DNA of 51,344 bases from Gemmatimonadota bacterium (lineage in GTDB: Bacteria > Gemmatimonadota > Gemmatimonadetes > Gemmatimonadales > Gemmatimonadaceae), in the NCBI GenBank assembly GCA_947463135.1, contig CANHTA010000006.1:1-51344 (forward strand), read 5' to 3'. The notes below the pieces were generated by a model. That model made no database searches and had not been told where the DNA came from. It saw only the letters and a program-made list of their open reading frames with translations. The translations under genes were made by a program, and so were the position numbers. Shown one piece after another: positions 1-51,344 of the stretch. Each line of letters starts with the position of its first letter. The stretch's first letter is position 1.

Positions 1-527
1 AGAAAGTGATCTTTGCGCTGATCCGCCTCACGCAGGGCGGCAATGAGCGCGAGGTTTTCGATCGTGACCGCGGCCACCTGTGCCACCTGCACCGCTATCG
101 AAATCTCGTCGGAGGTAAACGGGAGCGCGCCTCGCCACAGCACCAATTCCCCGAGCCGGCTGCTGTCGCGCCGCCTGAGCGTGAGATGCAGCGGCGGGTT
201 GGTCCCACCGTTGGCCGTCGCACTCTGTTCCCCCGAATACGCCAACAGGTCGCCGGATGGATCACGGGTTGCGTGGTGCGTGAGGGGGCGGTCGCCGTGG
301 AGCACCTCCACGTCAACGCGGTCGGCGGCACACAACTGGAGCAGTTCGTCGCCGAGTCCTTGCACCACGTCACCGACGTTCGCCGCCACCTGAAACGCCA
401 CCATGATGTCGGACAGCCGCCGCAAACGTGCCGAGGCGCGCTGCACGTCCGGCTCAGCGCGCTCGGCCTGTCCGAGGTGAGTGACCGCGTTGTGGTGACG
501 CGCCGCCAGTGATTCCCCATTTGTCAT
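1..527 (-). CDS. GAF-domain sensor histidine kinase, N-terminal part (cut by window edge)
   Basis: The reading frame starts at ATG 527 and stays open to base 1, giving about 175 residues of a longer protein. Residues from about 40 to 160 read as a GAF-type sensory domain, beginning at SDIMVAFQVAANVGDVVQGL and ending in a helix with VAQVAAVTIENLALIAALRE. The last visible residues, READQRKDHFL, match the usual entry into a HisKA dimerisation helix (typically ADRRKDEFLA), so the phosphorylated histidine should lie just outside the window. No membrane segment is visible, so this looks like a cytoplasmic sensor. A possible GGAG lies about 12 bases upstream of the ATG. The ligand and partner regulator cannot be deduced. 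The kinase assignment rests on that edge motif and is a good but incomplete inference. Confidence 0.7.
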   Translation of the reverse strand, partial: MTNGESLAARHHNAVTHLGQAERAEPDVQRASARLRRLSDIMVAFQVAANVGDVVQGLGDELLQLCAADRVDVEVLHGDRPLTHHATRDPSGDLLAYSGEQSATANGGTNPPLHLTLRRRDSSRLGELVLWRGALPFTSDEISIAVQVAQVAAVTIENLALIAALREADQRKDHF

Positions 528-742
528 CGCCACGCACTACTCCAAGGAAATAGATCCGTCGTGCCCGGTTGTCCGAGTCCGATGCAATGGAGCCGGCGCC
601 GTCATCACGCGAAGCTGGGCGCAAGAATCGTGCAACTGGAGTATACGGAGCCCCTTCACCGTTCGGCAGCGCAGCCGTGCGGCTGCACGTGACCCGGTGG
701 CACAGCGCGTCGCGTACGGGCGACGCTCACCGCCAGCGGAGG

Positions 743-763
743 GGACCGCTCGGAGAGCGGCCC
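743..763 (-). terminator. Hairpin just after the thioredoxin-YtxJ fusion gene
   Basis: A 9-bp stem with one G-U wobble (743-751 with 755-763) and a 3-base loop begins two bases beyond the TAA stop of the minus-strand gene. There is no good T-run on the minus-strand side, so it is only a likely terminator. The remaining space up to base 527 holds no convincing gene and should contain the promoter of the sensor kinase. Confidence 0.5.
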
Positions 764-764
764 T

Positions 765-1517
765 TTAGGGGAGCGGTGGCAGCTGGGCGAACGCGTGCTG
801 CAGGCGGCTCACGGTGATGTTGCCGTGTGAGGCATGCCAGAGCACGCGCCCCGCGTGGAGGAGAAGCGCCTGTGGCGATTCGTGTCGGATACCGCTCACG
901 GTTTCCAAGGCCTGTGACAGCGCACGCTCCTGCTGGACCACCACCAAGCGCGTGGCGACATCGGGATGCGCCGCCAGAAAATCATCGTACTGGCGCTTCG
1001 CCGTGAAGGACACGGGACAGCTATTGCTGTGTTTGAGCACCAGCAGCGGCTCGTGCCGGTTCATAAGCGCTCGTGCTTCCTCAATGGCGGTGGTACCAGA
1101 CGGGGCCGCCGTTACGCCGCGCTCGGCGATTGGCGATGGACCCGGCGTGCCGTTTCCCCTGGCACGCTGTGCCTCAATGGCCTCTATGTAGGCCGGCAGC
1201 GCACGGGCCCCGGTGAGTCGTTCAACGACCACCCCACCCTGAAAGAGCAACACCGTGGGCAGTGCACGCACGTCATATCGTGTGACCACTTCAGGATTGG
1301 CATCAGCATCGAGCTTCAGGATGCGCACCTGTTCGCTGGGGGTGCTACCGGCGCGATCAGTAGGCGAAGCACCGTATCGTTCGGCGAGGGTTTCGAACAC
1401 CGGGGCCAAGGCGCGACAGGGGGTACACCACTCCGCCCAGATGTCTACAACCGCCAGCCCCGGGAAGGCCAGCACGTCGGCGGCGAACGCCGCATCAGTC
1501 AGGATTGAAACAGGCAT
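765..1517 (-). CDS. Thioredoxin fused to a YtxJ/BrxC-like monothiol bacilliredoxin domain
   Basis: This 250-residue protein has two thiol-redox domains. Residues 1-115 are a thioredoxin fold with the active site WCTPC (Cys31 and Cys34) and cis-proline 87 in RALPTVLLF. After a Gly/Pro/Ala linker (about 117-145), residues 146-250 resemble YtxJ, the monothiol bacilliredoxin BrxC of bacillithiol-using bacteria. The matching parts are LKHSNSCPVS with a single Cys167, RHESPQALLL, and VLWHASHGNIT near the end. No signal peptide is seen, so it should act in the cytoplasm. I chose ATG 1517 because GGAG lies 11 bases upstream; an in-frame TTG at 1541 sits upstream of that ribosome site. The obvious role is reduction of protein disulfides or of mixed disulfides with a small thiol, with the thioredoxin part possibly recycling the YtxJ part. 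The fusion is seen; the use of bacillithiol is inferred. Confidence 0.85.
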   Translation of the reverse strand: MPVSILTDAAFAADVLAFPGLAVVDIWAEWCTPCRALAPVFETLAERYGASPTDRAGSTPSEQVRILKLDADANPEVVTRYDVRALPTVLLFQGGVVVERLTGARALPAYIEAIEAQRARGNGTPGPSPIAERGVTAAPSGTTAIEEARALMNRHEPLLVLKHSNSCPVSFTAKRQYDDFLAAHPDVATRLVVVQQERALSQALETVSGIRHESPQALLLHAGRVLWHASHGNITVSRLQHAFAQLPPLP

Positions 1518-1552
1518 AGTGAACAATACTCCGCGCGACAATGCCGAACACG

Positions 1553-2104
1553 CTACCAGGACAGCGCCGCCATGACCGCCGGGTTGGGAGTCGCCTCCGG
1601 AAGCTCCGTGACGCTGCGGATAACCACGGTTGCCTCCGGCAGTTCGCCGCGGTCACGGACATCGGCCTCGAGCTCAGCGGTGAGCGTATGCAGCGCCACC
1701 GCCGACGCCTCGTCGGGCGTGACCGCCCGGACCACCAGCGCCCCCTGCAGGGGACTGGTTCCACCCTCGCGAAGGTAGGCCAACAGGAACGTGCGCATAA
1801 CGCCCACCGACGCCGGTTCGTTGCCATCCGGCTCGAGACAACTGGCGCGAATGGTGTACTCCGCTCCGAGCTGATACCCGCACGATGGCGAGGCCTCCAG
1901 CACGGTGAGCCGGTAGCCAATGCCCAACGGAAGCCCCTGCCGCGCATGCCGGTCCACCCCGATCACCCGTGCGCGAACCAGCCCGCCTCCTACCACATGA
2001 AACCGAACACGATCACCCCGCGTGTACTGTGGACGAGATCCATCGGTACTAAGCGAGCGGACTGCAAAGATCATAGCGCGAAAACCAACGAGCGATTCAT
2101 GCAC
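1553..2104 (-). CDS. Hypothetical protein, family not recognised
   Basis: A 183-residue frame starting at GTG 2104, with AGGG 11 bases upstream; an ATG at 2074 is an alternative start. It lies 35 bases upstream of the thioredoxin-YtxJ gene on the same strand, so the two are probably co-transcribed. No membrane segment or signal peptide is seen. The N-terminal half is rich in short beta-strand-like stretches (RGDRVRFHVVGGGLVRARVIG, split by turns), which suggests a small beta-barrel or sandwich. The C-terminal half looks more helical (DEASAVALHTLTAELEADV). Two cysteines (PSCGYQ and ASCLEP) are present. I do not recognise a catalytic motif and assign no function. The upstream 286 bases (2105-2390) hold its presumed promoter and the hairpin described below, and no other gene that I can support. 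Confidence 0.6.
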   Translation of the reverse strand: MHESLVGFRAMIFAVRSLSTDGSRPQYTRGDRVRFHVVGGGLVRARVIGVDRHARQGLPLGIGYRLTVLEASPSCGYQLGAEYTIRASCLEPDGNEPASVGVMRTFLLAYLREGGTSPLQGALVVRAVTPDEASAVALHTLTAELEADVRDRGELPEATVVIRSVTELPEATPNPAVMAALSW

Positions 2105-2321
2105 TTATCATAGGACCCTGCGTGGCACCGGTACAGTTACAGCGTGGGCGCTTTCATTACACGGCGGGCGCCGGCAACGTGCCATCACTGCAACAAAACG
2201 TGACACCCCAATTCATGCCGAGTGTTGTGTACGCGGGGGTCGCGGCTGTTTGCTCCCATGCGTTCCAGCGCGAGTCTCCGGGGCTGGTACGCGGGCCTCA
2301 CCGGCCTATTGCTGAAACGCA

Positions 2322-2351
2322 AGCGGGGCCGGTCTCATGACCGGCCCCGCT
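2322..2351 (-). terminator. Strong GC hairpin downstream of pilC
   Basis: A perfect 13-bp stem (2322-2334 with 2339-2351) closes a TCAT loop, 39 bases beyond the pilC stop. On the minus strand it is followed by TTGCGTTT, a weak T-rich tail. It is well placed to end the comEA-pilB-pilT-pilC transcript. There is no second gene ending here on the plus strand. Confidence 0.65.
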
Positions 2352-2390
2352 CTGTTTGTCGTGCGCCTTCGCACGAGAGGATAGCCCCCC

Positions 2391-3587
2391 TTACTTCACC
2401 GAGTTCACCATGTCGAAGATGGGCAGGTACATGGCGACGATCATGCCGCCGACCACCACACCGAGGAACACAATCATGATGGGCTCGAGCAGCGCCAACA
2501 GGCCGCCGACGGCGGCGTCTACTTCATCGTCATAGAAGTCGGCGATCTTCGTGAGCATCTCGTCGAGGCCACCGGTTTGCTCGCCAACCGAGATCATGCT
2601 GATCACCATGGGCGGAAACACCTCGGACTTCTTGAGCGGCCCGGAGATGGTATCGCCGCCGGCGATGCTGGCGCGGCTGTTCATGATGGCGTCCTGCACC
2701 ACGCGATTGCCTGAGGTGCGAGCGGTGATTTCCAAGCCGTCGAGAATGCTCACCCCGGACGAGGTGAGCGTGCCGAGTGTGCGGGTGAAGCGGGACACCG
2801 CTGACTTCCGGAGCACATCACCAAGAATGGGAAGCTTGAGAAGCGCGCGATCGATGACCAACTGACCGGCGGGCGTAGCGTAATACTGCTTAAAGAAGAA
2901 GAAGAGCCCGACACCGCCCACAAGAATGGCCCACCAGAACGAGGTGAGGAAATCCGACAGGCCGATCACCACCTGCGTTGGCAGCGGCAACTCCATGCCT
3001 ACGCTATCGAACATGGTGCGAAACACCGGAATCACCTTCCAGAGCAGAATCACGATACACAGCCCGGCCACGCCAAGAATGACCATGGGATAGATCATGG
3101 CACCCTTCACCTTCCGGACGAGCGCGTCGTTCTTTTCCATGAACACGGCCAACCGGTTCAGGATGGTATCCAGAATACCACCGACCTCACCGGCCGCCAC
3201 CATGTTGGTATACAGGTCGCTGAAGGCCTTCGGGTGCTTCCGCATGGCGTCCGCTACCGTGTTTCCCGACTCGACATCAAACACGACGTCACGCAACACG
3301 GCCGCGAGCACTTTGTTCTCGCTCTGTCCGCCCAGAATATCAAGCGCCTGCACCAAGGGCAGACCCGCATTGATCATCGTGGAGAACTGCCGGGTGAAAA
3401 TCACAATGTCGCGCATCCCAATCGATCCACTGATCTTCTTGGGCGTGCCTTGCGATTCATCGACCTTGATAATGGTCAGCCGCTGACGGCGGAGTTGTGC
3501 GACCGCGTCATCACGACTGGGCGCCTCAATGCTGGCGGACTTGAGCTCACCATTGCTGGTGCGCGCGGAATAGGTAAACCGTGGCAT
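2391..3587 (-). CDS. pilC: Type IV pilus inner-membrane platform protein PilC
   Basis: 398 residues, the usual PilC/GspF length. It begins MPRFTYSARTSNGELKS, a typical PilC start. Two repeated T2SS-F domains follow (about 70-195 and 270-395), each leading into a hydrophobic segment: GAMIYPMVILGVAGLCIVIL, then FWWAILVGGVGLFFFF, then the C-terminal ALLEPIMIVFLGVVVGGMIVA. The conserved GE(V/Q)GG turn occurs in both halves (AAGEVGGILD and SVGEQTGGLD). PilC sits in the inner membrane and couples the cytoplasmic motors PilB and PilT to the growing or shrinking pilus. The start ATG is 48 bases after pilT, and this is the last gene of the operon. Identification is firm; only pilus versus type II secretion is settled by context, since the retraction motor pilT is adjacent. 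Confidence 0.95.
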   Translation of the reverse strand: MPRFTYSARTSNGELKSASIEAPSRDDAVAQLRRQRLTIIKVDESQGTPKKISGSIGMRDIVIFTRQFSTMINAGLPLVQALDILGGQSENKVLAAVLRDVVFDVESGNTVADAMRKHPKAFSDLYTNMVAAGEVGGILDTILNRLAVFMEKNDALVRKVKGAMIYPMVILGVAGLCIVILLWKVIPVFRTMFDSVGMELPLPTQVVIGLSDFLTSFWWAILVGGVGLFFFFKQYYATPAGQLVIDRALLKLPILGDVLRKSAVSRFTRTLGTLTSSGVSILDGLEITARTSGNRVVQDAIMNSRASIAGGDTISGPLKKSEVFPPMVISMISVGEQTGGLDEMLTKIADFYDDEVDAAVGGLLALLEPIMIVFLGVVVGGMIVAMYLPIFDMVNSVK

Positions 3588-3635
3588 CGGATTAGCTGGC
3601 CAAAGGGCAGAAGAGAGCAGGAATCGTGAAAGTCA

Positions 3636-4802
3636 TTACCGTCGGCCGAGTCCACCCGTCGCGGCGCGCTCGTTCCCACGGTTGGCCGGTGGGGCCAGCG
3701 GCACGTTCTCCACCTGGCCTCCCACGCCGCTCATGCGCACGAATTCGCTGGGATCGCTCGACACCCGCACGCATTCGTCGGCATTCACCTGACGGGACAC
3801 GTACAGCTGATATAAGGCATCGTTCATGGTCTGCATGCCGAACTTTTTGCCGGACTGCATCAACGAGTAGATCTGATGGACCTTATCGTCGCGGATCATG
3901 GCGCGGATAGCCTGCGTGACCACCAGAATTTCCGCCGCCATGACCCGACCGCGACCGGTAAGCCGCGGCAGCAGCACCTGCGTGACCACCCCTTCCAGGG
4001 TAAACGCCAGCTGCGAACGGACCTGACTCTGTTGGTTACTCGGGAACACATCAATGATGCGATTGATCGCTTCGGCCGCACTGTTGGTGTGTAGCGTGGC
4101 AAACACCAAGTGGCCGGTTTCCGCAATGGTGAGCGCCGACTGAACCGTTTCCAGATCGCGCAACTCGCCAATGAGAATCACATCGGGGTCTTCCCGAAGC
4201 GCATACTTGAGCGCTGACGCAAAGCTCTTGGTATCGGAGCCTACCTCACGCTGATTCACAATGCAGTTACGGTGCCGATGAATGAACTCGATCGGATCCT
4301 CCACCGTTATGATGTGCCCACGCCGATCGCTATTGATTTTATCGATCATGGCGGCCAAGGTGGTGCTTTTCCCCGAGCCGGTCGGGCCCGTGACCAACAC
4401 GAGCCCTCGTGGCCGTTCGGCGAAGCTGGCAACCACCGGGGGCAGCAGCAACTCTTCAAACGTTTTGATGCGAAACGGGATCTGACGGATCACCATGCTC
4501 ACACAGCCGCGCTGTTTGAACACATTGCCGCGGAAGCGCGAGAGATTGGCAATCCCAAAGGAGAAATCGAGCTCATCCTCCAGCTCGAATCGCTTCTTCT
4601 GGTGCTCGGTGAGTACCGAATACGCCAGCTGCAGCGTATCGCGAGGCGTCAGCCCCTGCTCATACGCTGACACCACAATGTCACCATCAATACGAAACTT
4701 CGGCCGGTCGCCGGCGGAAATATGCAAATCAGAGGCGTTCCGCTCGATCATTTCCTCAAGCAGGGTACGCAACGCAACCGTTGATGCCGCGGGAGCCGTC
4801 AT
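3636..4802 (-). CDS. pilT: Type IV pilus retraction ATPase PilT
   Basis: 388 residues. The N-terminal PAS-like half opens with ASDLHISAGDRPKFRIDG, standard for PilT. The ATPase half shows Walker A GPTGSGKS (139-146), the Asp box ITVEDPIEF, Walker B-like DPDVILIGELRD (205-216) and the His box HLVFATLHTN (231-240). The PilT-specific retraction motif is present as AIRAMIRDDKVHQI (AIRNLIRE in model proteins), which separates it from the extension motor. It works as a cytoplasmic hexamer at the base of the pilus and powers depolymerisation, twitching and DNA uptake. The extra C-terminal tail (about 30 residues, NVPLAPPANRGNERAATG) is low in complexity. It lies between pilB (94-base gap) and pilC (48-base gap). 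Confidence 0.95.
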   Translation of the reverse strand: MTAPAASTVALRTLLEEMIERNASDLHISAGDRPKFRIDGDIVVSAYEQGLTPRDTLQLAYSVLTEHQKKRFELEDELDFSFGIANLSRFRGNVFKQRGCVSMVIRQIPFRIKTFEELLLPPVVASFAERPRGLVLVTGPTGSGKSTTLAAMIDKINSDRRGHIITVEDPIEFIHRHRNCIVNQREVGSDTKSFASALKYALREDPDVILIGELRDLETVQSALTIAETGHLVFATLHTNSAAEAINRIIDVFPSNQQSQVRSQLAFTLEGVVTQVLLPRLTGRGRVMAAEILVVTQAIRAMIRDDKVHQIYSLMQSGKKFGMQTMNDALYQLYVSRQVNADECVRVSSDPSEFVRMSGVGGQVENVPLAPPANRGNERAATGGLGRR

Positions 4803-4896
4803 GGGAAAGACAATGAGTAGGAAGTCGGAACCGGGCGCTGCGAAGCACAGAGCGCGCCGCGGCCGTGAGGCTTGAGCGTGATGGTGTCAGGCACGT

Positions 4897-6741
4897 TCAA
4901 CTGGCGGTTTCGCGGATAACCTGATCAAGCGTCGTGACCCCCTTCAGCACCTTGAGCCATCCGTCCATGCGAAGGGAGAGCATGCCTTCACTGATGGCGG
5001 CATCCCGCAGCACCTGCACATCAGCGTTCTGCATCACAAGCTTCTTCAGTGTTGGGGTGAGGAACATGACTTCGTACACACCCTGACGACCCTTGAGCCC
5101 GGTGCCGGCACAGGCATCGCACCCGTTGCCTTTGAAGAAGGGCAGCTCACCGATGGTGGTGTCGAGTGACAAGCGGGTAAGGAACGGGGCCGCCTCCGGC
5201 GTGGCACGTGCCCGCGCGTTGCGGAGCGCCTCGTCGGTAAACCGCAGTTCGCGCAACGTGGTGGTCGCGCTTACTTTCGCCCCCGTGAGCTCAGCGGTAT
5301 CCGGCACATACTGCACTTTGCACCCACTGCAGATACGGCGCACCAAGCGCTGCGCCAGAATCAGATTGAGCGCCGAGGCCACGTTGAATGGCTCCAGTCC
5401 CATGTCCAGCAAACGCGTAATGGTTTCCGGTGCCGAGTTGGTGTGCAGCGTGCTCATCACCATATGGCCCGTGAGGGCGGCCTTGATGGCAATACCGCCG
5501 GTTTCCAGATCGCGGATTTCGCCAACCATGATGACGTTGGGATCCTGCCGGAGAAACGCCTTGAGTGCTGCGGCGAAGGTCATACCGATATCGGTACGCA
5601 CCTGCACCTGATTGATTCCGAAGAGGTTGTACTCAACGGGATCCTCAGCGGTCATGATGTTGGTGTCGCCGGTATTGATCTTGGACAGCGCCGAATACAG
5701 CGTGGTCGTTTTTCCGGAGCCCGTCGGGCCGGTGACGAGCACCATGCCATACGGATTGGAGATCGCTTCCATGAGCTCGCGTTCCGCCCGTGGTTCGATG
5801 CCGAATTTATCGAGGTCAAGCGTGAGGTTGCCCTTATCGAGAATCCGCAGCACGACTTTTTCGCCGAACAGGGTGGGCAGCACGCTCACACGGAAGTCGA
5901 TCACCTTCTTGCCGACTTTGAGCTTGATGCGCCCGTCCTGCGGGACACGGCGCTCGGCGATATTCAGCGACGCCATAATCTTGAAGCGCGAAATCAGGGC
6001 CGCGCGCATTTTCAGCGGCGGCTTCATGACTTCAGTCAGTGCTCCATCGATGCGATAGCGGACACGCAGCTCGGTCTCAAAACACTCGAAATGGATGTCG
6101 GAGGCCCCTTTGTGTACCGCATCCACGAGGATGGCATTAATGAGCTTGACGACCGGCGCCTCATCAACCTGTGCCGCCAGGATGCTCGCATCCTGCACCT
6201 CCTCCTGGGAATCCAGCACTTCCACATCTTCTTCATCAGCGGCCGCGATATCCTGCAGCACCGACTGCATGTGGACTTCATTCGCTTCGTAGTGCTTCTC
6301 GATAGCGGCATGCATCGAGTACTCGCCGGCCAGCACCGGCACGATGTCATAGCGCGTGATGAACTTGAGGTCGTCAATCACGGCCAGAGCGGTCGGATCG
6401 GCGATCGCCACCGTGAGCTGCCGTCCCTCGCGCTTCAGCGGAAGGACCGTGTGCTTGAGCGCCAGCTCGGCGGGAATCAGCTTGAGCAGGCGCGTATCGA
6501 CGGAGAAGCGGGAGAGGTCAACCGCTGGCATGCGGAACTGCCGCGCCAGCATCCGGACGACGTCGGTTTCCTGCACCAGCCCCAGCTTGACCACGGTTAA
6601 CCCGAGGCGCTGTCCCGGCGTGGACGCCTGCTCCTTCAGCGCCATCGCCAGTTGCTCAGTACTAATCATCCCCTCTTTAAGGAGGAGATCACCGAGCCGC
6701 TCTGCGGCCCGACCTGAGAGTGGTGCAACGGGTGCGGCCAT
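4897..6741 (-). CDS. pilB: Type IV pilus extension ATPase PilB
   Basis: 614 residues. The N-terminal MshEN-type region (10-160) precedes an acidic linker (166-182) and the GspE/PilB motor domain. Walker A is GPTGSGKT (338-345) with the typical TTTLYSAL continuation, the Asp box is TAEDPVEY, Walker B is VIMVGEIRD (403-411) and the His box is MVMSTLHTN. The zinc-binding tetracysteine is complete: Cys471 and Cys474 in CSGC, then Cys541 and Cys544 in CDAC. A longer than usual insert (about 480-535) separates the two cysteine pairs. PilB drives pilin polymerisation in the cytoplasm. ATG 6741 follows the comEA stop by two bases, so translation is probably coupled. Confidence 0.95.
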   Translation of the reverse strand: MAAPVAPLSGRAAERLGDLLLKEGMISTEQLAMALKEQASTPGQRLGLTVVKLGLVQETDVVRMLARQFRMPAVDLSRFSVDTRLLKLIPAELALKHTVLPLKREGRQLTVAIADPTALAVIDDLKFITRYDIVPVLAGEYSMHAAIEKHYEANEVHMQSVLQDIAAADEEDVEVLDSQEEVQDASILAAQVDEAPVVKLINAILVDAVHKGASDIHFECFETELRVRYRIDGALTEVMKPPLKMRAALISRFKIMASLNIAERRVPQDGRIKLKVGKKVIDFRVSVLPTLFGEKVVLRILDKGNLTLDLDKFGIEPRAERELMEAISNPYGMVLVTGPTGSGKTTTLYSALSKINTGDTNIMTAEDPVEYNLFGINQVQVRTDIGMTFAAALKAFLRQDPNVIMVGEIRDLETGGIAIKAALTGHMVMSTLHTNSAPETITRLLDMGLEPFNVASALNLILAQRLVRRICSGCKVQYVPDTAELTGAKVSATTTLRELRFTDEALRNARARATPEAAPFLTRLSLDTTIGELPFFKGNGCDACAGTGLKGRQGVYEVMFLTPTLKKLVMQNADVQVLRDAAISEGMLSLRMDGWLKVLKGVTTLDQVIRETAS

Positions 6742-6743
6742 GG

Positions 6744-7307
6744 TTACGGTGCGTCGAAAAGGACACTGGGGAACGGGCGAAGATCGGCCCGGGCAGGAGC
6801 CTCACTTTGAAATGGACTACGCCGCCCGGAAAACGTCACCAACGGGGCGAGCCGCCGGGCCGTGGCGGGCCCTATACCGGGTACCCGTTGCAGGCTTTCG
6901 ATGGTGGCAAAGGGCCCGTGCGTTCCCCGCCAGGCCACGATGCGGGCCGCGAGCGCCGGGCCAACCCTGGGCAACCGCTCCAGTTCGGCCGCGGTGGCCG
7001 CATTCACATCAGTAGGAACCGGTGGGGCTGGTTGAGCCGATGGTCCCGCTGGCGCCGATGGGCCCGGTGAGGCCGAAGAGGTCGATCCCCGACGGCGCTT
7101 GGGAGCGCGCGAGCGACGCGCCGAATCGACGGCGGTGATTTGGGCATCGAGCGCGCGGGCGCCCAACGTGGCGTCCCGTGGCGCCCCCCGTTCAGCCTGG
7201 GACACGTCGCGCGCCAGCGCGTTGCTGCTGAAGGTGCGTGCACCACCCCCAACCACCGCAATGGCGGCAAGGAAGAGGAGCGCTTGGCGTTCGGCGGGGG
7301 TTGGCAT
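6744..7307 (-). CDS. comEA: ComEA-like helix-hairpin-helix DNA-binding protein
   Basis: 187 residues from ATG 7307, which has a GGGGG tract close upstream; in-frame alternative starts reach back to 7379. A short N-terminal hydrophobic segment (ALLFLAAIAVVGGG) should anchor it in the inner membrane. A low-complexity Ala/Pro/Ser/Arg linker follows. The C-terminal domain has two helix-hairpin-helix units: VNAATAAELERLPRVGP and FATIESLQRVPGIGPATA. This is the classic ComEA layout for a periplasmic double-stranded DNA receptor in natural transformation. It is the first gene of the unit and touches pilB, so DNA uptake and pilus motors are probably expressed together. A general HhH protein is the alternative, but context favours ComEA. 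Confidence 0.85.
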   Translation of the reverse strand: MPTPAERQALLFLAAIAVVGGGARTFSSNALARDVSQAERGAPRDATLGARALDAQITAVDSARRSRAPKRRRGSTSSASPGPSAPAGPSAQPAPPVPTDVNAATAAELERLPRVGPALAARIVAWRGTHGPFATIESLQRVPGIGPATARRLAPLVTFSGRRSPFQSEAPARADLRPFPSVLFDAP

Positions 7308-7410
7308 GGCCCCCACGATAGTGACACACCGTACTACCGGCGTAACCCCGGATACGACACGCTGATCACCGGAACGCACCAGCTGGTGACCGGTGCGCCC
7401 GAAGGCGGGA

Positions 7411-10400
7411 CTACCTCAGGTCGCCGGCGAAGAAGCGGAGCTGGAGCACCGCGCTGATAATCAGATTCGACGTCTGCCGGTTGTAGTTGCGATCGAAGTT
7501 CACCACCCGAGAGCCGGTCAAACTAAAGGTGACGAGCTCCGACAGATCGGTATCGGCGTTGAAGTTGAAGGCGCGCCGTCCGTTGTCCGTGAGGACCGAC
7601 GACGCGGTGGGAACCACCTCACCGGCGGCATTGGTGAACGAGGTACCCTGCACGATGGTTTGCGACGCCTCCTGCTGATACGACAGCGCGGTACGGACGC
7701 TCGCATTTCGCTTGGAGAAGCGCGGCGGCACCTTGAACCGTCGCGCCACATCAAAGGCCATCCGAGCGGTCTCCCCGGTGGTAAACGCACCCGGTCGCTG
7801 CTCTTCACGGTGGGTGCGATCGATGGACGCATTGGTGGTCAGTCCCCCCAGGAACGCCCAGGTGATTGCCCCGGAGAGTGGCTGGCTGCGCGCCGTGATG
7901 CGGCTGCGGTCGGCCAGTCCACCCGTTTCGTTGGGAATGACCGTGCTTTGTTCACTCACCAGGTAACGCCCGTTCACGTTCAGCATGGTGATCACTTTCC
8001 GGAATCGGGTGGGGCGCCAGCTCCAGCGCAGCGAGTAGTCCGGCTTCACCACCTGCGTACTGGTGATCACGGCCTGAAATCCATCAAGCGTGCGGCGTGT
8101 CCAGGTTTCCGTGGTGCCATTCTCCAGACGCGACTGCAGAGTGAGCGAAAACGGGAGATTCAACGACCCCGTGGCGGTAGCGCGGCGTAAGCGTCCGGCG
8201 GTGGTGGCCAGCTGTGCGTCCAATCCACGGAAGGCGTCGATGCCGCCGAGCCCCGCCTGATACCCCCACCCGGGGATGAACGCCGTGTTGTCATAGTTCG
8301 AGGTGAGACTCTGTTGCCAGGACACATCAATGGGCGCGAAGATCCTGCCAACCCGATGGGCAAGGGTCTTCTCCCCGGTGCGGGAGGTCACCAAACGTCC
8401 CACATCGAAGGTGGTCCCGGCGCTCAGCGTTTGCGCCGCCCCCAGTCGCTTTGGCAGCCGATACGCCCCCGTGGAATCCTGTGCACGCAACAGCGCGCGC
8501 GCATTGGGATCCTTGTTCAACGTAAAGGACGAGGTGAAATCCATCCGTGGACGGAGCCAGATGGCGAGTGTGGGTTGAAACTGCAGCGCTGACGTGAGCG
8601 ACCGTTCACGTTCAAGACCAAGCGTGGTGCCGAGGAACTGCAATCGCTCGGCCGATGCGGCCTGCCCCCGATCGGTGCTGTCCGGCAATACCGAGGTGGT
8701 GCGATAATCGCGCCGGTCGAGCAGCTGACGCGCATTGATGGACGCCGACAATCCCGCCGATGGACGGAACTCGAGCGTGCCACTGTTTTGCCAGATGTTG
8801 GTTAACCCATTGGCCACTTGGCCAGTGTCGGTTGGGGACTCTGCCGCCTTGGTAAACGAGGTACTGGAGTTGGCGTTACGCGCCAAAGCCGTTGACAGCC
8901 GGAACGACGAGGGCGCCCACCGGAACCGTTGGCCGCGAAAATTCCGAATGGCCTCGGTTTCACGAAGCCCGCGCGGCAACAAACGGAACAGTGCGTCAAT
9001 CACCCGCGGCAACGCGGATTCGCGACGGTCGTCGGCAAGATTGAGCGACGCACCAACGGCATAGGCGCTGGTGCTGGCCTCTTGAAATGCACTCTGCGAC
9101 TCCGCGCTGGACCAGGTCCCGTTGAGCGCCAGCCCATTCACCAATGGCGCATACCATCCAGCGGCCAGCGGCGTGGCGCGTCGCAGTGCCACCGCATAGT
9201 TGAGGCGCCGGTCGGAGGGATTCCTTAGACCATCAATGCCGCTGGCGCGCACGTCGGTGCGGTTAATGAACAACTGATTCACACCGGTACCGGCGTAGTC
9301 CACGCTGAAGGGCATGATGATGCCCAGTCGCGCCGGGAGCATCCGCTCCAGATGCAACGTGGTGCCGACACTCACCCCGCTCGTGGTGAGAAACGACGGT
9401 GTTTCATTCAGCTGACGGAAATTCGGATCACGACGACTCACGTTGACACGGAAATCGGCCAGGTCACCGGCGTTCACCGCAATCCCCAGTTCACCGGCAA
9501 ACCCGACATCATCAACCACATCGGTGAGGCGAATGTCGTTCACCCAAAGCTCGAGCGTATCGTTGCTCATGAGCGCTGTTCCCCCTCGCGGTACACTATC
9601 CACGCGAACAAGGCCAACGGCCAGCTCCTGCACACCGGCCAGGTTGGGCGGCGTGACCGTGGGATCGGCACTGTACACGATGTAGCCATCCTGACACACG
9701 GCAAAGCGACGCACGGCAACGCCGCGCGGCAATCCTGAGCGTCGAATGAGCTCGAGGTCAGCCCCGGAGCAGGACACCGAGTCCGCAGAGCCCTTCAGGA
9801 AATTGTTCTCCAGCTGTGCACGCAGGATCTGAAACTTCTGCAGATCCACGCGCACCTCAGGCTCCCATGCACTGAGTCCAGCTCCGGCATTCACCGGTGT
9901 GCGATACATGTAGAAGTTGTTCTCATCACGGCCCAGCTTCACGTAGCCGTTTAACTCCCCATTTTGCCCCCATCCATTACCGCGGCCGCGCATCCACAAC
10001 CGGAGGGTCTTGTAGCCCATGAAGGTTTTCGTTCCTTCCTGAAAGCGGAAGAACGCCTCGGCGCGGTCGAAGGGACGGAACTGCCGACCGGGAATGCCCG
10101 CCTGTAACCGGAGGGCACGCTCGTTCACCTGCACGCGATTGTTCTCGTAGCCGGTTTGTCGATTTTCGGGTGCTTCAATCACTCCCGGTGGTGGGGTGTA
10201 AGGAACCAACGACGTGGAGTCGAGGGTGCCAATCACACTGGCAATGACGTACCCACCCACAACACCGGCGGAGTCACCGGCCATTCCTGACAGCGGTTCA
10301 ACACTGCGCTTAAGCCACGGCGCGCCCACCAGACGGAGTCGCGTGAGCGCGACCCGCACAAAGGCGTCGTCGGCCGATGCCGCGCTCGACACCATGGTGA

Positions 10401-13400
10401 GTCGCAAGGCGCGCATCCGTCGATCGTTGGGGGCGTTTTGCTCTTCAAGCGGTGCGCGCCAATTAAGGCGCACCTGCACCCAGCATAGCGAGTCGCTCAC
10501 CACCCCGGCCGCGCTGGAGTCCTTCTGTTGATAGCACTTCCCAACCCGGGTCCAATTGCGTTGGTCGGCCAGATCAACCACAAAGCGCTTGTACTGCTCT
10601 TGATCGATGGCCGCATCCGGGATGTTGAGTTGCCCGTCCAGATCGATGTCTTCTTCGTCGAGTCGGTTATTGCGGGCCCCACAGTTGGCGCGGCTGTCCC
10701 CCAAGACCTGTACGATCTGCACCGCTTGAGTGCAAATGGCCACGCGGTTTTGCGTGGTGGTGACTGGCGACGGGCCGGTTCGGTTGACCACCACCAGGGT
10801 ATCGGCCACATCACCCGGTAACCCCTTGTCGTTTTCCGCCGCATTGAAGGCACGTGAAAACGGATCGCGTTCGGAATCAAAGCGGTCAAAACCCACCAGC
10901 CGCTTGCCCCGGTACGTGGAATCGGCAGGAAGTCCCGGGCGCGCCGGTGGCCTCACGGTGAGGGTTTCAGGGGCAAACGCCAGGCTGTTCTCGCTGATGT
11001 CACCGAAGTCGAAGACCAGCGTGGGGTTGCGTGAAACTTTCGACGCCTCCGACTGCACGAGCGCGAAAAACTCAATGTTTTCCGTCCGCGAGAGATCGGC
11101 ACCGCTGGGGTTGATGACCGTGCGCAGCGAACGCCAGCGTCTCCCGGTTGGGGTGTTGCCAACCAAGCTGTTGTCACCAATCGTCCACGCAAACCGTCGC
11201 GTGGCGGTACCGGATTCGAAATCGAAAATCCCGCCGGTTTTGAGTGGATACAACGTCATCCACAGCAACTGCTCTGGTGCCTGCACCCCGCCACCAACAA
11301 TGCGCACCGAGGGATCGATTTGCTGAATGTTGAATTGAATGAAGTTGCCCGCGACATCCACGCCGTTATTCTGAAAGGCCAACGTGGCTGCCCGGTTCAC
11401 GGCAAATCCGTTGCTGCCGAAGCGTGTTGCCAGCGCATTGCCCAACGACGGTCGCGAACTGAAGTACCACGCGCCCTCGGATAAGGACACGGTGGGGATC
11501 GCGCCCTCGCCCTCGAACGATTCGATGTACGCTTGGCCCGCCGCGTTGGGCTGCGGTTTGCTCATCGCAAATTCGCCTTGCACGCTCACCCGTGACGCGG
11601 TGCGGCTTGGCGTGAAGGGCAGCTTGCCGAGGGCGCGAGTAAGGAGCGGTGCGTCCCACACCAAGTTCCCGGTTACGCCGGCCACCAGAGAACCCACCGG
11701 TTCGAATCCCAGGGGTGGACGGTTAAAGCCCGAGCGCTGACTCTGTGAAATGGCGGTAAACGCCAGCTGCCCATTCTCCAGCGGGAATTGCGACGCGAAG
11801 CCGAGGATGGTGGTGGGGGCCGCGGCAAAGAGCGGATTTTCCTCGTAGCGAACCGACACCTGGCGGGGCGACGCGAACAACGTATCGGGGCGATTGAAGG
11901 TGATCATGCCGAGATCGTAGTCGATCTGATAGTCCGTCTCCTTCACCAGCAGGCGACCATCAAGGGAGACCCGCTCGGAATTCGGACGCACCTGAATCGT
12001 GCTCAGCTTGATGGATTGCGCCCCGCCGCCACCTTCCGAGAGATAGCTGGCCACCATGCGATAGATGACCTGTGGCCGTTGCGCCGAATACAGGTACTCA
12101 TTGGGGTACCGATACAGCGTATCGTTGGCCGGATTCGCGAGCGGTTGCGCCAAGCCGCTGCGGGCGAAGGGCTGTACCGACGGATAGAACACGAAGTAGT
12201 CGCGGATCAGCTTCTGCGTTCCGGAGCCGCCGGCGAACGAGGCAAGCTGGTTGGGATCGTTGGGGCGCGGCCACACGCGATTCTCCACGTCAAAGACCGC
12301 GGAGTTGGTGGCCTGCGACAACCCGAAGAGTTGCAGGTAGGTCTCACCACGGGAGGTGTTGATTGGCTTTTCCTGGTCCCCCGACGTGCCGGTGACGAGC
12401 TTGAGCTTGATGGTCTGGCGTTGCAGATCGTCTCCGCCAAGACGGTACACCGATTTGAGTTCGCGAAGAAAATAGGCGGGGTTCGTGGGCTGCAGTTCCG
12501 GTTCCCAGAGCAGGTTGGCAAACTGCGGCTCCGAGGTGAATTCAATATCGGGGGTGCCACCGGTGCTCACGTTGCGTGCCGCCACGCCGTTGACGTTCAC
12601 TTCGTAGGCAACGGCCAGCCGCTCATTGTTGGGATTGAGCGGACGCACCAACGCGATCCAGAGCTGGGACGGATCCACGTAGTAGTCGACGTTCTCGCGC
12701 AGCACCTCGTAAATCTGCCGCAGCGGATTGCGCGCGCCTCGAACCGAGAACTGTGGCCCGCGGGGGTTTTGGTTGGCGGCGCCGATGAACTGGCGATAGA
12801 CGTACAACCGTGCCGGCCGCACGGAATCGGGGAGTGCGGCGGCCAGCTGCTGCATTTGCTGGCGGTTGAGCAGATCGATGTTGGGATAGCCGCCCAGCAG
12901 TCGCGGATCCACGGTAAAAAAGAAGCGGCGTGTTTCCACCTGAATGTCTTCGATGACGCGATCCACCTGCTGTTGGGAGCGCTCCCCAATGGTGAAGACG
13001 TTGTCTTTGGAGACATTCCCCTTTTGTTGCGCCACAATGGAGGTGTAGCGCATGGGCCCGATCTGTCCGGTGGCTTGAATCCCGTAGTTGCCCGAGGGGA
13101 TACCGGAGGTGAGGAATCGTGAGGCCGGCGGCTGAAAGGTGACATTACCAACTTCCAGCGTTTGCAACGCTTCGTCCGACTTCCCTTGGTAGCGTACGGA
13201 GATGTTGTTGGACGCGTCGAATTCGCGTTGTGAGTCGTAGTCCACATTCACGAACACCCGATCGGCGACGACGCCTCCCGTGCGCACATTGAACTGAAAG
13301 TCGAAGGCCGGCTGGAAGATGCCGAAGCAGTTGTTGCCGAGAATCGTGAGCTGGGCCGTGGTGCATCGCTCGTTGCGGCTGCGCTGCACCTTGGACTCAA

Positions 13401-13983
13401 GGCGCGAGTTGAGCGCGATCCCGAGGTCACCAATGTCATCCAGCAGGTCAGCGGCGAGCTGTGTGGCGGCATCGGCGCCGCTGCCGCTGGCGGGGCGACG
13501 CAGCGGACCGATTGGGACGAGCGCTCCCGGAGGGGGCGCGCTGTCCGGCCGCTCGGCGACCAGGGTGGGAATGGGGGCCGAGAGCCCGCGCACCAGCGAT
13601 TGGCGCCAACGGGCCGCAATCCGCTCCTCATGTCGGCGACGGGCTTGGGCCACCGCACGGTCCGCAACGCGAGCGGGGTCTGGCCTGAGCGCCGTAGCCA
13701 CGCCAAAGAGCCCGAGTGCGGGGGGGAGCTTGAGCCGCAGGGTATCGACCGCGAGACGCGCCCCTGCGGGCAGTACAGCCGAACGGGGGACGGCATCCTG
13801 CGCTGCCAGCGGCGACGCCAGAGCAGACGCAGCCGAAAACAGGACAGCCGACAGGGCCATGGAGCGAGCCATAGGCCATGCGGCGAGCACCCAAGTCTGG
13901 AGCTGCCGGCGCACCGAACTCCGTTCGTGGGGTATCAGCGGCCATCGCTGGCGCCGCCGTACGGTCAAAGACTGCGAGCGCAT
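7411..13983 (-). CDS. sprA: SprA-like giant outer-membrane protein (type IX secretion translocon family)
   Basis: 2190 residues, by far the largest gene here. A hydrophobic segment (42-61, ALSAVLFSAASALASPLA) ending in AAQ-D looks like a signal peptide. Its natural start would be ATG 13872, whereas ATG 13983 has a weak AAGAG nine bases upstream; I report the longer frame. From about residue 200 the sequence reads as SprA/Sov: GIFQPAFDFQFNVRTGG, FVNVDYDSQREFD, ISVRYQGKSDEALQTLEVGN, a SGIPSGNYGIQATGQIG stretch and IVAQQKGN. The rest alternates beta strands and long loops, as expected for a very large beta-barrel. In Flavobacterium SprA forms a 36-strand pore exporting proteins with type IX signals. 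The length is somewhat below the roughly 2400 residues of that protein. It is divergent from lptF, with only 62 bases between. Family membership is confident; a working type IX system here is inference. Confidence 0.85.
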   Translation of the reverse strand: MRSQSLTVRRRQRWPLIPHERSSVRRQLQTWVLAAWPMARSMALSAVLFSAASALASPLAAQDAVPRSAVLPAGARLAVDTLRLKLPPALGLFGVATALRPDPARVADRAVAQARRRHEERIAARWRQSLVRGLSAPIPTLVAERPDSAPPPGALVPIGPLRRPASGSGADAATQLAADLLDDIGDLGIALNSRLESKVQRSRNERCTTAQLTILGNNCFGIFQPAFDFQFNVRTGGVVADRVFVNVDYDSQREFDASNNISVRYQGKSDEALQTLEVGNVTFQPPASRFLTSGIPSGNYGIQATGQIGPMRYTSIVAQQKGNVSKDNVFTIGERSQQQVDRVIEDIQVETRRFFFTVDPRLLGGYPNIDLLNRQQMQQLAAALPDSVRPARLYVYRQFIGAANQNPRGPQFSVRGARNPLRQIYEVLRENVDYYVDPSQLWIALVRPLNPNNERLAVAYEVNVNGVAARNVSTGGTPDIEFTSEPQFANLLWEPELQPTNPAYFLRELKSVYRLGGDDLQRQTIKLKLVTGTSGDQEKPINTSRGETYLQLFGLSQATNSAVFDVENRVWPRPNDPNQLASFAGGSGTQKLIRDYFVFYPSVQPFARSGLAQPLANPANDTLYRYPNEYLYSAQRPQVIYRMVASYLSEGGGGAQSIKLSTIQVRPNSERVSLDGRLLVKETDYQIDYDLGMITFNRPDTLFASPRQVSVRYEENPLFAAAPTTILGFASQFPLENGQLAFTAISQSQRSGFNRPPLGFEPVGSLVAGVTGNLVWDAPLLTRALGKLPFTPSRTASRVSVQGEFAMSKPQPNAAGQAYIESFEGEGAIPTVSLSEGAWYFSSRPSLGNALATRFGSNGFAVNRAATLAFQNNGVDVAGNFIQFNIQQIDPSVRIVGGGVQAPEQLLWMTLYPLKTGGIFDFESGTATRRFAWTIGDNSLVGNTPTGRRWRSLRTVINPSGADLSRTENIEFFALVQSEASKVSRNPTLVFDFGDISENSLAFAPETLTVRPPARPGLPADSTYRGKRLVGFDRFDSERDPFSRAFNAAENDKGLPGDVADTLVVVNRTGPSPVTTTQNRVAICTQAVQIVQVLGDSRANCGARNNRLDEEDIDLDGQLNIPDAAIDQEQYKRFVVDLADQRNWTRVGKCYQQKDSSAAGVVSDSLCWVQVRLNWRAPLEEQNAPNDRRMRALRLTMVSSAASADDAFVRVALTRLRLVGAPWLKRSVEPLSGMAGDSAGVVGGYVIASVIGTLDSTSLVPYTPPPGVIEAPENRQTGYENNRVQVNERALRLQAGIPGRQFRPFDRAEAFFRFQEGTKTFMGYKTLRLWMRGRGNGWGQNGELNGYVKLGRDENNFYMYRTPVNAGAGLSAWEPEVRVDLQKFQILRAQLENNFLKGSADSVSCSGADLELIRRSGLPRGVAVRRFAVCQDGYIVYSADPTVTPPNLAGVQELAVGLVRVDSVPRGGTALMSNDTLELWVNDIRLTDVVDDVGFAGELGIAVNAGDLADFRVNVSRRDPNFRQLNETPSFLTTSGVSVGTTLHLERMLPARLGIIMPFSVDYAGTGVNQLFINRTDVRASGIDGLRNPSDRRLNYAVALRRATPLAAGWYAPLVNGLALNGTWSSAESQSAFQEASTSAYAVGASLNLADDRRESALPRVIDALFRLLPRGLRETEAIRNFRGQRFRWAPSSFRLSTALARNANSSTSFTKAAESPTDTGQVANGLTNIWQNSGTLEFRPSAGLSASINARQLLDRRDYRTTSVLPDSTDRGQAASAERLQFLGTTLGLERERSLTSALQFQPTLAIWLRPRMDFTSSFTLNKDPNARALLRAQDSTGAYRLPKRLGAAQTLSAGTTFDVGRLVTSRTGEKTLAHRVGRIFAPIDVSWQQSLTSNYDNTAFIPGWGYQAGLGGIDAFRGLDAQLATTAGRLRRATATGSLNLPFSLTLQSRLENGTTETWTRRTLDGFQAVITSTQVVKPDYSLRWSWRPTRFRKVITMLNVNGRYLVSEQSTVIPNETGGLADRSRITARSQPLSGAITWAFLGGLTTNASIDRTHREEQRPGAFTTGETARMAFDVARRFKVPPRFSKRNASVRTALSYQQEASQTIVQGTSFTNAAGEVVPTASSVLTDNGRRAFNFNADTDLSELVTFSLTGSRVVNFDRNYNRQTSNLIISAVLQLRFFAGDLR

Positions 13984-14045
13984 TTTTATCGACTCTTGGC
14001 CGACGCGCCCTTGATAATGCGGGTGGTCACCACGGAATTTACGTC

Positions 14046-15641
14046 GTGAAGCTTGCTACCCGCTATATCGTGCGCGAGCACGTCGGCCCCCTCCTGTTCG
14101 CGCTCACCGCGCTGACGTCGCTGCTCATGCTGCAGTACGTCGCGCGTCAGCTCGCCAATCTGGCCGGGAAGGGGCTCCCGTGGTCGGCGATCGGGAAATT
14201 CTTCGTGCTCTCGCTGCCCTTTACCGTGGCGATGACCATGCCGATGGCGGTGTTGGTGGCCACGTTGTTCACCTTCGGTCGCATGGCCGCGGAGCATGAG
14301 ATCACCGCCTTCAAGGCCAGCGGTGTCCGCGTCCGCATCCTCATGCTGCCGGTGCTGAGCTGCGCGCTCCTGCTCTCGATCGCGATGGTGGCCTTCAATG
14401 ATCAGGTGCTGCCACGCGCCAATCATGAATTGCGCATTCTCCAAGGCGATATCGCGAAAACCAAGCCCACGCTGGCCTTGCGCGATCAGGCGATGAACGC
14501 GATTACCGACCAGTTCTTCCTGCGCATTGCCCGCAGCAATGCCAGCACGAATAAGATGTACGATGTGGTGATTTACGACCTCACCAAGGGACCCGAGCGC
14601 AAGACGATCTATGCCGACAGCGGGGTCTTCTCGTTAACCCCCAATGGGCAGGACCTGCTGCTGCAGCTGTTTGACGGCTACTCGCAGGAGTTTGTCCGTG
14701 GTGACCCGAAACGGTTACAGCGCAGCTTCTTCATTGACCAAACCGTGAAGGTGCGTGGGATCACTCGCGGCTTCGAAAGTACGAGCAACGATGATTTCCG
14801 AAGCGACCGGGAAATGACGGTGTGCGAAATGCACCGACGCTACCGTGCCGACGCGATGGAGTTCCGTCGGCTGCGGCAGGAATACATCATGTATGCCAGC
14901 CGGCTCGTGGCGCCGGGGACGAAAACGCTGCGGGCGCCGCGCGACCGCCCGGCCAGCGAGGGGCTGGCGCAGTTCTATTGCGTGACGTTGCCGTCACTGT
15001 TCCTCCCCAAGCGGGCGAAGGCGCAGGCAATCGTGCCGCTTGATACGGTTCCGCGTCTAACGGTTCCAACCGACTCAACGCGGCAGGACACCGTGGCGGC
15101 CTTGCCGCCCGTGCCGCCGCCGGCGGTCACGATACCGGCTCCGCCGGTGGTGGACTCCGTCTCAATGAACCGGGGCGCCATGAATGCCGCCGAGTCGCAG
15201 CTTTTGGTGTCGCGGGAAGCGCTGGACAGCCTCACGGTGGAAATCCATAAGAAGTTTGCGCTCTCCTTTGCCTGTTTTGTGTTCGTGCTGTTTGGTCCGC
15301 CCATTGCCCTGCGCTTTCCTCGCGGTGGCGTGGGGGTCACGATTGGCGTGAGCATTGGCGTGTTCGGCCTCTATTACATCTGCCTGATGGGCGGTGAGGC
15401 CTTGGCCGACAAAGGCCTCGTGCCCGCCTCAATCGCGATGTGGATTGCCAACGCCATGTTTACGTTCGCGGGGGTGCTCCTCCTGTGGCGGGTAGAGTCC
15501 ACCACCGATACGTCGCGCGGCGGTGGGCTTCGGGACTGGTGGGCAGATCGTGGCGCGCGTCGCGCGCTGGCGGCGCAGATACAGCGGGAGCGTGCCGCGA
15601 CGCGCAACGGCCATGAACCGACACCGGTGGCAGGCGCGTGA
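14046..15641 (+). CDS. lptF: LPS export permease LptF with a long periplasmic insertion
   Basis: 531 residues from GTG 14046, which has GGAA eight bases upstream; the frame is open further upstream, but that part does not look like protein. Three N-terminal membrane helices (about 13-34, 52-74, 97-116) and three C-terminal ones (404-422, 430-449, 462-482) flank the periplasmic jelly-roll domain, as in LptF/YjgP. The motif EHEITAFKASGV after helix 2 is typical. Known LptF proteins have about 360-400 residues. The excess here is a segment at about 285-395 (VPPPAVTIPAPPVV is its core) plus a basic C-terminal tail. With LptG and LptB, LptF forms the ABC permease that extracts LPS from the inner membrane. 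Its stop overlaps the lptG start by four bases (GTGA). Confidence 0.9.
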   Translation: MKLATRYIVREHVGPLLFALTALTSLLMLQYVARQLANLAGKGLPWSAIGKFFVLSLPFTVAMTMPMAVLVATLFTFGRMAAEHEITAFKASGVRVRILMLPVLSCALLLSIAMVAFNDQVLPRANHELRILQGDIAKTKPTLALRDQAMNAITDQFFLRIARSNASTNKMYDVVIYDLTKGPERKTIYADSGVFSLTPNGQDLLLQLFDGYSQEFVRGDPKRLQRSFFIDQTVKVRGITRGFESTSNDDFRSDREMTVCEMHRRYRADAMEFRRLRQEYIMYASRLVAPGTKTLRAPRDRPASEGLAQFYCVTLPSLFLPKRAKAQAIVPLDTVPRLTVPTDSTRQDTVAALPPVPPPAVTIPAPPVVDSVSMNRGAMNAAESQLLVSREALDSLTVEIHKKFALSFACFVFVLFGPPIALRFPRGGVGVTIGVSIGVFGLYYICLMGGEALADKGLVPASIAMWIANAMFTFAGVLLLWRVESTTDTSRGGGLRDWWADRGARRALAAQIQRERAATRNGHEPTPVAGA

Positions 15642-16723
15642 GTCGACGCCTCATCACGCCTCTCGACCGGTACGTGGCGGCCGAATTTGCACGCATTTTC
15701 ACGGTCACCACACTGGGCTTCCCCGTGTTGGTGTTTGTGATCGATCTGGTCGATAATCTGCGCAAGTACACCGAGCGTCAGTTGACGTTGAAGGCGGTGG
15801 CGTTGAGCTATCTGTACTGGATTCCCGACACGCTGTTCATGGTGCTCCCCGCCGCGGTGCTGTTTGCCACCGTCTTCTCAATTGGGACCTTCACGCGATA
15901 CTCCGAGATTTCTGCCGCCAAAGCGTCCGGCATCAGCTTTTATCGCTTCATTGCCCCCATCCTGTTCATGGCCACGATTGCCATGGGCATTGATCTGGTC
16001 TTTGCCGAACTGGCACCGCCGGCCAATGCCGAGCGGCTGAAGCTGCTGGCCGGGAAGGGACAGGATCGCGACAACAATCGCTACAACTTCGCCTTTGCCA
16101 GTGAAACCGGGCGGGTGTACCGCATTTATACGCTCGACGTGAAACAGCGCCTGCTGGAGAATGTTGAGCTGGAGGAGCGGGGATCGGTGAAGCAGCCGGG
16201 GCTCCTCGTGGCGGCCCGAACGGCGGCGTGGAGCGGACCGCGTGGATGGGTACTGAAGTCGGGGTTGATGCACGTGGTACTCTCCGACTCCACCGACCGG
16301 GCGGTGGCCTTCGACTCCCTCGTTGACCGGCAGTTTACCGAATCACCGCAGGATCTCCAGGCCACCGAGCGACAGCCCAGCGAAATGAACTTCGCCGACC
16401 TGACCCGTTTCATCACCGCGCTCGAGCGCTCAGGGGCCGATGTGAATCTGCTTCGGGTGGAACGCATGCTGAAGTTGGCGATTCCGGTAACCTGTCTCAT
16501 TATTGCGCTCTTCGGCGCACCACTGGCCACCAGTTCCCAGCGCGGCGGGGCCGCGTACGGGATCGCGGTGAGCCTGGCCACCACTATTCTTTTTCTCGTG
16601 CTGATTCAGTTGACGAAAGCGATTGGCGGAAAGGGGCTCATGCCCCCGGATATCGCGGCGTGGGTTCCCAACATGGCGTGTGGGCTGTTTGCCCTGGTGC
16701 TGCTGGCGCGGGTGCGTACCTGA
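15638..16723 (+). CDS. lptG: LPS export permease LptG
   Basis: 361 residues, a normal LptG/YjgQ length. It begins with ITPLDRYVAAEFARIF, the expected amphipathic start before helix 1. RYSEISAAKASGISFYRF is the conserved cytoplasmic coupling region after helix 2. A periplasmic domain (about 125-280) is followed by three C-terminal helices, the first starting at VERMLKLAIPVTCLIIALFG and the last in the AAWVPNMACGLFALVLL segment. GTG 15638 overlaps the lptF stop, and the stop TGA shares its A with the mlaE ATG. It pairs with LptF in the transporter that loads LPS onto the periplasmic bridge. The lptB ATPase and lptA/lptC are not in the window. Confidence 0.92.
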   Translation: MSRRLITPLDRYVAAEFARIFTVTTLGFPVLVFVIDLVDNLRKYTERQLTLKAVALSYLYWIPDTLFMVLPAAVLFATVFSIGTFTRYSEISAAKASGISFYRFIAPILFMATIAMGIDLVFAELAPPANAERLKLLAGKGQDRDNNRYNFAFASETGRVYRIYTLDVKQRLLENVELEERGSVKQPGLLVAARTAAWSGPRGWVLKSGLMHVVLSDSTDRAVAFDSLVDRQFTESPQDLQATERQPSEMNFADLTRFITALERSGADVNLLRVERMLKLAIPVTCLIIALFGAPLATSSQRGGAAYGIAVSLATTILFLVLIQLTKAIGGKGLMPPDIAAWVPNMACGLFALVLLARVRT

Positions 16724-17517
16724 TGCTTGGCGTGAGCGTCCTCGCCGAGAGCGCGGAGCGCCGCACGGCCGGTATGTTGCGCGCGCTGGGGAAGCGGGCG
16801 TATTTCGCCCGGGATATCGTGCGCGGGGTGCGAGACCCGGAAACATGGGTGCCCGAGACCATCCGCCAGATGCGCACCATGGGGGTGGAATCGGTACTGC
16901 TCACCATGATCGTGGCCGGCTTTCTGGGCGGGGTAACGGCGTTCCAGACGCGCTACCAGCTCTTCCCCGGCGTGCAGCTGTCGGTGGTGGGGCTGATCAC
17001 CCGGCAGAGTATTGTCCTGGAACTTGGCCCGCTGCTGACCGCGCTGGTGCTCACCGGTCGCGTGGGCGCCCGCATGACCGCCGAGATCGGCACCATGCGG
17101 GTGACCGAGCAGATCGACGCCCTCGAAACGTTGTCCTTTGACCCGGTCGCGTATCTCGCCCTGCCCCGCGTGCTGTCGGGGATCGTGATGCTCCCGGCGC
17201 TCGTGATTCTGGCCAACGCCACCGCCATTGCCAGTGCGTGGATCATTCTGATCACCTCCACCGACGTGCGTACCGATGATTTCGTGGCCGGGCTGCGTTT
17301 GGCCTTTACCTCGTTCCAGGTGGTCTATTCGCTGATTAAGGCCTTCCTGTTCGGTGCGGCCATCTCGTTCGTCTGTTCGTACGAGGGCTACGTCACCGAA
17401 GCGGGCGCCGAGGGGGTGGGGCGATCCACCGCCCTGGCGGTCGTCATCGCGTCGGTCAGCATTCTGGTACTCGACGCCCTCGTAGCAGCCGTCCTTGCTC
17501 CCTTCATTCAAGCCTAG
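16723..17517 (+). CDS. mlaE: MlaE-family lipid ABC transporter permease
   Basis: 264 residues from ATG 16723, which overlaps the lptG stop (TGATG). Conserved MlaE/YrbE features are clear: MTIVAGFLGGVTAFQTRYQ-like helix region, SIVLELGPLLTALVLTGRVG, ARMTAEIGTMRVTEQIDALE, and FVCSYEGYVTEAGAEGVGRS near the end. About five membrane helices are visible. MlaE is the inner-membrane permease of the MCE system that moves phospholipids between the membranes. It is followed 21 bases later by the MCE substrate-binding gene, but no ATPase gene (mlaF) is present on either side. The partner ATPase must come from elsewhere in the genome. Confidence 0.93.
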   Translation: MLGVSVLAESAERRTAGMLRALGKRAYFARDIVRGVRDPETWVPETIRQMRTMGVESVLLTMIVAGFLGGVTAFQTRYQLFPGVQLSVVGLITRQSIVLELGPLLTALVLTGRVGARMTAEIGTMRVTEQIDALETLSFDPVAYLALPRVLSGIVMLPALVILANATAIASAWIILITSTDVRTDDFVAGLRLAFTSFQVVYSLIKAFLFGAAISFVCSYEGYVTEAGAEGVGRSTALAVVIASVSILVLDALVAAVLAPFIQA

Positions 17518-17538
17518 CGGCTTGCTTTCACTCTTTCC

Positions 17539-18426
17539 ATGACGACGAAACGACGCGATGAACTCCTGGTTGGCCTGCTGCTGCTGGTGGCGGGCGTGCT
17601 GGGTATTGGCGGAACGATCTGGATTGCCCGCGGCGGGCTCGCCAGCGGGTACCCGATGTATGCCCGCTTCAAGTGGGGGGCTGGTCTCAAGCAAGGGCAG
17701 CCGGTGCTGCTGGCCGGCGTGCAGGTGGGGTATGTTGGCCACGTCGATCTGATCCCCGATGGGACCATTGCGGTGAAGTTGCAGATGCAGTCGCAATACA
17801 GAATTCCGTCGGGCACCACCGCCACGGTCCAGGCCAACGGCATTTTCGGCGACCAGTTGATTGCCCTTACGCCGACCGTGGGCCGTGAGGGGTACATGGC
17901 CGATGGCGATACGATCCCAACGGGCATCGGCTCTCCCGGCGTCCCCGAATTACTGAGCAAGGGCGACTCAATCGCCCTGAATATCCGGGCGCTGACCGAC
18001 GAGGCCCGGGTGCAATTCGTAGAGGGGGGCGGCGTGAAGGAGGTACGGAAGACGCTGGCCGATCTCACGAAGCTGGTGGCCCAGCTGAGCGCCGTCACGG
18101 CAGAACAGTCCAAGCAGCTCACGCTCACGCAGCAATCGGTGCGGCGAACGCTGGCGAGTATCGATTCCACGCAGGTGGATGCCACCGTGCGGAATCTGCA
18201 GGCCACGTCGGCGCAGATCGCGCAACTCAGCCGCGACGTCACGCAGACGAACGGGCAGATTCAAGTGGTGCTGGAGAAGGTCAACAACGGCACCGGCACC
18301 GCCGGCAAGCTCCTGAATGACCCTTCGGTGTATGCGCGCCTGGACACGCTGCTCTTACGGGTGGACTCGCTGGTGCTGGATCTGAAAACGAACCCGAAGA
18401 AGTACATCAATTTGCGGATCTTCTAA
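17539..18426 (+). CDS. mlaD: MCE-domain protein MlaD
   Basis: 295 residues. A single N-terminal membrane helix (LLVGLLLLVAGVLGIGGTIWI) anchors it in the inner membrane. An MCE domain follows at about 38-120 (YARFKWGAGLKQGQPVLLAG, VGYVGHVDLIPDG, IFGDQLIALTP). The remainder (150-280) is a long helical or coiled-coil region with QLTLTQQSVRRTLASIDSTQ, which in this family forms the hydrophobic tunnel. The ending NPKKYINLRIF is typical of longer MCE proteins. It probably hexamerises on MlaE. The gene ends six bases before an inverted-repeat element and converges on the TonB receptor gene beyond it. Confidence 0.92.
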   Translation: MTTKRRDELLVGLLLLVAGVLGIGGTIWIARGGLASGYPMYARFKWGAGLKQGQPVLLAGVQVGYVGHVDLIPDGTIAVKLQMQSQYRIPSGTTATVQANGIFGDQLIALTPTVGREGYMADGDTIPTGIGSPGVPELLSKGDSIALNIRALTDEARVQFVEGGGVKEVRKTLADLTKLVAQLSAVTAEQSKQLTLTQQSVRRTLASIDSTQVDATVRNLQATSAQIAQLSRDVTQTNGQIQVVLEKVNNGTGTAGKLLNDPSVYARLDTLLLRVDSLVLDLKTNPKKYINLRIF

Positions 18427-18431
18427 GAAAA

Positions 18432-18869
18432 AAACGGCCAACGGCTTAGGAGGCAGGGAGGAGGGGGTCAGGGAGGAGGGGGCAGGTCGCTCAGGCGGCT
18501 TGCCTCCTTTGCGTTTGCGGCGGCCTTTTCGTGGGCCGCCTTGCGGACGAAATGCTGCCTCAGACCGTAGGTCATTCGGCGGACTTGGCGAGTCTCCTCG
18601 ATGGCGTCGCCGATGCCGGGGAGTTTGAGGCCGAGCTTGTCGGCAAGGACCAAATGGCTTTCCACCTCGAATGCCGAGGAGATCGCGTAGCTGAGGAATC
18701 GCGCGCACTCAGCGGCCGTAGGCTGGCCGACGCCCTCGGCGATGTTCGTCGGAATGGAGCCGACCGCGCGACGAAGCTGCGATGCGAGCCCAGGCACCTC
18801 GCCGCGACGCCCCCCCTGCCCCCTCCTCCCTGCCCCCCTCCCCCCTGCCTCCTAAGCCGTTGGCAGTTT
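18432..18869. repeat. Inverted-repeat element, copy A, enclosing a four-helix-bundle gene remnant
   Basis: The two arms, 18432-18486 and about 18811-18869, are near-identical inverted repeats. Reading inwards, both start AAAC(G/T)GCCAACGGCTTAGG and continue as purine-rich GGCAGGGAGGAGGG blocks. The interior of about 320 bases encodes the four-helix-bundle fragment on the minus strand. The element lies in the gap between the convergent mlaD and TonB receptor genes. I see no clear target-site duplication. Two shorter relatives occur at 22339 and 34977. It resembles a small transposable or REP-like element, but no known family can be named from sequence alone. Confidence 0.8.
18468..18797 (-). 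pseudogene. Four-helix-bundle protein (S23/IVS family), N-terminally truncated
   Basis: 109 residues starting at a GTG. The sequence SQLRRAVGSIPTNIAEGVGQ and the following AECARFLSYAISSAFEVESH match the four-helix-bundle family found as 23S rRNA intervening-sequence proteins and related to the Avd protein of diversity-generating retroelements. Full members have an extra N-terminal helix of about 35-40 residues (with a pattern like VWQ-A-L) before SQLRRA. Here that part is missing and the frame runs directly into the repeat arm. At the other end, the last residues LPPPP and the stop are encoded by the opposite repeat arm. I therefore read it as a decayed cargo gene. A functional short variant cannot be excluded. 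Confidence 0.7.
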
Positions 18870-18887
18870 CCATTCGTACCAATGAAA

Positions 18888-18911
18888 AGCGGCGCCGTCT
18901 CCGGCGCCGCT
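18888..18911 (-). terminator. Intrinsic terminator of the TonB receptor gene
   Basis: A perfect 10-bp stem (18888-18897 with 18902-18911) with a 4-base loop, followed on the minus strand by TTTT. It lies 29 bases after the stop of the receptor gene and next to repeat copy A. It is the clearest intrinsic terminator in the window. Confidence 0.8.
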
Positions 18912-18940
18912 CTCCTTACACCACCATCATCACCACGAGC

Positions 18941-21900
18941 TTAGAACGACAACCGCAGGCTGGCCTGCAACTGATAGAACTGGCTGAAGTTGAGCGGCGT
19001 GAACTGGGTGTTGAAGTTGTTGGTGAACGTCACAATCGGCACCTGCGTGCTGGCATCGGCGCTCGAGAACGACTGCACCTGCAGCAACGACGCGTTTCCA
19101 TTGCCCGTTGCCGACTTGATGCGTCCCCACTTGCTGTTGAGCAGATTGGCCGCGTTGAAGATGTCCAGACGGAACGTGGCGCGTTCACCACGGATGGTCG
19201 GGAGCTGCTGCTCAATCGTGAGGTCGAAGCGATCGAACATCGGGTTCCGGCAGGACGTCGGCTTCATGATCGTGCCGCGCTGCGATTCCAAGCAGCTGTT
19301 GTCCTTGATGAACTGATCCAACAGCGCCGCCTGCTGCGCCGGCGACAGGGTAACGCCGCCAACCGTGGTGGCCACGAAGCCCATCTTCGGGTCGTTCTGA
19401 TCCTTCGGGATGTAGATCGGGTCATTGGCGTTGGAGCCATCGCCGTTCATGTCGCCACGACCGCCGTTCCCGGAGTACACAAACGAGTACGGGGTGCCCG
19501 ACTGCTTGTTGTAGTAGAACGTGATGGTCGTCTGGTTCGTTTTCCACGGCGCGGTGTAGGTGCCGTTGATGAGCAGGCGGTGCGGCTGGTCGAACAGCGA
19601 CGCATTCGCCGTCTGGTCGGTCTGCAACCCTGAGTAGACGCGGCCGAACTGCCAATTGGAAATTGCCACGGAGCTCGTGAAGTCGCTCACCGAGAAGCTG
19701 CGACCATACGTGTACGCCACCGAGCCTTCAAAGGAACGGTCGAAGCGCTTGCGGAGCTGGCCGGTGGCGCTATAGGCGTAATCGCGGCTCTGGTTGGAGA
19801 GCTCAATCACGTTGGAGCCGTACACCGGGAACAAGGGCGACACCGTGGGTACGCCGGTCGCCGCAAAGTTGGCGAACACCGTGCGCCCCTGCGCGTCAAT
19901 CCGTCCCGTCTGCGGGATGTTGATGTTGTTTACGAAGAAGCTGTTGATGCTCTTCGAGTACAGACCGTCGAACGTGGCGATCACATTACCCGGAAGCTTG
20001 CGGTCGTAGCCAAGGGTGGCACGCAACAGCTGCGGGAACTTGAGATCGGGATCGGCGAGATTCACCGTACCGAGTAAGGTGCCGTCATCGAGACTCCGCC
20101 CCGGCGTCCCGTTGGTCTTCGCGGCGCAACCGCGCGGCGACACCGGCTTGGCGTTGAAGAGGGGGGCCGTACCATTCGTGGCAGACACGCTACCACCGCA
20201 GGTGATCTGCGCCAAACCGGCACCCGTGTTTTGGAACTGGTTCGACATCCACACGTACGCCGGGATGCCCTGGAACAGGCCGACACCACCGCGGAGCTGG
20301 TTGGTCTGGTCACCCGTGACGTCCCAGTTGAAACCGAAACGCGGTGAAATCTGGAGGTTGCCCGAGGGGAGCTCCGAGGTGTTCCGTCCGAAGTCACGCT
20401 GCACGGCGGCCGCAAACGACGGCTTGGTAAAGAACAGCGGCATGTCCACGCGCAGGCCCAGCGTGGTGGTGAAGCGCGGCGTCACCGTCCACTGATCCTG
20501 GATATACCCCGCCAGCTGCGCGGCGGTGAAGTTCGCCGCCACATCACCACCGAGTCCGCCGGAACCCGCAAACGAGGCCGGCGTGCGGTCCGCCACAAAG
20601 TCGGCAAGCGAGTTGTAGGTGTAGTTGCCGTACGAGTTCTGCAGGAAGGAGTTGTAGGCCTTGTAGATTTCGTTGCGCGTACCAACCGAGACCAGGTGGT
20701 TACCCAACGGCATCGTGAAGTTGTTCTGGATTTCGTACAGGTCCTCACGGAGCTCATTACCCTGCGAGCTGTTCTCCGTACCGGCGCGGAAGCCGATGCC
20801 GGAACCCGTGCCACCGATATTCTGCACCAGAACCTGCGGGGCGAGCACTTCCGGATTGCGCTTGAAACGCGTGGTGGTCAAACCCACGGTGAATTCGTTG
20901 GAGAAGCCGTTGGAGAAGTTCGTGAACGCCTGTGCCACAACCTGATTCGACTTCTCGGTCCGGCGCACCGCGTTGGAGGTAAAGTTGAAGGTGCCCAGCG
21001 ACCGCGAAAAATCGAACGCTTCCTGGTCGTTGTAGATGTTGCGCAGCACCAGGCGCGTGTTGCCTGAGAGCTGGTAGTCGAGACGCACGAAGGTGTTGAG
21101 CAGCGGATTTTCATTAGACTGCAGGGCGCCGGTTCCGGCGTTGATCCCCGTGCTCGACAAATAGTTGACGAACGAGTCAACTTGCGCCGTGGTAATCCGC
21201 GCGGCGGCCACCGGCGAGTTCACCAGCCCCGTGGGCGAGGTTGGATCGTAGAACGGGCCCGCCGACGGCGAGACGTTCTGGCTGGTCTCCACGGTGGCGA
21301 AGAAGCGGAGCTTGTCCTTGATGATCGGGCCGCCAACGGAAGCGCCCAACTGACGGCGCAGGAACGGCGACGTGCGCAGGAACGCGGTGTCGCGCCCCAT
21401 CTGCTGGTCGCGGTAATACACAAACGCGGAGCCCTTAAACTCATTCGTGCCCGACTGCGTCACGGCATTCACCAGCGCACCGGTGAAATTGCCTTGCCGC
21501 ACGTCATACGGCGAGATCAATACCTGGAATTCCTTGATGGCGTCGAGCGGCAGCGCACGGCCGCCCACCTGCGCACCGACGGTCGGCGCGTTGCCGAGGC
21601 CGAAGCGGTTGGCGAGCGACACACCGTCAACCTGGATGTTGTTAAAGCGATTGCTCTGACCGGCGGCCGAGATGCGACCATCTTGCGCCACGTTCACCTG
21701 CGGCGAGTTCCGAATGAGGTCGGACACGTCGCGGTTGAGCGTGGGCAGGCGACGCACCAACGTATCGGTGATGACCGTCTGGACACCCTGACGGGTGGCC
21801 GAGAAGTCGGAGGTGGTGGACGCCGCTTCGGTACGAACGGCGGCGAGCTGCGTGGCCTGCTCGCGCAGCTGGAAGTCGAGGCGCGTGGCCTGCGTGAGGC

Positions 21901-22204
21901 TCACCACGATGTCGGCGCGCGTCTGCGGCGCAAAGCCGATCCGACGCGCCGTCACCGAGTACGTGCCAACTTCAAGATTCGGGATGTAGAAGCGCCCGTT
22001 GTCGCGGGTGATCTGACTGGCCTTCGCGCCATTGGCGCGATTGACCACTTCAACCGCCACGTTTGCCACCGGGGCATTTTTTTCATCGGTCACGAGGCCG
22101 GTGATCGCACCCGTCGTGGTTCCCTGAGCCGCGAGGGGCTGAGAGAAACCGACGCCGAGCGCCATGGCCGTGACGGCGAGGCTGAGCCAACGCTGAATTC
22201 GCAT
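18941..22204 (-). CDS. Oar-like TonB-dependent outer-membrane receptor
   Basis: 1087 residues. A signal peptide (1-26, ending QPLAAQ) precedes a carboxypeptidase-regulatory-like domain (about 30-112, GAITGLVTDEKNAPVANVAV). A plug domain follows (about 140-250: RRLPTLNRDVSDLIRNSPQV, IQVDGVSLANRFG). The beta-barrel runs to a C-terminal phenylalanine in LSLRLSF, the standard outer-membrane insertion signal. FTGALVNAVTQSGTNEFKGS is characteristic of the Oar/SusC-like subgroup. These proteins import large substrates with energy from TonB-ExbBD, but no ligand can be read from the sequence and no SusD-like partner is adjacent. It is transcribed alone, with its own terminator, and its upstream gap (22205-22338) should hold the promoter. 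Confidence 0.92.
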   Translation of the reverse strand: MRIQRWLSLAVTAMALGVGFSQPLAAQGTTTGAITGLVTDEKNAPVANVAVEVVNRANGAKASQITRDNGRFYIPNLEVGTYSVTARRIGFAPQTRADIVVSLTQATRLDFQLREQATQLAAVRTEAASTTSDFSATRQGVQTVITDTLVRRLPTLNRDVSDLIRNSPQVNVAQDGRISAAGQSNRFNNIQVDGVSLANRFGLGNAPTVGAQVGGRALPLDAIKEFQVLISPYDVRQGNFTGALVNAVTQSGTNEFKGSAFVYYRDQQMGRDTAFLRTSPFLRRQLGASVGGPIIKDKLRFFATVETSQNVSPSAGPFYDPTSPTGLVNSPVAAARITTAQVDSFVNYLSSTGINAGTGALQSNENPLLNTFVRLDYQLSGNTRLVLRNIYNDQEAFDFSRSLGTFNFTSNAVRRTEKSNQVVAQAFTNFSNGFSNEFTVGLTTTRFKRNPEVLAPQVLVQNIGGTGSGIGFRAGTENSSQGNELREDLYEIQNNFTMPLGNHLVSVGTRNEIYKAYNSFLQNSYGNYTYNSLADFVADRTPASFAGSGGLGGDVAANFTAAQLAGYIQDQWTVTPRFTTTLGLRVDMPLFFTKPSFAAAVQRDFGRNTSELPSGNLQISPRFGFNWDVTGDQTNQLRGGVGLFQGIPAYVWMSNQFQNTGAGLAQITCGGSVSATNGTAPLFNAKPVSPRGCAAKTNGTPGRSLDDGTLLGTVNLADPDLKFPQLLRATLGYDRKLPGNVIATFDGLYSKSINSFFVNNINIPQTGRIDAQGRTVFANFAATGVPTVSPLFPVYGSNVIELSNQSRDYAYSATGQLRKRFDRSFEGSVAYTYGRSFSVSDFTSSVAISNWQFGRVYSGLQTDQTANASLFDQPHRLLINGTYTAPWKTNQTTITFYYNKQSGTPYSFVYSGNGGRGDMNGDGSNANDPIYIPKDQNDPKMGFVATTVGGVTLSPAQQAALLDQFIKDNSCLESQRGTIMKPTSCRNPMFDRFDLTIEQQLPTIRGERATFRLDIFNAANLLNSKWGRIKSATGNGNASLLQVQSFSSADASTQVPIVTFTNNFNTQFTPLNFSQFYQLQASLRLSF

Positions 22205-22338
22205 AAGAGGTGCAGTGTGTCCGTATGTGGAGGAATCGTCCCTCGACGCCAGCTCCCAGTGCCGCGACGGAGATGCCGAAAGCTAGGGTGGCCGGAACAT
22301 ACGGGCAACCAACGGTTGTAACCGGCAGGTCACGCTGG

Positions 22339-22454
22339 AACTGCCAACGGCTGAGGAGGCAGGGAGGAGGTACAAAGGGAGGAGGGGGCAGTGGGGACCG
22401 CGCGCGGCCCCTGCCTCCTCCTCCCTGACACCCTCCTTCAAGGGCTTGGCAGTT
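22339..22454. repeat. Inverted-repeat element, copy B, without cargo
   Basis: A 116-base imperfect palindrome. The left arm (22339-22390) reads AACTGCCAACGGCTGAGG and then GGCAGGGAGGAGG blocks. The right arm (about 22409-22454) read in reverse starts AACTGCCAAGCCC and carries the same G-rich blocks. There is no room for a gene inside. Its right end merges with the TAA stop of the APC permease, so the element begins exactly where that coding region ends. Confidence 0.75.
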
Positions 22455-23859
22455 AGGCTCCTGTGGCCCGCCTCCCAACCGTGGCGTAGTACACCGGCAC
22501 CCCCAGCAGAATCACGCCGAACACTCCCAGCGTGGGCACCCGCTGGGCATCGTCCATGAGCGCGTTCACCAACAGGAACAGCGTCGCGAGACAGAACAAC
22601 GCGGGAACCAACGGATACCAGGGGGTGCGCACCGGCGGGTTCCAATCGGGGCGCCGTCGGAGCTTGAAAATGGCCCCGATGCTCATGATGTAGAACACCA
22701 GCGAGGCCGTGACGAAGATGTCCGCCAGCTGTTCAAAGGTGCGGACCAACACGAAGACGATGGCGATCGTGGCGGTCAGCAGGATCGCCACGTAGGGCGT
22801 TTTAAAAGTGGGATGGACCGCGGCCACCTTGCGGAAGAACAGGCCGTCGTCGGCCATCGCGAAGAAGATGCGCGGCCCCGTGAGCAGGGAGCCGTTCACC
22901 GAGCCGAAGGTGGAGAGCAGCACGGTGATCGCCACCAGCGTGACCCCAACCGGGCCAATGAGCCGTTCGGCCACGTCGGCCGCCACCAGCCGCGCCCCGC
23001 GGATTTCGTCCACCGAGAGCACCGACAGGTAGGCGATGTTGGCGAGCAGATAGATAAAGATGATGCTGAGGGTGCCGAGGACGATGGCTTTGGGGAGCGT
23101 CCTTTCGGGATCCTTTACCTCGCCGGCCACCTTGGCCAGATCCCCCCAGCCGTCAAAGGCCCAGAGCACCGACACCAGTGCCAACCCAAAGGCCGATACC
23201 GAAAAGCTGCCGGGGGGAACCGCCGGGGTAAAATGGCCGCCCGTTTGGGGGAGCCCCAGAATGAGCGCCAACAGGACGATGAGCATCAGGCCGCCGTACT
23301 TGGCAACCGTGGTGACGTTCTGCACCAGGGCCCCCCATTTGAGCCCCACCACATTGATGAACGCCATGAGGGCCACCGTGGCCGCGGCGATCCAATGGGC
23401 ATAGGTATCGTAGGGCGCCAACGACGGGTTGTAGCCCAACCCTCGCAGGAGGTACTCGGCAAAGGTGGTGGAAATGCCGCCCAAGGCCGCCGCGCGGATG
23501 AGCGTGAGCTCGGACCACCCATATAGGAAGGCGGGCAACCGCCCCCACGCTTCGCGGATGTACACGAAGTAGCCGCCGGTGCGCGGCATGGCGCCGGCCA
23601 GCTCGGCCAAGGTGAGGGCCCCACACAGGGCAAAGAGCCCCCCCGTGGCCCAGACGGCCATCAGCGGGAGGGGGCCAGGGAGTTTGTCGGCGATGCCGGC
23701 CGGGGACCGGAAGATGCCCGAGCCGATCGTGGTCCCTACGAGGACGGCGATCGCACTCCAGAGCCCCAAACGCCGAGGCAGGGCGGTGGCTACGCCCGAG
23801 TCCGGACCGGCGTCGGTCGCTGGTTGGGCAGCTGTTGAGGAAACAGAAGCGGAAGTCAT
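22453..23859 (-). CDS. APC-superfamily amino-acid permease
   Basis: 468 residues with about 12 predicted membrane helices. The first helix holds the conserved substrate-site motif GTTIGSGIFRSPAGIA. Further family marks are ELAGAMPRTGGYFVYIREAWG after helix 2 and FGSVNGSLLTGPRIFFAMADDGLFF in the region of helix 8. This arrangement fits the LAT/APC-type exchangers and permeases for neutral amino acids. It acts in the inner membrane. Substrate and direction of transport cannot be deduced. The stop codon is fused with the end of repeat copy B. It is divergent from the small membrane-protein gene, with 64 bases between the start codons. Confidence 0.9.
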   Translation of the reverse strand: MTSASVSSTAAQPATDAGPDSGVATALPRRLGLWSAIAVLVGTTIGSGIFRSPAGIADKLPGPLPLMAVWATGGLFALCGALTLAELAGAMPRTGGYFVYIREAWGRLPAFLYGWSELTLIRAAALGGISTTFAEYLLRGLGYNPSLAPYDTYAHWIAAATVALMAFINVVGLKWGALVQNVTTVAKYGGLMLIVLLALILGLPQTGGHFTPAVPPGSFSVSAFGLALVSVLWAFDGWGDLAKVAGEVKDPERTLPKAIVLGTLSIIFIYLLANIAYLSVLSVDEIRGARLVAADVAERLIGPVGVTLVAITVLLSTFGSVNGSLLTGPRIFFAMADDGLFFRKVAAVHPTFKTPYVAILLTATIAIVFVLVRTFEQLADIFVTASLVFYIMSIGAIFKLRRRPDWNPPVRTPWYPLVPALFCLATLFLLVNALMDDAQRVPTLGVFGVILLGVPVYYATVGRRATGA

Positions 23860-23923
23860 AGCGCTATGGTAGTACGCGGCGCGCAGTACCGCACGGGTTT
23901 CCGTCGTCTACTTTTCACGGGAC

Positions 23924-24169
23924 ATGTCCTCCCTCCTTACCGTCTCCCTTCCGCCGATGCTGGTCACCGCGCTCTTTTGGAGTGCGGTGGCCGCCTGCGT
24001 GATCGCGCAATGGTTCATTTTGCGCGCCGTTTTCCGGACCCTGCCGCTGCTCCCCTCCTCGTCGCAAGTGCCAACGCCCCACCGACTCACCGAAATCCTG
24101 TGGGTGGTGCTGCCGGTGGGTGGACTGGTAGCCCTCTTCGTTGGCGCGTATCGCGCGCTGCCGCTGTGA
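23924..24169 (+). CDS. Small two-helix membrane protein upstream of ctaB
   Basis: 81 residues from ATG 23924. Two hydrophobic segments are visible: PPMLVTALFWSAVAACVIAQW and ILWVVLPVGGLVALFVGAYRA. The second, preceded by HRLTEILW, recalls the membrane hairpin of cytochrome c oxidase subunit II (a TxxEIxWTxxP-type stretch), but the copper-binding domain is absent. Its stop overlaps the GTG of ctaB by four bases, so the two are translated together. A role in oxidase assembly is a guess from this linkage only. The ribosome site is weak (CGGGA close to the ATG). Confidence 0.6.
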   Translation: MSSLLTVSLPPMLVTALFWSAVAACVIAQWFILRAVFRTLPLLPSSSQVPTPHRLTEILWVVLPVGGLVALFVGAYRALPL

Positions 24170-25074
24170 CCGAGGTCGCGCTGGAACCGAAGCCGGCCTC
24201 GCCGTCGCTCTCACGCGACCTGATTGCGCTTACCAAGCCGCGCATTATTTCGCTGCTGCTGGTGACCACGATTGCGCCGATGTACGCCGCGGGGTCGCCC
24301 ACGCTGCTGACCGTGTTGCTGGTCAGCATCGGAGGGTACCTCATGGCTGGTGGGGCGAACGCCGTCAACATGTATCTCGACCGCGACATCGACGACGTGA
24401 TGGCACGGACCCGCTTGCGGCCAATACCAAGCGGTCGCATGTCGCCCATCCAAGTGCTCGCCTTTGGCGTAGCCTGCGCGGTTTTCGCCACGTGGCTGCT
24501 CGCGCACTTCGTGAATGTGCTCACGTCGGCGCTCGCGCTCGCCGGGTTTTACTTCTACGTCTTCATCTACACGCGCTGGCTCAAGCGGTCGTCGCCACAA
24601 AACATTGTCATCGGCGGTGCCGCCGGCGCCTTCCCGCCGCTGGTTGGCTGGGCGGCGGTCACCGGCACATTGGATGTGTCGGCCCTCTGCCTCTTTTTGA
24701 TCGTGTTTTACTGGACACCGCCGCACTTCTGGGCGCTCGCGCTGCTCAAGCAGGTTGATTACGGCCGCGCCAAGGTGCCCATGGCCCCCCTGGTGTGGGG
24801 CGAACGCGAAACGATGCATCAGATGGTGTGGTACACCGTCATCCTTGTGGTCCTCACGCTACTGCCGGTGCTCTTCGGGGCGTTTGGCACCCTGTATCTG
24901 CTGTCGGCCCTCGTGCTAAACGCGCTGCTCATGGGCGGCGTGCTCAAAATTCTCTTTGCGGCACGCGCGGCGCAGCCGTGGACCGGTCCGGCATGGTGGG
25001 TCTACAAGTATTCGCTGCTGTATCTCGCGCTGCTCTTCCTCGCGATGGCCATTGACCGGGCGATCACGCGGTGA
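24166..25074 (+). CDS. ctaB: Protohaem IX farnesyltransferase (haem O synthase)
   Basis: 302 residues from GTG 24166, coupled to the preceding small gene. It belongs to the UbiA prenyltransferase superfamily with about nine helices. The first Asp-rich motif is NMYLDRDIDDVMARTRLRP (N-x3-D-x3-D type), which binds Mg and the farnesyl diphosphate. The second conserved region is DYGRAKVPMAPLVWG, specific to CtaB/CyoE. LIALTKPRIISLLLVTT is the usual N-terminal motif. The enzyme adds a farnesyl group to haem B to make haem O for terminal oxidases. The upstream in-frame stretch from 23866 has no protein-like features, so the longer frame is rejected. The stop overlaps the ABC exporter start. Confidence 0.95.
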   Translation: MTEVALEPKPASPSLSRDLIALTKPRIISLLLVTTIAPMYAAGSPTLLTVLLVSIGGYLMAGGANAVNMYLDRDIDDVMARTRLRPIPSGRMSPIQVLAFGVACAVFATWLLAHFVNVLTSALALAGFYFYVFIYTRWLKRSSPQNIVIGGAAGAFPPLVGWAAVTGTLDVSALCLFLIVFYWTPPHFWALALLKQVDYGRAKVPMAPLVWGERETMHQMVWYTVILVVLTLLPVLFGAFGTLYLLSALVLNALLMGGVLKILFAARAAQPWTGPAWWVYKYSLLYLALLFLAMAIDRAITR

Positions 25075-26813
25075 CATCGCGGTTTGTGTCGCCGCGCGCA
25101 CTCACGCGGCTGGCACCCTTGGTGCGCCCGCACGCCGCACGGCTTGTGGTTGCGTTCATCTTTCTGGTGATTGCCGCCGCCGCAGGGCTCATCTTTCCTG
25201 CGGTGTTACGCTATCTGCTCGATGCGGCCTTTGAGCAGCGGGATCGCGACGCGCTCGATCGGATTGCCCTTGGCCTCCTCGGCGTCTTCGCGGTGCAGGC
25301 CGTGGCGAATTTCGTGCAGGTGCTTCTGCTCAGCTCCACCACCGAGCGTATCGTGGCGACGCTGCGAGAGCAGACCTTTGCCCACCTGATCCGACTCTCG
25401 CCCGCCTTTTTTACGGAGCGCCGAACCGGTGAGCTGACCAGCCGGCTCAGCAGTGACCTCGCGCTCCTGCAGTCGCTGTTCAGCACGTGGATTTCCGAGC
25501 TCTCGCGGCAGACGCTGTTCCTTGTCGGCGGCATCACCATGATGTTCGTGACCAATCCCCGCCTGACGCTCACCACGCTGGCCGTGGTCCCAGTGGTTGT
25601 TGCGGCCGCGTTGACCTTCGGGCGCGCGCTGCGCAAGGCCAGCACGCAGGTGCAGGATCGGATCGGCGAAGCGATGGGCATGGCCGATGAGTCGTTCGCG
25701 TCCATTCGCACCGTGCAAAGCTTTACGCGCGAGCACATTGAAACGGATCGCTTCGGCACCCTGTTGCAGGAGCTGGTTGGCGTTGCGGTGCACCGGGCCC
25801 GCACGCGCGCGCTCTTTTTCAGCGTGGTTGGCTTCGTGGCGTTCGGCGCCGTTGCCGCGGTGCTCTGGCAGGGAGGGGCACAGGTCCTCGAGGGAAAACT
25901 CACGGCCGGCACCTTGGTGGCGTTTCTGTTTTACGCCTTGTTTGTCGCCGCGGCGTTTGGCTCCCTTGCCACCCTGTTTGGCAATTTTCAGGAAGCGATC
26001 GGCGCCTCGACGCGCGTCTTTGAGCTGCTCGACGCCACCCCCACAGTACGTGAGCCCGCGCAGCCGCGCCGATTGGCCACGCCCGTGCGTGGAGCGCTGA
26101 CGCTCGACGGCGTGGCCTTTCGCTATCAGCCCGAGCTTCCCGACGTCGTTCGTGACATTTCGCTGGAGCTGGCCCCCGGCGAGATTGTGGCGCTGGTTGG
26201 TCGGTCAGGCGCCGGGAAAACCACCATTGCGAGCCTGCTGCCACGCTTCTGGGATGTCACGGCGGGACGCATTCTGCTGGACGGCGTTGATGTGCGGGAG
26301 CTGTCACTCCACACGCTGCGCGGTGCGATTGGGATTGTGCCGCAGGAACCGGTGCTCTTCAGTGGCACCATCCGTGACAACATTGCGTATGCGCGCCCGG
26401 ATGCCAGCGATGCCGACGTGCTGCGCGCGGCGCAGGCGGCGCACGCGTGGGAATTCATTGAGCGCCTGCCCGAGCAGTGGAACACGCGCGTGGGAGAGCG
26501 CGGCGTGAAGCTCTCCGGCGGCCAGCGGCAGCGTATTGCGATCGCGCGGGTGTTTTTGAAAGATCCGGCCGTGGTCATCCTCGACGAGGCCACCTCGAGT
26601 CTCGACACGGAAAGTGAGCGCTACGTTGAAGAGGCGCTTGAGCGTCTGCTGCAGGGGCGCACCACGCTGCTGATCGCACATCGCCTCAGCACGGTGCGCC
26701 GAGCGGACCGCGTGGTGGTACTCGACCAAGGCCGCATTGTGGAAACGGGCAGTCACGACGAACTACTCGGCCTTGAAGACGGGCTCTTTGCGCGGTTGCA
26801 TCAGCTGAGCTGA
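25071..26813 (+). CDS. ABC exporter half-transporter (MsbA/LmrA-like)
   Basis: 580 residues, the usual size of a fused membrane-ATPase half-transporter. Six membrane helices fill residues 15-310, including the coupling-region sequence TGELTSRLSSDLALLQS. The nucleotide-binding domain shows Walker A GRSGAGKTT, the Q-loop IVPQEPVLFSGTIRDNIAYA, signature LSGGQRQRIAIAR, Walker B VVILDEATSSLD and H-loop LIAHRLSTV. All ATPase residues are intact. It probably works as a homodimer exporting a lipid, drug or peptide from the inner membrane. GTG 25071 overlaps the ctaB stop (GTGA), although no functional link with haem O synthesis is known to me. Confidence 0.92.
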   Translation: MTSRFVSPRALTRLAPLVRPHAARLVVAFIFLVIAAAAGLIFPAVLRYLLDAAFEQRDRDALDRIALGLLGVFAVQAVANFVQVLLLSSTTERIVATLREQTFAHLIRLSPAFFTERRTGELTSRLSSDLALLQSLFSTWISELSRQTLFLVGGITMMFVTNPRLTLTTLAVVPVVVAAALTFGRALRKASTQVQDRIGEAMGMADESFASIRTVQSFTREHIETDRFGTLLQELVGVAVHRARTRALFFSVVGFVAFGAVAAVLWQGGAQVLEGKLTAGTLVAFLFYALFVAAAFGSLATLFGNFQEAIGASTRVFELLDATPTVREPAQPRRLATPVRGALTLDGVAFRYQPELPDVVRDISLELAPGEIVALVGRSGAGKTTIASLLPRFWDVTAGRILLDGVDVRELSLHTLRGAIGIVPQEPVLFSGTIRDNIAYARPDASDADVLRAAQAAHAWEFIERLPEQWNTRVGERGVKLSGGQRQRIAIARVFLKDPAVVILDEATSSLDTESERYVEEALERLLQGRTTLLIAHRLSTVRRADRVVVLDQGRIVETGSHDELLGLEDGLFARLHQLS

Positions 26814-26870
26814 ACCGGGGCGCACCGGGCTGCCAGGCGCTATCCCAACCGCACCGCGCTTTACCTGTGG

Positions 26871-27758
26871 TTAATACGAAAGAGCGACGCGTGTTTCCAC
26901 CTGCGCGTCAACGCGTATGCGCTGCTGCTTTGTCCCGAAACGCTCGTGCCACACCACCAGCGTGTACTGCCCCGGCGGCACGTTATCGAAACGGAACAGG
27001 CCGTCGGCAGCGGTGACGGCAACAAACGGGTGTGGCGTGACGGCGAGATACCCGCGCACCCATGGATGCAGGTCATCGCGTATGAGCACGAGCCCAGGCC
27101 GCTGAGCTGCCTCGCTGCTGGGCACCACCTGCCCTGCGTCGTTGAACAGCACTGTGCCACGAGAATAGGTGCCGCGCGAAGCCGATCCGCCATCGAGATC
27201 CAGAAATTGGAGGCGCGTCATCATCGCGTCACGCGACGTCAGCATGACCGTGCCACCGGCGGCCACCCGCTGCACGCGCGGCTCAAGTCGACAGCCATCA
27301 AGGAGCACCCGTACCCGACGTGGGGCATCATCGCGCGGTCCCTGGGTCACCCCCGCCAACCAAACCACGCTGTTCCCCACCCCACCGGCACGACTGGACA
27401 CCAGCGACTGCGTGAAGGGACGGCACACCGACCGGTCGTGCGTGGGGGTAATGCTGGTATCGAGCGGCTGGCCACCGCCAATTTTCCCCACAATGAATCC
27501 GCTGGTGGCCTGTACCACCACCCGATAGGGGCGGTCGGCCGCGCCCGCCGCCGCACGGGCCAACGACACCCCTCCGTTGCTACGCGGACGCGCCGCCGTG
27601 TGCTCCGCATTGGCCTCCCCCACGCCCGGTGTCACGGGCACATCGGCAATGCGACCGCTGGCCTCAATTGAGCCGCCGGAGCCGCCACATGCCACGAGCG
27701 GCGCCAGCAGCAGCACGGCTACCGTCCACCACCACCGGCTGGTCACGCCGGTGGTCAC
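26871..27758 (-). CDS. Lipoprotein with a carboxypeptidase-regulatory-like C-terminal domain
   Basis: 295 residues from GTG 27758, overlapping the stop of the M24 peptidase gene by four bases. The N-terminus WWWTVAVLLLAPLVACGGSGG has a lipobox (LVAC), predicting a lipid-anchored protein. Residues about 145-200 resemble the beta-rich plastocyanin-like domain of proteins annotated as methylamine-utilisation-like. The end (TAADGLFRFDNVPPGQYTLVVWHERFG) is a carboxypeptidase-regulatory-like beta-sandwich. In related proteins a CxxHPWMRGY motif can bind metal; here it reads RDDLHPWVRGYL, so the cysteine is absent and copper binding is doubtful. It converges on the ABC exporter gene, 57 bases away. 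Function is unknown; a structural or carbohydrate-binding envelope role is plausible. Confidence 0.75.
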   Translation of the reverse strand: MTTGVTSRWWWTVAVLLLAPLVACGGSGGSIEASGRIADVPVTPGVGEANAEHTAARPRSNGGVSLARAAAGAADRPYRVVVQATSGFIVGKIGGGQPLDTSITPTHDRSVCRPFTQSLVSSRAGGVGNSVVWLAGVTQGPRDDAPRRVRVLLDGCRLEPRVQRVAAGGTVMLTSRDAMMTRLQFLDLDGGSASRGTYSRGTVLFNDAGQVVPSSEAAQRPGLVLIRDDLHPWVRGYLAVTPHPFVAVTAADGLFRFDNVPPGQYTLVVWHERFGTKQQRIRVDAQVETRVALSY

Positions 27759-28936
27759 ACCACGAACAGGTCGCGCTGGACTTCGCCCGGCGTAACCAGC
27801 AACGACCCGTCACCGACGTATGCATTCACCTCGGAGCGTACGCCAAGCTCGCCCGGCAGATAAATGCCCGGTTCAATGGAAAATCCAACACCGGGAATGA
27901 GCATACGGTCATCCCGTGACTCGAGGTTGTCGATCTGCGGCCCCGATCCGTGCAGCTCGCGCGCATCAATGCTGTGCCCCGTGCGGTGCCAGAACTGCGC
28001 CCCGAACCCACGCGATGCAATCACCGCCCGCGCGGCGTCATCGGCCTCTCCCCCGCGAACAGGGATCCCCGCGGAGATCCGCTGGTGGAGGAGCGCCAGT
28101 GCGGCGTCACGGGCGTCACGCACCGCTTCCCACACGGTGACCACGCGCGAGCTGGGCGCCCCCAATGACGCCATCCACGTCTGATCCGCATAAATACCGC
28201 CGGCCTTCTCACGCGCCCATAGGTCAATGAGGAGCGTATCGCCACGCTGAATGAGACGCTGTGAAGCGGCCGACGGCATGTAGTGCGGATTCGCGGCATT
28301 CTCACTGGCCGCGACATCAGGGCCATGATGGGTTTCGAGATCAGCCCGTTCGAACGCCTCCAGAATGCGCGCCTGCAGCTCGTGTTCGGCCACCGGCGTC
28401 CCGGCGGCCACCATCTCTCCCGCATAGGCGATGGCGTCGTGCGCAATGCGCATGATGCGCTCGGCCGCGCGCTCATGCGAGCGCAACTGCTCCGGTGTCC
28501 AGGTGGCGTAAATCGCTGACACCAGATCGCCTGAGCAGACGACCGTTGCACCGGCCGCCCGCACCATCTCCAACACGCCCGCAGGCACGCGATCGAGATA
28601 GGGAATCGCGTCTCCGGGAGAATACTCCATCGCAACGCGCTTGCCCTGCACCAACGACGCCACTTCCGCCTCCAGCTCGCGCCATCCGGTATAGCGCCGA
28701 AGCGGCCAGGCCTTTGGCCACTGGGCCCATGGTCCCGGCTCAATGGCGTGGGCCAGACCGATTGGCAGCCCTTCCCGCGGTATCAGAGCGAACACCCGAC
28801 GCGACACGAGTCCATCAAAACCCAGCAACCCCGATGCAATGGCGTTGGTGCCGCGAAAGTCGTACAAGAGCCAGCCGTCGAGATCGGTATCGGCGAGCAG
28901 CTGCTGCAGACGCGGCAGCATGTCGGGAGTCAGCAT
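27755..28936 (-). CDS. M24 (Xaa-Pro aminopeptidase-like) metallopeptidase
   Basis: 393 residues from ATG 28936; the frame is open to 29059, but the extra part is unlike protein. The creatinase-type N-terminal domain (DLDGWLLYDFRGTNAIASGL) precedes the pita-bread catalytic domain. Metal ligands can be assigned: Asp in DTLLIDLWARE and in GIYADQTWMA, His in FWHRTGHSIDARELHG, Glu in FSIEPGIYLPGELG, and a final Glu in VRSEVNAYV. The protein is therefore probably an active dinuclear metallopeptidase cleaving Xaa-Pro dipeptides or related bonds in the cytoplasm. No Shine-Dalgarno is evident before the ATG. Its stop overlaps the lipoprotein start. Confidence 0.88.
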   Translation of the reverse strand: MLTPDMLPRLQQLLADTDLDGWLLYDFRGTNAIASGLLGFDGLVSRRVFALIPREGLPIGLAHAIEPGPWAQWPKAWPLRRYTGWRELEAEVASLVQGKRVAMEYSPGDAIPYLDRVPAGVLEMVRAAGATVVCSGDLVSAIYATWTPEQLRSHERAAERIMRIAHDAIAYAGEMVAAGTPVAEHELQARILEAFERADLETHHGPDVAASENAANPHYMPSAASQRLIQRGDTLLIDLWAREKAGGIYADQTWMASLGAPSSRVVTVWEAVRDARDAALALLHQRISAGIPVRGGEADDAARAVIASRGFGAQFWHRTGHSIDARELHGSGPQIDNLESRDDRMLIPGVGFSIEPGIYLPGELGVRSEVNAYVGDGSLLVTPGEVQRDLFVV

Positions 28937-29012
28937 GGCAGTGGGGGAGGTTGGAAGCCGGGTTCCGCCGACACGCCGACGGGACGGGAGCGCCAATCGT
29001 TGGCAGGGCGAA

Positions 29013-29687
29013 TTAGCGGCGGCGCCACTCGGCGCGCCACTGACAGCGGCGGTCACCACGCGTACGGCACATCACATGTTCGATGGCCCCTTCATCACCG
29101 GAGAGCAACCGCAACGACTCTCTGAAGGCGGCTTCGTACAACCCACAGCCGATCGCGCGTGGCGCCGCATCGGCAGACACCGGCGACGCCACCTCCAGCA
29201 GCACGCTGCTCCCCTGGCGCACGAGGACCCCGTCCATGAACCGCCGCGACAAGGAGCGTAGCAGGCGCAGCGCAATGGGCCGCCCCACCAGCGATGGAAG
29301 AGCGCGTGCGGCACGGCGTGACAGCGTGCCCGCTGTGGAGACATACGAGCGGGCCCAGCGACGGCCGGCTTCTCGGAACGCCAGATCGGCATCGGGACGA
29401 CGGCCGATGAGTCGCGCCAGCGCGAGCACTTCGTCGAAGCCCACGCGCTGCCGTTGCCGCACCGCGTCGCTGTAGCGACGGATTTGGTGGTACACCGTTT
29501 CACTGAGGCCGAGCCGCTTGTTGCGCAGCTCATGCACCAGTTCGGCATCGAGCTCCGCCTCGGGCGTATCGATGGCTTTTACGGCCTCGAGCAGGGCCAA
29601 GGGAAGCCGAGCATCAAGCGGTGCGCCGGAAAGCGACAACGGAGATTCAGCAGGAAGCGGGGCGCGGGAAAACCGGCCATCGATCAT
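29013..29687 (-). CDS. Hypothetical protein with a V4R-like C-terminal region
   Basis: 224 residues from ATG 29687; the in-frame extension to 29855 is Arg/Trp-rich and probably not translated. The first part (about 25-110) is helical. The C-terminal part, GCGLYEAAFRESLRLL followed by HVMCRTRGDRRCQWRAEW, resembles the small-ligand-binding V4R (4-vinyl reductase) and related haem-NO-binding-like domains, whose last strand usually reads CxxxGDxxCxF. Those domains act as sensors or accessory proteins. The two cysteines of that motif are present. I do not see an output domain. It lies 76 bases upstream of the M24 peptidase on the same strand and is divergent from the DUF92 gene. The domain call is tentative. 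Confidence 0.55.
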   Translation of the reverse strand: MIDGRFSRAPLPAESPLSLSGAPLDARLPLALLEAVKAIDTPEAELDAELVHELRNKRLGLSETVYHQIRRYSDAVRQRQRVGFDEVLALARLIGRRPDADLAFREAGRRWARSYVSTAGTLSRRAARALPSLVGRPIALRLLRSLSRRFMDGVLVRQGSSVLLEVASPVSADAAPRAIGCGLYEAAFRESLRLLSGDEGAIEHVMCRTRGDRRCQWRAEWRRR

Positions 29688-29815
29688 AGAGGTCACGGAA
29701 AGGATGCTAACGCCGTGCCAGTCGCGTTTACAAGCGGATCGGGGCGTAATCCAGCGGAATATCCACCCCAAACGCCGCTTGCGTATTCCTGAGAGTGCAC
29801 ACAGCGTGCGCCGAT

Positions 29816-30625
29816 ATGGTCCCCACCGTTTCGTTCGGCGCACCGTCCATGCCATGGGCGGTGGGCATCGCGCTGCTGATTGCCGTCACGTCGTGGCGCC
29901 GCAAGAGTTTGCGCCCCAGTGGCGCGATAGCGGCCACGGTGGTTGGCGCACTGGCCCTGCGAGCGGGGTATACGTGGGGTGCCTTTCTTGTGCTGTGGTT
30001 TGTCTGGGTTACCACATGGTCCCGATTGGGGCGGGCGCGCAAAGCGCTACGAACGGCTGGCGTAGTGGAAAAGGGGGCTGAGCGGGACGCGAGTCAGGTG
30101 CTGGCCAACGGCGGGGTGTTCGCGCTGGCGGCCACCATTGTGTGCACCACCGGCGAGCTCAACGGCAGCGCCGCGCTGTGGGGGGCATCCGCGCTTGCCG
30201 CGGCGGGGGCGGATACGGTGGCCACCGAAATCGGCACGTGGGTAGGCGCCGCGCCAAGATCGGTGCGGACCTGGCGGATTGTGCCACCGGGGACATCGGG
30301 GGCGGTGAGCGCGGCCGGGAGTGTGGCCATGGGAGGCAGTGCGCTCGTGCTGGCGACGCTCGCGGTGGCCATCGGCGTGGTGCCAGCGGGCCAGTGGTGG
30401 GTGGTTGCTGTGGCGGCCGTGGGGGGGGCGGTGATGGACACGGTGGTTGGCGCCATGGTGCAGGCGCGACGCTGGTGCCCGGTGTGTGAGGCCGCCACGG
30501 AGCAACGTCGGCATTCGTGTGGGGCCACTACCGAGCCGCGCGGCGGATGGCCGTGGCTGGGCAACGACGCGGTGAACCTCGTGTGTACGGCGTCCGCCGC
30601 GGCCTTTGCGTGGCTGCTGGCCTAA
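29816..30625 (+). CDS. DUF92-family membrane protein (phytyl-phosphate kinase VTE6 family)
   Basis: 269 residues from ATG 29816; GTG 29795 in frame would add seven. Six or seven membrane helices are visible. Signature motifs of DUF92/TMEM19 are all present: RDASQVLANGGVFAL, ALAAAGADTVATEIGTW, PPGTSGAVSAAGSVA, GGAVMDTVVGAMVQARRWCP and the C-terminal WLGNDAVNLVCT. A zinc-ribbon-like pair CPVC plus HSCG lies between the last helices. In plants and cyanobacteria the family member VTE6 phosphorylates phytyl phosphate to phytyl diphosphate. An isoprenoid-phosphate kinase role is therefore possible here, and a geranylgeranyl-reductase-like enzyme follows 91 bases downstream. Family assignment is firm; activity is inference. 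Confidence 0.85.
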   Translation: MVPTVSFGAPSMPWAVGIALLIAVTSWRRKSLRPSGAIAATVVGALALRAGYTWGAFLVLWFVWVTTWSRLGRARKALRTAGVVEKGAERDASQVLANGGVFALAATIVCTTGELNGSAALWGASALAAAGADTVATEIGTWVGAAPRSVRTWRIVPPGTSGAVSAAGSVAMGGSALVLATLAVAIGVVPAGQWWVVAVAAVGGAVMDTVVGAMVQARRWCPVCEAATEQRRHSCGATTEPRGGWPWLGNDAVNLVCTASAAAFAWLLA

Positions 30626-30716
30626 GGGTGGCGGCGGTGTGCCGGGACTCAGGGGACCCACCGGCGCATTAGCTTTCGCAGAGCGTTGTTTCCACGAGTG
30701 TCCTTCGCGGAGCCCC

Positions 30717-31961
30717 ATGTCCGATTACACGCGTGCGTGGCAGGTGATCGTCGTGGGCGGTGGCCCTGCCGGGAGTTCGGCGGCGTGGCATCTGGCCACG
30801 GTGGGACTCGAGGTGTGCGTGCTGGATCGGGCGCAATTTCCCCGGGCCAAACCCTGCGCGGAGTATGTGAGTCCGGAGGCCAGCCGTATTCTGGACGCGA
30901 TGGGCGCGCTCGCGCCGCTGGAAGCGGGTGGCGCGGCGTCGCTCACGGGCATGGTGGTGCACGCCCCCTCGGGCGATCGCATTCATGGCGAGTTTGTGGC
31001 GCGTCATGGGTTTCGCGGCTTCCGTGATCGCGGCCTAGGGGTGCGCCGCGAAATCCTCGACACCTTGCTCATCGAGCGCGCGCGTGCGGCGGGCGCGAGC
31101 GTGATGGAGCACGTGAAGGTGGAGGCGGTCACGCTCGACGCCACGGGCGCGGCGTGCGGCGTTGCCGTGCGCACCCCACATGGACTGCGCACCATGCGCG
31201 CGTCGTTGGTCATCGGCGCCGACGGATTGCGCTCGATTGTGTCCCGCCGCCTCAACCTGGCGCATCAGTCGCGATGGCCGCGGCGTGTGGCGTTGGTGGC
31301 GCACTACCGTGGGGTGCGTGACATGGGCTCGCTGGGGGAAATGCATGTCACCCGCGAGGGCTACATGGGACTCGCTACCGTGTCGGGAGGGCTCACCAAT
31401 GTGGCGCTGGTGGTGCCGCGACGCGGGGCGACCGGCATGTCGGGCAATCCCACGGGGTTTCTCGAGGCGTGGATTGCGGCCCACCCCACGCTGTCGGCGC
31501 GCTTTCGCGAGGCCATGCGCGAAACACCGGTGCGCGCCACGGGTCCCTTTGCCTCACATGCCACGCGGGCGTGGGCACCTGGGGCCATGCTCACCGGCGA
31601 CGCGGCCGATTTCTACGACCCATTTACCGGCGAGGGGATCTACGCGGCCCTTCGTGGCGGCGCACTCCTCGCGCCATTTGCCGTCGAGGCCGTGCAGGCG
31701 CGCGAGCAGGGGCACCCCGGTGCCATGCGGCACGCCCTTCGGGCGTATGACCAGGCACGGCAACACACCTTTGCCGGGAAATGGCGCGTGGAGAAACTCA
31801 TTGGAGCCGCCGTGGCGTTCCCAACGTTGATGAACCATGCGGCGCGCGTGTTATCGCGCGATCGCGATCTGGCGGACCTCCTTGTTGGCGTCACCGGCGA
31901 TTTCGTTCCACCGTCGGCCGTCCTGCGCCCCCGTACCCTGCTCCGTTTTCTGTGCTCATGA
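30717..31961 (+). CDS. FAD-dependent oxidoreductase, geranylgeranyl-reductase/aromatic hydroxylase type
   Basis: 414 residues from ATG 30717, with GGAG four bases upstream. The Rossmann start is VIVVGGGPAGSSAAWHLA (GxGxxG at 14-19), followed by LDRAQFPRAKPCAEYVSPEA, a form of the PxxKxC motif of geranylgeranyl reductases and related flavoprotein monooxygenases. The second FAD motif is GDAADFYDPFTGEGIYAAL at about 293-311. No membrane anchor is seen. It either reduces isoprenoid double bonds or hydroxylates an aromatic or polyketide ring; similar proteins also sit in alkylresorcinol-type clusters. It opens a run of tightly coupled genes, overlapping the flavin reductase by four bases, which favours a two-component oxygenase or reductase. 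Confidence 0.85.
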   Translation: MSDYTRAWQVIVVGGGPAGSSAAWHLATVGLEVCVLDRAQFPRAKPCAEYVSPEASRILDAMGALAPLEAGGAASLTGMVVHAPSGDRIHGEFVARHGFRGFRDRGLGVRREILDTLLIERARAAGASVMEHVKVEAVTLDATGAACGVAVRTPHGLRTMRASLVIGADGLRSIVSRRLNLAHQSRWPRRVALVAHYRGVRDMGSLGEMHVTREGYMGLATVSGGLTNVALVVPRRGATGMSGNPTGFLEAWIAAHPTLSARFREAMRETPVRATGPFASHATRAWAPGAMLTGDAADFYDPFTGEGIYAALRGGALLAPFAVEAVQAREQGHPGAMRHALRAYDQARQHTFAGKWRVEKLIGAAVAFPTLMNHAARVLSRDRDLADLLVGVTGDFVPPSAVLRPRTLLRFLCS

Positions 31962-32431
31962 TCGATCACGATGCATTTCGCGCCGTCCTCGGGCGCTTCG
32001 CCTCCGGCATTGTCGTTATCACCACGCGTGACGCCAGTGGCACGCCCCATGGCATGACGGTGAGTGCCTTTTCCTCGCTCAGCTTGCATCCGCCACTCGT
32101 GCTGGTGTGCATCGGCAACGATGCCACCATGGCACCGGTGATTGCCAACGCCACCACCTTTGCGGTGAACGTGCTCAGCGACTCGCAGGAAGCGCTGTCG
32201 CGGCGGTTTGCCGGCAAAGTGGACGACCGGTTTTCCGGTGTGGGCTATGCCGTTGGGGAACTTGGCGACGCCGTCCTCGACGATACCCTCGCGTCGCTGC
32301 AATGCCGCATCGTAGCGCGCCATCCGGCGGGTGATCACATGATTGTGGTTGGCCATGTGGAGCAGGGCGCGGCGCGCGATGGCAAGCCGCTGCTGTATTA
32401 CCGTGGCGGGTACGCGCAGTTGGAACGCTAG
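31958..32431 (+). CDS. Flavin reductase-like domain protein
   Basis: 157 residues from ATG 31958, overlapping the preceding stop (ATGA). It is a complete flavin-reductase-like (HpaC/ActVB-type) domain: FRAVLGRFASGIVVITTRD, GMTVSAFSSLSLHPPLVLVC, FAVNVLSDSQEALSRRFAGK and the closing PLLYYRGGYAQL. Such enzymes use NAD(P)H to make free reduced flavin for a partner monooxygenase. The tight coupling to the FAD oxidoreductase suggests that they work together. Alternatively it could be a flavoprotein oxidoreductase in its own right. The upstream in-frame extension from 31781 lies inside the oxidoreductase gene and is rejected. Confidence 0.88.
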   Translation: MIDHDAFRAVLGRFASGIVVITTRDASGTPHGMTVSAFSSLSLHPPLVLVCIGNDATMAPVIANATTFAVNVLSDSQEALSRRFAGKVDDRFSGVGYAVGELGDAVLDDTLASLQCRIVARHPAGDHMIVVGHVEQGAARDGKPLLYYRGGYAQLER

Positions 32432-32448
32432 ACACGCGCGACACCGGT

Positions 32449-33159
32449 ATGTTGACGCCAGCGCGGCAGCGGGGCACCGAGACGCTTGACGACCCGGGTA
32501 CAGATCCGGCACTGGCGTTGCGCTCGCTGCGCGATGTTTCGCTGGCGAATCGCCTGTTTGGCGGTCGGCGAGCCGTACTGCAGGAGGTGGGGCGCGTCCT
32601 GCGCGAGCAGCGGTTGCGTGGCGAGGCGCCGCCACCGCTGCGCTTGCTCGACATCGGCACCGGGGCGGGCGACATCCCGCGGGCCGCGCAGCAGTTGGCG
32701 CCGCTCACCACCATCGGCATTGAACTCATTCCCGCGCTCGCGTACGCCGCGCGTGAGGCGTGCACGTATACGCTGGCGGCGGATGCCCTGTCGCTTCCCT
32801 TTGCCGACCAGAGCATCGACATCGTGACCTGTTCGCAGGTGCTGCACCACTTCCACGGGGCGGAGGCCGATCGCCTGCTGCAGGAATGCACGCGCGTGGC
32901 GCGCACCGCGGTGATCGTGAGTGATCTGCGCCGCAGTTGGGTGGCGGTGGCCGGGCTCTGGGCGGCGTCATTCCTCCTCCGGTTTCATCCGGTGAGCCGA
33001 CACGACGGTATCGTGTCGATTCTGCGCGGCTTCACCTGCCATGAGCTTCACCAACAGGTGGAACGCGCTACCAGGTGCCACGTGCGCACGCACCGTGCGC
33101 CGGGATTCCGCGTGGTGGCGGTGTGGTCACCACGTCCTGCTCCCATGGGTCTGTTGTAA
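32449..33159 (+). CDS. Class I SAM-dependent methyltransferase
   Basis: 236 residues from ATG 32449, 17 bases after the flavin reductase. SAM-binding motif I is LLDIGTGAGDIP, motif II includes GIELIPALAYAAREA, and the post-motif region is ALSLPFADQSIDIVTCSQVLHH, typical of UbiE/type-11 methyltransferases. A hydrophobic helix (VAVAGLWAASFLLRFHP) in the C-terminal part suggests a lipophilic substrate. In this operon it probably O- or C-methylates the ring or chain made by the neighbouring ketosynthase and oxygenase. Its stop TAA overlaps the next ATG (TAATG). Confidence 0.88.
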   Translation: MLTPARQRGTETLDDPGTDPALALRSLRDVSLANRLFGGRRAVLQEVGRVLREQRLRGEAPPPLRLLDIGTGAGDIPRAAQQLAPLTTIGIELIPALAYAAREACTYTLAADALSLPFADQSIDIVTCSQVLHHFHGAEADRLLQECTRVARTAVIVSDLRRSWVAVAGLWAASFLLRFHPVSRHDGIVSILRGFTCHELHQQVERATRCHVRTHRAPGFRVVAVWSPRPAPMGLL

Positions 33160-33698
33160 TGTTCTTGTCTTCCTCTGCCGGTGCCGCCATGCACACGAAC
33201 TACGAACTGGGTCCGCCACCAGCCGATCAGCTGGTGACGCAAATCGACGAACAGCTCGTCCGCGCACCGGTTGCGCGCATTTTTGAAATTGCCCGCGAGG
33301 TTGAGCACTGGCCGGCGTATCTCCCGCACTATCGGTACGTGCGCTTCCGCCATCGCACCCCTGATGGCGGCGGGATGGTGGAGATGGCAGCCAATCGCCC
33401 GTTCGGCCTGTTGAACTGGCCCACCTGGTGGCTCTCGGAAATGGCGGTCAATCACGAGGTTCCGTGGGTACGCTTCCGGCATGTGGGCGGGGTGACCACA
33501 CGCATGGACGTGGAGTGGAGCTTCACACCGGTATCGGGCGGGACGCTCACCCGCATTGTCCATGTGTGGAACGGTCCGCGGTGGCCGCTCATCGGACGGG
33601 TTGCCGCGACGCAGGTGATTGCGCCGGTGTTTGTGCATGGCATTGCGTCACGCACCTTGGCGGGGCTGGCGGCCGTTGCTGAACGGCAGACGTCATGA
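33159..33698 (+). CDS. SRPBCC (START-like) protein, polyketide cyclase/aromatase type
   Basis: 179 residues from ATG 33159, coupled to the methyltransferase stop; ATG 33189 would remove ten residues. The sequence [30 protein letters not shown] is the characteristic start of coenzyme-Q-binding/polyketide cyclase proteins, which have a hydrophobic cavity in a helix-grip fold. The strands ending in [21 protein letters not shown] and the long C-terminal helix ([19 protein letters not shown]) complete the fold. In type II polyketide systems such proteins steer ring closure; others carry quinones. Both roles suit the operon. The stop overlaps the ketosynthase start (ATGA). Confidence 0.85.
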
Positions 33699-34993
33699 GC
33701 AGCGCGTCGCCCGCGCCATTCCCCCCGGAATCCGCGCCATCCCGCCGACGGGTGGCCATTACGGGGATCGGGTGCGTCACTCCGATCGGGATTGGTGTGG
33801 AGGCGCTGTGGCAGGGACTGCGCGCGGAGCGGTCTGCCGTGGTGGCCGCCACGCGATTCGATGCGTCGATCTACCGTTCGCAGTGTGCAGCGCAGATTGA
33901 CGGCTTCGATGCCACGCAGTGGATTGACGCCAAGCGCGTGAAACGCTTTGACCGCTTCAGCGAGTTTGCGGTGGTGAGCGCGCTCTTGGCGCTACGCGAC
34001 GGCAAGCTCGACGTGGCCAACGAAGACCGTGATCGGGTGGGCGCCATGATGGGCACCGCGCTGGGCGGCGTGGGCTACGCCGAAGCGCAGGCCGCACGCT
34101 TTCTGCACGGCGGTCTGCGCGAGGTTGACGCCACCTTGGCCTTGGCGGTGTTTGGCGGCTCGGCCAGCTGCAACATGGCTATCGAATTCGGTGTATCGGG
34201 GCCCAACTCCACCAACGCCATGAGCTGCGCATCAGGGGCGATGGCGATTGGGGAAGCGTTCCGTCAGATCCGCGATGGCTACGCCGATGTGATGTTAGCC
34301 GGCGGATCGGAAGCGCCACTGGCCACGCTCTGTTTCGGTGCCTTCGCGCTCATTCGCGCCATGTCCACGCGCAACGACGAACCGGCCCGCGCGTCACGGC
34401 CCTTCGACAAAGACCGCGACGGATTCGTGATGGGGGAGGGCGGCGCGGTGTTGCTGCTGGAGGAATGGTCGCACGCGGTGGCGCGCGGTGCGCGCATCTA
34501 CGCAGAGCTTGGCGGCTACGGCACCACCAACGACGCCCATCACATGACGGCGCCGCGCCCCGATGGCACGCAGGCGGCGCGGTGCATGCACAACGCGCTG
34601 CGCGATGCATCGGTGAGCGTGAACGAGGTGGAGTATATCAACGCCCACGGCAGCAGCACGCCGCTGAACGACCCCACCGAAACATTGGCCATCAAGCAGC
34701 TCTTCGGCGACCATGCGTACCGGGTGCCGGTATCCAGCACCAAGGGCTACTACGGTCACGCCCTCGGGGCATCGGGCGCCTTCGAAGCCGCCATCAGCGC
34801 GCTCACGATTGCGCGCGGCTGGATTCCGCCCACGCTGAATCTCGAAACCCCCGACGTGGGCTGCGATTTGGACTACGTGCCGCAGCACGGTCGGGAGCTG
34901 AGCCCGAAGGTGGTGCTGTCAAACAGCTTCGGGTTTGGCGGGATTAATGCGGCGTTGGTGCTGAAACAGGTTGATGAACTGCCAACCGCCTAG
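33695..34993 (+). CDS. Beta-ketoacyl synthase (FabF/KS-alpha type)
   Basis: 432 residues. All catalytic residues of a condensing enzyme are seen: Cys178 in [18 protein letters not shown], His318 in [12 protein letters not shown], Lys350 and His355 in [15 protein letters not shown]. The start [15 protein letters not shown] and end [17 protein letters not shown] are canonical. The active-site context SCASG differs from the TACATG common in housekeeping FabF, and there is no acyl carrier protein, ketoreductase or chain-length factor next to it. It is therefore more likely a specialised ketosynthase of this operon than the fatty-acid enzyme. The last four codons and the stop lie inside repeat copy C, so its natural C-terminus may have been altered. 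Confidence 0.9.
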
Positions 34994-35101
34994 GAAGCAG
35001 GACGGAGGGTGTCAGGGTGGAGGGTGCAGGGAAACGGCGCCGCTGTCCTGCTTCCTCCACCCTGAAGTCCTCCTCCCTGCCGCCTAAGCAGTTGGCAGTT
35101 T
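34977..35101. repeat. Inverted-repeat element, copy C, at the 3' end of the ketosynthase gene
   Basis: A 125-base imperfect palindrome. The left arm starts AACTGCCAACCGCCTAGG and carries GGAGGGTGTCAGGGTGGAGGG. The right arm read in reverse starts AACTGCCAACTGCTTAGG and ends in the same kind of blocks; a GGCGCC-containing centre separates them. The left end supplies the final codons and the TAG stop of the ketosynthase. It sits in the convergent gap with ppa, and may double as a bidirectional transcript end. Confidence 0.75.
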
Positions 35102-35135
35102 CAGTTGGCAGTTTCAGTAAGCAGTTGGCGGTTGC
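35102..35135. repeat. Extra partial copies of the element end
   Basis: Immediately beyond copy C, the end motif CAGTTGGCAGTTT is repeated once more almost perfectly (about 35102-35114), and then in a degenerate form (GCAGTTGGCGGTT, about 35121-35133). These look like a short tandem array of the outer end, perhaps left by slippage or nested insertions. The ppa stop codon follows ten bases later. Confidence 0.6.
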
Positions 35136-35144
35136 CGAACCCGC

Positions 35145-35684
35145 TTACGCACCCTTCAGATACACTTCCGCGTACCGCTCAATCGACCGCTGAATCACCT
35201 TGAACGCCACCTCGCTCTTCTCCCAGCCCTGAATCTCGACGCGCTTTCCTTCGAGGTCCTTGTAGATGCCGAAGAAGTGCTCGATCTCCTTGAGGTAGTG
35301 CGCCGGCATGTCGGCGATGTCGTAGATGTCGTTGTGATACGGATCGTCGCTGGGCACGGCGAGGATTTTTTCGTCGGGCTCACCCTTGTCGAGCATCTTC
35401 AACACGCCAATCGGTCGGCAGGTAATCTGGCAACCGGGAAAGGTGGGCTCGTTAATGCGCACCAGAATGTCGAGGGGATCGTTGTCCTCGTGCAGCGTGC
35501 GCGGAATGAAGCCGTAATCGCCCGGATAATGCACGGCCGAATAGAGCACGCGATCGAGCTTGAACTGTCCGGATTCTTTGTCGAGCTCGTACTTGTTGCG
35601 CGAGCCGGCGGGAATTTCGATAATCGCGGTAACCAATTCCGGCGCGTGGGGGCCGGGGGGCATGTCGCGCCAGGGATTGTGCAT
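35145..35684 (-). CDS. ppa: Inorganic pyrophosphatase (family I)
   Basis: 179 residues, the usual bacterial length. Active-site residues are in IIEIPAGSRNKYELDKESG, the hallmark DYGFIPRTLHEDNDPLDILV (the DxDPxD metal-binding site) and VPSDDPYHNDIYD. It hydrolyses pyrophosphate in the cytoplasm and pulls biosynthetic reactions forward. It lies 30 bases downstream of hemB on the same strand and is probably the last gene of the ccm-hem unit. It converges on the ketosynthase gene across repeat copy C. Confidence 0.95.
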   Translation of the reverse strand: MHNPWRDMPPGPHAPELVTAIIEIPAGSRNKYELDKESGQFKLDRVLYSAVHYPGDYGFIPRTLHEDNDPLDILVRINEPTFPGCQITCRPIGVLKMLDKGEPDEKILAVPSDDPYHNDIYDIADMPAHYLKEIEHFFGIYKDLEGKRVEIQGWEKSEVAFKVIQRSIERYAEVYLKGA

Positions 35685-35714
35685 GTCCGAGAATGAAGTA
35701 GGAAGTCGGCGGGT

Positions 35715-36686
35715 TCAGCGGGTCCGCAGAGCTGCGGCCGCTTCCAGCGCAAAGTAGGTGATCGTCATGTCGGCGCCGGCACGGGCGATCGCCACCAGCG
35801 ATTCCATCATCGCGCGATCGCCGTCGATCCAGCCACGTTCGGCCGCCGCCTTGATCATGGAGTACTCGCCGCTCACCTGGTACGCCGCCAGCGGCATCTG
35901 CGTTTCGCGCTTCACGGCGGCGATGATGTCGAGATAGGCGCCGGCCGGCTTCACCATGAGGATATCGGCGCCTTCGTCCACATCGAGCTTCACCTCGCGC
36001 AGCGCTTCGCGGCCGTTGGCGGGATCCATTTGGTAGCTGCGCCGATCGCCAAAGGCCGGCGTGGACTCGGCGGCTTCGCGGAACGGGCCGTAGAACGCCG
36101 ACGCATACTTCGCGGCGTAGCTCATGATCGGCGTCTGCGCGAAGCCGGCCGCATCGAGCGCTTGGCGCATGTGCCCGATGCGCAGGTCCATCATGTCGCT
36201 GGGCGCCACGATGTCGGCACCGGCTTCAGCGTGCGCCAGCGCTTCACGCGACAGCAGCTCCAGCGTGGCGTCATTGTCCACCTCGCCCGACGACGTGAGC
36301 AAGCCGCAGTGCCCGTGATCGGTGTACTCGCACATGCACACGTCGGTCACCACTACGAGATGCGGGAACTCGCGCTTCACCGCACGCACCGCAGCGGGCA
36401 CCGGCCCCTGCGGATCCCACGCCGACGAACCCGTGGCATCCTTGGTGTCGGGAATGCCGAAGAGCAGAATGCCACCGATCTGCGCCGCCACCGCTTTCTC
36501 GGCGTCGCGCAGCATCTCGTCCACGGAGGTTTGCGACACGCCGGGCATGGAGCCGATCGGCGCGCGCACGCCGGTGCCCGAGCGCACGAACAATGGCCAA
36601 ATGAACTGCGACGGGTCGAGGCGCGTTTCGCGCACCATGCGACGAAGCGCCTCCGTGCGACGCAAGCGACGCATGCGCATCGGCAT
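35715..36686 (-). CDS. hemB: Delta-aminolevulinic acid dehydratase (porphobilinogen synthase)
   Basis: 323 residues. The zinc-binding cysteines are present in [14 protein letters not shown], so this is a zinc-type enzyme. The Schiff-base lysines are in [14 protein letters not shown] and in [14 protein letters not shown]. The enzyme joins two aminolevulinate molecules into porphobilinogen, the second common step of tetrapyrrole synthesis. ATG 36686 overlaps the hemC stop (TAATG), so the two are translationally coupled. The N-terminus [20 protein letters not shown] is typical. Confidence 0.96.
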
Positions 36687-37690
36687 TACTCGGCTCCCGG
36701 GGTGGTCGCTTTATCGGCCGCCTTTTCGGCCGCCCGCGCGGCGGCCGTTGCCGCCAGCTCTTCACGCAGTTCCTCGAGAATGCCGGCACCGCCAGCGGCG
36801 TGCAGCTGCCGCGCCAGTTCACGGCCGCTCGACGCCGGATCGGCGGCGTTGATCGGCAACCCGCCGCGCACCACCGACACGCCGTCGATCGACGCGATGA
36901 TGCCGTGCAGCATCGGCCCGTACTGCGCTTCGTACGTGGTGCACGCACCGATCGGCACCTGACAGCCACCCTCGAGCGCGCCCAGCAGCGCCCGTTCCGC
37001 CGTGACGGCTGCGCGCGTGTGGGCATGATCGAGCGTGGCCAGAATCGCCGTCATGCGCTCGTCGTGGGCACGCGCCTGCACGGCAATGGCGCCCTGCCCC
37101 GGCGCCGAGATCCAGTCGGGCGGATCCATGAACGCCACGATGCGATCGCCAAGCCCGAGACGGCGCAAACCGGCGGCGGCCAGCAGCGCCGCGTCCACTT
37201 CACCGGCGTCGATCTTGCGCAAGCGCGTGCCCACGTTGCCCCGCAGTTCGCGCACATCGAAGTCGGGGCGCAGCGCGCGCAATTGCGCACGACGTCGCAG
37301 CGACGACGTGCCAACCTTCGCGCCCTTCGGCAAATCCAGCAGCGTGCGCGCGGTGGTGTTGGGACCAACCACCAACGCATCGCGCGGATCTTCGCGCTCG
37401 AGCAACGCCACGATGGTGAGCCCCTCGGGATCGGCCGTGGGCAGATCCTTGAGCGAGTGCACAGCGCAATCGGTCCGACCGGCAATCAGGTCGGCTTCGA
37501 GTTCGGCGGTGAATAGCCCCTTCTCACCGATGGCATTGAGCGGGCGATCGAGAATGCGATCGCCGATGGTCGTGTACTCCACGAGTTCGCTCGCTACCCC
37601 GCGTTCGGCCAGCGCGGCAGCGACCTGGCGCGCCTGACGCAGCGCCAACTCTGAGGAACGGGTTCCGATGCGGACGACAAGATCAGTCAT
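36686..37690 (-). CDS. hemC: Porphobilinogen deaminase (hydroxymethylbilane synthase)
   Basis: 334 residues. It begins with [16 protein letters not shown], and the catalytic Asp is in HSLKDLPT. The loop [11 protein letters not shown] and the dipyrromethane cofactor cysteine in [10 protein letters not shown] (about residue 243) are intact. It polymerises four porphobilinogens into hydroxymethylbilane. A charged Ala/Lys-rich tail of about 25 residues ([15 protein letters not shown]) extends beyond the usual end. It lies 63 bases after hemD and overlaps hemB. Confidence 0.96.
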
Positions 37691-37753
37691 CCTACAACTT
37701 ATTGTGGCGACCGCAGATTCAGTTAGTCCCTGCCACCGCGGATGATGAGGCCC

Positions 37754-38554
37754 TCAGCCCCCGCAAGCCTTCACAATGCTGATCACCCACCCCTCCATCG
37801 TGGCCGCGCCCGATTCCACCTTCACCGGAAAGCCGGCCACCCTGGCCGCGCGCGCTGTCACGGGCCCGATGCAAGCCACCGGCAGTCGCCCGGCATGCTC
37901 CGGCGGCAGCGCATCCAGCAGCGCATCCACCGCGCTCGGTGCCGCCACCGTGACCAGATCGATCTCCCCCGACTTCACCAGCGCACGCACGCGGGCCTGC
38001 CCCTCGGGATCGGGGGCGCTGCGATAGGCCGGCACGCTCTCCACCACCGCACCCAGCGCCCGCAGGCCGTCGGGCAATACGTCGCGGGCGGCCGCGGCAC
38101 ACGGGTACAGCATGCGGGCCCCCTCAATATCCGAACGCGACGCCATGGCATCGAGCATCCCCACCGCCTGCGCGTTCTCGGGGTGCACCGTGGGGGTTCG
38201 CCAGCCACACTTCTCGGCCGCCGCGGCGGTGGCCACGCCCACCACGGCCAATCGACGCGTGGCCATGGCGGCCTCGGCGCCACGCTCGGCCACCACGCGG
38301 GCCAGGTGCTCAACCGCGTTCACGCTGGTGAGCAGCACCCAATCGAATTCAACGAGACGACGCACGGCGTCGTGCAGCGGCGCCAGGTCGAGCGTTTCAA
38401 TGCGGGTGAGCGGGACTTCGTGCACCGTGGCCCCCTTCGCCCGCAGGGCGGCGGCGAGCGGCGACCCGCGCTCACCGGCCCGCGTGACGGCGATCCGTAC
38501 GCCAAGCAGCGGCTGCGGCTCGGGGGCGCGGGCCGGCATCCGGGCCATGATCAT
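37754..38554 (-). CDS. hemD: Uroporphyrinogen-III synthase
   Basis: 266 residues from ATG 38554, seven bases after the ccmD stop; the frame continues upstream to 38734 but overlaps ccmD and is not protein-like there. The two-domain HemD pattern is visible: LLGVRIAVTRAGERGSPLA at the start, FDWVLLTSVNAVEHLARVV, then IDLVTVAAPSAVDALLDAL and PVACIGPVTARAARVAGF in the second half. It closes and inverts ring D of hydroxymethylbilane. HemD is poorly conserved in general, so its place between ccmD and hemC supports the call. Confidence 0.9.
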   Translation of the reverse strand: MIMARMPARAPEPQPLLGVRIAVTRAGERGSPLAAALRAKGATVHEVPLTRIETLDLAPLHDAVRRLVEFDWVLLTSVNAVEHLARVVAERGAEAAMATRRLAVVGVATAAAAEKCGWRTPTVHPENAQAVGMLDAMASRSDIEGARMLYPCAAAARDVLPDGLRALGAVVESVPAYRSAPDPEGQARVRALVKSGEIDLVTVAAPSAVDALLDALPPEHAGRLPVACIGPVTARAARVAGFPVKVESGAATMEGWVISIVKACGG

Positions 38555-38561
38555 CGAACGC

Positions 38562-38753
38562 TCAGCGCGCTTTCCGGGCCCGCGCCATGCGACGGAGCAA
38601 CAGCACGATGTAGCCCACGTACGCCGCCGCCGTGACCGCGTAGCCCGCCCACATGTACCCACTGCTGTCGGGCGGCCCTCCCGCCTTGGGCACGTAGGCC
38701 ACCGTGCCGGCGGTGTCTTGCACCATGCCCGCATTGACCACCGTGCGCACCAT
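38562..38753 (-). CDS. ccmD: Small haem exporter component CcmD-like
   Basis: 63 residues from ATG 38753 (GTG 38756 overlapping the ccmC stop is equally possible). One membrane helix, with GYMWAGYAVTAAAYVGYIVLL, is followed by a basic tail LLRRMARARKAR, the standard CcmD layout. CcmD helps CcmABC release haem-loaded CcmE during cytochrome c maturation. The N-terminal 30 residues are longer than in many CcmD proteins. The position directly after ccmC makes the assignment solid despite the short length. Confidence 0.8.
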   Translation of the reverse strand: MVRTVVNAGMVQDTAGTVAYVPKAGGPPDSSGYMWAGYAVTAAAYVGYIVLLLRRMARARKAR

Positions 38754-39469
38754 CACGCGGCCTCCATCGCCGCACGCGCATCACGCAGCGTAGCCCATCG
38801 ATACCGCAGTCGAAGGAGGGCGAGAAAGAGCAGCGTGAAGGACAACATTGCGATTCCGAGAGTCATTAGCATTACCGGTGGAAGTTTGGGCTTGACCGGG
38901 GCTAACACGATGGCCTCAGGGTGCATACCTCGGAAGAGCTTCACCGTAAGGTGAATAAACGGCACCAGGAGCGCCGCCAGCGTGCCCATCACCGCCGACA
39001 ACCGGGCGCGCAGTTCGATCGACTCCACGCCACTACGCAGCACCAGGTACGCCATGACCAAGAGCCAGAGAAACAGCGTGCTCGTGATCCGGGCATCCCA
39101 CACCCACCACGTGCCCCAGCTGGAGCGCGCCCACACCGGACCAGTCACGAGCACGATGCCCATGAACACCAGCCCCACCTCGGCTGCTGACTCGGCCAGT
39201 CGATCGAGTCGCTCGTCCTTAATCCACAGGTACATGATGCTGCAGATAAAAAGCAATCCGCAGCAGAAATACATGCCGATGATCGCCGCCGGCACGTGCA
39301 CATAAAAAATCTTCTGCGCCGCCCCCAGCATGGCATCGATAGGGGTGAAGAACAGCGCGCGCACACACGCCGCGATCACCGCCACCATCGCGATGGCGAG
39401 GAACGCATCAAACCCCTTCGGCTCCGGCAACGCGGCCGGACGCGGGACAGCAGACGACACCGACGACAT
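38753..39469 (-). CDS. ccmC: Haem exporter protein CcmC
   Basis: 238 residues with six membrane helices. The tryptophan-rich haem-handling motif is intact as WARSSWGTWWVWDARITS. The two flanking conserved histidines are in KIFYVHVPAA and in PFIHLTVKLFRGMH. CcmC presents haem on the periplasmic side to the chaperone CcmE. ATG 39469 is two bases after the ccmB stop. ccmE, ccmF and ccmH are not in the window. Confidence 0.94.
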   Translation of the reverse strand: MSSVSSAVPRPAALPEPKGFDAFLAIAMVAVIAACVRALFFTPIDAMLGAAQKIFYVHVPAAIIGMYFCCGLLFICSIMYLWIKDERLDRLAESAAEVGLVFMGIVLVTGPVWARSSWGTWWVWDARITSTLFLWLLVMAYLVLRSGVESIELRARLSAVMGTLAALLVPFIHLTVKLFRGMHPEAIVLAPVKPKLPPVMLMTLGIAMLSFTLLFLALLRLRYRWATLRDARAAMEAA

Positions 39470-39471
39470 AC

Positions 39472-40185
39472 CTACTCCTCAATGGTGAACGGAAACACCA
39501 CGATGCACGCCGACACGAAGACGAGATCGAACGCGAGCAACACCTTCAGCCACGCCATGCCATCACTGATCGGCTGACCACGCAACACCACCGCGGTCGC
39601 CTGCGCCGCGGGAATCACCAGCGGCACAAAAAACGGGAGCGTCATCATGGGCAGCAACAGCTCGGCCAACCGCGTATTGGACGCAATCGCCGCGAACAGC
39701 GTCCCGACCGCCGACAGCCCGATGGAGGCCAACAGCACGATGCCCACGATGATCCACCACGCCGGACCGACGGAAAGATCGAAGAAGAGCGCCACGGCGG
39801 GAAGCGCTAACGCCTGAACGCACAGCACGAACACGAGGTTCGCGATGACCTTGCCGGTAAAGATGGCCTCACGCGACACTTGCGACGCCAGTAGGCCGTC
39901 ATAGGCCCGTTCGGCCAGCTCCAGCCCGAAGGAGCGGTTAAGCCCCAGCAGTCCGGAAAAGGTGAAGATCACCCAGAGTACACCCGGCGCGAGGTCCATG
40001 GCCGGAATGGCCGTGGGATCCCACGAGAAACGGAAGATCACCACCGCCAGCACCGCAAAGACGGTGGCCGCCAGAAAGGCGCTCCGGGTGCGGAACTCGA
40101 TGAGCAGGTCTTTCCGGGCAATCCGCCACGCGTCGGCCAGATACGACGGCGCCGTATGGGTTGCCCCCCCCTGCACCGCGCTCAC
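39472..40185 (-). CDS. ccmB: Haem exporter permease CcmB
   Basis: 237 residues from GTG 40185, overlapping the ccmA stop (GTGA). Six membrane helices are visible. The N-terminal AWRIARKDLLIEFRTRSAFLAATVF and the conserved FSGLLGLNRSFGLELAERAYDGLL and PMMTLPFFVPLVIPAAQAT stretches are diagnostic. Together with CcmA it forms an ABC transporter whose ATP use frees holo-CcmE from CcmCD. Confidence 0.94.
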   Translation of the reverse strand: MSAVQGGATHTAPSYLADAWRIARKDLLIEFRTRSAFLAATVFAVLAVVIFRFSWDPTAIPAMDLAPGVLWVIFTFSGLLGLNRSFGLELAERAYDGLLASQVSREAIFTGKVIANLVFVLCVQALALPAVALFFDLSVGPAWWIIVGIVLLASIGLSAVGTLFAAIASNTRLAELLLPMMTLPFFVPLVIPAAQATAVVLRGQPISDGMAWLKVLLAFDLVFVSACIVVFPFTIEE

Positions 40186-40952
40186 GCCAGCCCCTCGTGC
40201 ACGAGCGCGCGGTACTTCGCCTGATATCCCGGCACATCGAAGCCCGACGCCGGCACGGGCTGCTCGTCCACAAACCGGCCGCTCTGCATGATGGCCGACT
40301 GGGTGGCCAGCGCGAGTCCCTCACTGAGATTGTGCGTGACCAGCACCAGCGTGGCGCCATTGGCCTTGAGCGCGCCCAGGGCATCGGTGAGGGCCTGCGC
40401 GCCGGTTTCGTCGAGCCCGGTGTACGGCTCGTCCAGCAGCACCAGCTGCGGCCCATGCACCAGCGCGCGCGCAATCGACACGCGCTGCTGCAGCCCGCGA
40501 CTGAGAAAGCGCACCGCCATGTCGCCGCGATCGAGCACCCTGAGCTGGGTGAGTACGCGTGTGGTGGCGTCGTCGGCGGCGATCACGCCCTGACATTCGG
40601 CGGCAAAGCGCACGTTCTCGCGCACCGTGAGTGCCGGATACAGCATGGCGTGATGCGAGATCAGCCCCACCAGGCGACGCGTTTCGGCAGCACCCGGAAG
40701 CGGCTGGCCATGCAGCCGGGTGGTCCCGGCCGACGGCTTGAGCAGCCCGCCCAGCAGGCGCAACAGCGTGGTTTTGCCGGCGCCATTGGGGCCAAAGAGC
40801 GCCAGACAGGCGCCTTCATGCAGCGTGAGCGACACCCCGTTTACGGCGCGCCGGCCGCCAAAAGCGCGCACCAGCGCCTCGGCCGTGAGGGCCGGTCCGC
40901 GCGCGGAAGCGGACGCGACACCGGTGGCACCTGTTTCGTGGGGTGACTGCAT
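40182..40952 (-). CDS. ccmA: Haem exporter ATPase CcmA
   Basis: 256 residues. Walker A is GPNGAGKTT, the signature is LSRGLQQRVSIARAL (the LSRG form usual for CcmA), Walker B is LVLLDEPYTGLD, and the switch histidine is in LVLVTHNLSE. It is the first gene of the ccmABCD-hemDCB-ppa unit and is divergent from acs, with 112 bases between the two start codons; both promoters should lie there. The C-terminal tail ends inside the ccmB start. Confidence 0.93.
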   Translation of the reverse strand: MQSPHETGATGVASASARGPALTAEALVRAFGGRRAVNGVSLTLHEGACLALFGPNGAGKTTLLRLLGGLLKPSAGTTRLHGQPLPGAAETRRLVGLISHHAMLYPALTVRENVRFAAECQGVIAADDATTRVLTQLRVLDRGDMAVRFLSRGLQQRVSIARALVHGPQLVLLDEPYTGLDETGAQALTDALGALKANGATLVLVTHNLSEGLALATQSAIMQSGRFVDEQPVPASGFDVPGYQAKYRALVHEGLA

Positions 40953-41064
40953 CGCTCTACATTAGCAGGACACGCGGTTGCTCGCGACACGCGAGCGACG
41001 GCGATCCACGCACGCCCCCGTCGGACACCCCACTGCGCCGGTTCGTACCGGATACCAGGTCTCC

Positions 41065-43029
41065 ATGAGCGATATCGACGTCCTCCTGCAGGAAACGCGC
41101 TCCTTCCCCTCGCCCGCCGCCTTCCGCGCCACGGCCCGCGTACACGATTCGCGCCTGCACGACGACGCCGCGATGGACCCGGTGAGTTTCTGGGCGCGCG
41201 AAGCCGGCGAACTCACCTGGAGCAAGCCGTGGGATACGGTGCTTGAATGGACGCCGCCGCACGCCAAGTGGTTCCAGGGTGGGCAGCTCAACGCGTCAGT
41301 GAATTGCGTGGATCGCCACATTCATGGTCCGCGTCGCAATAAGGCCGCGATTATCTGGGAAGGTGAACCCGGCGACCGCCGCACCTACACGTACTGGGAC
41401 CTGTACCGCGAAGTGAATCTCGCGGCCAACATGCTCAAGCAGCTGGGCGTGGTGAAGGGCGATCGCGTGGCGATCTATCTGCCGATGATTCCCGAAGCCG
41501 TCATCGCGATGCTCGCCTGCGCGCGCATCGGCGCCGTGCACACGGTGGTGTTTGGCGGCTTCTCACCTGAGTCGCTGCGCGACCGCATTAACGACTGCGG
41601 CTGCAAGGTGCTCATCACCGCCGACGGCGGCTATCGTCGCGGACAGGTTGTGCCGCTCAAGCGCAACGCTGACGAAGCGGTGAAACAGTGCCCCACCATC
41701 GAGCACATGCTGGTGGTGATGCGCCGTCGCAGCGGCGTGGGCGACGAAACATTCGCCGAGATGCAAGACGGTCGCGATCACTGGTGGCATCGCCTGAAGC
41801 GGCAGGTGCCGAAGTATTGCGAGCCCGAGGTGATGGACGCCGAAGACCTGCTGTTCATCTTGTACACGTCGGGGACGACGGGAAAGCCCAAGGGCATCGT
41901 CCACACCACCGGCGGCTACCTCACCGGCGCGGCGAGCACCACCAAGTACGTGTTCGACCTGAAAGAAGACGACGTGTACTGGTGCACCGCCGATATCGGC
42001 TGGATCACCGGGCATTCGTATCTGGTGTATGGCCCGCTGGCGAATGGTGCCACGCAGGTGGTGTACGAAGGCGCGCCCGACTGGCCCGACAAGGATCGCT
42101 TCTGGCAGATCTGCGAGCGGTACGGGGTGTCGATTTTCTACACGGCCCCCACGGCCATTCGCGCCTTCATGAAGTGGGGTACGCCGTACGTCGAGAAGCA
42201 CGATCTCTCGCAGCTTCGTTTGCTCGGGTCGGTGGGTGAGCCGATCAATCCCGAAGCGTGGATGTGGTACCACAAGCACATCGGCCAGGAGCGGTGTCCG
42301 ATCGTGGACACGTGGTGGCAAACGGAGACGGGCGCGATCATGATCACGCCGCTGCCCGGTGTTACCGCCACCAAACCGGGCTCAGCCACCACGCCCTTCC
42401 CCGGCATCAAGACCGCGCTGCTCGACACCGCCGGCAACGAGATCGGCGTGGGCGGTGGTCTGCTGGCGATCACGCATCCGTGGCCGAGCATGCTGCGCAC
42501 CATCTGGGGCGACGACGCGCGCTATGTGGACACGTATTTCACCAAGTGGCCGGGGCGGCCCGACCTGTACTTCCCCGGAGACGGCGCCAAGCGCGACGAG
42601 GACGGCTACCTGTGGATTTTAGGGCGCGTGGACGACGTGTTGAATGTGGCGGGGCATCGCATTGGCACGATGGAAGTGGAGAGCGCGCTGGTGGATCACC
42701 CCGCGGTGGCCGAGGCGGCGGTGGTGGGCAAGGCGCACGAGATCAAGGGTCAGGCGATCGCGGCGTTCGTGTCGCTGCGCGCCGGCTTCACGCCGAGCGG
42801 CAGCCTGCGCGACGAGCTGCGCGAGCATGTGGCGATGAAGATCGGCGCGTTGGCGCGCCCCGACGACATTCTGTTCAGCGCGGATCTGCCGAAAACGCGT
42901 TCGGGCAAGATTATGCGTCGCCTGCTGCGCGACATCGCGGAAGGTCGCGCGCTTGGTGACACCACGACGCTGGCCGATCCTTCCGTGGTGGCTGCTTTGA
43001 AGGACCAGTATGAGGCGCAGGAGTCCTGA
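41065..43029 (+). CDS. acs: Acetyl-CoA synthetase (acetate-CoA ligase)
   Basis: 654 residues from ATG 41065 with AGG upstream; the in-frame extension to 40978 is not protein-like. The adenylate-forming motifs are complete: [19 protein letters not shown], the aromatic-rich [12 protein letters not shown], the hinge region [18 protein letters not shown] and the catalytic lysine in [11 protein letters not shown]. That lysine is the usual site of regulatory acetylation. The W in the acetate pocket (WWQTE) fits acetate rather than longer acids. It activates acetate to acetyl-CoA in the cytoplasm. The following 237 bases are very GC-rich and hold no gene that I can support. Confidence 0.95.
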
Positions 43030-43266
43030 GTAACTGCGCTGGTGTGCGGGAACGCCCGGGCCGCTCCGGGTCGATCCCGTTCGCCGCTTACTGCGGGGGG
43101 ACGGGGGGTCGGAGCGCCGCGCGGGTGAGGGGCGGCCCCCCGCAGAGATCGGCTCACGGGACGCCCGTCGCGCCCGGGCTCGCGCCGGTGCGGGGGGCGA
43201 TCTCAGCCCAAAGGTCATCAGGCACGAGATTCGCACAGGCAGGTATCGTGGCCCAGGGTGCGAAAC

Positions 43267-43674
43267 ATGCGCCCCCTCACACTCGTCAGTACCCATATGT
43301 CCATTCTGAATGCACTGTTTCCGGAGACGCTCTTCCCCCGCAAGCTGTCGGCCGATACCGAGCAACGGCTGCGGTTGGCACAGGCACGCGCGGAAGAGGC
43401 GCTGATTCGCACGCACGTGGAGAACGCTCTGCTGTTCGTGGACACGTTGTCCACCGACGTGGGCTACGAGCGAGCGCTCGACATTTACGTGCGCGAGATG
43501 GCCGTGCCTGATCCGCTGGCCTCGGTGGTGGCGACACGGGCGTTGGTGGCGCTGGGCGACGCGCTCACGCCGAAGGCGGCGCCGGCCGGCACCCCACACG
43601 ACGAAGGCACCGCCGAAGCGGTGCCCATGCCGAGACTGCGACTTGACGAAACGGCGGCGCGACGCCGGGCCTAG
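43267..43674 (+). CDS. Hypothetical protein
   Basis: 135 residues from ATG 43267, chosen because AGGG lies eight bases upstream; GTG 43258 and ATG 43297 are alternatives. The middle (ADTEQRLRLAQARAEEALIRTHVENALLFVDTL) is predicted to be strongly helical and could form a coiled coil. The C-terminus is Pro/Ala-rich and charged. No signal peptide or catalytic motif is seen. It converges with the DsbA-like gene, 28 bases away. I do not recognise the family. Confidence 0.55.
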   Translation: MRPLTLVSTHMSILNALFPETLFPRKLSADTEQRLRLAQARAEEALIRTHVENALLFVDTLSTDVGYERALDIYVREMAVPDPLASVVATRALVALGDALTPKAAPAGTPHDEGTAEAVPMPRLRLDETAARRRA

Positions 43675-43702
43675 TGCCCGTGCCGCGCCGTTGGGTTACC
43701 GG

Positions 43703-44413
43703 TTACGGTTTGACTTCAGGCGCGGCTGAGGCAGGTAGGGCTGACCGCAGACTATCGACCAACTGCTTGATGCGATCGTAGGTGAGTCCACCGGCATACA
43801 CCTTATTGCCAATCACGAGCGTTGGCGTGCTGCTCACCCCACGCTCGGTTCCCGCAGCCGCATTCGCCTGAATCTTGGGCAGATGCTTCTGCGAATCGAA
43901 GCAGCTGTTGAACGCCGCCATGTCGAGGCCAATTTCGCCGGCATACGTATCAAAGAATTTGCGCGGGTTAGTGGTGGCCTGAGTGCTCCAATCCATCTGA
44001 CCGGCAAAGAGCTTGTCGTGCATCTCCCAGAACTTGCCCTGATCCTCGGCGCAGGACGCCGCGAGATGCGCCGCCAACGTGTTCTGGTGAATCGACGTGA
44101 GCGGGAAGTCGTAGAAGCGGAAGTTGGCGAGCCCCGCGTCAATGATGCGAGCCTTGACGTCCGGCCCCTGGAGCGCGGCAAACTGACCGCACCCCGGGCA
44201 CTCGAAATCGGCAAACTCCATAATGGTGATGGGCGCCTTGGGATCGCCACGCAGATGCCCTTCAGCCGCGGGCAGTACGGTGCCCGGTGCCAGCTCGATG
44301 GGCTTGGGCTTGTTTTGCACCTTGTAGAAAATGGCAGCGCCACCGACGGCGAGGACCACCAGCACGATCGGCAGGAATGCGTTTTTTGATTTTTTCGGGC
44401 TTGCCTTGACCAC
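43703..44413 (-). CDS. DsbA-family thiol-disulfide oxidoreductase, membrane-anchored
   Basis: 236 residues from GTG 44413, with GGAG seven bases upstream. One N-terminal helix (FLPIVLVVLAVGGAAIFY) after a Lys-rich start anchors it to the membrane with the catalytic domain in the periplasm. The active site is CPGC (Cys72 and Cys75) in FADFECPGCGQFAALQ, and the cis-proline is in GVSSTPTLVIGNKVYAGG. Two further cysteines (ASCAED and NSCFDS) could form a second disulfide. Members of this group (DsbA/BdbD/thioredoxin_4) oxidise or isomerise disulfides. No DsbB or VKOR partner is adjacent. Confidence 0.88.
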   Translation of the reverse strand: MVKASPKKSKNAFLPIVLVVLAVGGAAIFYKVQNKPKPIELAPGTVLPAAEGHLRGDPKAPITIMEFADFECPGCGQFAALQGPDVKARIIDAGLANFRFYDFPLTSIHQNTLAAHLAASCAEDQGKFWEMHDKLFAGQMDWSTQATTNPRKFFDTYAGEIGLDMAAFNSCFDSQKHLPKIQANAAAGTERGVSSTPTLVIGNKVYAGGLTYDRIKQLVDSLRSALPASAAPEVKP

Positions 44414-44518
44414 TCGTTCTCCTCGTCATCCGGCAACCAGCCGGTCTGTGTGTCTCACCACCTACGCTGATTGCGGTAAGCTATCTGCCGAGCAGTCTTT
44501 GGCGCTATCCTGCAGGGT

Positions 44519-45352
44519 ATGTACACGGAACATCTCCGTATCCCGGTTGGACCGGGCACGCTGCACCTGGAACGGGTAGGACGAGGTGGCCCTGCCGTCG
44601 TCCTGCTGCACGGGTTTGGCAGTTGCAGCTTTCTGTGGCGGGCCATCGCGCCGTGGTTGGCAGAGGCCGGGTGCACGGTGCTTGCCATTGATTTGTTGGG
44701 ACACGGAGAGTCCGACCGCCCCCCCGACGCGTCGTACGGCCTCGGGGCGCAGGCGGAGTACGTGGAGCAGGCGCTCACGGCCCTAAGGCTCGGCCCGGTC
44801 ATCCTGGTGGGTCAGGACATGGGCGCTCTGGTGGGGGCCCTGTTGGCGGCCCAACGGCCGGAGCGTGTCTCGCGGCTGGCCCTGTTGGAGCCGCTCGACC
44901 CCGATGATTTGCCCGGACCTGCCATCCGTTCCCTCCAGCGCACCTCGGCGCGCGCCGCGCTCACCGCCAACACCCTCTTTGGGGCGCGGCCGTTGCTGGA
45001 ACCGCTGTTACGCAGCGCGGTTGGCGACCCTGCGCGGATGCCAGACCTGCTGGTGGCGCGGTATCTCGCGCCGTTCGTGGGGAACGACGGCGCGGCACAG
45101 CTCCTCCGCCGAGCCATGGCCGTCACACTCACCGAGGTGGAACGGCAGCGCCTTGGCGACGTCACCGGCCGCGTTCTCCTCTGGACGGGTGCCCGGTCGG
45201 CCGAGGATGACCTCGCCGCGCGCGTGGGGCGGTGGCGCCGGATTCTCCCCATGGCCGCCCTGATGCCCGTGACCGTCAAACAGGGCAGCGCTCTGGTGGC
45301 GGAGGATGCCCCCGCCGCCCTCCGCTCAACATTACAGGCGTGGGTGGCGTAA
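44519..45352 (+). CDS. Alpha/beta-hydrolase fold protein, catalytic histidine missing
   Basis: 277 residues. The oxyanion motif HGFG (31-34), GHGESDRP (61-68) and a nucleophile elbow VGQDMG with Asp100 are clear. An Asp nucleophile is typical of epoxide hydrolases and haloalkane dehalogenases. A second acidic residue is available in GARSAEDD. The histidine expected near the C-terminus in a GHxxxxExP context is replaced: the sequence reads KQGSALVAEDAP, with Ser257 where His should be. The enzyme may thus be inactive as a hydrolase or have shifted function. It stands alone on the plus strand, divergent from the DsbA-like gene. Confidence 0.8.
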   Translation: MYTEHLRIPVGPGTLHLERVGRGGPAVVLLHGFGSCSFLWRAIAPWLAEAGCTVLAIDLLGHGESDRPPDASYGLGAQAEYVEQALTALRLGPVILVGQDMGALVGALLAAQRPERVSRLALLEPLDPDDLPGPAIRSLQRTSARAALTANTLFGARPLLEPLLRSAVGDPARMPDLLVARYLAPFVGNDGAAQLLRRAMAVTLTEVERQRLGDVTGRVLLWTGARSAEDDLAARVGRWRRILPMAALMPVTVKQGSALVAEDAPAALRSTLQAWVA

Positions 45353-45454
45353 TACGGTCGGGGCGCTACTAGGAAGACCGTGCCTCATCTGTTACCTTTT
45401 ACAGGCTATGCCGGAGTTCCCCGGCGGCACTGTTCGACGTATTTCCCAGAGGAA

Positions 45455-45724
45455 ATGGCTAAACCCAAGCTTCGTCCGCGTCGTGATGCCATGGTGCCCT
45501 CGCCGTATCAAGAGGCCCGTGACGAGCTCTTCCAGCAAATCATGCAGTGCGGTGTGATCGGGTGCCACCCCGACGACCAGAAAGAGTGGTTCGACAGCAC
45601 GATGGAGTATCTCACGGGTCGGTACCCGGAGATCAAGGCTCCTGAAATGGCCGAACTGCGCACCTTGGGTGAGCGGTTCTCGCAGCCAACCCGAAAGCAG
45701 TCGCAGGAAGCGGCTTCGGTCTAA
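45455..45724 (+). CDS. Small hypothetical protein
   Basis: 89 residues from ATG 45455, preceded closely by AGAGGA; GTG 45380 in frame also has AGGA upstream and would add 25 residues of less protein-like sequence. The product is basic at the N-terminus (MAKPKLRPRRDAM) and then amphipathic helical (SPYQEARDELFQQIMQCGVIGC). Two nearby cysteines (CGVIGC) might bind a metal or form a disulfide. No known domain is recognised. It follows the hydrolase by about 100 bases and may share its transcript. Confidence 0.6.
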   Translation: MAKPKLRPRRDAMVPSPYQEARDELFQQIMQCGVIGCHPDDQKEWFDSTMEYLTGRYPEIKAPEMAELRTLGERFSQPTRKQSQEAASV

Positions 45725-45818
45725 CGGCAGAGTCCGACGCCAGCCCCTCTGGGCCCCGACGTCGGGAGCACGCGCACCGCATCCGCCTGCCATGGCCGGC
45801 GTGACACATGGAAGACAT

Positions 45819-45844
45819 CGAACGCCTCCTCCGGGAGGCGTTCG
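45819..45844. terminator. Perfect hairpin between convergent genes
   Basis: An 11-bp perfect stem (45819-45829 with 45834-45844) and a TCCG loop, located between the small plus-strand gene and the phosphatidyltransferase gene that ends at 45896. There is no T-run on either side, so it may act in both directions only weakly, or serve as a Rho or RNA-stability structure. Confidence 0.4.
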
Positions 45845-45895
45845 TCGTATACACGGGTTGTGCCGAAGCGCCGTGGCAACGTGAGGGGCCCGCCC

Positions 45896-46429
45896 TCAGC
45901 GCACCCGCTCACGCCAGAGCATCAGCGTGTAGTCCACGGTGGCCAACAGGCCGAGAGCGCCAACCGCGAACACCAGGCCATCAACGGTGGCCGGCGCCAC
46001 CAACACAGCCACAAAGGTGAGCAGCTGGAGCCCCGTTACCACTTTCCCCAACGGACGGGCCCGGAACCGTATCGGACGGAGCCAGCTCACGTTACGCGCC
46101 GTGAACCACCCAATCAGCGACATGATGTCCCGGAAGAAGATGACCACCGCCTGCCACGCGGTGAGCTGTTCACCCATGACATAGGCGATCACCACACACA
46201 GCACGAAGAAGCGGTCGGCCACCGGATCGATGAGCGCCCCAAAGCGCGACACCACCTTGGTGCGACGGGCAAGCCACCCGTCGAGGAAATCGGTGAGCGA
46301 GGCCGCACCGATGAGCGCGAGACGCACCGGGACCCCATCGAGCGCCAGAAACCCCACCGCGAGCACCACGCGCGAGATGGACACCAGATTGGGCACCGTG
46401 AGAACGGTCGGAGTTTCCGTGTGGGGCAT
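45896..46429 (-). CDS. CDP-alcohol phosphatidyltransferase family protein
   Basis: 177 residues with about five membrane helices. The family motif is complete: DFLDGWLARRTKVVSRFG followed by ALIDPVADR, matching D-G-x2-A-R-x8-G-x3-D-x3-D, which binds metal and the CDP-alcohol. The start PTVLTVPNLVSISRVVLA is typical of PgsA-like enzymes. It transfers a phosphatidyl group to an alcohol such as glycerol phosphate at the inner membrane. Specificity for glycerol phosphate versus another alcohol cannot be settled, so I give no gene symbol. It is divergent from the next gene with 65 bases between starts. Confidence 0.88.
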   Translation of the reverse strand: MPHTETPTVLTVPNLVSISRVVLAVGFLALDGVPVRLALIGAASLTDFLDGWLARRTKVVSRFGALIDPVADRFFVLCVVIAYVMGEQLTAWQAVVIFFRDIMSLIGWFTARNVSWLRPIRFRARPLGKVVTGLQLLTFVAVLVAPATVDGLVFAVGALGLLATVDYTLMLWRERVR

Positions 46430-46494
46430 GCTGGAAACTACCGACGCGCAGGGGCGGGGTGCCAGCGACGCGCCGCCACGTGTATCGTGCCCAT

Positions 46495-48018
46495 ATGAGT
46501 GATTCGCTTGCCCTGATGGTGCTGGGCGTCGCGTTGGCCGTCGTGGCGTGGAATATCACGCTGGCCGGCTGGATCACGACCCGACGTGAGGTTCCGCGGG
46601 TCTTTTCCAATCTCACCGCGATTTGCGGGTTACTCGTGGCCCCCGCCCTGCTCGTTGCTGTTGCGATCGGCACCGAAACCGGGTCGCGGACGATCGCCGG
46701 GATTTCCTGGCTCATGCCGCTGATTGCCGGTGTGTTCGTGCTGCAGGTGTTGTATGCCCTGCTTGCGCGCCTCATCTCGGTCATCGTGGGCGTGCCGCTG
46801 CTGCTGTACAACGTGGTACTCGCCGTCATTGCCCTTGGCGATTATCTCGCGTCACAGCTGGGTGTGGCCCCACTGGCGCTGCAAGCTGCCGTGTCGGCTC
46901 GCGACGTGGTGTTGGGGATGACCGCCGGACGGGCCGCCCTCGTGTCGCCGATGGCGATGTTGGTGCCCATGATCGCCCCCGCGTATCCGGCCCGCTGGCG
47001 ACTGTCCGCGGCGGTTCGCGCCGCCCTCGTGCTGGTGGCCACCGCGTTGAGCACGCTGCTGCTTGTGGAGTGGCCTCGCGGGGTGGCGGCCGTTCGTAGC
47101 TACGAGGGCGCCTACGCTGAGCCGATGCAGGCGCGCCCGGCCGGCGACTTTGCGATTGGCCTCCGGGTCTTTCCCCTTTTGGATGGCGCGCCACCGGCGC
47201 GGGCCGTGCAGGCCGACCGGTGGCTCATCGAGCAGCTTGCCCCCGACGTGGTGCTGGTGGTCCTCGATACCGAGGGCTGGCGTGCCAGCGCGCTCGATTC
47301 CTTGTCGCGGGTGTTGCAGCCGCTCCGGGATGACAGTGTCCAAATTGCCGTTGCTCTGCGCATCACCGGAGAGATCGTTGCCCCCGACGACGCCGAGCGA
47401 CAAGCGGCGGTGGAACGCGTCCTCATGCGCCTTCAACCCGACGTGCTCTTCCCCGGCCTGATGGACCCGTTCCCCTCACTGCTGGCGAGCGCACCGCATT
47501 CGGCCAACTGGTGGCGTGCGCTCCTGCTGCGCAGTGCCGCGACGGTCCGGCGCGTCCGTCCCCGGACGATTTTGGGGTGGAGCGCCTCCCGGCTGGACGT
47601 CACAGACAGCGCCGTCTACGAGTGGGCGTCGCGCCCCGGATCACCCGTGGAGCTGCTGGGTGCGGTGTCGTTTCCCTCATTCTCCGGCTTGCCGGCCATC
47701 GATGCACGGCTGCGCGCCTTTGAGCGCTGGCACCAGCGCGCCGTTGTTGGTGGTGGCGGGACGCGCCCACACTGGCTGGTGAACGCTGGCGGCCTTCCGC
47801 ATGCGCATGGCGATGCGGCCCAACTCGCCGCTATCCGGCGCGCGCTGGCGTGGGGATCGCGACGGGGCTGGATTCGGGCGGTGGTGATTGGCGAGCCGGC
47901 CGACTACCACGGACGGGTTGGGCTCCGCGCGGCGAATGGTCGCATTCGTCGCAGTGTGCGAGCGCTGGCCCTCGCCACGCGTCAGATGCGCGAGGTGCGC
48001 ACCACCGCTCTGCCCTAA
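46495..48018 (+). CDS. Large hypothetical membrane protein with a soluble C-terminal domain
   Basis: 507 residues from ATG 46495. The first 200 residues contain five or six hydrophobic helices, beginning with LALMVLGVALAVVAWNITLAG and ending in AALVLVATALSTLLLVEW. The remaining 300 residues are soluble and should face the periplasm or cytoplasm. They alternate strands and helices (DFAIGLRVFPLLDG, APDVVLVVLDTEGW, VQIAVALRITGE, LQPDVLFPGL), a rhythm that suggests a TIM-barrel or glycosidase-like fold. No catalytic pair can be named. Seven bases separate its stop from that of the convergent M16 gene. I do not recognise the family. Confidence 0.65.
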   Translation: MSDSLALMVLGVALAVVAWNITLAGWITTRREVPRVFSNLTAICGLLVAPALLVAVAIGTETGSRTIAGISWLMPLIAGVFVLQVLYALLARLISVIVGVPLLLYNVVLAVIALGDYLASQLGVAPLALQAAVSARDVVLGMTAGRAALVSPMAMLVPMIAPAYPARWRLSAAVRAALVLVATALSTLLLVEWPRGVAAVRSYEGAYAEPMQARPAGDFAIGLRVFPLLDGAPPARAVQADRWLIEQLAPDVVLVVLDTEGWRASALDSLSRVLQPLRDDSVQIAVALRITGEIVAPDDAERQAAVERVLMRLQPDVLFPGLMDPFPSLLASAPHSANWWRALLLRSAATVRRVRPRTILGWSASRLDVTDSAVYEWASRPGSPVELLGAVSFPSFSGLPAIDARLRAFERWHQRAVVGGGGTRPHWLVNAGGLPHAHGDAAQLAAIRRALAWGSRRGWIRAVVIGEPADYHGRVGLRAANGRIRRSVRALALATRQMREVRTTALP

Positions 48019-48025
48019 TCGTGCC

Positions 48026-50707
48026 TTAATCGTGCTCCACATGGCCGCGCACGACCCCTTCCGCCACGCGTAGCGGATCGAACGAGGCGCGCGCCATGCG
48101 TACGACATCGGCGCCCTGTACGGCGGCCAACCGGCCTACGACGTCGTGCCGTTCCTGCAAGCCTTCTCCGAAGAGCCACGCATCAACGAGTTCGCCTAAC
48201 ACGTGGCCGCCGGACTGCTGCGCAATGGCATGGCTGCCTATGAGATAGCGCCGCGCCCGCTCCATCTCCTCGTCGGTGGGGGGCATCTCACAGAGCTTCG
48301 CAAACTCACCCAGCAAGCCGGCGCGCGCTTCCTCTTCGCGTGATGGGGAGGTGGCGATGTACGCCGCGAAGCTACCGCCTGCCCGGCGCGCCAGCGGAAA
48401 GGCACTCACCGTATACGCGAGCGACTGCTTGTCGCGGAGCTGCTCGAAGAAGCGCCCGCCGAGGCCACTGGCCACCGCCGACAACAGTTGCGCGGCGAAG
48501 CGATCGGGATCGGTTCGCGACGGCCCCGGAAAGAGCAGCGCCAGGGCGGTCTGCTTTTTCGCACGTTCTTCCACCCGGGTACGTGCTTCGTCTGGCCAAA
48601 CCAACGGTGGCGTGGCCACATCATCGTGCCATTCAAGCAGCGGGAACGTACGCCCGACGATGTCCGCCACCTCGTGGGGAGCCAGATCGCCAACCACGGC
48701 GATCACCGAGGCGCCGCGCAGCATATGCTCGGCATGAAAGGCGCGGACCTGCGTTGCCTGCACGTGCGCTAACGACTCGTGCGTACCCATCACCGACCGC
48801 GCATAGGGATGTGTTCCGTAGGCCGCGATGGCCGCCAGGCGCATGGGCCAGCGATACATGTCATCGCGCGCCCGTGTGGCGTCGGCCAGCGCCAGCACAC
48901 GTTCGGTGTGGACCCCGTCATCAGGAAACACCGGAGCCTGAACCACCTCACCAAGCAGTTCGGTGGCCGCCAAGAAGTGGCGTACCGGCACCGACATGCT
49001 CCACCCGGCGCTCTCAAGTCCGGCGCTGGCCCCGATACTACTACCCAACGCTTCAGCCATCTCCGCCAAGCGTGCGCCGCTGTACCGTGCCGTGCCTTTG
49101 AGCATCGCCTGCGCGGTGATCCGCGATAGTCCATCGGACAACGCGGGTTCTACGCACGAGCCCCCACGCTGAAACACGCCCACATGCACCAACGGAGCCC
49201 CCGGGCGCGGCAACACCAACACCGGCACCCCCTGCGAGGTGCGATACACATGGACATCACGCTCCACCCGTTCCGCACGCACCCCGATGTGGACCGCCGG
49301 CGCTCCGGCTGTGGTGTCGCCGGCGTGCCTCAACGTAGGGGACGCCTCCGGCTCCATCACCACACTGGTGCCCTGCCCTTCCTCGGCCCGCAGCATCTCG
49401 CGCAACGCAGATTCGTGCTCCGCCAGCGGTGCCGTACCGTGTGGGCGATAGGAAATCACCGTCACCTGGTCGGGGTCAAGATGTGTTGCCAGCGCGTCCG
49501 CCACCTCCTGCGGTTGGAGCGACAGGATGGCGTCGTAATAGCGCGTGGCCAGCTCCAGTCCGCCCTCGGCCTCCCACGACGCCAGATAGGTGGCCTGTCC
49601 GTCCATCGTTTCGAGTTGACGGAGCCAGCGCGCCTGAATGATGCTCTGCGCCCGTGCCACTTCACCGGGCTGAACGCCCTGCGTGCGGGCGGCCTGCAGT
49701 TCACGCCACAGGGCGCGCGTTGCCGACCGTGCATGCTCGGGTGGCGACTCAGCGTGCGCAACGAACACCCCGATGTCACCCGCCGTGTAGTCCCACACCG
49801 AGACCGCAGACGCCAACTGACGCTCGCGAAGCGCACGGTAACAGCGCGACGCGCGTCCCGCGCTGAGCACGAGACCGGCCAGATCGAGGGCAGGCGTGTC
49901 GCGGTGCGACAACGACGGCGTGCGCCAGCCGAACGCGATCTGCTGCTGCGTGATGTCACCGCTCCACTCGTGCAGGCGGAACCCCGGCGGTGCCACGTCG
50001 ATGGGACCGGGCTCGCGAGGTGCCGTCACCCCGTTGAGCGGTCCGTACCGTGCCGCGACTTCCCGGCGGACTTCGTCAATGTCCACGTCGCCGACGATGG
50101 AGAGCACCGTGTTATCGGGGCGATACCAGCGCGTATAGAACGCCATGAGCTGCGCGCGCGTGAGCGCACGCAATTCCGGTTCATTGCCCATACGCCAGCG
50201 GCGAATCCGATGCCGGTCAAACAACGTGGCGTAGAGGGTTTCAATGGCCATTGCCGACGCGTTGTCACGCTTCCGCTTGGTTTCCTCAATGATGACCTCC
50301 AGCTCGCGCGCCAACTCCCCGGCATCAATGATGGAGCGCGCATAGGCATCGAACTGAATGTCCAACCCCTGCACCAGCGACGACGACGGCAAGACGGTGT
50401 AGTACGTGGTGTGATCGTAAATCGTATGCGCGTTGAGATACCCCCCGTTCGCCTTCGTATCACGCGCAATCCGCCCTACACCTCGCGTTGGCGTCCCCTT
50501 GAAGAACATGTGCTCAAGCACGTGCGCGATGCCGACGACATCATCGGGTTCATCGAAGTACCCCACCTTCACATGGGTGACGATGGCCACAACGGGGGCA
50601 GCGGGATCACGCCGAATCAGTACCGTGAGCCCATTGGGGAGGCGCTCGCGCACGGTGTCGCGGTGTAACGCGAGCGCATCGTGGGCTCGCTGCCCTTGCG
50701 TGCTCAT
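48026..50707 (-). CDS. M16-family zinc peptidase with an active and an inactive half
   Basis: 893 residues from ATG 50707, overlapping the upstream TPR gene stop (ATGA). The N-terminal half has the inverted zinc motif HVLEH (62-66) and the downstream glutamate ligand in EVIIEETKRKRDN. The second half (about 480-893) repeats the fold but lacks the zinc motif: the matching segment reads LSRITAQAMLKGT. The RY-type substrate loop of the inactive half is represented by GRFFEQLRDKQSLAYTVSAF. This is the double-domain layout of pitrilysin-like or processing-peptidase-like proteins formed by gene fusion. No signal peptide is visible in the chosen start. It probably degrades peptides or processes proteins. 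Confidence 0.9.
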   Translation of the reverse strand: MSTQGQRAHDALALHRDTVRERLPNGLTVLIRRDPAAPVVAIVTHVKVGYFDEPDDVVGIAHVLEHMFFKGTPTRGVGRIARDTKANGGYLNAHTIYDHTTYYTVLPSSSLVQGLDIQFDAYARSIIDAGELARELEVIIEETKRKRDNASAMAIETLYATLFDRHRIRRWRMGNEPELRALTRAQLMAFYTRWYRPDNTVLSIVGDVDIDEVRREVAARYGPLNGVTAPREPGPIDVAPPGFRLHEWSGDITQQQIAFGWRTPSLSHRDTPALDLAGLVLSAGRASRCYRALRERQLASAVSVWDYTAGDIGVFVAHAESPPEHARSATRALWRELQAARTQGVQPGEVARAQSIIQARWLRQLETMDGQATYLASWEAEGGLELATRYYDAILSLQPQEVADALATHLDPDQVTVISYRPHGTAPLAEHESALREMLRAEEGQGTSVVMEPEASPTLRHAGDTTAGAPAVHIGVRAERVERDVHVYRTSQGVPVLVLPRPGAPLVHVGVFQRGGSCVEPALSDGLSRITAQAMLKGTARYSGARLAEMAEALGSSIGASAGLESAGWSMSVPVRHFLAATELLGEVVQAPVFPDDGVHTERVLALADATRARDDMYRWPMRLAAIAAYGTHPYARSVMGTHESLAHVQATQVRAFHAEHMLRGASVIAVVGDLAPHEVADIVGRTFPLLEWHDDVATPPLVWPDEARTRVEERAKKQTALALLFPGPSRTDPDRFAAQLLSAVASGLGGRFFEQLRDKQSLAYTVSAFPLARRAGGSFAAYIATSPSREEEARAGLLGEFAKLCEMPPTDEEMERARRYLIGSHAIAQQSGGHVLGELVDAWLFGEGLQERHDVVGRLAAVQGADVVRMARASFDPLRVAEGVVRGHVEHD

Positions 50708-51344
50708 CGCGGGGCCGCTGGTGTCGAAGGAGCCGTGGACGTGGGGACGCCGCACCGTGACCATTCGCCTTCTCCCGCGCGGGCCGCCCATTTACGGGCT
50801 TCGTCCACGCGCTGCAACCGGAACAAGGCGCAGCCGAGAAAGCCCTGTGCCATGCGGTCGGTGGGATTCAGTTGAAGGGCGCGCACGTAGAATCGACGGG
50901 CGAGGTCCGGTTGGCCATCGGCAAGCATGGCCGATGCAAGTTCCCGCGTGGCGAGCGCATTAGTGGGATCGCGGCGCACCGCGGTCGTCAGCAGCGTGCG
51001 CGCCCGCGCCATCTCACCATCTTCGCGCAGCATGCGTCCGAGGTACACCAGCGCGCGGACGTCCCCGGGACGCTGTTGCGCCGCATTGGCAAAGGCGGTG
51101 CGCGCCACCTCACGGGCACCACGACGATAGGCATCTACCCCGGCGCGATAGCTGCGGTCGGCGCGCGTGGTGCGCTCCCCCCACACCGCCGCTCCCACTG
51201 CGAGCATGGCGAGCACCACACCAACCACCCGCGCAACGGGCCAACGTCGCGACGCCGGTGGGGATGACATAACCGGCGGCGCTGTCATCGGCGGCGCGGT
51301 GAGCGGCGGCGCTGCGCGCAACGGTTCCAGCGGCGGTGGCGCGG
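50704..51344 (-). CDS. TPR-repeat membrane protein, C-terminal part (cut by window edge)
   Basis: The frame is open to the last base of the window, so the gene probably begins outside; an internal TTG at 51321 or ATG codons further in could also serve. A Pro/Ala-rich stretch (LTAPPMTAPPVMSSPP) leads to one membrane helix (VVGVVLAMLAVGAAVW) and then three to four tetratricopeptide repeats, for example RGAREVARTAFANAAQQRPG and GEMARARTLLTTAVRRDPTN. Such repeats bind other proteins. If the missing part is a cytoplasmic domain, the TPRs would face the periplasm. The stop overlaps the M16 peptidase start, so the two products may cooperate. Confidence 0.75.
   Translation of the reverse strand, partial: APPPLEPLRAAPPLTAPPMTAPPVMSSPPASRRWPVARVVGVVLAMLAVGAAVWGERTTRADRSYRAGVDAYRRGAREVARTAFANAAQQRPGDVRALVYLGRMLREDGEMARARTLLTTAVRRDPTNALATRELASAMLADGQPDLARRFYVRALQLNPTDRMAQGFLGCALFRLQRVDEARKWAARAGEGEWSRCGVPTSTAPSTPAAPR

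Follow-up and report, generated by a model that had tools for sequence, protein, structure and literature searches.

Does a gene that lies between the arms of an inverted repeat travel as accidental cargo, or do gene and arms belong together? This question is raised by copy A, an inverted-repeat element at positions 18432-18869 of the window, by which we mean the whole stretch of 51,344 nucleotides of Gemmatimonadota DNA analyzed here. A preliminary description had placed an S23-type gene between the two arms of copy A, with the end and stop codon of the gene made by one arm. This was confirmed (Table 1).

Table 1. Copy A and the related hairpins of the window
Feature	Position	Strand	Remarks
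Left arm of copy A	18432-18486	+	AAACGGCCAACGGCTTAGGAGGCAGGGAGGAGGGGGTCAGGGAGGAGGGGGCAGG, AGGnnGC/AGGnnGG units in heptad phase
5'-truncated S23/IVP four-helix-bundle gene	18468-18797	-	PF05635, TIGR02436; first helix deleted
Right arm of copy A	18815-18869	-	Reverse complement of left arm, 95%
Copy B, short hairpin without gene	22339-22454		Copy A-type arms at 22339-22391 and 22408-22454
Copy C, short hairpin without gene	34977-35100		Copy A-type arms at 34977-35030 and 35047-35100

Copy A and its short relatives

The arms of copy A are 55 nt each and enclose S23 as the sole gene. The open reading frame begins with a GTG 18 nt away from the right arm and encodes 109 amino acids; its final 19 nt, stop included, are contained in the left arm. 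The protein matched PF05635 (23S_rRNA_IVP) with 60.3 bits (cut-off 33.8) over profile positions 30-103 and TIGR02436 ("four helix bundle protein") with 68.1 bits (cut-off 24). Protein genes are located on both sides, the element is not inside an rRNA gene, and an Rfam search of the window gave no match, rRNA included.

The preliminary description further held that the first helix is lost and that copy A may be decayed. In a sister species (genome G305) the same site was found to carry a complete S23 orthologue (L145) between the same arms. The finding that would have refuted the preliminary proposal, namely that such arms never flank full-length homologues, was thus not obtained. The L145 protein covers profile positions 4-111 and is 94% identical to the copy A protein over the shared part. 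Since L145 contains helix 1 and has an arm-to-gene spacing of 87 nt compared to 8 nt in copy A, the window copy carries a deletion of approximately 150 nt. On this sequence comparison copy A is a recently inactivated, decayed member with a 5' deletion. The window genome also has a second, full-length S23 gene (L001, positions 1299-2010 of that locus, on contig C3). Its inverted, low-complexity arms differ in sequence from those of copy A (GGGCTGT and GGGTAGT-like), with 17 copies of the GGGCTGT unit in one array.

Copy B overlaps the stop codon of an open reading frame ending at 22453, and copy C is located after a gene end. The site of copy C is empty in several relatives and occupied by other hairpins in others; at three orthologous sites (L172, L173, and L178) the gene junction is filled by hairpins with GGGGTCAGAGTCAAAAA or GGTGATCAGTGAAAA units, which may represent other repeat families. 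In the window genome the arm motif gave 18 + 20 matches on the two strands compared to 2 + 2 for a reversed control pattern. The hairpins of the window genus consist of AACNGCTTAGGnnGCAGGnnGGAGGGTnTCAGGnnGGAGGnnGCAGG, a loop and the reverse complement, are about 110-135 bp long, and are dispersed and intergenic. Among 24 of them the AGG..G core was almost fixed, with variable nn positions and spacers, where the core belonged to the search pattern and up to 9 errors were allowed. Partner arms agreed at the inner nn positions no more than expected by chance. The idea that the arms of this family are constrained mainly by base pairing was therefore rejected, and the motif, rather than the pairing, seems to have been kept. 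The commonest arm variant across dispersed copies differs by species, being CTAGG in G306 and TTAGG in G304 and G305. Gene-less or deleted forms were also found at sites where a relative has the full element (L346, L378, and L363). The dispersed short hairpins of the window genome are best read as non-autonomous relatives of copy A.

Heptameric arms accompany S23 genes

We surveyed the flanks of 146 S23 genes, 78 of them named loci from about a dozen phyla and 68 from Gemmatimonadota, together with 1259 control ORFs of similar length. Flanks were scored by inverted local alignment (arms, score ≥16; strong arms, score ≥20) and for period-7 arrays. Arms and/or period-7 repeats were found at 137 of the 146 S23 loci compared to 53 of the 1259 controls. 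Strong arms flanked 103 S23 genes (48 of 78 named and 55 of 68 Gemmatimonadota loci) and none of the 1259 controls, so the inverted repeats of copy A are not due to chance. When arms were paired across loci, 8 of 1274 pairings reached a score of at least 20; control windows gave 0 of 396.

Repeat periods of S23 flanks were prominent only at a lag of 7 and at the harmonic of 14; a minority had a period of 8 and a few of 9 or 10. The heptamer unit varies between elements around a loose shared consensus, RGKNGTC, oriented inward. Units of 8 nt were seen at L054, L071, L084, and L140, of 9 nt at L136, and of 10 nt at L075 and L114, and a Bacteroidaceae pair of S23 elements has a common 10-nt unit; unit length may follow the S23 subfamily. 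Arms are usually 30-50 nt long, and those of L205, L210, and L218 were found to be far longer (inverted score 63-80).

Arms and protein were found to vary together. The two arms of an element co-vary at orthologous sites (rho 0.93). At these sites, arms are also more alike where the S23 proteins are more alike (rho 0.80; partial r 0.73 when flank identity is controlled for), and flank identity adds no information once S23 is given (-0.08). L041 and L052, with flanks that are 91% identical, have S23 proteins that are 65% identical and arms that differ, as though the entire cassette had been exchanged. The link was kept among non-orthologous loci, where it was reached in none of 500 permutations, and several pairs from different phyla (L081/L088, L110/L113, and L043/L068) combine similar S23 proteins with similar units. 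These pairs, the orthologous ones included, are not independent, and several loci come from metagenome assemblies. The dN/dS of S23 was 0.03-0.18 in divergent pairs, by which measure S23 is under purifying selection. Since nearly all S23 genes come with heptamer arms of their own, which co-vary with the protein, the notion of the gene as accidental cargo of one repeat family had to be corrected.

The co-variation also bears on the alternative that the hairpins are MITE- or REPIN-like and moved by an unrelated transposase, e.g., a Y1 HUH enzyme of the RAYT type, with S23 as a passenger. The dispersed intergenic hairpins of about 110-135 bp do look like REPINs or MITEs, and 7 of 16 array-rich genomes contained Y1_Tnp (PF01797). 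However, it was absent from the other nine, among them the window genome, G095, G140, and G212; arms would not track the sequence of a passenger, and one would not expect a passenger to be the enclosed gene in about a dozen phyla. We find this alternative improbable.

The preliminary description had proposed that short copies should correlate with S23 genes if full-length relatives mobilize them. Arrays were counted with an AGNNNTC triple-heptad pattern in whole genomes, 159 with and 139 without S23, and a positive correlation was found (Spearman 0.55 over 298 genomes). At least five arrays were present in 44 of the 159 genomes with S23 compared to 2 of the 139 without (Fisher p 1.9e-11); within the same families the numbers were 40 of 143 and 2 of 29. 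No array of this pattern was found in 66 of the 159 S23 genomes. Among the Gemmatimonadota, G048 (100% complete) has 438 triple-heptad matches and 10 S23 genes, while G290 (81% complete) has 55 arrays and S23 was not found. Both G290 and the array-free S23 genomes count against the reading of S23 as mobility factor given below. Random 20-kb stretches contained 1 array in 182 kb with S23 and 0 in 227 kb without, which is too sparse to compare density.

Insertion of gene and arms as a unit

Near-identical cyanobacterial plasmids with and without an element revealed insertions of about 430 bp in which gene and arms came together. One element is present in plasmid C of T. variabilis (L312), in a second strain with identical sequence and in Scytonema (L340), and absent in six relatives with flanks 97-98% identical. 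The empty site reads AAAAAGTAATTAACAAAT; the filled site has AAAAAGTAAT, arms and S23 gene, and GTAATTAACAAAT, with a target duplication of 4-5 bp (TAAT/GTAAT). Other plasmids (L313 and L355) carry a related element, at which TTCT(A) is duplicated compared to L350 and L352-L354. A third element, in L350, occupies a spacer that is a few nucleotides long, and its duplication is imperfect. Two of the three closely read junctions thus have target duplications of 4-5 bp; both belong to plasmid relatives of copies A-C. A joined-flank query for empty sites in Gemmatimonadota, covering approximately three sites, yielded no target duplication.

The empty plasmid sites contain no heptamers, and therefore the arms come with the element. 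The same element family was found at unrelated sites in different plasmids. In Nostoc edaphicum an S23 element separates nrdB from nrdA on a plasmid (L316, 2989-3357); Calothrix NIES-4105 (L344) does not have it. In Picosynechococcus PCC 7003 another separates cas10 from the Cmr3-family gene within a type III-B CRISPR operon (L348, 1989-2345), a junction that is without the element in PCC 7002 (L356). The junctions at these two sites are less clean than the others. A Riemerella plasmid carries a distant S23 (L351, 1080-1700; 35% identity) with heptamer-like inverted flanks, AAGGTTC and GAACCTT. No S23 was found among 50,697 phage records.

Arrays could instead be regulatory or terminator hairpins of the host, or slippage products, shaped in place around S23 as a regulated but immobile resident. 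Copies are located at the ends of genes and where genes converge, many S23 sites have long been inherited vertically, and heptameric repeats are over-represented in bacteria, for which polymerase slippage has been proposed (PMC4679880; PMC4692102). The clean filled and empty pairs, the target duplications, the lack of heptamers at empty sites and the occurrence of one family at unrelated plasmid sites all speak against shaping in place, which we consider very improbable. That gene and arms form one mobile unit of about 430-600 bp we regard as very probable. The preliminary interpretation is supported in this respect, as S23 elements do insert as units.

A possible role for S23 and relation to known systems

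Taking gene, arms and insertions together, the S23/IVP gene with its own inverted heptamer arms is probably a small mobile element with S23 as its mobility factor. It is likely that S23 recognizes the heptads; that it is needed for movement we favor with somewhat less assurance. The crystal structures 2GSC and 2RLD of S23 relatives have five chains; 2GSC is XCC0516, the S23 of Xanthomonas campestris, which PMC4990558 describes as a toroidal homopentamer. The S23 pentamer would read the heptads repeated in tandem in its own arms, and the hairpins would require it, in cis or in trans, to be copied or inserted. Cutting and joining would be carried out either by a host enzyme or by S23 itself, in which no recognized catalytic motif was found. 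The mobilization of short copies by full-length relatives, as proposed in the preliminary description, is consistent with the correlation across genomes and with unit insertion; an active part of S23 in it is what we infer.

A retroelement, with an Avd-like S23 and reverse transcriptase supplied in trans, was also considered. S23 shares its fold with Avd of diversity-generating retroelements and has weak profile similarity to it; one S23 gave a sub-threshold Avd match of 20.8 bits (cut-off 80), while the Avd profile did not match the window protein. However, RVT_1 was found in only 2 of the 16 array-rich genomes and was absent from the remaining 14, including the window genome and the complete G048 with its 438 arrays, and no layout of a diversity-generating retroelement was seen. 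The reverse-transcriptase analogy was thus not supported as a requirement, and we hold a retroelement to be highly unlikely. As they were not found in 14 and 9 of the 16 array-rich genomes, respectively, reverse transcriptase and Y1 transposase seem not to be needed in the genome today.

The S23 pentamer itself could conceivably be a strand-transfer or excision protein, i.e., a recombinase that has no relation to known transposases and reads its element in steps of 7 nt, although we think this unlikely. If it were true, the elements would be a source of bacterial heptameric repeats, and rRNA IVSs would be insertions of such elements into rRNA. If S23 reads heptads, it would offer a small, clean model for how tandem repeats are recognized by a ring protein, and the element would count as a mobile unit that has no recognized transposase. 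Three old puzzles, namely the function of S23, the origin of rRNA IVSs and the abundance of seven-nucleotide repeats in bacteria, come together here in one testable hypothesis.

The 23S rRNA IVSs have the same anatomy as copy A, an S23 ORF within complementary arms. In Coxiella burnetii the IVS measures 428 nt and has inverted repeats at its ends, an S23 ORF and tandem GACAGAT heptamers whose number differs from strain to strain (PMC4990558). The same paper cites an old proposal that IVSs move through their ORF. IVSs are defined by their location in rRNA and their removal by RNase III, whereas the elements described here are found between protein genes in many phyla and have dispersed gene-less copies and arms that co-vary with the protein. 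The window element was not classed as an IVS because it is outside rRNA. The classical 23S rRNA IVSs have the appearance of members of this element class that were inserted into rRNA; the class is much wider in extent than the known rRNA IVSs.

REPIN/RAYT systems likewise combine small dispersed inverted pairs with a gene that has these repeats on both sides, but RAYTs are Y1 HUH transposases, which were not found in the window genome and eight other array-rich genomes, while S23 is an unrelated four-helix bundle. The plasmid relatives of copy A share inverted ends and a short target duplication, of 4-5 bp in their case, with insertion sequences and MITEs. A mostly open-access literature search found no earlier link between S23 and heptamer arms, and a report elsewhere is possible. 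Seven-nucleotide units are also a feature of heptameric repeats known from Xanthomonas (GGGAATC), Nostoc, and Beggiatoaceae, which may belong to the same class; Xanthomonas campestris is the source of the S23 protein XCC0516. Heptamer repeats are described for Xanthomonas (PMC4692102) and Beggiatoaceae (PMC4679880) with S23 or four-helix proteins unmentioned, and the Xanthomonas heptamers form convergent inverted pairs, in 70 and 75 cases (PMC4692102).
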